Shown here: positions 1 through 26,608 of the stretch, piece by piece
Position numbering within the stretch: position 1 is the first letter of the stretch
How the letters are laid out: each line of letters opens with the position of its first letter
Virus record (IMG/VR): IMGVR_UViG_3300037520_001333
Coordinates: 1-26,608 of that record
Origin: a virus
DNA: 26,608 bases
Reading direction: 5' to 3' (one strand)
Notes under the pieces: model-generated
The model's input: the letters and a program-made list of their open reading frames with translations, nothing else
What the model was told of the DNA's origin: nothing
Databases searched by the model: none
Program-made: the position numbers and the translations under genes

Positions 1-75
1 GTTCATGGCACGAGCAATGTTCCGCCCGTACTTCTTCATGTCCATGCTGGTCGGCGTGTGGGCCTTGCCCTTCAT
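1..75 (-). CDS. Small basic phage protein, N-terminal fragment
   Basis: Only the first 25 residues are present; the gene runs leftward off the window. It begins MKGKAHTPTS and is rich in Lys, Arg and Met. The ATG at 75 has an AGGAG Shine-Dalgarno six bases upstream, which overlaps the TAG stop of the preceding gene (85-87). It continues the series of short, positively charged ORFs at the end of the late module. No function can be assigned. Confidence 0.6.
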   Translation of the reverse strand, partial: MKGKAHTPTSMDMKKYGRNIARAMN

Positions 76-84
76 GATGCGCTC

Positions 85-399
85 CTATCCTACAAAGATA
101 GCAACGTTGCCCACGTTGCCGTTCGTCGTGGTGGCAGAATTGCCAACAGGATTCCAACCATTCAGGCTTCGGCCTGGGTTAATATCCGGCCTCGGGTCCT
201 GCAAAGCAACTGGATCATTGATGGGGAACTTGCCCAACTGATACTGGGGATGATCCACATCATTGCATTCATCGCACACCTTTAGGCCGGTGGGCTTCTG
301 GTTAACAACCTGCCAAGTCAGGTCTTTTAGGTCATACCTCTGGTAACACCTGTCGCAAAAAGCGTAAGCTTTGTTGCCGCGCGCAAACTTAACCGTCAT
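85..399 (-). CDS. Zinc-ribbon phage protein
   Basis: 104 residues. Two CxxC pairs, C15/C18 (CDRC) and C42/C45 (CDEC), spaced about 24 residues apart form a probable zinc ribbon in the N-terminal half. The C-terminal half is low in structure and rich in Asn, Gly, Thr and Pro. The ATG overlaps the TGA of the adaptor-like gene upstream (ATGA), so translation is probably coupled. Its place after the adaptor gene suggests a virion or morphogenesis role, but that is inference. Confidence 0.75.
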   Translation of the reverse strand: MTVKFARGNKAYAFCDRCYQRYDLKDLTWQVVNQKPTGLKVCDECNDVDHPQYQLGKFPINDPVALQDPRPDINPGRSLNGWNPVGNSATTTNGNVGNVAIFVG

Positions 400-1070
400 G
401 GGTACGAAGACCAGGGCACGAAGCGAGCAGGCTCGCGACCGCGATCCTCGTCCGCAGCAAGCTGGAACTGCTCCATGTATTCCTGCTTCAGCAGAGGAAC
501 CCTGGCCGCAGCCTCCGGGCGCTTCATTGCAACCTGAAAGGCAAGACCAGCGATGAGGGCGGGGACAAAACGCACCGGCATGTCCATTACGTCAGTTGAC
601 GTAGTGGCATCCTGAATCCGACGCATCGTCCAATACAGAATCGTGTAGGGCAGATCGGGAACCGGCCAGAGCGTGTACTCCGGGCTCACCTGTCGGTTCA
701 CATAAATCTGAAGAGGGCGACCCGTCGTGTTCTTGTTTGGCAGCGTGGCGTAATCGCCAACGCCAATACGAGACACGGTATAATCCAGAGGCGATCCGCT
801 GGTGGTAACCCGGATCATCGTCTCGATGATATCAATCGTGTCGGCTGCCAGGGAGTAGGTCTTCACCCCAGGCGTAAGAACAAGAGCATTCTCCTGAACG
901 GTCCAGAGGTTCAGACCCCGGTTCGACCACTCAGCCGACAGAATGTTCAGGGATCGACGGGCAGTACGGAAATCATAGCCCGTGCGAGCCTCAAGGCCAG
1001 CGCGCTCGTATGCCTCCTCGATGAGGTCGGCAATGTCGAGATTCCAGACCGCTGTACCGGAGGTCGTCAT
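396..1070 (-). CDS. Putative head-tail adaptor (P22 gp4-like)
   Basis: 224 residues. The region around residues 10-55, with EEAYERAG and then a helix ending in LNILSAEWSNRGLNLW, is typical of phage head-completion/tail-accessory proteins of the P22 gp4 type, which sit beneath the portal and stabilise packaged DNA. The rest is predicted beta-rich (a segment ending PGVKTYSL, then YTLWPVPD). The start ATG abuts the TAA of the preceding gene. It is separated from the portal gene by the lysis genes, an unusual position. Family assignment is from recognition of the motif only. Confidence 0.6.
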   Translation of the reverse strand: MTTSGTAVWNLDIADLIEEAYERAGLEARTGYDFRTARRSLNILSAEWSNRGLNLWTVQENALVLTPGVKTYSLAADTIDIIETMIRVTTSGSPLDYTVSRIGVGDYATLPNKNTTGRPLQIYVNRQVSPEYTLWPVPDLPYTILYWTMRRIQDATTSTDVMDMPVRFVPALIAGLAFQVAMKRPEAAARVPLLKQEYMEQFQLAADEDRGREPARFVPWSSYP

Positions 1071-1334
1071 TTAGGGTCGCCCCAGTTTGGAGTGTACGCG
1101 AGCCACTGACTTGCTCTTCCCACTAGGACTTATAGGCCAACTCTTGCGAGCAGGCCCAGTCTTCGTTTTAGCCATCGTGGCCTTCTGCCCAGAAGACATC
1201 TTGGCGGCGGCGGCAGAGGGTCGGCAAGCAGGGTATCCGCGTTTGGACTTCTCAGAGCCGCTTCGGCCACACGGCTTCCCGGTCTTGATATCCACCCACT
1301 TCTCACCAAACCACTTGCCGAGCCCGCCCTTCAT
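1071..1334 (-). CDS. Small basic conserved phage protein (WFGEKWVDI type)
   Basis: 87 residues, very Lys/Ser/Arg-rich. The N-terminus carries WFGEKWVDIKTGKPCGR, a motif known from small uncharacterised proteins of phages and large DNA viruses. Two cysteines (in KPCGR and YPACR) may bind metal. The C-terminal half looks disordered and basic, as expected for a nucleic-acid- or capsid-interior-binding protein. It overlaps the upstream gene by ATGA. Function is unknown. Confidence 0.7.
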   Translation of the reverse strand: MKGGLGKWFGEKWVDIKTGKPCGRSGSEKSKRGYPACRPSAAAAKMSSGQKATMAKTKTGPARKSWPISPSGKSKSVARVHSKLGRP

Positions 1335-1639
1335 TTCTTGGACACCCTATTATCAGGACCCCGCCAAGTGCCGCCCTTCTTCTTGTACTCCTTGGATGCC
1401 CAGGCATTCGCATAGGCAGAAGGGTACACGTCAAACTTGGCCCTAGCGGCACTCTTGGCGGCAGCCCACAGCTTCGGGTTTTGCGGCTTAACCCGACCAC
1501 CCTCGGCCATGCGAGAAGCCTCGGAAAGAGCAATCGCCACAGCCTGCTTCGGGTTCTTCACCTTCTGCCCACTGGACGACTTGAGGGAACCCTCTTTGAA
1601 CTCCCTCATGACCTTCCCGATTTTCTCCTGCTTCTTCAC
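1331..1639 (-). CDS. Small basic protein, DUF6496-like plus DUF5872-like halves
   Basis: 102 residues from a GTG at 1639. This start forms a GTGA overlap with the stop of the previous gene; an in-frame ATG at 1675 would overlap that gene by 40 bases. The N-terminal half (KIGKVMREFKEGSLKSSSGQ then NPKQAVAIALSEA) matches the pattern of DUF6496. The C-terminal half (KFDVYPSAYANAWASKEYKK) matches DUF5872. Both are short, basic families of unknown function common in phages; here they are fused. Likely virion-associated by context. Confidence 0.75.
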   Translation of the reverse strand: MKKQEKIGKVMREFKEGSLKSSSGQKVKNPKQAVAIALSEASRMAEGGRVKPQNPKLWAAAKSAARAKFDVYPSAYANAWASKEYKKKGGTWRGPDNRVSKK

Positions 1640-1941
1640 ACCATGCGGCCCTTGGTCTTGCCACGAGTGGCGCAACCATCGCCACGGGTGACGCCACCGG
1701 ACTTCATCTTCACAGCGCCGCCCTTGGCCATGCGAGAAGGACGGCCCGGCGGCGGTTCGTCCGTGGGGACCATACGAGGATCAAAGCCACGCATACCACG
1801 AGGAGGCGTCATGTCCTCCTCGAAGCTGCGACGCGGCGGCATCGGCTCGTCGGTTGGGACGGCATTGGAGCGGAAGCCCCGCATGCCACGGGGCGGCGTC
1901 ATATCCTCCTCATAGGAGGGAACGCGACGGCGACGGTCCAT
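1636..1941 (-). CDS. Basic protein with internal repeat
   Basis: 101 residues. A 26-28-residue unit occurs twice (residues about 10-38 and 39-63): EEDMTPPRGMRGF, then VPTDEP. The C-terminus has MAKGGAVKMKSGG and ends RGKTKGRMV, close to the tail of the next gene (HGKTKGKFI). The start codon shares one base with the upstream stop (TAATG). Highly charged and probably disordered. I know no function for it; its position among small basic late proteins suggests a virion component. Confidence 0.65.
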   Translation of the reverse strand: MDRRRRVPSYEEDMTPPRGMRGFRSNAVPTDEPMPPRRSFEEDMTPPRGMRGFDPRMVPTDEPPPGRPSRMAKGGAVKMKSGGVTRGDGCATRGKTKGRMV

Positions 1942-2249
1942 TAGATGAACTTCCCCTTGGTCTTGCCGTGGGCGGCAACGCCATCCGCACGCTTGGAGGC
2001 AGAGCCGCCAGCCGCCATCTTCTTGACGTAGCCGCCCTTCTTCATGCCCTTCTCGGACTTGTCTTCCATCTTCTCGGCGCGAGCAATCTCCTTGCGGATC
2101 AGCTTCTTGTCCATCGCCTCATCAGCGTGAATCTTGCCACCCTTGGCCATGCCGCCTGGACGCATCGCGCGAGCGCCAAAACGCGGCATCGCCATGCCAG
2201 CATCGGCACTACCACCAGCCTTCGGCATACGCGGCTTCTTCATGTTCAT
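1941..2249 (-). CDS. Lys/Gly-rich small basic protein
   Basis: 102 residues from the ATG at 2249, which shares a base with the endolysin stop (TAATG) and has AGGAG seven bases upstream. Recurrent MAKGGK, MKKGGY and MAAGGS segments surround a central helical part (DKKLIRKEIARAEKMEDKSEKG). It ends HGKTKGKFI, resembling the C-terminus of the next gene. Such GG-spaced basic proteins recur in phage late operons; capsid-interior or DNA binding is a guess. Confidence 0.65.
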   Translation of the reverse strand: MNMKKPRMPKAGGSADAGMAMPRFGARAMRPGGMAKGGKIHADEAMDKKLIRKEIARAEKMEDKSEKGMKKGGYVKKMAAGGSASKRADGVAAHGKTKGKFI

Positions 2250-2767
2250 TAGCTTTCTCCTGCCATCTTCATGGCTTCGGTTTCGCATTCATCGGTGCGA
2301 CGAAGCCATCCGCGACCGAACGTCTCAAAAGCCTTGAGGCTTTTATAGAACTCACGCCTGTCTTCGGCAAAGCGAACAATGAGGTTCTTGGCCGGGACTG
2401 CGTTAACGGCAGCGATGGTCTTCGGGCCAATAGCTCCATCGGGTACTGCCCCAACACAACGCTGGAGAATCTTGGCTGCACGACCAACCCCACCATTCAC
2501 GGCGAGATCGAAAACAGACAGGTCCACACCAGGAGCCCACTCATCGCAGCGGGCCTTGTCCCAATACCGAGTGCGGTAGAGGTCATGGAGGTGGGCGTCT
2601 GGAATATTCCGAAGCTCGTCCTTGGTGACATCCCGGCCAAGGTATTCCTTGTAGACCGCCAGGGTCACGCCCTTCATCGTCGCGCCGCCAGGGTCACGGG
2701 GATGGTCAGACCACCCACCCTCATGGTGAAGCACGAACTTCAGGCAGCGTTCAAAGTTGTCTTTCAC
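2249..2767 (-). CDS. Endolysin, GH108-type muramidase with peptidoglycan-binding domain
   Basis: 172 residues. Start GTG 2767 makes a GTGA overlap with the holin gene; the longer frame would run far into that gene. The N-terminus has the GH108 signature HHEGGWSDHP then PGGATMKGVT, with E16 as the expected catalytic acid. Residues about 85-150 (AAKILQRC, then VPDGAIGPKTIAAV) fit a PG_binding_3 domain. No signal peptide is seen, so release should depend on the neighbouring holins. Length fits the family. It would cleave the glycan backbone of host peptidoglycan. Confidence 0.88.
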   Translation of the reverse strand: MKDNFERCLKFVLHHEGGWSDHPRDPGGATMKGVTLAVYKEYLGRDVTKDELRNIPDAHLHDLYRTRYWDKARCDEWAPGVDLSVFDLAVNGGVGRAAKILQRCVGAVPDGAIGPKTIAAVNAVPAKNLIVRFAEDRREFYKSLKAFETFGRGWLRRTDECETEAMKMAGES

Positions 2768-3279
2768 TTGCCCATGATCCTGTTCATGGCCTGGGTCTTC
2801 TCGCGAGAGCCAGCCGAAGAGCCGAAGTAGTAAGAGACGATAGCGCCCCATGCCGTGCCCAATGTCCCCAGCATAACCAGCATTGCCTCGCCACCATTCT
2901 CAGGCAGGCCGTAGGCAATCATCCAGAAGAGAACGCCAAAGAAGCCGAAGGTCACAGCAGCCGCAAGAAACTTGGGCGTGTGGTCGCCCGTCTTAACTTC
3001 TCGTTCACGGGCAGAACTACGATCCTCGTTCGATATGCGCTCAAGATCAACATCAAGCTCACGCATCCGGATCACGAAGTTATTTTCTGCCTGCTTCAGG
3101 GCAAGCAGTTGTTCTGGCGTGGCGCTCTTGGCCGCCTCTATAAGCTCATCCTCGGTCCCATCCGGCTTTCCAAGAAGAGCTTCGGAGATGGCTCGCGTCG
3201 CCATCCCCGCCAGCGGGCCACCTACGGCAGTAGCGATGGACGGGGCAACGGTGCGGACAAGATTAAGAAGGGCTTCCAT
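2764..3279 (-). CDS. Holin of the GTA/3-TM holin family
   Basis: 171 residues. A soluble, charged N-terminal and middle part (residues 1-100) is followed by two clear membrane segments (about 105-122 and 130-150) and an SSAGSREKT tail; the YYFGSSAGSREK end is typical of GTA_holin_3TM proteins. A weaker hydrophobic stretch lies at residues 10-30. It precedes the endolysin with a 4-base overlap, consistent with forming the membrane lesion that releases it. A second holin-like gene lies at 3747-3944. Confidence 0.82.
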   Translation of the reverse strand: MEALLNLVRTVAPSIATAVGGPLAGMATRAISEALLGKPDGTEDELIEAAKSATPEQLLALKQAENNFVIRMRELDVDLERISNEDRSSAREREVKTGDHTPKFLAAAVTFGFFGVLFWMIAYGLPENGGEAMLVMLGTLGTAWGAIVSYYFGSSAGSREKTQAMNRIMGK

Positions 3280-3280
3280 C

Positions 3281-3745
3281 CTATCTCTCCAGCATGAACG
3301 TCAGGTTCTGATGACGTGGATAGGTGACGGTACGCTCCCCCTCCGGGCACTTGTAACGGATTGTGGCGAGCAGGGTTGCCCGGCCAGGGCTAACCGGAGA
3401 CCTGTCTGAAAGCTCTAGCGTATAGGTGAAGGTGTCGATCTCTGGGCCAGCCGGTCCAGTGAAGCGCGTCATGCTAGGCGTTGCCTCATGAATGAGGCCA
3501 GTGGCATCCCTGACCGTGACGCTGAAGCCTTCTACAGAGCAATCATCCCGACGCTTGATCCGGGCCACGGTCACGGTGATTGGCTGGCCTATTCTGCCAT
3601 CAGCAATCCTGAAGTGTTCGGGCGTCCAGGTGATGATCTCGTTCCGGAACCACCCAAACTTTTCCCCAGCCGTATAGCCGCCAACAGCCAACGCAAACGT
3701 GGCTGTCGCAAATTGAACGACAGGAGTTAGCTTAGGCAGTTCCAC
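3281..3745 (-). CDS. Single-TM protein in lysis cluster, possible spanin-like
   Basis: 154 residues from GTG 3745, just after the upstream TGA; the longer TTG frame would overlap the previous gene by about 38 bases. An N-terminal membrane anchor (residues about 7-25, VVQFATATFALAVGGYTAG) is followed by a beta-rich domain with two cysteines, probably periplasmic. Between a holin and the 3-TM holin/endolysin pair, an accessory lysis role is likely. It lacks the coiled coil of classical i-spanins, so this is only a hypothesis. Confidence 0.6.
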   Translation of the reverse strand: MELPKLTPVVQFATATFALAVGGYTAGEKFGWFRNEIITWTPEHFRIADGRIGQPITVTVARIKRRDDCSVEGFSVTVRDATGLIHEATPSMTRFTGPAGPEIDTFTYTLELSDRSPVSPGRATLLATIRYKCPEGERTVTYPRHQNLTFMLER

Positions 3746-3746
3746 A

Positions 3747-3944
3747 TCAAGCCCCAGGCTCTTGAGGTGCAGGCTTCTTGCCAAGAAGCTTCTTTACTGT
3801 CTCGGTCTCGTAGATGCGGATAGCAGTCCAGCAAATCGTGAAGATCGCTGCGATGCTTGGCAGGACGCCAGCTAAAGTAGCCACGACAGTTCCTATAGAA
3901 ACCGCATCAACAACGTTCTTCACTGCTTCCGTGTCTTGGGTCAT
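3747..3944 (-). CDS. Small holin-like membrane protein
   Basis: 65 residues. An N-terminal polar helix (MTQDTEAVKNVVDAVS) is followed by two closely spaced hydrophobic segments (about 17-30 and 32-45) and a charged tail (ETVKKLLGKKP). This is the layout of small class-II-type holins of T7-like and marine phages. It lies first in the lysis cluster, one base after the gene upstream. It would oligomerise in the inner membrane and set lysis timing, possibly with the 3-TM protein at 2764-3279. Confidence 0.75.
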   Translation of the reverse strand: MTQDTEAVKNVVDAVSIGTVVATLAGVLPSIAAIFTICWTAIRIYETETVKKLLGKKPAPQEPGA

Positions 3945-3945
3945 A

Positions 3946-4200
3946 TCAGCAATTCCAGGCCCGTAGGGACTTGTTGATACGAGAGTTGGGATCGTTGGCC
4001 GTCTTTGCCGAGGTGAGCTTCTTCTTCATCCCCTTCATGCGCGCACAAAAGCTGTCCCGCCTGGAACCGCCTTCAGGCTGGGGAGGCTTCAACCCAGGTT
4101 TCCCTGGGTTGGCCCGGTTATAAGAAGCTCGGCCTTTGGCATTCAGGCCACCAGACTTGGACTTGCCTTCGGCACGCTGCCAAGCTGGGGTCTTAGCCAT
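3946..4200 (-). CDS. DUF6321-type small basic phage protein
   Basis: 84 residues. The sequence is strongly conserved in many phages: KTPAWQRAEGKSKSGGLN, then GRASYNRANPGKPGLKPPQP, then RRDSFCARMKGMKKKLTS, ending NKSLRAWNC. It is very basic with two cysteines. I recognise it as DUF6321; its function is unknown. It overlaps the upstream gene by 8 bases. Its constant presence in virion/lysis operons suggests a packaged or assembly-linked protein. Confidence 0.85.
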   Translation of the reverse strand: MAKTPAWQRAEGKSKSGGLNAKGRASYNRANPGKPGLKPPQPEGGSRRDSFCARMKGMKKKLTSAKTANDPNSRINKSLRAWNC

Positions 4201-4495
4201 AGATGACCATCACCGAGGCAACGTCCGTCAGGTCGGCAAAGATGCCGGTCTGAAAGAGAAGCCCCTCGCCCGGCATCAGAAGCCAGTTGGTGCTGGTCGA
4301 TCCGGTGATCGTATTCACAGTGATCTTGCTTGGGCCAGCCACGGTAGAGCCGTCCCGAAAGACAACACTGCCCGCCCCGGCAGCAGGAACAATGTAGATA
4401 CCCTTCACGCGGCAACGGCCAATCGCATTGCCCGCTTGGTCATTCATCACGCCGTCCGTCGTGCGGACGGCGCTAGCAAGGACATCTGTCTGCAT
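4193..4495 (-). CDS. Small phage protein, probably virion-associated
   Basis: 100 residues, beta-rich, with little charge in the C-terminal half (KITVNTITGSTSTNWLLMPGEG, then VASVMVIYG). The ATG at 4495 follows an AAGGAGGG Shine-Dalgarno. No catalytic motif. It lies between a structural-type protein and the DUF6321 gene. Likely a minor virion or decoration-type protein by context only. Confidence 0.65.
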   Translation of the reverse strand: MQTDVLASAVRTTDGVMNDQAGNAIGRCRVKGIYIVPAAGAGSVVFRDGSTVAGPSKITVNTITGSTSTNWLLMPGEGLLFQTGIFADLTDVASVMVIYG

Positions 4496-4517
4496 GACGC
4501 AGAGCCCTCCTTAGCTG

Positions 4518-4988
4518 TTAGGCGCTGGCAGGGTTCTGGGCGCCGTTCGGAGCGCGCTGGACGTAGGAGACGGTGATGATCGCACGACCAACACCAGCCT
4601 CCGAGCCAACCGCATAGCGCACGAACACAGGCGTACCTGCCGAAGTCGAGGTCTGCCACGCAAGCTGCGTCGTCGCCGTGGCGGTACCACGGAAGCGGCC
4701 ACCAGCCGTCGTTGCCACGGCAGCCATAAGCTGTGCGCCGCCAGTCGCGTTACCAACCGACACAGTGGAGGTGGAGGTGCCGCCCGGAACCACAACCTGA
4801 TCGACCGTGATGTCCACGATCTGAGAACCCTGGGGCAGAATGCCGAGAGCGGCATCCACGTTGCCGACGCCAGCCGTCACAACGCCCGTGTCATAAGACT
4901 GGGTAAGAACAACAAGGCCCGTATTACGGGCAGCGCCCTCACGGACAGTGCCCGAGCGAACCGGGCCGGAAAACGTGGTGAACGCCAT
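4518..4988 (-). CDS. Ala/Thr/Val-rich probable virion protein
   Basis: 156 residues from ATG 4988 (MAFTTFSGPVRSG); an in-frame GTG at 5000 sits where a weak GTGAGAAA ribosome site would lie. The composition (Gly, Thr, Val, Ala, few Lys) and alternating hydrophobic pattern predict an all-beta fold, as in decoration or fibre-base proteins. It is the first gene after the terminator that follows the major capsid gene, and a putative promoter and inverted repeat precede it. No specific function recognised. Confidence 0.65.
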   Translation of the reverse strand: MAFTTFSGPVRSGTVREGAARNTGLVVLTQSYDTGVVTAGVGNVDAALGILPQGSQIVDITVDQVVVPGGTSTSTVSVGNATGGAQLMAAVATTAGGRFRGTATATTQLAWQTSTSAGTPVFVRYAVGSEAGVGRAIITVSYVQRAPNGAQNPASA

Positions 4989-5008
4989 CGTTTTTCTCAC
5001 ACACTATG

Positions 5009-5051
5009 GCTTCACTGTCTCGTTCATGTCTGCCGGGACAGTCAGTGAAGC
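5009..5051 (-). repeat. Imperfect inverted repeat in leader of the 4988 gene
   Basis: The arm GCTTCACTGTC (5009-5019) is mirrored by GACAGTCAGTGAAGC (5037-5051), with a three-base bulge and an 17-base loop. It lies between the putative promoter (5074-5103) and the start codon at 4988, so it would form a leader hairpin or serve as an operator. Confidence 0.5.
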
Positions 5052-5073
5052 CGGTTTGCCCGGAATCACCCAC

Positions 5074-5103
5074 ATTATGCCCGGTCTAGAAAGGTTACAG
5101 CAA
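5074..5103 (-). promoter_or_regulatory. Possible sigma70-like promoter after the capsid terminator
   Basis: Read on the minus strand: TTGCTG at 5103-5098, an 18-base spacer, CATAAT at 5079-5074. The -10 matches five of six consensus bases, the -35 only three. Its position directly downstream of an intrinsic terminator makes an internal late promoter plausible. Confidence 0.35.
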
Positions 5104-5107
5104 GCAC

Positions 5108-5136
5108 AAAAAAAGCAGGGGGCCGAAGCCCCCTGC
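5108..5136 (-). terminator. Rho-independent terminator after major capsid gene
   Basis: A perfect 9-bp GC-rich stem (5115-5123 with 5128-5136) is closed by a UUCG tetraloop in the minus-strand RNA and followed by seven U (5114-5108). It lies 25 bases past the capsid stop codon, so it would cap a transcript ending with the major capsid protein and reduce expression of the genes to its left. Confidence 0.92.
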
Positions 5137-5160
5137 CCGTTATTCGGCGTGCGGACCGTC

Positions 5161-6069
5161 TTACGACGAGCCGGGCGAACCGAAGATGCCCAGCGGGTCA
5201 GACACGCCGAAGCTGTAACGCTCGCGAGCCTTGTAGCGCGCGTTGCCCGTGTCGAAGTCCCCATCCATCGACGTGGCGAGCGGCGAACGCACAAAGTGCT
5301 TCATGCCGTTCGGGATGTCGGTGATGAGGAACCACGCGTTCGGGTCGGTCAGGAAGTGGTTGACCGTATAGCCCTCGGGGATAGACCCGTTGGACTTCAG
5401 CGCGTTGATGTCGTTGTCAGCCGTGCCGGTACGGAGTTCCGTCTCCAGCAGTCGGGTGGCAACGAACATGTTCGACGGCGGCACAATCAGCTTACGCGGA
5501 CGGGCCGCGATCAGCAGACCACGCTCATCCGTCCAGGCGGCGATCTGAATGACAGCAGCCTCAAGGCTGGTCTCGTTCAGGTCGGTCGCCGTGGCGGGGC
5601 GGTTGCTGTTGTAGCCACCCGACACCAGCGGATGCTGGGTGTTGAACAGCGTAACGCCGTCACCAGACTGGTAGCTGGTGAAGCCGTTGTTCAGCGGGAA
5701 CGCAGCCTTCACCTGCTTCGTGAACGCCATCGAGCGCGCAAGCGCCTTGGTGTAACGAGCAGACAGGCTGTCGTACAGGTTGTCTTCCATCGCCTCTTCG
5801 GTGATGGAAAAGCCGTACGCGATGGTCTCATGCGTATAACGAGCGGTCCAGGCTTCCTGGCCGTTGTCGTACGCAATCGCCGCACCTTCGTTCTTGACCG
5901 GGGCAGCAGCAAAGCCCGAGAGCTTCACTTCTTCTTCAAAGGAACGCTCCGAGTTTTCAGTCTCGTAGATTTCCTTATGCTCCTCAGCGTACCGCTTGTA
6001 CTCCAGACCGAACAGAGCGTTCAGGCCCGGAAGCAGTTCCTTGAGAAGCTGTGCGCGTGAAATAGCCAT
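5161..6069 (-). CDS. Major capsid protein (Mu gpT-like, HK97 fold)
   Basis: 302 residues, a usual length for this family. It begins MAISRAQLLKELLPGLNALF, an N-terminus recurrent in gpT-like major capsid proteins, and contains a spine-helix region (ITEEAMEDNLYDSLSARYTKALARSM, residues about 88-113) and a P-domain-like region (LIVPPSNMFVATRLLETELR). No separate protease domain; assembly would use the scaffold at 7217-8131. An excellent AAGGAGG site precedes the ATG. It is followed by a strong terminator, as often seen for the most abundant virion protein. Confidence 0.85.
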   Translation of the reverse strand: MAISRAQLLKELLPGLNALFGLEYKRYAEEHKEIYETENSERSFEEEVKLSGFAAAPVKNEGAAIAYDNGQEAWTARYTHETIAYGFSITEEAMEDNLYDSLSARYTKALARSMAFTKQVKAAFPLNNGFTSYQSGDGVTLFNTQHPLVSGGYNSNRPATATDLNETSLEAAVIQIAAWTDERGLLIAARPRKLIVPPSNMFVATRLLETELRTGTADNDINALKSNGSIPEGYTVNHFLTDPNAWFLITDIPNGMKHFVRSPLATSMDGDFDTGNARYKARERYSFGVSDPLGIFGSPGSS

Positions 6070-6083
6070 CTTTCACAGCCTCC

Positions 6084-6722
6084 TTAGCTAGCAGCCGTAC
6101 CGGCAGAGCCGGTATTGCCGGTGCGGTGGAAGTGCGTGTTGATACGCACGATCACGTCGGTGAACGCATCACCAATCTGGCTGGTCGTGCTGTTGACGAA
6201 GTCAACAATGCGAACCGGCAGAGTGTTGGTCGTCGCGATGCTGGAGGCATCGAGGCCAACGCCAGAGTTGATGTTTACGCCGCTGCTGCCAGCAACCGTC
6301 TGGATCAGAGCCGCATTGCAGCCCAGAGCCGTCTGACCGAGGCTGTCGTCAGCCTGCACCTGGAACAGAGCGTCCGGGTCATCCACGACATAAGCCTGGA
6401 TGTCGGTCGCCGTGTTGCCAGCCGTATAGTTCTGGCGGAACACCGTGCCGTAAACCGGATCGGTGAACGTGACGCCCACGAACACGCCGACATAACCAAA
6501 GCCACCACCCGTCGAGGTGATAGTCGCGGCGGTCGTGGTGGCGTTGAAGCGCGCCAGAGTACCACGGGTCGAACCCGTGTTGGTGATGATCACCGGGTCG
6601 CCATACTGAATGTTCACGGCATAGCTAGCGGGAATCGCATACTCGCGAGTCGAACCAGCATAGCCCTGACCACCCAGAAGGTTGATGGGACGAAGCCCAT
6701 ACGGGGAAGAGGTCGAAGCCAC
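6084..6722 (-). CDS. Probable capsid-associated structural protein
   Basis: 212 residues, starting with GTG (6722) behind AAAGGT. The N-terminus, with PYGLRPINLLGGQGYAGSTR, is a recurrent opening of phage structural proteins encoded beside the major capsid gene. The body is beta-rich, Thr/Val/Gly-heavy, with almost no Lys. It directly precedes the capsid gene in transcription order. A head decoration or cement role is plausible, not proven. Confidence 0.7.
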   Translation of the reverse strand: MASTSSPYGLRPINLLGGQGYAGSTREYAIPASYAVNIQYGDPVIITNTGSTRGTLARFNATTTAATITSTGGGFGYVGVFVGVTFTDPVYGTVFRQNYTAGNTATDIQAYVVDDPDALFQVQADDSLGQTALGCNAALIQTVAGSSGVNINSGVGLDASSIATTNTLPVRIVDFVNSTTSQIGDAFTDVIVRINTHFHRTGNTGSAGTAAS

Positions 6723-6768
6723 TTTCCGTTACCTTTCCATGTGGGGTTGGGAGATATGGCCCAAAGAA

Positions 6769-7224
6769 TTATTCCCTGGGACCACGACCAAACGTGGTCC
6801 TCGAAGACCGCTCCGGACGAAGGACCGGCATACGAGGATCGCTCTCGCGCATCAGATTGTTGTCCACGCTGTCCATCTGCTGTTGCGCCATATTCCCATA
6901 GTAAGCCGCACGCTGCCGCACGACTTCCTCCGGAATCTTACACAGAAGGAGACCACCGACTTCGATGTTGCCCTTAAAGCGACTGTCTTTGTCGGCTGCC
7001 AGCATCAGTTCAGGATGATCTTCGGCACGAACAGGCACATAGCCCTCGCGTAACTGCTTGCTGACATTGGTGTTGTCCACCGAGTTCATCATGCTCGTGC
7101 GGACCCAGCGGAAGACATACCCCGGCTCAGGCTTAGGATCAGGAAGGATCGAAGGGGGGCGCCAAGAAGTCGGGCGAATCTGCTGTTCGCGCGTTTCAAG
7201 GTCGCGGGGGGTGCGGTCAGCCAT
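6769..7224 (-). CDS. Conserved phage protein between scaffold and capsid genes
   Basis: 151 residues. A proline-rich N-terminus leads into GYVFRWVRTSMMN, then QLREGYVPVRAEDHPEL and a GGLLLCKIPEE segment, with an Arg-rich tail. This arrangement is found in many podovirus-like genomes next to the scaffold. It overlaps the scaffold stop by 8 bases with AAGGA upstream. No enzyme motif; probably a virion or assembly protein. Confidence 0.7.
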   Translation of the reverse strand: MADRTPRDLETREQQIRPTSWRPPSILPDPKPEPGYVFRWVRTSMMNSVDNTNVSKQLREGYVPVRAEDHPELMLAADKDSRFKGNIEVGGLLLCKIPEEVVRQRAAYYGNMAQQQMDSVDNNLMRESDPRMPVLRPERSSRTTFGRGPRE

Positions 7225-8131
7225 GACCGTAATCCTTCAGATACTGAGCAACGTATTGCTCGGGGGTAAGGCCGAATCTCTTGGCTAGCGAAACCTGAGA
7301 CGGCGTGAGACGCACTGTGCGGTTGGTCTTGGTGCTACGAGTAGCGGGAGCGACCACCGATGCCACCTTAGCCGTCGCGTCAATTTCCGGCTCAGGTTTC
7401 TGGAAGTACTCGGGGAAACGGCGCTGAACGCGCTGCGTGATTTCCTCGTAGTACTTATCACCACGCGGGTCGAGCTTATGCTCTCGGATCAGCATATCGC
7501 TGACAGCATAGGCGTAACCCGTCATCTCCTTCTCAAGCTCGTTCTGCCCCTCGAACCAGGAATTACGCCCGGCCCACTCGACGGCCTTTGCATCCGGCTG
7601 AGGACGAACTTGGGGAATCTCATACTGCGGCTCGGGCAGAGCAACCGGCTTGTAGTTCGCATACCGATCATGCTCATTCACGAAACGCTGAAGCTGCTCC
7701 TGATAGTCCAGGAACTTGTCGGTCTCGCCAGCCTCGAACGCTTCCTTCATCAGCCTCTTGGTGGCGCTGATGTCAGACTCGGCACGAGCCTTGGCTTGAT
7801 CGGCAGCAAACTTCTCCGTGTTACCGGCGAGTTCGCGGTACTTCTTGTTCTCTTCAGCAAGGCGCTGGGCAAGCTGAATTGCCTCGTCGCGTTCCTTGGC
7901 GGCAAGCTCCTTGGCTCGCCGCTCGGCGTTGCTCTTGAAGGAAAGCTCCTTCAGGCGCTGCTTCCAAGACTCACGGTAGTTGGCGATCTCGTCGTCTTTT
8001 ACCGTGATGTCGTCGTCGTTATCGGTGACCTCCGGGGCAATCGCTTTGCCGCGATCCTCGTCCGGGGTGTCATCCACAATTTCGACGGTGAAGTCCTCGT
8101 CGGACTCTTCAGCCTTCCGGGTCGCGCTCAT
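7217..8131 (-). CDS. Scaffolding protein
   Basis: 304 residues. An acidic N-terminus (residues about 5-50, many Asp/Glu) is followed by a long Lys/Glu/Ala coiled coil (about 60-130), Pro/Gln-rich linkers, and a small C-terminal helical domain (TPSQVSLAKRFGLTPEQYVAQ) of the kind that binds coat protein. Location between portal and capsid genes and the charge pattern fit an internal assembly scaffold that leaves before or during DNA packaging. The ATG overlaps the GroES-like gene by ATGA. Confidence 0.82.
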   Translation of the reverse strand: MSATRKAEESDEDFTVEIVDDTPDEDRGKAIAPEVTDNDDDITVKDDEIANYRESWKQRLKELSFKSNAERRAKELAAKERDEAIQLAQRLAEENKKYRELAGNTEKFAADQAKARAESDISATKRLMKEAFEAGETDKFLDYQEQLQRFVNEHDRYANYKPVALPEPQYEIPQVRPQPDAKAVEWAGRNSWFEGQNELEKEMTGYAYAVSDMLIREHKLDPRGDKYYEEITQRVQRRFPEYFQKPEPEIDATAKVASVVAPATRSTKTNRTVRLTPSQVSLAKRFGLTPEQYVAQYLKDYGHG

Positions 8132-8508
8132 GCCCGTGCAATCCCACGCGGGTCTTCAACAACACCCTCGACAGTATCATCATTGATGATCCGGAACTCC
8201 CGGCCATGAATCTTGATACGGGTGCCGCTGTAAGCACGGAACAAAACCCAATCCCCTTCCTTGCACCAAGCGCCATCCGGGAACTTGGCAGGGTCTTTAT
8301 AGGCGAGTGACCCCATCTTTAGGACGAAGCCAACAACAGTTGCAAGAGATTCCTTTTCCCGCACCTGTTCCGGCAAGTAGATGCCAGAGTCCGTCTTTTC
8401 CTCAAGCTCAGGAAGAGCAATCAGAAGCTTGAAGCCAGCCGGTTGAGGAAGCTGAGTTGCCCCTCGAACAGCATCTCCGTCCGGCATCTTGATATCAACG
8501 TTAAGCAT
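8128..8508 (-). CDS. Phage-encoded GroES-like co-chaperonin
   Basis: 126 residues. The Cpn10 pattern is clear: PAGFKLLIALPELEEKTDSG, then IYLPEQVREKESLATVVGFV, and a C-terminal strand set (GDWVLFRAYSGTRIKIHG, then FRIINDDTVEGVVE). The IYLP segment lies where the GroES mobile loop, which binds GroEL, begins. It carries an extra DPAKFPDGAWCKEG insertion as in other phage co-chaperonins. Adjacent scaffold and capsid genes suggest it retunes host GroEL for coat protein folding, as T4 gp31 does. RBS AAAGGA lies seven bases before the ATG. Confidence 0.88.
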   Translation of the reverse strand: MLNVDIKMPDGDAVRGATQLPQPAGFKLLIALPELEEKTDSGIYLPEQVREKESLATVVGFVLKMGSLAYKDPAKFPDGAWCKEGDWVLFRAYSGTRIKIHGREFRIINDDTVEGVVEDPRGIARA

Positions 8509-8566
8509 GGTAGTCCTTTGAGCGCACTGTTAGGGTCGTGCGATACCCTGCACCCACAATGGGCGA

Positions 8567-8767
8567 TTAGTCCTGCCGACTGAGGCGTTCCTCTAGGTCA
8601 AGCAGTTCTCTTTCGGCTTTCGCCAAACCCTCAATAACACCAACCTGATGCCGATAATCGGCCCAGTCAACCACACCGCCAGTAGCAATGTGGTCTGCGT
8701 GGATGTTCATCATCTCCCGGAATTTCTGACGAAGAAACTCCAGGACGTTTTCCTCGGAAGCTGGCAT
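8567..8767 (-). CDS. Short helical protein coupled to portal gene
   Basis: 66 residues from ATG 8767, overlapping the portal TGA (TGATG; a GTG three bases upstream is also possible). Two amphipathic helices: residues 4-22 and 38-62 (EGLAKAERELLDLEERLSRQ). Similar short ORFs follow portal genes in related podovirus-like genomes. Function is unknown; an assembly role is inferred from context. Confidence 0.7.
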   Translation of the reverse strand: MPASEENVLEFLRQKFREMMNIHADHIATGGVVDWADYRHQVGVIEGLAKAERELLDLEERLSRQD

Positions 8768-11202
8768 CACTTGCCCTTCATCAGATCAGCGCCAAGACGC
8801 ATGGCGTCGAGCTTGATCTTTGCGTTGTCGTAGTCGCCACGCTGGTCATTGGACTGCTTCTGGGACATTGCCTTGATCCCGGCATTGACCCCAGCAATCC
8901 GCTCCTGAGAGGCGATCCGCTCAAGTTCAATCTGCTGCTGACGCTGACGCGCCATCTGGTCGGCGCGATCCTTGAGCGTCTTCCTCTGGATTTCAGCCGC
9001 CTTGTTCTGGGCGTCCTGCATCTGAGCCTGGACAACAGGGTCCTGCATCTTCTGCTGGATTTCCTGCATCTGGGCTTCGGCTTGGTCCTTCTGGAGAAGC
9101 TTGCCAGCCGCGTCTGCAATCAGCTTGGAGAGGGCAACCTCAATGTCTTCGGGCAGATGTTCGTCAGGCGGCGGCAGTTCGACGCCAAGCTGATCCTCGA
9201 TCTCACGGCGATACTGGAATCCAATATGCTCTGCGATGTGAGCCATCGCCGCTGCCTGGATTGCAGACGCCTGGGGCGACTGCCCCACAAGCTGAAGAAT
9301 CTTCGGGTCCTGCATCGCGGCCATGTGGACCTTAATGTGGGCTTCGTGATCTTGGTACAGAAACGCCTTCACGGGCTTACCAGACAGGATCGCCATGTTC
9401 TCAGAGACAGGGTCCATCGGCTTCTTCTCATCCGTGCTAGGGATGATCTTACCGGGGTCCTGAATGCCAAGGACAGTCAGCATCTGTCGATGAAGCTCGG
9501 GCAGATCGTACATCTGTGGGGCCTGAGCGGCCAACTGAAGCGCCGCCTGATACTGAACCACTCGCTGCGACAGAGAGGCAGCATTCGGGTCGGTGACGGG
9601 GATGACATCAATTCTGCCATCATAATCATCGGTGCGAGTCGCACCCATGTCCGTCTCGTATTCGTAGTTACCCTTCATGTGGACGCGGATGATATCCACC
9701 AGAAGATCAAGCTCGTGCTTCATCGAGGCATGAAGACGCGCCTGCACGGCAGACATCACCTTCATCGCTCGCTCCATCAGAGCCAGCGTCGTTCCAACGG
9801 GGGCGCTCTGGTTGGCGTCACCAATCTGAAGATCAGCAATCGACGCAAAGCGACGGCCTTCCTCAACCAGCGTACCCAGGAGGCCAGCGAGAACCTGAGA
9901 CGGCTCCTTGTAGGGCAGGAAGGTGATGTTGTCCTTAATGGCTCCGGACGAGATATCCACGTCCCGGAACTCGCCCGGCATCAGGGGCGTGCTGTCGCCT
10001 TTGATCCGAAGGCCGCGAGACTTCAGGCCAGCAGGAAGGTTGGCCAGCGTGCCCGCATCCACAAGCTGACGCAGGATCGACGTAGCAGACTTGGCAATGC
10101 CGCCGACGAGATGAATCAGACCGAACGGGTAGAAGCCGAAACCAGGGATATACCCATACTGGACGAAGTGCTGACGCTTCAGCTTCAGTTCGTCGTCCTG
10201 CTTCCAGTTCCGGTAGATCGACAGGATCACGCCCGTCGAACGCTCGACCGTCACGACATAGGGAAGAGCGATGCCGGTCGGCTCGCCATCCTTGCCCACG
10301 TCCTCGTAGCCAGGAAGATCGAGATCGATGTGCATCTCCAGCAGCATGTGCCGGTCATCGGTATCGATCTGCTCTTCACCAGCCAGCTTGTCCTTGGTGC
10401 GTTGAATCTCGTTCCTGTCAGGAACGGGCTGAGAGAGATCAACGTCCCGATAGAAGCCCATGACCTGAAGCTTCCGAATCTCGTTCGGGTGCTTCCGCAT
10501 GATATGCGTATAGCGATTGGCGGTCTGGAGATCGGATGCCCCATAAGGGGCAACAAAGTCCTCAGCCGGGACATAGATCGACGCCGGGCGACCCAGTGTC
10601 GGGTCGAAGTACACCTTCTTGAATGCTGCCCCAGCCAACGGAAGAGCGAACAGCATCCGCTCATGCTCGTTCCTGTACTCGGACATCTTCTCGGTCAGGA
10701 TGTAGTTCAGGTCATTCTTGACCCGCAGAGCCTGCCGCTCGCGCTCAGGAGTAATCCTGCCCACAATCTTGGTCTTCACGGGACCCCCAGCAGGGAAGGT
10801 CTCCATGATAGCCTGCGACTGGAAGCGAACTGCTGCCTCAGAGAGAATGGGATGGAAGACGCCGCACGCGCCCGGCCAGGGGCTAGAGCGGTCCTCGATC
10901 TTCAGTCCGAGGAGGTCGAGGCCCTTCTTGTATGTGTCTTCCCAATCTTCCCTGGAGCGGCTGTCAGATTCAAAATCATCCAGGAGTTCATGGCCCAGAG
11001 CGCCAAGGTCGCTCGGGTCCATGTGTTCAGCCAGATTGTCATGGAACCCCGGCATCATCTCTTGGGAAAGCTCAGGCCCAAGAATGACCAGAGCGCCACC
11101 GTCTTCCGTCTCAATCGAGACAGCATCCGGATTCAGAATCTCAACCTCAAGGCCGCTGTCGGAGGGATTACCCAGCGGGTTCATCGCTTTATCAACAGCC
11201 AC
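8767..11202 (-). CDS. Portal protein (P22-type, large)
   Basis: 811 residues from GTG 11202, seven bases after GAGGGG; a TTG two codons upstream is too close to that site. Typical features are the SPWPGACGVFHPILSEAAVRF segment in the N-terminal third, LPLAGAAFKKVYFDP, a central crown/stem region (PSQVLAGLLGTLVEEGRRFASIADLQ), and a long Gln-rich helical C-terminus (about 660-790), expected to form the barrel that projects into the capsid. It forms the dodecameric DNA entry ring and docks TerL. It starts 11 bases after the terL stop. Confidence 0.9.
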   Translation of the reverse strand: MAVDKAMNPLGNPSDSGLEVEILNPDAVSIETEDGGALVILGPELSQEMMPGFHDNLAEHMDPSDLGALGHELLDDFESDSRSREDWEDTYKKGLDLLGLKIEDRSSPWPGACGVFHPILSEAAVRFQSQAIMETFPAGGPVKTKIVGRITPERERQALRVKNDLNYILTEKMSEYRNEHERMLFALPLAGAAFKKVYFDPTLGRPASIYVPAEDFVAPYGASDLQTANRYTHIMRKHPNEIRKLQVMGFYRDVDLSQPVPDRNEIQRTKDKLAGEEQIDTDDRHMLLEMHIDLDLPGYEDVGKDGEPTGIALPYVVTVERSTGVILSIYRNWKQDDELKLKRQHFVQYGYIPGFGFYPFGLIHLVGGIAKSATSILRQLVDAGTLANLPAGLKSRGLRIKGDSTPLMPGEFRDVDISSGAIKDNITFLPYKEPSQVLAGLLGTLVEEGRRFASIADLQIGDANQSAPVGTTLALMERAMKVMSAVQARLHASMKHELDLLVDIIRVHMKGNYEYETDMGATRTDDYDGRIDVIPVTDPNAASLSQRVVQYQAALQLAAQAPQMYDLPELHRQMLTVLGIQDPGKIIPSTDEKKPMDPVSENMAILSGKPVKAFLYQDHEAHIKVHMAAMQDPKILQLVGQSPQASAIQAAAMAHIAEHIGFQYRREIEDQLGVELPPPDEHLPEDIEVALSKLIADAAGKLLQKDQAEAQMQEIQQKMQDPVVQAQMQDAQNKAAEIQRKTLKDRADQMARQRQQQIELERIASQERIAGVNAGIKAMSQKQSNDQRGDYDNAKIKLDAMRLGADLMKGK

Positions 11203-11213
11203 GGCCAATCCCC

Positions 11214-12722
11214 TCAGTAATAATCTGCACGACGCGGAAGCTCAGGCTCATCATCATAGTCAGACGGCAGTCGGACGAAACCACCCTGCCTGTATCTCAT
11301 GAGAGCCATAATCACCGCGTCAACATAGTCATCGTGAGCCCCATTCGGGAAAGAGGCGCATTCCTCAATAACCTCATCGGCCCATCGCGTCTCGGGCGCC
11401 CACACTATACCAGAGGCAAACATATCGCTAACGCTATTTGCCCGCATGATCTTGTCGCCGGAAGCTCGCGTCGGGGTAAACTCCGACACAGGAATCCCAA
11501 TCTGACGAAGCTCATGGATCAGAGGCAAGCCCGAAGCCTTGCCTTCGACCAGCATCGTATCCGGCTGCCACTCCTTATAGACCTCCAGAGCCCGCTGCTT
11601 CAGGTCCGGGAACTCCAGACGATCCTTAAAGGCGTCGAGGAGAATAATATTCTGCCCCTCGACTCCAGAATCATTCACCTTGTTAAACACGCCCCAGACA
11701 GTGAAGGCGCTGTAGTCCGAGCGATTGTTCTTGGTGAAGGCGGTGTCGGCAGATATGATGATGTATTCGCACTCGGGCGGGCGGCCCCGATCCCAACGCT
11801 TCCACCACTCTCTCTTGAGAATGGCTCCCTCAGCATTGGTCGGCTGCTGCTGATACTGAGCATTCCACTTGTGGGCGGGCAGTTCTGACTTCAGCGCCTG
11901 AAGCGCCTCGATCTTCCAGAACTGGGGCCACAGAGAGTTTCCCGATGGCAGAATGGCGGGAAGCTCAATGACCTCCCACTCAGACTCCCCATCTCCCCGA
12001 TCCATTGATGTCTGAATCAGACGGCCTGTCAGGTCTCGCTTGCCCCATCGAGTCATAACAATCACGATGCGGGCATCCGGCTGAAGGCGCTGCCGAGGAC
12101 CGGACGTGTACCAGTCGAACGCCTTGTCGTAGATCGCAGGATCATGAGCGGCCAGAATGGCCTCTTGCTCCGTGTGCGGGTCATCAATGATGAAGAGGTC
12201 CGCACCCTTACCGGCAATCGCACCACCAACACCCACGGCAAAGTACTCGCCGCCCTTGTTGGTCGCCCAGCGACCGGATGCCTTGGAGTCAGACTGAAGC
12301 TCTACGTCTGGAAAGATTTTCTGGAAGTCTTCAGTGTCCAGAAGGTTCCGGACCTTCCGACCAAAGTTCACTGCCAACTCAGCCGTGTGGGTGGCCTGGA
12401 TGATCTTCTTGTCCGGGAAGTTCCCCATGAACCAAGCAGGCAGGAGGAAAGACGCAAACTCCGACTTCGTGTGTCGGGGCGGCATGTTGATGATGAGCCG
12501 CTTGCAGTCTCCGAAGAGAACCTTCTCGAAGGCTTCTGCCATGATCTTGTGGTGGGCGCCGTCGATAAAGCCCGGCCACATCTGTCGGACGAACGCCAGA
12601 AACTTCTTCCTGGAAGCCTCCCGGCCCTTGGCCAGTTCCAATTTCTCCACAAGCCTTAGCAGTTCTACCTGCTCAGACTCGGGAAGCTCTTTGATCTTGG
12701 GCAGAATGTCTTCGAGGTTCAC
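11214..12722 (-). CDS. terL: Terminase large subunit
   Basis: 502 residues. ATPase domain: a degenerate Walker A (PPRHTKS, residues 81-87), Walker B LFIIDD (176-181), coupling motif MTRW (223-226). Nuclease domain: SADTAF with D326, LVEGKASG, and the C-terminal AHDDYVDAV with acidic metal ligands. This is the packaging motor and headful or site-specific nuclease. Start is a GTG at 12722 whose upstream sequence is an intrinsic terminator (12724-12749) instead of a clean ribosome site; the N-terminal sequence still looks family-like, so I keep it. Later GTG/TTG codons near 12650 and 12641 are alternatives. Confidence 0.93.
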   Translation of the reverse strand: MNLEDILPKIKELPESEQVELLRLVEKLELAKGREASRKKFLAFVRQMWPGFIDGAHHKIMAEAFEKVLFGDCKRLIINMPPRHTKSEFASFLLPAWFMGNFPDKKIIQATHTAELAVNFGRKVRNLLDTEDFQKIFPDVELQSDSKASGRWATNKGGEYFAVGVGGAIAGKGADLFIIDDPHTEQEAILAAHDPAIYDKAFDWYTSGPRQRLQPDARIVIVMTRWGKRDLTGRLIQTSMDRGDGESEWEVIELPAILPSGNSLWPQFWKIEALQALKSELPAHKWNAQYQQQPTNAEGAILKREWWKRWDRGRPPECEYIIISADTAFTKNNRSDYSAFTVWGVFNKVNDSGVEGQNIILLDAFKDRLEFPDLKQRALEVYKEWQPDTMLVEGKASGLPLIHELRQIGIPVSEFTPTRASGDKIMRANSVSDMFASGIVWAPETRWADEVIEECASFPNGAHDDYVDAVIMALMRYRQGGFVRLPSDYDDEPELPRRADYY

Positions 12723-12723
12723 G

Positions 12724-12749
12724 AAAAAAGGCCCCCATTGCTGGGGGCC
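12724..12749 (-). terminator. Intrinsic terminator/attenuator abutting terL start
   Basis: Minus-strand RNA: a 7-8-bp stem of GGCCCCC (12749-12743) with GGGGGCC (12736-12730) followed by six U (12729-12724). The terL GTG starts one base after the U tract. Transcripts from the LexA-like gene or from the putative promoter at 12801-12829 must read through it to express terL, and the stem also hides the only G-rich ribosome-site candidate. Confidence 0.85.
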
Positions 12750-12800
12750 AAGTCACACTCACGGAGAGACTGAACCGTCAGACGACGGAGGTCCGAGCCC

Positions 12801-12829
12801 ATTCCATCAAATACTGCCCCAAGGGTCAA
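12801..12829 (-). promoter_or_regulatory. Putative terL promoter
   Basis: Minus strand: TTGACC at 12829-12824, a 17-base spacer, TGGAAT at 12806-12801 (five and four of six consensus matches). It begins just after the stop of the LexA-like gene and would give a leader of about 70 bases that contains the terminator at 12724-12749. Confidence 0.5.
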
Positions 12830-12837
12830 GGAAATCA

Positions 12838-13086
12838 TCAAGCGGCCTTCTCAATGACAGCGAGCGAACGCGCTCGCCTTGGCAGAAGTTCCAGATGGCC
12901 GCGCTCAACGAGCGCATCAATCATCCGCTTCACACCAGACTTGGACGCAATGCCAACTGACTCACCAATCTCCTGATAGGATGGTGAGTAACCCTTCTCA
13001 GCACAATACTTTTTCACAAACTCCAGCACCAAATGCTGCTTCATGGTCACGCCAAGTTTGCCCGAAGGGTATTTCCTGCCCGACAT
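12838..13086 (-). CDS. LexA-type winged-helix DNA-binding protein
   Basis: 82 residues from ATG 13086 (start of MSGRKYPSGKLGVT), with AAGGG eight bases upstream. The pattern KGYSPSYQEIGESVGIASKS, then MIDALVERGHLELLPRRARS is that of the LexA N-terminal winged helix: a recognition helix at about 43-60 and a wing at 64-76. The autoprotease domain is absent, so it cannot self-cleave like LexA. It is the likely regulator of late genes, perhaps of the adjacent terL promoter. An ATG at 13044 is an alternative start. Confidence 0.82.
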   Translation of the reverse strand: MSGRKYPSGKLGVTMKQHLVLEFVKKYCAEKGYSPSYQEIGESVGIASKSGVKRMIDALVERGHLELLPRRARSLAVIEKAA

Positions 13087-13087
13087 C

Positions 13088-13297
13088 CTACTTACCCTTT
13101 GCCTTGATAAGCAAACCCATATGTCCATCGGCCAAACGCTTCTGAGACATCAGAATGTGCCCATCCCGATGAAGACCCCTGGCGTCAGGCACGCTCACAA
13201 CAGCATCCGGGATAGAGACCCAGCGAGAAAAGCCAGCGCCATGAACCCCAGAGTACTGAGACTCGGCAATCAACGTCCACGTCTCCGGTATCTTCAT
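13088..13297 (-). CDS. Unknown small protein upstream of LexA-like regulator
   Basis: 69 residues from ATG 13297, preceded by GGGGA and by the stop of a 28-codon ORF (TAGGATG). It contains SVPDARGLHRDGHILMSQKR and a basic C-terminus (LLIKAKGK). No recognised domain. The stop lies one base before the next start, so the two genes are probably co-translated. A longer frame to 13354 would overlap the small ORF upstream. Confidence 0.6.
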   Translation of the reverse strand: MKIPETWTLIAESQYSGVHGAGFSRWVSIPDAVVSVPDARGLHRDGHILMSQKRLADGHMGLLIKAKGK

Positions 13298-13298
13298 C

Positions 13299-13385
13299 CT
13301 AGGCTTCCCCAAACCTTCGGAACAAAGCATATCCAAAGCCGTGACTAAGCGCAATTCTGCCCCAGAACCAAGGAGCGAGCGCCAT
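13299..13385 (-). CDS. Possible 28-residue leader ORF
   Basis: ATG at 13385, product MALAPWFWGRIALSHGFGYA plus eight residues, ending in TAG one base before the next gene's ATG. Hydrophobic and aromatic N-terminal part. The junction TAGGATG matches that before the LexA-like gene, which supports translation, but the ribosome site (TAAG) is weak. Confidence 0.4.
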   Translation of the reverse strand: MALAPWFWGRIALSHGFGYALFRRFGEA

Positions 13386-13758
13386 CTTAGGTAGAATGAG
13401 GGAGCCAGAAATGGGTCAAAACCCCGGCAAAAGCCAACCAGAGGGGGAAATCAGCCGTTTTTGCGATATCCCCGGCCTGGGTATGGGACCCAAAAAGGGA
13501 AGGGGGTGGGTCTCTGGGGAGAGAATGGCTGAGGAGGGGTGGGGAAATGAAGGGGGAGGAGGCTATCAAAGGTTATGGGATCGTTGGAGTGGAATAGTAT
13601 GTATAGGCGGGCGGGTACGCGATGCTCGAACGGGGGTGTGCCCGGTGGGTGGGGTCAGCAGGACCGGCCTTTCATCACCGCCCGGCCTGCCAAGCCCCTG
13701 TTTTTCCCCGTTTTAGACCGCAACCTCCACCTCGCGCGATCTATCTAGACCGGCAGCC
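13386..13758. other. Non-coding gap with G-rich tract
   Basis: 373 bases between the small terminase stop and the 28-codon ORF. An open plus-strand frame here is low-complexity Gly/Arg/Pro and has no codon-like pattern. From 13502 to 13560 the plus strand is almost pure purine with G runs of 3-5 (13502-13506, 13508-13510, 13516-13519, 13536-13539, 13541-13544, 13552-13556), able to form a G-quadruplex on the plus strand. An imperfect CAGG-CCGG inverted repeat lies near 13660-13700. No convincing promoter was found. Confidence 0.6.
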
Positions 13759-14316
13759 TCAGCCCGCCTTTGCCAGCATGGCCCTAAGCTTGGCCTCTAG
13801 CGTGGCGGCTAGGTCAGCCGGTGCAGCCTCTGCCGGTTCAGTGGCAACCCGTTCACGGAAGGCGCCGACAACATCCAGCTTGCCCAGTAGCTCAAGGGCG
13901 CGAACCCTGGCGGCGGGCGGGCTATCGGGATCGGTTGACTCAGCGTGCAAGCGTTCGATGACGTGTTGCCTGATCCGGGCGGCATCAAGCGATGTTTTCG
14001 CCTGCCTTTCCATAACTAGCTGGTTAACCCTTGCGGCGATCACGGGGTTTGCCATGAGGCGGCAAGCCTCGGCATGGACAGTGGCCGGTGCCATGTTGGC
14101 GGCGTCATATGCGGCCCGGTAGGACACTGCGAGGGTTTCGCCACGGGACCCGACGCCTTGTGCAAAAGCCTCTTGCTTGGCGGTCAATCCGTTTGCGTCT
14201 TTGCCTTGCCCATTGGCCAGGGGGACGACAACCCTATCGGGGGATGCTGCCACAACACGAAGGGCAGGGGGTTTGCGCTTACGCTTCGTCTTCTCTCCCC
14301 TAGGCTTATCGGACAC
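13759..14316 (-). CDS. terS: Terminase small subunit (Terminase_2 family)
   Basis: 185 residues from GTG 14316, with a GAGGTG Shine-Dalgarno five bases upstream; the GTG at 14322 lies inside that site. A basic N-terminal tail (EKTKRKRKPP) precedes the Terminase_2 helix-turn-helix region: LTAKQEAFAQGVGSRG, then SYRAAYDAANMAPATVHAEA and RLMANPVIAARV (residues about 45-105). The C-terminal half has an oligomerisation helix and an Ala-rich tail. It would bind the packaging site on phage DNA and hand it to TerL. It lies about 1 kb from terL, with other genes between. Confidence 0.88.
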   Translation of the reverse strand: MSDKPRGEKTKRKRKPPALRVVAASPDRVVVPLANGQGKDANGLTAKQEAFAQGVGSRGETLAVSYRAAYDAANMAPATVHAEACRLMANPVIAARVNQLVMERQAKTSLDAARIRQHVIERLHAESTDPDSPPAARVRALELLGKLDVVGAFRERVATEPAEAAPADLAATLEAKLRAMLAKAG

Positions 14317-14463
14317 GGCCACCTCAAGGCGGCTTGCGCCGCTTGCTTCAGGAACAAACCGGGAACGCTCTCAGCTCCCCGATCTTGCCGCCCTATGCGG
14401 CCCGGCCATCCTACCAGCACGCCGGGGCAGCACACAACAAAACGATGGCGCAACCATAGGTCT

Positions 14464-14513
14464 AACCCATTGAGACATCGCACAACGCATTGATGTGGAT
14501 CGTAACCCGTTGA
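14464..14513. repeat. Three phased direct repeats, iteron- or operator-like
   Basis: AACCCATTGA (14464-14473), AACGCATTGA (14484-14493) and AACCCGTTGA (14504-14513) start exactly 20 bases apart, about two helical turns, so they face the same side of DNA. The first and third are each followed by an ATCGCAC motif. Adjacent AT-rich DNA and divergent genes suggest a binding array for a regulator or a replication initiator. Confidence 0.7.
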
Positions 14514-14557
14514 AATCGCACCATGAAAAAAAATATCAGACAGGCGTCTTTTTTGTG

Positions 14558-14586
14558 TTGACCCGTCCGAAGCGCACCTTTAGAAG
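14558..14586 (+). promoter_or_regulatory. Putative rightward promoter for early genes
   Basis: TTGACC at 14558-14563, a 17-base spacer, TAGAAG at 14581-14586. The -35 matches five and the -10 four consensus bases, and a T-run lies just upstream. It would start a transcript about 430 bases before the first gene at 15025. Confidence 0.55.
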
Positions 14587-14630
14587 CATCTCCAGGCACG
14601 GACCACCTCACGGAGGACCCCGGCGCCACC

Positions 14631-14698
14631 GCTCTCTGAAACAGTGAATAAGGGCACAAGCATGATGGGCGGCTAGCAACCGCCCCCATGCAGAGAGC
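14631..14698 (+). ncRNA. Leader hairpin
   Basis: GCTCTCTG (14631-14638) pairs with CAGAGAGC (14691-14698) and encloses a second stem: GCATG (14660-14664) with CATGC (14687-14691) and GGGCGG (14667-14672) with CCGCCC (14680-14685). The two stems compete for one base. This is a strong multi-stem structure in the 5' leader of the early transcript; no known RNA family recognised. Confidence 0.5.
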
Positions 14699-14808
14699 CA
14701 CCACCGGATAGCGCAATCGGTCAGCAGCAGCGCGATAATCTACACGGGCAGGGCGTTCCTGTCCCGGAGTAGGGACCCGAGTAAACATGACAACTCAGCC
14801 TAGGGGGC

Positions 14809-14916
14809 AGACATAAGCGCGCCGACACAAGATCGTGAGCCGGTCGCCCTAGGTGGTAGGGAGCAATTGAGCCGCCCGAGACGTAAGCGCGCCGCCCGCA
14901 TGGGCGTGAGCCGGTC
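14809..14916 (+). repeat. Two copies of a structured leader motif
   Basis: Copies at 14809-14845 and 14879-14916, 70 bases apart. Each has AGACRTAAGCGCGC, then a variable hairpin, then GTGAGCCGGTC. The hairpin is CGA-loop-TCG in copy 1 and CGCCC-GCAT-GGGCG in copy 2: sequence differs but pairing is kept. Copy 1 is also bracketed by CCTAGGG and CCCTAGG. This suggests a tandem structured RNA element in the early leader. Confidence 0.6.
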
Positions 14917-15024
14917 AAGGGTGGCGCTGCACCGGGGGTCATGTGGTCCGGCGGGGATGCGTCCCCGCCTGCACCGGCAGCCTGCCGCATCGCGCGGCGC
15001 GCTGCTGATGCAGAGGATCAGAAC

Positions 15025-15261
15025 ATGGACGGCAAGAAGATCGTTCAAGATATCCGCCACGCTGAACGCTGCCTGAAAGAGGCACGCAAGGCGCTGAGGG
15101 ACGGAAATAGCGAGGCGCTACTTCAACGCCTCTCCCTAGTGGCACAATACGCCGCCCTAGCAGCGCACAACATGCCGGAAGATCAACCGGGCGTGCAAAC
15201 ACTGAGGGAAGCATGGAGCCCGGCCAGCAGGGCATGCGATGAGTCAATGAAATGGAGATAG
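15025..15261 (+). CDS. Small helical protein, unknown
   Basis: 78 residues from ATG 15025 with AGAGGA seven bases upstream. Mostly helical and charged: VQDIRHAERCLKEARKALRD, then EALLQRLSLVAQYAALAAHN. It is the first gene of the rightward module, after the long structured leader. I do not recognise a family. The spacer after it holds a CCAGCC-aga-GGCTGG hairpin. Confidence 0.7.
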   Translation: MDGKKIVQDIRHAERCLKEARKALRDGNSEALLQRLSLVAQYAALAAHNMPEDQPGVQTLREAWSPASRACDESMKWR

Positions 15262-15312
15262 CGGCCAGCCAGAGGCTGGTGCGCCCGGAACCGTAGGACA
15301 ACGGAGGGAAAC

Positions 15313-15507
15313 ATGAACGAAGTGTGCGAGCTATACGTGGAATACCTAACGCCCCCGTCCTACTGGGCAGAAGATTACGAACCTCCCTTCATGGGGGAAC
15401 CCGGCTTCTACGTGTCCTCTAACGGGGACGTGGTTTCCGGGCCGTATGACACGAAGGCAGAGGCAGAGGCGGAACGCCGCTACCTGATCAGCCTCACGGC
15501 GGAATAA
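15313..15507 (+). CDS. Small acidic protein, unknown
   Basis: 64 residues, clear GGAGG five bases before the ATG. It is acidic and aromatic (PPSYWAEDYEPPFMGEPGFY), then a GPYDTKAEAEAERRYL segment in which a Tyr-Asp/Thr turn leads into a helix, as in small phage proteins with a cysteine-free beta-beta-alpha layout. Function unknown. The following spacer has a CGCCC-TGCC-GGGCG hairpin. Confidence 0.72.
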   Translation: MNEVCELYVEYLTPPSYWAEDYEPPFMGEPGFYVSSNGDVVSGPYDTKAEAEAERRYLISLTAE

Positions 15508-15564
15508 CTGGTGCGCCCTGCCGGGCGATATCTGACAGAACAACCCAACAACGGAGAGGCAACC

Positions 15565-15792
15565 ATGTATCAGGCGATTCAGACAAAGTTTCTCGGCCCC
15601 ACCAACTTCCGGGGCGCCCGCGTGAAGGCAACCGCCGACGCTGGCAGCGTTACAGTGTCATGGGATTACGCCCTTGGCATTTACGAAAACCACAAAGCCG
15701 CCGCCGTCGCCCTGGCGAACAAGTACGGGTGGAATACGAACATGCTGGGCGGTTCCCTGCCCGGCAAGGGGTACGCCTTCATCCAAGTCTGA
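15565..15792 (+). CDS. Conserved small phage/plasmid protein (TKFLGPTN family)
   Basis: 75 residues. The start ATG 15565 follows GGAGAGG. The pattern IQTKFLGPTNFRGARVKA, then SVTVSWDYALGIYENHKAAA and ALANKYGW is a widespread but uncharacterised small family on phages, plasmids and islands. Probably a compact alpha/beta fold. It is followed by a terminator-like hairpin before the AAA+ gene. Role unknown. Confidence 0.8.
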   Translation: MYQAIQTKFLGPTNFRGARVKATADAGSVTVSWDYALGIYENHKAAAVALANKYGWNTNMLGGSLPGKGYAFIQV

Positions 15793-15803
15793 CGCCCCGG
15801 CTT

Positions 15804-15826
15804 CCCACCGCCTTTGCGGTGGGTTT
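15804..15826 (+). terminator. Terminator-like hairpin before AAA+ gene
   Basis: A perfect 8-bp stem CCCACCGC (15804-15811) with GCGGTGGG (15816-15823), loop CTTT, followed by TTTCCC. The U tract is only three long, so termination may be partial, lowering AAA+ expression relative to the three small genes. Confidence 0.5.
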
Positions 15827-15873
15827 CCCGGTCGCCAGTGGCGCCGACACTTCAACACCAGAGGAGCATGGAC

Positions 15874-17253
15874 ATGCCTCGCAAGGCACGTTTTGCCACG
15901 CCCGCCGACGCTGAAAGGTGGGCAGTAAACAAGGGCGCCCCGGTTCGCGGATCGGGGCATTCGATCACCAGCGCCACCCGTGGACTGGTGCGCTTTTGGC
16001 TAACCGCGTCTGGCATCCCGTCTGAAAGGGCCGTGCTTTTCAGCGTCGGGCAGATGACCGCCGCATGGCATGACCTCAGCGGCGCCGCCCTGGCAGCACT
16101 GAAGGACGGCAACCCCGTCCCCAGCCCGGTGCCAGCACCCACCCCCACCCCGGCGCGCTTCAAGCCCGAGGACTTCCCCATCCCTGTCAAGAACGAAAAG
16201 GACACTGCACCCGTGAACACGAACGATCACGCCGCCGCCCTCGACGCCCTCAAGCGTATCCTGGCGCCGGATGCCACCCCGCTGGATGAAAACGCGGTGG
16301 TCGAGATTGTCACCCGACGCATGGGCGACACGGTGAAGGCTGCCGTGAACGACGCCGCCGACAAGGCCCGGATGGACCTCTCCGACCTACTTGAGGAAGC
16401 GCGCTCTATCGTGAACGGCGCGCCCCGCGTGCTGCGGATCGAGGTGGCCGGGCGTATTAAGGAAATGCCCGCCACGCCCCGGCATTGCATGTTCGACACC
16501 TTCCTGGCGATGGTTATCGCCAGCCGGTTGACGGGTGGGCAGATGCCTATGCTGGTCGGCCCGGCGGCTGGTGGCAAAACCACCGCCTGCGAGCAAGTCG
16601 CAACGGCCCTGGGCCTGCCCTTCTATTCGGACGGCGCCTTGACCGGGAAGCATGAACTGACCGGCTATAAGGACGGCGCCGGGCAGTATCATACCACCCC
16701 CTTCCGCCAAGCGTTCGAGCATGGCGGCGTCTACCTCATGGACGAATTGGATCGGTCGGACCCTAGCGTTCCGCTGACCCTCAATTCTGCCCTCGCAAAC
16801 GGGTTCATGTCTTTCCCCGACCGGGCCGAGCCGGTGCGTCGTCATCCGGACTTTGTCCCCATCGTCGCGGCCAACACCTTCGGGCGGGGCGCCGATCGGA
16901 TTTATGTCGGCGCGAACCAACTGGACGGCGCGACCATTGACCGCACGGCCCCGCTGGTTTGGGATTATGACGAAGTGCTTGAGCGCGCCCTTGCTGGTGA
17001 TGACGCCTGGGTGGCTTACGTCCAGGCCGCGCGCAACGCCGCCTTCAAGCACAAAATCCGCCACATCATCAGCCCTCGCGCGAGCATTGGCGGCGCGAAC
17101 CTTCGGCGGGTTGGGCTGCCCTTCGATGTGGTGGCCGAGGCTTCCATCTGGAAGGGCCTCGACACTGAGCAGCGTGCCCGCATCATCGCGGATATCCCCG
17201 ACAACGTGACGCGCCGGGCTCAGGCAGCCCGCGTGATCCTGGCAGCGGAATAA
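15874..17253 (+). CDS. MoxR/CobS-like AAA+ ATPase
   Basis: 459 residues from ATG 15874, nine bases after AGAGGAG (ATG 15868 is too close to it). An N-terminal domain (about 1-75) and a Pro-rich linker (PVPSPVPAPTPTP) precede a helical stretch and the AAA+ core: Walker A GPAAGGKTT (229-237), Walker B VYLMDELD with D290/E291, sensor 1 N334 (AANTFGRG), an Arg-finger region with LDGATIDR, and SPRA sensor 2. This is the MoxR/CobS clade, whose hexamers remodel partners, often through a VWA-type protein. The gene five bases downstream is the likely partner. Confidence 0.87.
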   Translation: MPRKARFATPADAERWAVNKGAPVRGSGHSITSATRGLVRFWLTASGIPSERAVLFSVGQMTAAWHDLSGAALAALKDGNPVPSPVPAPTPTPARFKPEDFPIPVKNEKDTAPVNTNDHAAALDALKRILAPDATPLDENAVVEIVTRRMGDTVKAAVNDAADKARMDLSDLLEEARSIVNGAPRVLRIEVAGRIKEMPATPRHCMFDTFLAMVIASRLTGGQMPMLVGPAAGGKTTACEQVATALGLPFYSDGALTGKHELTGYKDGAGQYHTTPFRQAFEHGGVYLMDELDRSDPSVPLTLNSALANGFMSFPDRAEPVRRHPDFVPIVAANTFGRGADRIYVGANQLDGATIDRTAPLVWDYDEVLERALAGDDAWVAYVQAARNAAFKHKIRHIISPRASIGGANLRRVGLPFDVVAEASIWKGLDTEQRARIIADIPDNVTRRAQAARVILAAE

Positions 17254-17258
17254 AAGAC

Positions 17259-18173
17259 ATGCGCGACCTTCGATCCCTCCCGACCGACCCCAACCGGGCG
17301 CAATTCGCGCCCTACCTTCCCGCCTTTCATGAGGCGGCGAAAAGCGTCGCCTCCATTCACTTCGACACGATGGCAGAACTAATGGAGTACGTGCCCCCGA
17401 ATGATCCTCGCGGGGACCGACACTGCGGATCGGCATGGTCGGGCGGCAAAGAGTTCTGCGGCACGAGAAACATGGTCGAGGCGCTGAAATACGCCCGAGA
17501 CGGGTGGGAGGAGGGCGCCGAGCGCGCCCGACCCCTGCTGGACAAGATCAAGACGGCCCGCCCCGTCCGCAGGGCGCTGGTCAAGTGGAGTGTGGCCGGG
17601 GCGATCCCGAGTGTGCCCCGCTATCTGTCGGGCGACCCCATGCACATGCGGACTGTCGGCATGACCGCCAGCAGCAGGCAGCCGGTCATCACCCTGGTCG
17701 CCAACTGGTCCACCCCGGCGCACGTTAGCTCCCGCGTGTTCGAGTGCAGCGCCGTGGCTGCTGCTGCCATCTGCGACCGGCTGGAAGATGCAGGCTACCG
17801 CGTGGAGATTATTGCCGGACGGCGATGCTCTAGCGATACCGGCGGGCAGAAGGGGCACGTCGCGGATATGTTCGCTCGCCTCAAGGCAGCCGAGGATGCG
17901 ATGGACCTCGCGCGCATGGCCTTTGGTCTGGGGCATCCCTCTGCCCTGCGGCGCCTGTCTTTTGCGATTGCCTCCATCCATCCGGGCTTTCGGGCAGCAA
18001 CCGAATACGGACAGGGGTATGCGTCGGACTTCGGGGAACTGGAGATGCCGCCCGGCACATACTTCCTGCCTGCCAACAAGAACGTCGCAAGCGAGTGCGG
18101 CGTCGATCCCATGAAGTCTTTCGACTACGTGCTGGCATCCCTCATCAAGCAGGGTTGCCCCGGTCTGGAATGA
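17259..18173 (+). CDS. Putative partner protein of the AAA+ ATPase (DUF7192-like)
   Basis: 304 residues. It starts five bases after the AAA+ stop. Residues 60-97 (WSGGKEF, then EALKYARDGWEEGAER) and 110-130 (KWSVAGAIPSVPRYLSGDP) followed by strand-helix-strand (VITLVANWSTPA; CDRLEDAGYRVEIIAG) resemble uncharacterised phage proteins encoded beside CobS/MoxR ATPases, which I associate with DUF7192; they may be distant VWA analogues. No MIDAS motif (DxSxS) is visible. The last third is also conserved-looking (SDFGELEMPPGTYFLPAN). Function unknown; complex formation with the ATPase is inferred from synteny. Confidence 0.7.
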   Translation: MRDLRSLPTDPNRAQFAPYLPAFHEAAKSVASIHFDTMAELMEYVPPNDPRGDRHCGSAWSGGKEFCGTRNMVEALKYARDGWEEGAERARPLLDKIKTARPVRRALVKWSVAGAIPSVPRYLSGDPMHMRTVGMTASSRQPVITLVANWSTPAHVSSRVFECSAVAAAAICDRLEDAGYRVEIIAGRRCSSDTGGQKGHVADMFARLKAAEDAMDLARMAFGLGHPSALRRLSFAIASIHPGFRAATEYGQGYASDFGELEMPPGTYFLPANKNVASECGVDPMKSFDYVLASLIKQGCPGLE

Positions 18174-18200
18174 GGGGAGGGGGCTAACGCCCCTTCCTTT
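18174..18200 (+). terminator. Weak intrinsic terminator after the AAA+ pair
   Basis: GGGGAGGGGGC (18174-18184), loop TAAC, GCCCCTTCCTT (18189-18199). The stem is 11 bp including G-U wobbles and runs into TTTC. It begins immediately after the stop codon and would partly isolate the AAA+ pair from the downstream genes. Confidence 0.5.
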
Positions 18201-18234
18201 CAGAACAATTAGACGACGCAAAGGATACTAGACC

Positions 18235-18627
18235 ATGCTTTTCTTCTGCCCCCTCGACAACATCAGCAAGCCCTCGCGCACCACCCTGGCCGAGCAGCAA
18301 GCCGCCATCGCCCTGGACGGAACCCGCAAGCGCCAGGGGCTATGCGTCGAGGCGCCCAACGCCAAGGCCGCGACCGATACAGTCACCGCGTACCTTCTGG
18401 ATTGCATCCGCTCCGGGCAGGAAACCTACCGCCCGACCGTCGAGATAGAGGACATGGACGGCGTGCCTGTCGCCACCCTTATGGACGGTGCCCCTACCCC
18501 TACCCCTGCCGAGACAGCAGGCATCAATGCCCTGGTCGCCAGGGCCAAGGGCAACAAGCCGAAGCCGCCTGCCAACGACACGCTTGTGGGCAGCACCCCT
18601 GCCGCACCCGCAACAGATAACTATTGA
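18235..18627 (+). CDS. Unknown protein with Pro/Ala-rich tail
   Basis: 130 residues, start ATG 18235 with AAAGGA nine bases upstream. An N-terminal globular part (AIALDGTRKRQGLCVEAPNA, then VTAYLLDCIRSGQETYRPTV) is followed by a disordered Pro/Thr/Ala tail (from about residue 82). No family recognised. Its TGA stop overlaps the -35 box of the promoter for the MarR-like gene. Confidence 0.68.
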   Translation: MLFFCPLDNISKPSRTTLAEQQAAIALDGTRKRQGLCVEAPNAKAATDTVTAYLLDCIRSGQETYRPTVEIEDMDGVPVATLMDGAPTPTPAETAGINALVARAKGNKPKPPANDTLVGSTPAAPATDNY

Positions 18628-18651
18628 CACACATCAGCGCACCGATAGAAT
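18624..18651 (+). promoter_or_regulatory. Near-consensus sigma70 promoter
   Basis: TTGACA (18624-18629, six of six), 16-base spacer, TAGAAT (18646-18651, five of six). It lies in the 54-base gap before the MarR-like gene, with its -35 overlapping the upstream stop codon. It is the best bacterial-type promoter in the window and should drive the small-gene train from 18682 onward using host RNA polymerase. Confidence 0.8.
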
Positions 18652-18681
18652 GCACCCACAACAGAACGAAAGGACAGCACC

Positions 18682-18984
18682 ATGACCAAGCCCGCCATCG
18701 AACAGTCCAACAAGGTGACCATCCCGGATGATGTTCTGCCCCTCCTGCGGTGGGCAAACGCCGACCAACTGACATGCAGGCAGGCCGCGATCCTGCGGAT
18801 GATCGAACACAACCCCGGCTGCACCGTTGGTGCCATCGCTCATGTGCTGAAGGTGCCGAAGCCTGCCGTCACGCGAGCCGCCGATAAGCTCAGTGACTGG
18901 AACCTTATCCACCGAAGGGTGGAACCCGCCGACCTCCGTCTGGTTCAGCTTTGGCCCGGTCGCGGCAAGGGACGCCGCAAGTAA
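18682..18984 (+). CDS. MarR-like winged-helix regulator
   Basis: 100 residues. Start ATG 18682 with AAAGGA seven bases upstream. Residues 29-92 show the MarR fold: LTCRQAAILRMIEHNPGCTV, a helix-turn-helix (GAIAHVLKVPKPAVTRAADKL) and a beta wing (NLIHRRVEPADLRLVQLWPG). It has a basic tail (GRGKGRRK). First gene behind the strong promoter at 18624-18651, so autoregulation is likely. It may control the small-gene operon downstream. Confidence 0.82.
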   Translation: MTKPAIEQSNKVTIPDDVLPLLRWANADQLTCRQAAILRMIEHNPGCTVGAIAHVLKVPKPAVTRAADKLSDWNLIHRRVEPADLRLVQLWPGRGKGRRK

Positions 18985-19064
18985 AGGACAGACCCTCCCA
19001 CCTGCGTCACCCTCCGGGGTGGCGCATAGGGAAGGCCCGGCCTTCTGTCTGGAAAGGGAAACCC

Positions 19065-19289
19065 ATGAAAGAAAAGAGCGATCCTTTAGAGACACGGTAT
19101 CAGCACCGCATCGAGGGCCTTGAGAAGGAGGTTGAGGACTGGAAGTGGCAGAGCAGCCGCTTGCTCGCCGCCCTGATCCTGATCGGGGACTTCCCCAACC
19201 AACGCCAGAACAAAGACCTTACCTTCAGTGAGGCCGTCGATGCGATGGCCGAGCTTGCGCTTAGTGCTGCCCGCAACGCCAGAGTTTGA
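19065..19289 (+). CDS. Small coiled-coil protein
   Basis: 74 residues from ATG 19065 behind AAAGGG. It is helical: ETRYQHRIEGLEKEVEDWKW, a short hydrophobic stretch (SSRLLAALILIGDF), then an acidic amphipathic helix. Unknown function. The preceding spacer contains two short GC hairpins. It ends ten bases before the next ATG. Confidence 0.65.
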   Translation: MKEKSDPLETRYQHRIEGLEKEVEDWKWQSSRLLAALILIGDFPNQRQNKDLTFSEAVDAMAELALSAARNARV

Positions 19290-19299
19290 GGAGCAACCC

Positions 19300-19611
19300 A
19301 TGCTGAAAGCACCAGCCCGGAATGAGTTCGCCGCCGAGGTAGAGGAGGGGCCGATCCTCGTCACGCCCGGCGTTGTGGACAGCTTCAAGCCTTGGGAGGT
19401 GAAGCGCGCCCTGGAGCGGCACCTCTCCCTCGACTGGTCCGACATGGACGAAGAGGATCAAGCCGTGAACCTTATCGCCGCAATGGAAGGGGGCAGGCGC
19501 GTGTTCTCTGCCTATCGCGTGCGAGCCAAGGCCGACGAGCGGTGCGACCTTTGGATTATCACCGAGGCCGACCGCAGCAGCACCACCATCCTGACCCCGG
19601 ACGAATACTGA
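19300..19611 (+). CDS. Conserved small phage/plasmid protein (WIITEADRS type)
   Basis: 103 residues from ATG 19300 after GAGGAG. The pattern DWSDMDEEDQAVN, then GGRRVFSAYRV and LWIITEADRSSTTILTPDEY belongs to a small alpha/beta family frequent on plasmids and phages, sometimes misannotated as restriction-modification related. No catalytic residues are evident. The stop shares a base with the next start (TGATG). Confidence 0.75.
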   Translation: MLKAPARNEFAAEVEEGPILVTPGVVDSFKPWEVKRALERHLSLDWSDMDEEDQAVNLIAAMEGGRRVFSAYRVRAKADERCDLWIITEADRSSTTILTPDEY

Positions 19612-19688
19612 TGCGCGCCGAACGCCTTACGAATGTGTGCTTCGTGCTGGCAATGGTGCTGGCATTCGTGCTAATCTTCACACCATAA
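19611..19688 (+). CDS. 25-residue membrane microprotein
   Basis: Translationally coupled to the gene upstream through TGATG. After MRAERLTN, residues 9-23 (VCFVLAMVLAFVLIF) form one membrane helix. Charged N-terminus inside, hydrophobic C-terminus. Very short but plausible, since a similar coupled microprotein occurs at 20321. Function unknown. Confidence 0.5.
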   Translation: MRAERLTNVCFVLAMVLAFVLIFTP

Positions 19689-19707
19689 AAGACAGGAGAG
19701 ATACCAA

Positions 19708-20016
19708 ATGTCCGACGAAAAAGAGATGATTAGCGATGGCGAAATGGCCCAGATCATCGAGATGAGCGAACACATCAAGGCTGCGGTTCTTGGTCTCGCC
19801 GTTCTCAATGGCGCCAAGCCGTCCCGGATGCTGGCTGCGGTTGTTGTGGCAGCCACCGAACTGAACTTCGATCACACCAAGCCCGGCCACGAGGAGTGGT
19901 CCCTTGAGCAGATGATTGACGGCATCCGAGCCATGCACGCCGACTTGATGGAGGCGAAAAAAGAGCGGGACATTGCCGAGGCAAACGAGGCCCGCGAACG
20001 GGGCACGATCCAGTGA
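19708..20016 (+). CDS. Unknown protein, paralog of the next gene
   Basis: 102 residues with AGGAGA upstream. It shares an order of motifs with 20028-20324: a central hydrophobic helix (MLAAVVVAATELNF), HTKPGHEE, then IDGIRAMHADLMEA and a charged tail ending RGTIQ. The core is an all-helical small domain with one hydrophobic segment that is probably buried rather than membrane. The pair arose by tandem duplication. Function unknown. Confidence 0.75.
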   Translation: MSDEKEMISDGEMAQIIEMSEHIKAAVLGLAVLNGAKPSRMLAAVVVAATELNFDHTKPGHEEWSLEQMIDGIRAMHADLMEAKKERDIAEANEARERGTIQ

Positions 20017-20027
20017 AGGGGATTAAC

Positions 20028-20324
20028 ATGGAAGAATTAGACGAGCGCACCATTGGCCTTGTCCGACATATGTCGGGGGCCTTCGGGGACTTTGCCGAGT
20101 TCATGGCGATCAAGAACAACGCCAACCCCCGTGTCCTTATTGCTGCGGTCGCCCTGACCCTGACTGAACTGAGCTTCAAGCATTCCAAGCCGGGTCAGGA
20201 AGAGGACGCGATTGAGACAGCGATCAATGGCATCCGGGTGATGCATCAAGACCTGATGGAAGAGCAGCAGGGTGACGCAATGGCTGAGGCTGAGGAAGCC
20301 AAGGCCAGGGGCAGCATGCAATGA
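20028..20324 (+). CDS. Unknown protein, paralog of the previous gene
   Basis: 98 residues from ATG 20028 with AGGGGA six bases upstream; a GTG at 20013 is less well placed. Motifs matching the neighbour: VLIAAVALTLTELSF, HSKPGQEE, INGIRVMHQDLMEE, tail ending RGSMQ. Its TGA overlaps the ATG of a membrane microprotein. Function unknown. Confidence 0.75.
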   Translation: MEELDERTIGLVRHMSGAFGDFAEFMAIKNNANPRVLIAAVALTLTELSFKHSKPGQEEDAIETAINGIRVMHQDLMEEQQGDAMAEAEEAKARGSMQ

Positions 20325-20407
20325 GTGAGAAGCAAACCATCCTCGTGGTTGCCATCGCCATGCTGGCCGTGATGGTCGGATACGTCATCGCAGGGGCAGT
20401 GCAATGA
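20321..20407 (+). CDS. 28-residue membrane microprotein
   Basis: The ATG overlaps the upstream stop and its TGA overlaps the next ATG, both as ATGA. After MSEKQT, residues 7-26 (ILVVAIAMLAVMVGYVIAGA) form one membrane helix. Double 4-base overlaps in frame with its neighbours argue that it is translated. Function unknown. Confidence 0.6.
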   Translation: MSEKQTILVVAIAMLAVMVGYVIAGAVQ

Positions 20408-20724
20408 CCGGCGCATGGGATGGATACCCTAAGAACCGCAAGCAGAGTGGATGGCACTGGCTGGCCGATGAAAGGGGTCCAGAACCGGATTACTGGATCG
20501 CAGACTTGCAGGGTTGGCGATATGTCGGACTGCCCGAGCGCGCAAAGGTTCGTGCGGCTGGCTACCTTGGTCCCTGCCACAGCCCGAGTGAGGTTGCTGC
20601 AATCAAGACCGAGCGCGACAAGCTAAGGGATGCGCTGGATGGCGTGATGAACTCGCACGGCGAGCAACTTCACGATGCCTTTTCCGTCGCCCGCACTGCA
20701 CTCGGGGAGACAGGCAGTGACTGA
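20404..20724 (+). CDS. Array gene 1: aromatic N-terminal domain plus coil
   Basis: 106 residues. The N-terminal half is a Trp/Tyr-rich segment (SGWHWLADERGPEPDYWIAD, then GWRYVGLPERA). The second half has TERDKLRDALDGV and ends VARTALGETGSD, the array's shared coil and tail. First of eight tandem genes with related coil motifs. It overlaps the next gene by 8 bases. Function unknown. Confidence 0.72.
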   Translation: MTGAWDGYPKNRKQSGWHWLADERGPEPDYWIADLQGWRYVGLPERAKVRAAGYLGPCHSPSEVAAIKTERDKLRDALDGVMNSHGEQLHDAFSVARTALGETGSD

Positions 20725-20926
20725 TATCGTGGAGCGGTTGCGTGTTCATGCGTGGAGAAGCGACGGATGGACTCGGCAGGATGCTGCCGAAGCTGCCGAC
20801 GAGATCGAGCGGCTACGGAACGGCATCCGCCATGCACTGTCCGAGATTGAGGACGGAGGACCAAAGGCGCTGAAGTACGCCGCTCAAGAGCTTCGTATCG
20901 CACTCGGGGAGACAAGCAGTGACTGA
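20717..20926 (+). CDS. Array gene 2: MTDIV-type coiled-coil protein
   Basis: 69 residues from GTG 20717, inside the end of gene 1, with GGGGAG in that gene's ALGE codons as ribosome site. MTDIVERLR, then AADEIERLRNGIRHALSEIE, ending LRIALGETSSD. Small charged helical proteins of this type are common in phages of Proteobacteria, without known role. Confidence 0.72.
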   Translation: MTDIVERLRVHAWRSDGWTRQDAAEAADEIERLRNGIRHALSEIEDGGPKALKYAAQELRIALGETSSD

Positions 20927-21167
20927 TATCGTGGACCGACTGCGGCTGACCAACGCAGACTTTCTCCATGAAGAAGCTGCCGACGAGATAGAGCGGCTGA
21001 GGAATGCACTCCGGGAGATCGCTGAAGGTGGCGTCCAAATACCACTAGACGAGGAAGGAGAAGGGCCGAACTGGCCGATGCACATATACGCAATGAAGTG
21101 GGCCAGCTTTTCCGGAGAGTTGCAGAACATCGCGCGCATCGCGCTCAAGGAATCAGACCGTGACTGA
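20919..21167 (+). CDS. Array gene 3: MTDIV-type coiled-coil protein
   Basis: 82 residues from GTG 20919 (8-base overlap). MTDIVDRLR, then EEAADEIERLRNALREIAEG, a central insert (EEGEGPNWPMHIYAMKWASF) and the tail ARIALKESDRD. Close paralog of gene 2 at both protein and DNA level in its first 15 codons. Confidence 0.73.
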   Translation: MTDIVDRLRLTNADFLHEEAADEIERLRNALREIAEGGVQIPLDEEGEGPNWPMHIYAMKWASFSGELQNIARIALKESDRD

Positions 21168-21714
21168 TATCGTGAAGCGACTGCGATCCTTCGATGTGTT
21201 CAGCGCACCGATGGAAATTAACGGCATCATGGTTAGCCCGGTGGCGCTGATGGCAGCGGACGAGATCGTGCGGCTCAGGGAAGAGAGAGACGCGGCACGC
21301 GCCCAGGCCGCGAACGCCGACGCCCAATGCGAACGCGACGCCGAACGGGCCGAGCGCGCTGAGGCCGAGCGCGACCAACTCAAGACGGCGGCAGGGATAG
21401 ACGAGTGGTGCAAGCAGTTCGAGCGCGCCAACATAACCCTGAATGAGAAGCTGTTCGCCCTGCACGAGAGTCTTGAAAAGACAGAGGCGGAACGCGACCG
21501 ACTGCTGGAGAGCGTCAAGCTTCTGGATGCCCTTTGGCATGAGTATCACGATGCCTGTGCCTCACAGTTGGAAGATAACGAACGCCTAAAGGGCGCGCTC
21601 TTGCAGATCGCCAGCAGTGGAGTGAATGGGGAAAGCCTGAACCTCAGCCGGATCGGACATGCTGGCTGCATCAACGTGGCCAAGGATGCACTCAAGGAGA
21701 ACGAACATGACTGA
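21160..21714 (+). CDS. Array gene 4: long coiled-coil protein
   Basis: 184 residues from GTG 21160. MTDIVKRLR and AADEIVRLREERDAARAQ open a long coil with repeated AEAERDQL/AEAERDRLL units (about residues 45-130), then ERLKGALLQIASS and AKDALKENEHD. It looks like an expanded version of genes 2 and 3, perhaps grown by internal duplication. Probably an elongated oligomer. Function unknown. Confidence 0.75.
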   Translation: MTDIVKRLRSFDVFSAPMEINGIMVSPVALMAADEIVRLREERDAARAQAANADAQCERDAERAERAEAERDQLKTAAGIDEWCKQFERANITLNEKLFALHESLEKTEAERDRLLESVKLLDALWHEYHDACASQLEDNERLKGALLQIASSGVNGESLNLSRIGHAGCINVAKDALKENEHD

Positions 21715-21928
21715 GATGGACACCCTTACTCTGGTGCGATGGAGGTTGGCTGAAGGCCGCACCATTGCAGACGCCGACGTGCATAAGCTGGTGGCTCAGA
21801 TCGACAGAATGACGGATGCGCTGAAGAAGATCGGCGGCATCACCATGAGCATGTGCCTCAACTACAAAGACATGGCCGAGACGCAACGGGATATCGCCCG
21901 TGCCGCACTCAAGGAGAACGATCAATGA
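21707..21928 (+). CDS. Array gene 5: small helical protein
   Basis: 73 residues from ATG 21707 (8-base overlap with gene 4, ribosome site AAGGAG in its LKE codons). MTEMDTLTLVRWRLAEGRTI, then VAQIDRMTDALKKIGG, ending ARAALKENDQ. Central Met/Cys-rich part (TMSMCLNYKDMAE). Same coil and tail scheme as its neighbours. Confidence 0.72.
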   Translation: MTEMDTLTLVRWRLAEGRTIADADVHKLVAQIDRMTDALKKIGGITMSMCLNYKDMAETQRDIARAALKENDQ

Positions 21929-22254
21929 ACGAAGACAACGCGACCAGGGCTGAACTCTTGGAAGTCTTGGCGAAACAGGCCGTCCGTCTTACGCGCGTCG
22001 AAAACGAGCGCGATATGTGGCGCAACGAGAACGTCAAAAAGACAGCCGCGTGTGAGCAGATGGGCAACAGGATATGCACGCTTGAAATCGAGCGCGACCG
22101 AATGAAGGGCGCGCTGCGTGATCTGCACGCCAGCGCAACGCACGCATACAAATACCGACCCACCGACACACCTTCCGGGTTTAAAAACGCAATGCGCGAA
22201 TTGGCCGAAACGATGGAGCGCGCACGCGCCGCTCTCATGGAGAGCGGCGAATGA
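21925..22254 (+). CDS. Array gene 6: coiled-coil protein
   Basis: 109 residues, ATGA overlap with gene 5. Coil motifs AELLEVLAKQAVRLTRVENE and LEIERDRMKGALRDLHAS, a polar segment (YKYRPTDTPSGFKN), and tail ARAALMESGE. Ribosome site AAGGAG is in gene 5's C-terminal codons. Function unknown. Confidence 0.72.
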   Translation: MNEDNATRAELLEVLAKQAVRLTRVENERDMWRNENVKKTAACEQMGNRICTLEIERDRMKGALRDLHASATHAYKYRPTDTPSGFKNAMRELAETMERARAALMESGE

Positions 22255-22547
22255 CCAACATCATCGACCGCTTGCTAGACGAAGCCGAGAAGGCCCAGCG
22301 AAAGGGGCATCTTCTTCTGGCTGAGGTCTGCCGCGATGCGTCGGATCAGCTTGGCCTTGTCATGGAAGAACGTGACCGGCTGAGGAATGCCCTGCTGATC
22401 GCAGACACTGCGTGTCGTTCGTATTGGGGCTGGGAGTATGGCCGACCCGGCGATGTGGACGACGATGATGTTCCTGATAGCAGCCTGCTAGTGAAGTGGC
22501 GGCGAGACTACGAGGCTCGCGCCAAACTCAAGGAGAACGACCAATGA
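22251..22547 (+). CDS. Array gene 7: small coiled-coil protein
   Basis: 98 residues, ATGA overlap. MTNIIDRLLDEAEKAQRK resembles the MTDIV openings of genes 2-4; then MEERDRLRNALLIADT, an acidic stretch (GDVDDDDVPDS) and tail ARAKLKENDQ. Two Cys and several Trp/Tyr. Function unknown. Confidence 0.73.
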   Translation: MTNIIDRLLDEAEKAQRKGHLLLAEVCRDASDQLGLVMEERDRLRNALLIADTACRSYWGWEYGRPGDVDDDDVPDSSLLVKWRRDYEARAKLKENDQ

Positions 22548-22783
22548 CCGACACCAGCAACGAGGCCATTGAGCGCGCTATTCAGAACGCGCTTCATGGC
22601 GAATGGCCCGAGACAACAGCCGCCATACTGCGTGCCCTTCGGGCCGAGCGCGACCGGATGAAGAAGGCCCTGCAAGAGATCGAAGACCCTCCGTCTATGG
22701 TGTTCGATATTGATGACGGGTGTGGCGTGTGCGCCTGGATGAGCAACCGAGCCGAAGATGCACTCAAGGGAGACGACCAATGA
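22544..22783 (+). CDS. Array gene 8: small coiled-coil protein
   Basis: 79 residues, ATGA overlap. RAERDRMKKALQEIED is the array coil; a CGVCAW pair of cysteines (CxxC) follows an acidic segment (VFDIDDG); tail AEDALKGDDQ. Last member of the array; its C-terminal codons carry the ribosome site for the next, unrelated gene. Confidence 0.72.
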   Translation: MTDTSNEAIERAIQNALHGEWPETTAAILRALRAERDRMKKALQEIEDPPSMVFDIDDGCGVCAWMSNRAEDALKGDDQ

Positions 22784-22956
22784 GCGGAATCGTAGACGTT
22801 TTTGCTTACTCCGACCGAGGAAAAATCTTGGTCTCATTGCAGACGGTAGATGTCAGGGATGAGTTGCACGTCGCGCTCTATCCCGAGATGGCCCTGAAAC
22901 TGATCGAAACTCTGAGCAAAGCCCTCCGAGACAACATCACGGACGCAAAGCGATGA
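22780..22956 (+). CDS. Small alpha/beta protein, paralog of next gene
   Basis: 58 residues, ATGA overlap at both ends. VFAYSDRGKILVSLQT, then a helix ALKLIETLSKALRDN. The following gene has the same plan (VFAYIRDGEIIVAMHG; LALQLAEALIRAVRN). Predicted beta-beta-alpha mini-domain; function unknown. Confidence 0.7.
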   Translation: MSGIVDVFAYSDRGKILVSLQTVDVRDELHVALYPEMALKLIETLSKALRDNITDAKR

Positions 22957-23141
22957 GCGCCCTTCTGCCCCCGATGAAAGAGGTATTCGCCTACATCCGG
23001 GATGGCGAGATTATCGTGGCCATGCACGGGCATGAGTTCGCAGATGACAGGCACGCCGCACTGACCCCGGCGCTGGCCCTGCAACTGGCAGAGGCGCTGA
23101 TCCGGGCCGTCCGCAATCCCTATGCGGACAAAGAATCATGA
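22953..23141 (+). CDS. Small alpha/beta protein, paralog of previous gene
   Basis: 62 residues, ATGA overlaps with both neighbours. Contains VFAYIRDGEIIVAMHGHEF and ALTPALALQLAEALIRAV. Its ribosome site is weak, so expression probably depends on coupling. Tandem duplicate of 22780-22956. Function unknown. Confidence 0.7.
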   Translation: MSALLPPMKEVFAYIRDGEIIVAMHGHEFADDRHAALTPALALQLAEALIRAVRNPYADKES

Positions 23142-23332
23142 GCATGTTGCGCCTGGACCCACCGATCCCCGTCATCACGCCGAAGGGGAAGGCATGGGCG
23201 CACGTCCTCATCGACTACAGCCAGGAGCATCACCTCGTTTGGGTGTGCTTCCAAGATGACACGGGCGAATGCTGGTCTTGGGAAAACAAGGCCGTCCGAA
23301 TCCAACCAAACCCAACGCTAGGGAGAGACTGA
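23138..23332 (+). CDS. Conserved small phage protein (LRLDPPIPV family)
   Basis: 64 residues. LRLDPPIPVITPKGKAWAHV, then HHLVWVCFQDDTGECWSWEN is a strongly conserved, widespread small family in phages of Proteobacteria. Compact beta fold with two cysteines and several Trp. Role unknown. ATGA overlap with the gene upstream. Confidence 0.83.
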   Translation: MSMLRLDPPIPVITPKGKAWAHVLIDYSQEHHLVWVCFQDDTGECWSWENKAVRIQPNPTLGRD

Positions 23333-23334
23333 AG

Positions 23335-23694
23335 ATGATGATCGGAACCGACGCGGTTGAGGTGCAAATCAGACACCGGCTGACGCAGAACGTGCCGCAC
23401 AACGACCTGTTCATTGAGGTCGATGACCTCCAGGGGAACCCGGTCGCGGCCTTCAACACTCCCAGGCAGGCGGCTGTCTGGCTGCACGAAAATAACTTTC
23501 AGTACATCGAAGGCAGCAGCGGCATTTGGACGCGCAAAAAAGACAGGCTCATCAGCCTCGACTTCCTCGACGGCAGGGCCATCACCAACCGCCAGCTTTA
23601 CAAACACCGATCCATCTTCACCGTGGATCACGTCACTGTGTGCTGGACCATTGGCCTGTGCGCCATCGCCTTTGTGCTTTTTGCCCTGGGATAG
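23335..23694 (+). CDS. Unknown protein with C-terminal membrane anchor
   Basis: 119 residues from ATG 23335 (or the adjacent ATG 23338) behind GGGAGAG. A soluble alpha/beta part with WLHENNFQYIEGSSGIWTRK, then a basic segment and one C-terminal membrane helix (residues about 101-118, WTIGLCAIAFVLFALG). Tail-anchored topology with the N-terminus cytoplasmic. It is the last gene before the 700-base non-coding stretch. Function unknown. Confidence 0.7.
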   Translation: MMIGTDAVEVQIRHRLTQNVPHNDLFIEVDDLQGNPVAAFNTPRQAAVWLHENNFQYIEGSSGIWTRKKDRLISLDFLDGRAITNRQLYKHRSIFTVDHVTVCWTIGLCAIAFVLFALG

Positions 23695-23752
23695 CGCGCC
23701 CAGGAAAAGCCCTTGCGTCCGGTCGGGCGATCTGGATATACCGAAAAGCGAA

Positions 23753-23776
23753 AGGGCTGCCTTGCCGGGCAGCCCT
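23753..23776. terminator. Strong hairpin, possible bidirectional terminator
   Basis: AGGGCTGCC (23753-23761) pairs perfectly with GGCAGCCCT (23768-23776), loop TTGCCG. On the plus strand it lies 58 bases after the last gene of the small-gene train but no U tract follows. On the minus strand it is followed by TTCGCTTTT. It could stabilise the 3' end of the operon mRNA. Confidence 0.4.
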
Positions 23777-23949
23777 CTCAAATGCACCCTGACGGAACCA
23801 GGGTGGGCGACAAACGCCATGTGCGTCTATCCCCCACCATACCCGGCTGCGTCAAGGGCTTTCATAGCCACCCACCCTGTGTGGGGCGACCTGTCGGCCA
23901 TAGGGACCGGGCAGGCAACGCGATAGCCAAGGGCATGGCGCACTACAAT

Positions 23950-24171
23950 GAAGCCGGAAGTATGTCCGGTGGAAAGGCGGGTGAAAGTCCCGAACGAAGC
24001 GCGATGGTTGTCTGCATGGCCTCGCGTTGACCGACATTGCCGCAAGGCAGAACTCCGTGCTGATGCCGCCCTCACAGGATGTCCCCGGCTGATAAAGGCA
24101 CGATGCAGATTGACGACGGCTCACCGATAGATGGAACCGGCGGAACAGGTTTCCCCCCGCAAAGGGGGAAC
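23950..24171 (+). ncRNA. Candidate structured RNA
   Basis: Consecutive hairpins: CCGGA-TCCGG (23954-23968), CGGG-TGAAAGT-CCCG (23978-23992), CGCGA-TCGCG closing about 24002-24025, and TGCC-GCAA-GGCA (24047-24058). It ends in TTCCCCC-cgcaaa-GGGGGAA (24151-24170) then TTT. The GGGTGAAAGTCCC hairpin recalls group II intron domain I, cobalamin riboswitches and IscB-associated (HEARO) RNAs, but no domain V, no riboswitch core and no protein partner is visible. Identity is open. Confidence 0.4.
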
Positions 24172-24174
24172 TTT
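24151..24174 (+). terminator. Terminator-like hairpin ending the RNA candidate
   Basis: TTCCCCC (24151-24157) pairs with GGGGGAA (24164-24170), loop CGCAAA, followed by C and TTT. The short U tract makes it a moderate terminator candidate for the upstream transcript. Confidence 0.4.
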
Positions 24175-24180
24175 GTCCTC

Positions 24181-24316
24181 AAGCTACCTCAACCCAGCAG
24201 AACAGGTAGGTACAGGCACACAGTCATAGGCTGGTAGCTTAGGCTACTAGCTATGCCGCAACATATCGCTCCAACGATATGTTGCGTCTCTTAGGTTAGC
24301 TTGTAGCTATATCTAG
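24181..24316. repeat. AT-rich repeat cluster, origin- or operator-like
   Basis: AAGCTACC (24181-24188) is the inverse of GGTAGCTT (24233-24240). GCAACATATCG (24258-24268) and CGATATGTTGC (24275-24285) form a perfect 11-bp inverted repeat with loop CTCCAA. The latter is flanked on both sides by CTTAGG followed shortly by TAGCTAT (24238-24254 and 24290-24310). Base composition is markedly richer in AT than the neighbours. It lies directly before the replication gene. Confidence 0.55.
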
Positions 24317-24392
24317 TGTAGTCTTAGACATCTAAAACACCTTGTGTTGGTGTTCTTCTTTGTGTATCCTGCATGTCCTTCGGGGGAAGAAG

Positions 24393-26108
24393 ATGCAAGC
24401 CATTGAAAAAGAATACATCCTAGCAAGAGCTAAGGATGGACAGACTCGGGTAGCCTGCCCTGCCTGTGGACCGGACAGGAAAACCAAGAATGATCCTACC
24501 CTTTCCATCAAGCAGGATGCGGCGGGCATCCTCTGGAATTGCCACCACTGCGGCGTCAACGGTTCGATGGGAAGAGGTGGCAAGGTGACTGCGGTTGTCC
24601 CGATCAAGACCTACACGACCGGCGATCTGGATTTCGCTGGCCTGGACTACATGGCAGACCGGGGCATCTCCGATGAGACAGCTAAGTCTCTCGGCGTTTG
24701 CTCAGGCAGGAAGTTCTTCAAGAAATCTGCGACCGAGTTGGATGCGGTCGGCTTCCCCTACCGGCATCAAGGTAGGGTGACGGCGATCAAGTGGCGGTCC
24801 ATCTCCACCAAAGAGTTTACCCAGGACGGCAGCGCACAGACCCTGTTCCTGGCTGACAAGATCGAGCCGGGGCAGGATATCGTCATCACCGAAGGTGAGA
24901 TCGACGCCCTGTCCTTCTGGGAGGCAGGCATCCCTGCCCTGTCCATCCCGTCCGGGGCTCTGTCCGAAGGCGCCGCCGACGATACTGCCCGTCTGAAATG
25001 GCTGTCGCATCATGACGAACTAATCAAGGCAGCGCCCAATGTCTTCCTTGCGGTGGACATGGACGGGCCGGGCGAGACCACCGCACAGGAACTGGCTCGC
25101 CGTATCGGTAAGCTGAAGTGCTGGCGCGTCTCCTTCCCTCATGGCAGCAAGGACGCCAACGACGTTCTGCTGAAGGCAGGCAAGGAAGCTCTCGCCAAGT
25201 GCAAGGCTGATGCGGCACGCTGGCCGGTCGAAGGCTTGGCCTCACCGGCTGACTTCATGGACAAGGTGCAGACCCTTTACCGGGATGGCCTGCCCCGAGG
25301 CGCCAGCACTGGCTGGTCCAACGTGGACGAACTGTTCACGCTGAACCCTGGCAATCTCGTCATCGTCACGGGCACGCCCGGCTCAGGCAAATCCCAGATC
25401 ATCGACAACATGCTGGTCAGCGCGATGGCTCGCTATAACTGGCGTGTCGCCTATGCCAGCTTTGAGAATCCGCCCGAGCTTCACCTTGCCAAGCTCATCT
25501 CTCTCCGGGCAGGCAAGCCCTTCGGGGATGGGCCGACGCCCCGGATGAGTGAGGACGAGATGCTTGAAGCCCTTGGCTGGGTGAATGAGCATCTGACCTT
25601 CCTCACCAACGAAGGCGTGATGCCGACCGTCGAAAGCCTTATCGAAAGGTTTGAGGCTGCGGTTCGCCGGGATGGGGTGAAGGCCGTAGTCGTGGACCCC
25701 GTGAACTTCATCAAGCTCAGTCAGAAAAAAGACGGCGGCGTTGATACTGAAAGTGTTAACGAGATGCTGTCTCAGTTTAAGACGTTCGCAGCACGGGCAG
25801 AAGTTACCTTCTTCTTGATCGCCCACCCGGCCAAGCCCATGAATGTTTCGGCTGACTGGGTTCCGACCGGCTACTCCATCTCGGGTTCTGCCCACTACTA
25901 CAATCGTGCGGACTTCGGGCTTACCATCCAGCGCAAGATGGATCAGACCATCTTCCATGTGTGGAAGTGCCGCTTTGCATGGCAGGGGCAGATTGGTGAA
26001 GCCAACCTCTACTACGACAAGGCGACCGGCCTCTTCTCAGAAACCCAGGGCGAGACGCAGGATGACAAGCTTTGGCTGAAGGGTTTCGATGAGGTCTACA
26101 ATTTCTGA
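24393..26108 (+). CDS. Primase-helicase (T7 gp4/Twinkle-like)
   Basis: 571 residues from ATG 24393 with GGGGAAG upstream. Zinc-binding domain with C22/C25 (CPAC) and C50/C53 (CHHC); TOPRIM fold with ITEGEIDAL and VDMDGPGE; then a RecA-type DnaB-like helicase with Walker A GTPGSGKS (327-334), Walker B VVVDP with D435, and a FLIAHPAKP motif. As a single polypeptide it would unwind phage DNA and prime lagging strands. It is the only replication protein in the window; polymerase and ligase must lie outside. A separate transcript is suggested by the long non-coding stretch before it and the terminator after it. Confidence 0.93.
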   Translation: MQAIEKEYILARAKDGQTRVACPACGPDRKTKNDPTLSIKQDAAGILWNCHHCGVNGSMGRGGKVTAVVPIKTYTTGDLDFAGLDYMADRGISDETAKSLGVCSGRKFFKKSATELDAVGFPYRHQGRVTAIKWRSISTKEFTQDGSAQTLFLADKIEPGQDIVITEGEIDALSFWEAGIPALSIPSGALSEGAADDTARLKWLSHHDELIKAAPNVFLAVDMDGPGETTAQELARRIGKLKCWRVSFPHGSKDANDVLLKAGKEALAKCKADAARWPVEGLASPADFMDKVQTLYRDGLPRGASTGWSNVDELFTLNPGNLVIVTGTPGSGKSQIIDNMLVSAMARYNWRVAYASFENPPELHLAKLISLRAGKPFGDGPTPRMSEDEMLEALGWVNEHLTFLTNEGVMPTVESLIERFEAAVRRDGVKAVVVDPVNFIKLSQKKDGGVDTESVNEMLSQFKTFAARAEVTFFLIAHPAKPMNVSADWVPTGYSISGSAHYYNRADFGLTIQRKMDQTIFHVWKCRFAWQGQIGEANLYYDKATGLFSETQGETQDDKLWLKGFDEVYNF

Positions 26109-26185
26109 CAACGGTTAGCCTCACCGTTGGCCGCAAAGTTTTGTGTTGCACTAGGCTTCGATGCACACTATGTTGCCTTTGCTCC

Positions 26186-26266
26186 GGGACCAATGGACCC
26201 GTCAAGCTTGGGTAGGTCCCCCGACCTCGTAATCCCAGGCAGCCAAGGCAAAGCGTGAGCCTTGGC
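26186..26266. other. Structured 3' region after primase-helicase
   Basis: GGGACC (26186-26191) with GGTCCC (26215-26220) encloses ACCC-GGGT (26197-26200, 26210-26213); then GCCAAGGC (26242-26249) pairs with GCCTTGGC (26259-26266). No coding frame. The hairpins precede the terminator and may form a stable 3' UTR or a small RNA. Confidence 0.4.
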
Positions 26267-26303
26267 CTACTTCCCTCAGCCGAATACGATGCAGACATTA
26301 CGG

Positions 26304-26346
26304 GCGACCCCTCTGCACCTCATGGTGTACGGGTCGCTTTTCGTTT
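26304..26346 (+). terminator. Rho-independent terminator after primase-helicase
   Basis: GCGACCC (26304-26310) pairs with GGGTCGC (26331-26337), with an inner TGCACC-TCAT-GGTGTA stem, followed by TTTTCGTTT. A long, strong rightward terminator in the convergent gap before the leftward RusA-like gene. Confidence 0.85.
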
Positions 26347-26349
26347 GAC

Positions 26350-26608
26350 CTACTTCCCCTTCAGCCTTTGAAGTTCTGCCACAGCGAACAATGGATCGCG
26401 GTGCTGGATGATGACCTCAATCCGTGGGTTGGCCTTGTCTATGCAGTGATAGACATGGCGCTCCCGGACCTGTCTGTCATTCTTGTAGACCTTGCCCTGG
26501 AGCAGATCGAGGATAAGGCTTTCGTCTAGATCGGGGCGCTGGCTGGCATAGTAAATCCAGAGGTCCATCCGTAGCTCGCCCTCAAGCAAGGGGTCGAGTG
26601 GCCGCACC
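26350..26608 (-). CDS. RusA-like Holliday junction resolvase, C-terminal part
   Basis: About 85 residues, stop TAG at 26350; the N-terminus lies beyond the right edge. The RusA signature is clear: RPDLDESLILDLLQGKVYKN, then DRQV with the conserved acidic residues that bind catalytic magnesium, then RIEVIIQ. RusA-type enzymes cleave four-way junctions and in phages process replication or recombination intermediates before packaging. It is read opposite to the primase-helicase. The in-frame GTG at 26607 is probably internal. Confidence 0.82.
   Translation of the reverse strand, partial: VRPLDPLLEGELRMDLWIYYASQRPDLDESLILDLLQGKVYKNDRQVRERHVYHCIDKANPRIEVIIQHRDPLFAVAELQRLKGK

Follow-up and report, generated by a model that had tools for sequence, protein, structure and literature searches.

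Why do the small genes of a phage array end in nearly the same codons, and can the repeat formed by these codons serve for the exchange of whole genes? The question was raised by a viral DNA of 26,608 nucleotides (IMG/VR record IMGVR_UViG_3300037520_001333; the whole stretch is referred to as the window), in which eight genes of one family and one non-family gene, all on the + strand, are chained through eight start/stop overlaps (Table 1). In a preliminary description it was suggested that the shared protein tail is kept by translation signals, and that recombination between junctions can insert, remove or shuffle genes. The analysis reported here indicates a translationally coupled small-gene array, which probably acts as a modular cassette array recombining at two types of short repeats.

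The junction pattern was confirmed. Start codons at 20717, 20919, 21160 and 21707 overlap the preceding stop by 8 nt (RTGACTGA) and those at 21925, 22251, 22544 and 22780 by 4 nt (ATGA), four of each kind among the eight junctions. A Shine-Dalgarno (SD) core (GGAG, AGGA or GAGG) was found 5–16 nt upstream of the start, inside the last codons of the upstream gene, at 8/8 junctions. With random synonymous codons for the same window proteins, a mean of 4.65/8 junctions carried an SD core (P(8) = 0.0004); inside the array genes of the window, 9% of positions had one. The wording of the preliminary description had to be relaxed at single junctions: L-K-E or L-G-E, claimed for all eight, is exact at 6/8 (J6 reads L-M-E, CTCATGGAG, and J8 L-K-G-D, CTCAAGGGAGAC), and instead of the claimed AAGGAG or GGGGAG, J3 (CTCAAGGAATCA) has AAGGA. 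The tail Leu codon is CTC at 8/8 junctions, although the larger window genes use CTC for 21% of their Leu residues. Since CTC is uniform at this position yet unneeded for SD pairing, the junction repeat comprises more than the SD alone. At the next two junctions past the array (starts 22953 and 23138) the cassette is absent.

Table 1. Junctions, genes and internal hubs of the array (positions in the window).
Feature	Position	Strand	Sequence or motif	Remarks
J1	20701..20724	+	CTCGGGGAG ACAGGCA GTGACTGA	tail codons, SD and start/stop overlap
J2	20903..20926	+	CTCGGGGAG ACAAGCA GTGACTGA	
J3	21144..21167	+	CTCAAGGAATCAGACC GTGACTGA	SD = AAGGA
J4	21691..21714	+	CTCAAGGAGAACGAAC ATGACTGA	
J5	21908..21928	+	CTCAAGGAGAACGATCA ATGA	
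J6	22234..22254	+	CTCATGGAGAGCGGCGA ATGA	L-M-E
J7	22527..22547	+	CTCAAGGAGAACGACCA ATGA	
J8	22763..22783	+	CTCAAGGGAGACGACCA ATGA	L-K-G-D
Gene 1	20404..20724	+	MTGAWDGYPKN...ERDKLRDAL...ARTALGETGSD	family C-half, different N-half (ORF, alignment)
Gene 2	20717..20926	+	MTDIVERLR...AADEIERLR...RIALGETSSD	
Gene 3	20919..21167	+	MTDIVDRLR...AADEIERLRNALREI...ARIALKESDRD	
Gene 4	21160..21714	+	MTDIVKRLR...AKDALKENEHD	several ERD repeats
Gene 5	21707..21928	+	MTEMDTLTLVRW...ARAALKENDQ	
Gene 6	21925..22254	+	MNEDNATRAELL...ERDRMKGAL...ARAALMESGE	
Gene 7	22251..22547	+	MTNIIDRLL...ERDRLRNALL...ARAKLKENDQ	
Gene 8	22544..22783	+	MTDTSNEAIERA...ERDRMKKAL...AEDALKGDDQ	missing from L004
Non-family gene	22780..22956	+		coupled to last cassette junction; missing from L004
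Hub, gene 1	20608..20631	+	ERDKL	
Hub, gene 2	20798..20827	+	EIERLR	similarity to L043 stops at hub
Hub, gene 3	20982..21011	+	EIERLRNAL	breakpoint in L004, L010, L011, L172
Hub, gene 4	21259..21303	+	EIVRLREERD	breakpoint in L008, L040
Hub, gene 4	21364..21387	+	ERDQL	breakpoint in L040
Hub, gene 4	21487..21510	+	ERDRL	close to breakpoint in L035, L040
Hub, gene 4	21574..21609	+	NERLKGAL	breakpoint in L008, L036
Hub, gene 6	22003..22026	+	ERDMW	breakpoint in L036, L040
Hub, gene 6	22087..22110	+	ERDRM	
Hub, gene 7	22365..22388	+	ERDRLRNAL	breakpoint in L004, L040, L042, L043, L044
Hub, gene 8	22643..22666	+	ERDRM	

The array genes belong to a phage family of small, presumably coiled-coil proteins (MTDIVxRLR...AADEIERLR...ARxALxE). 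The family is widespread among environmental viral contigs and matches no filed family entry; the array draws attention to it as a set of small, combinatorial phage proteins. Being small, predicted helical and variable, these proteins look like accessory early gene products. Searches of the array proteins against Pfam, PHROGs and PDB profiles gave nothing above curated cut-offs and only weak coiled-coil-like matches; PDB matches to huntingtin-interacting protein 1 (E~0.004) were discarded as coiled-coil background. Foldseek against viral models returned no fold match. With family members and the consensus as queries, tblastn against named phages yielded one match only (E = 0.3), which does not prove absence, since BLAST masks low-complexity (coiled-coil) queries. 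Positions 18–24 kb had no blastn match among named phages, a family scan of genome contigs returned two MAG loci only, and no earlier description of such arrays was found in the open-access literature.

Codon choice in the family favours the SD more than the protein requires. Among 121 coupled non-redundant genes, an SD core was present in 91 (75%). The share was 40% after synonymous recoding and 10% in gene bodies; 169 other ATGA pairs located on the same contigs reached 41% (p = 6e-9 for the comparison with these pairs). GGAG was observed in 73/121 genes (27 expected), its end mostly 5, 7 or 8 nt from the start. The codon preceding the tail Glu was G-ending in 46/58 (about 27 expected), and the tail Glu itself was GAG in 43/58, versus 56% in gene bodies (p = 0.005). 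Overlaps of 1 nt also occur in relatives, besides the 8 or 4 nt of the window. Homologs without a downstream gene were expected to lack the conserved tail, and mostly do: it was present in 2/16 genes without an adjacent downstream start and in 60/131 with one, and both exceptions have a short downstream ORF. The proposal that the tail is kept as a translation signal therefore holds for its x-E part, as judged from codon choice and from the unrelated proteins described below, but the SD does not explain the upstream ARxAL part.

In freshwater phages the exact 17-mer AAGGAGAAAGAGTGATG is repeated up to 7 times per contig. Proteins of 12 clusters, transmembrane peptides (e.g. 30-aa membrane peptides) among them, terminate in the 17-mer or a close variant, and no similarity between clusters was detectable once the tail was trimmed. 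Since this type of junction ends mutually dissimilar proteins, shared protein function cannot explain the freshwater tail. Different phage groups have different junction sequences. For phage proteins in general, the unrelated carriers of one tail are a warning: conservation of a C-terminal peptide can reflect a translation signal and not a feature of the protein.

Similarity between relatives breaks off preferentially at junctions and at a second hub inside the genes, the coiled-coil motif EIERLR/ERDRL. All relatives are metagenome contigs, in which repeats can yield chimeric assembly. In the window clade, 31/41 similarity ends were located in hubs of both types, which cover 26% of the array (p = 6e-11; counts are partly non-independent, as related contigs share history). 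Counted as distinct places, 23/32 breakpoints were in hubs, 12 at junctions and 11 internal. For freshwater arrays, ends were deduplicated and shift-permuted, replacing a binomial test on 670 breakpoints that had been inflated by repeated counting; 45/162 ends were at junctions, versus 15.5 ± 4.4 under the shift null (maximum 33 in 2000). Whole-gene gain and loss at junctions was found in relatives as predicted. In contig L004, for example, a J7/J8-like hybrid connects the gene 7 tail with the start of the gene at 22953, and the two intervening genes are missing. Junctions are not the sole break sites, as the 11/32 internal places demonstrate. Breaks inside genes had been named beforehand as evidence against junction exchange; this evidence was half borne out, yet the breaks lie at the second shared hub and not at random positions. 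They give half-gene chimeras: C-halves were unrelated in 59 of 80 pairs with N-halves at least 85% identical, and N-halves differed in 23 of 32 pairs with C-halves at least 70% identical.

From these sequence patterns the following mechanism can be proposed. The last 5–7 codons of each gene carry the SD for the next gene, and at the stop/start overlap a terminating ribosome could restart on that gene. Any ORF with the junction end and a start codon after it would join the chain without loss of its expression signal. Both the junction (~20–45 nt) and the internal EIERLR/ERDRLRNAL stretch are present in many copies per genome; recombination between junctions would delete, insert or swap whole genes, and recombination between internal hubs would create N-half/C-half chimeras. 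An Erf-like annealing protein and an exonuclease are encoded on contig L003, which does not differ from the window over 12.3 kb. The phage's own single-strand annealing protein, together with the exonuclease, could recombine both repeat types and is a plausible engine of the shuffling. We infer that the exchange is driven by homology at the junctions. A more far-reaching reading appears evenly poised between right and wrong: the array would be a plug-in system, in which the coding junction is a universal connector fixing the tails of unrelated proteins for non-protein reasons, a second connector lies inside the genes, and annealing recombination builds new, at-once-expressed genes and gene orders.

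Ordinary tandem duplication would instead mean that the genes are paralogs of recent origin whose helical C-terminus is conserved; the SD in the tail would be incidental, and exchange would be plain paralog recombination. Identity is 61% between genes 2 and 3 and 91% over the 45 bp common to J1 and J2, ARxAL is conserved upstream of x-E without an SD reason, and CTC at all tail Leu positions is expected from common descent. However, tail codon choice exceeds the need of the protein, the tail is mostly missing where no adjacent start follows, and the same terminal nucleotides on unrelated proteins (such as 30-aa membrane peptides) in related arrays largely refute this explanation, which is quite unlikely. 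Chimeric contigs produced by the array repeats are very improbable: although some relatives (L008, L040) end within the array, the array of the window is present and identical in three further IMG/VR contigs, which argues against assembly error, and its modules are found again, with unbroken reading frames, in numerous contigs from a large number of samples.

Breaks at gene and domain borders would also be left by random (illegitimate) recombination everywhere, followed by selection for intact genes, SD and an in-register coiled coil, with the junction a result of convergent SD optimisation. Phage mosaicism without border signals has been described as the prevalent view (PMC2327257), and many ordinary pairs of overlapping genes carry SD motifs (PMC6728339), as did 41% here. 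Against this, 17 bases are repeated exactly in the freshwater junction, beyond SD need, the tail Leu codon in the window is uniform beyond codon usage, the deletion in L004 carries a hybrid junction, and the phage encodes the Erf-like protein and exonuclease. We consider random breakage somewhat unlikely, and hub homology would better account for the clustering. With its repeats, its recombinants and a candidate recombinase available together, the array is a directly testable case of the old question whether boundary sequences guide phage mosaicism or selection merely sifts it. An integron-like site-specific system, with a recombinase acting on the junction, would agree with the cassette-like behaviour of the genes and with a transposase-like gene in the same virus (L003:20119-21117). 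It was rejected and can hardly be correct, because no integrase was found among the window and L003 proteins scanned and two hubs of different sequence are in use; in addition, the junction sequence varies between phage groups.

The known ingredients of the array are boundary-sequence modularity of phages and translational coupling. In lambdoid phages, short conserved flanks of modules have been put forward as aids to homologous exchange (Clark et al. 2001 on HK620, as cited in PMC2327257). By that secondary account, the array is similar in having a short conserved sequence repeated between different genes and breakpoints of relatives at the boundary (12/32; 45/162 versus 15.5). It differs from the boundaries described there in genes and sequence; moreover, its boundary is coding, includes the SD and comes together with an internal hub. 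The interlinked genes of lambda ninR are a further lambdoid case of the boundary type. In T4-like phages, promoter-stem-loop (PeSL) cassettes are repeated regulatory elements between genes and are thought to mediate gene shuffling; those are intergenic transcription signals, whereas the array carries a coding translation signal.

Cluster K mycobacteriophages have start-associated sequences, short AGGAG-containing repeats directly before many starts in the non-structural half, suggested by the authors as possible recombination targets (PMC3203893). These are 13-bp repeats (GGGATAGGAGCCC), mostly where the upstream gene is >50 bp away (PMC3203893); the junction repeat has a different sequence, is coding and overlaps gene ends. 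Mosaicism of phage protein fragments (domains) is strongest among proteins for receptor binding, lysis and replication (Smug et al. 2023, PMC10684548). There too, parts are recombined between otherwise unrelated phage proteins, but the array concerns small accessory genes that share a single standard end and a single standard splice motif in their interior. ATGA and TGATG overlaps couple translation by termination-reinitiation (Huber et al. 2019, PMC6728339). The array shares with those pairs the overlapping stop/start codons and an SD within the upstream gene's 3' end; unlike single pairs, it repeats one junction along its length and fixes a C-terminal peptide on related and unrelated proteins. 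SD cores are common in other overlapping pairs of these contigs as well (41%), and in its SD part the array is a pronounced case of a common feature.

The nearest relatives of the terminase of the window (a 26.6-kb IMG/VR virus record) were phages such as DSL-LC04, 023Pt_psg01 and Pelagibacter phage HTVC027P, at 50-58% identity. Positions of genes and of the eight gene-to-gene junctions of the small-gene array (J1-J8) are listed in the table.

Features of the window and of L003, a contig locus sharing part of its sequence
Feature	Position	Strand	Remark
Head and packaging genes (terminase, portal, capsid)		minus	
Block with run of small genes	about 20.0-23.3 kb	plus	
J1-J4 (corrected gene starts)	20717, 20919, 21160, 21707		8-nt overlaps
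J5-J8 (corrected gene starts)	21925, 22251, 22544, 22780		4-nt overlaps
Primase-helicase	24342-26108		3' of small-gene block
Exonuclease	L003:12390-13403		
Erf-like annealing protein	L003:18158-18877		E=8e-22
Transposase-like protein	L003:20119-21117		

According to the preliminary description, every junction encodes L-K-E or L-G-E and places AAGGAG or GGGGAG before the next start. The residues were exact at six of eight junctions, J6 reading L-M-E and J8 L-K-G-D; a Shine-Dalgarno (SD) core (GGAG, AGGA or GAGG) lay at the right distance at all eight, with AAGGAA at J3. Random synonymous recoding of these tails with window codon usage retained a mean of 4.65 of 8 SD cores, and all eight in 0.04% of trials; inside these genes, 9% of positions carried a core. 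The tail Leu codon was CTC at 8/8 junctions, against 21% CTC usage. Since CTC is not needed for SD pairing, the uniformity of the tail DNA exceeds what translation alone demands, a pattern that common descent or exchange would produce.

Array genes have the motifs MTDIVxRLR...AADEIERLR, ERDRLRNAL and ARxALxE in common, and their proteins gave no match in Pfam, PHROGs, PDB or viral fold models. For gene 3 (start 20919), AlphaFold predicted helices at residues 4-10, 14-37 and 54-80 with modest confidence (pLDDT 71). IMG/VR pattern scans for the family returned at least 600 matches; among those listed, at least 158 members in 118 loci were fetched, giving 147 non-redundant proteins. One array protein, L267_815, has repeated HRVDGPA-type motifs N-terminally and a standard RAALKE-type tail.

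An SD core was present in the tail of 91 of 121 family members (75%) whose stop overlaps a start codon, compared with 40% after synonymous recoding, 10% in gene bodies and 41% of 169 other ATGA pairs on the same contigs. The skew thus has two layers, amino acids that permit an SD and codon choice that completes it. The residue preceding the tail Glu was variable (K 26, G 17, L, E, S, A, T and others), its codon ending in G in 46/58 cases (about 27 expected), and the Glu codon was GAG in 43/58, against 56% in gene bodies (p=0.005). An L-x-E tail occurred in 2/16 members lacking an overlapping downstream start versus 60/131 (p=0.009). A short downstream ORF, overlooked by the length filter, is in fact present in each of the two exceptions (L026, L138); these ORFs resemble membrane peptides and have tails of the same type. 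At the sequence level, these comparisons demonstrate codon selection for an SD at the tail. ARxAL, 5' of x-E, plays no part in the SD; it may reflect the protein level or simple inheritance.

Freshwater phages, rather than the window itself, give the best example of a tail shared among unrelated proteins. There, the exact 17-mer AAGGAGAAAGAGTGATG (K-E-K-E-stop plus start) occurred in up to seven copies per contig. Twelve protein clusters, including transmembrane peptides, a Pro-rich peptide and the coiled-coil family, end in it or a near copy and show no detectable similarity outside their final five residues; the search was conditioned on the junction, so it shows that unrelated proteins carry the 17-mer and says nothing on frequency. 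The membrane peptides are not related to the coil family, though some small clusters may be distant kin. In these arrays the tail cannot be accounted for by a common protein function. The earlier proposal that translation signals maintain the tail is supported, for its x-E part, by the presence of the tail on unrelated proteins and by codon choice beyond protein need. In GAGTGATG arrays, gene starts are ambiguous (GTG or ATG). In freshwater arrays L240, L261, L270 and L297, a membrane peptide of ~50 aa (MDEIWFWMAKF and similar) appears repeatedly, with differing neighbours on both sides.

Rearrangements were traced in related metagenome contigs, of which three (L004, L008, L040) share synteny with the window. 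L004, with flanking genes about 90% identical, is missing genes 22544 and 22780, and a junction J7-like on its left and J8-like in its middle joins the gene 22251 tail directly to the start of gene 22953. In L008, behind 93%-identical upstream DNA, a homologue of gene 20919 begins at the start-codon position of gene 20404. L004 also carries a chimera that combines the gene 20919 N-half with the gene 22251 C-half; the change occurs at GAACGTGACCGG (ERDR), where L040 departs from gene 22251 too. Among twelve relatives, 31/41 matching-segment ends fell inside hubs (junctions and the internal coiled-coil motif), which make up 26% of the array, and 35/41 within 6 nt of one. Gene gain and loss with breaks at junctions had been proposed; this holds for the L004 deletion and for 12 of 32 distinct break places, while 11 more, of the 23 in hubs, lie at the motif within genes. 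In freshwater arrays, 45 of 162 deduplicated ends were at junctions, where circular shifts gave 15.5 +/- 4.4 (at most 33 over 2000 shifts). Of 80 protein pairs whose N-halves are at least 85% identical, 59 have C-halves that are unrelated; of 32 pairs related in the C-half, 23 differ in the N-half. Effect sizes are large; breakpoint P-values are optimistic because contigs share history. L008, L040 and L044, all from sample 3300032323, share N-halves (97.5% identical between L008 and L040) and differ in C-halves, suggesting that array variants coexist within one community.

Judged from aligned contigs, the pattern is one of in-frame deletions and chimeras with breaks clustered at two hub types. 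Ribosomes would reinitiate at the junctions, and annealing at hubs could generate the rearrangements. L003 matches the window exactly over 12.3 kb and encodes exonuclease, Erf-like and transposase-like proteins to the right of the primase-helicase, and phage annealing proteins recombine diverged sequences and sequences sharing only short perfect identity (PMC2327257, PMC3945230). As the main rival to annealing at hubs, breaks may have been random, with subsequent selection for working junctions and coils.

The array resembles termination-reinitiation coupling (PMC6728339) together with the exchange of modules at boundary sequences that has been proposed for lambdoid phages (Clark et al. 2001, as cited in PMC2327257). 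Also related in kind are protein-fragment mosaicism (PMC10684548) and the start-associated sequences of cluster K (PMC3203893). Unlike in these systems, the boundary is coding DNA and translation signal at once, setting the C-terminus of unrelated proteins, and a second hub within genes yields half-gene combinations.

About 500 nt at 23790-24300 of the window are without a convincing gene, and are near-identical in L004 whereas flanking coding DNA is ~90% identical. An Rfam search of this segment gave no match; its predicted folding was somewhat better than that of shuffled sequences (z -2.0 for the plus strand and -3.5 for the minus strand), and it is possibly a structured RNA or control region.
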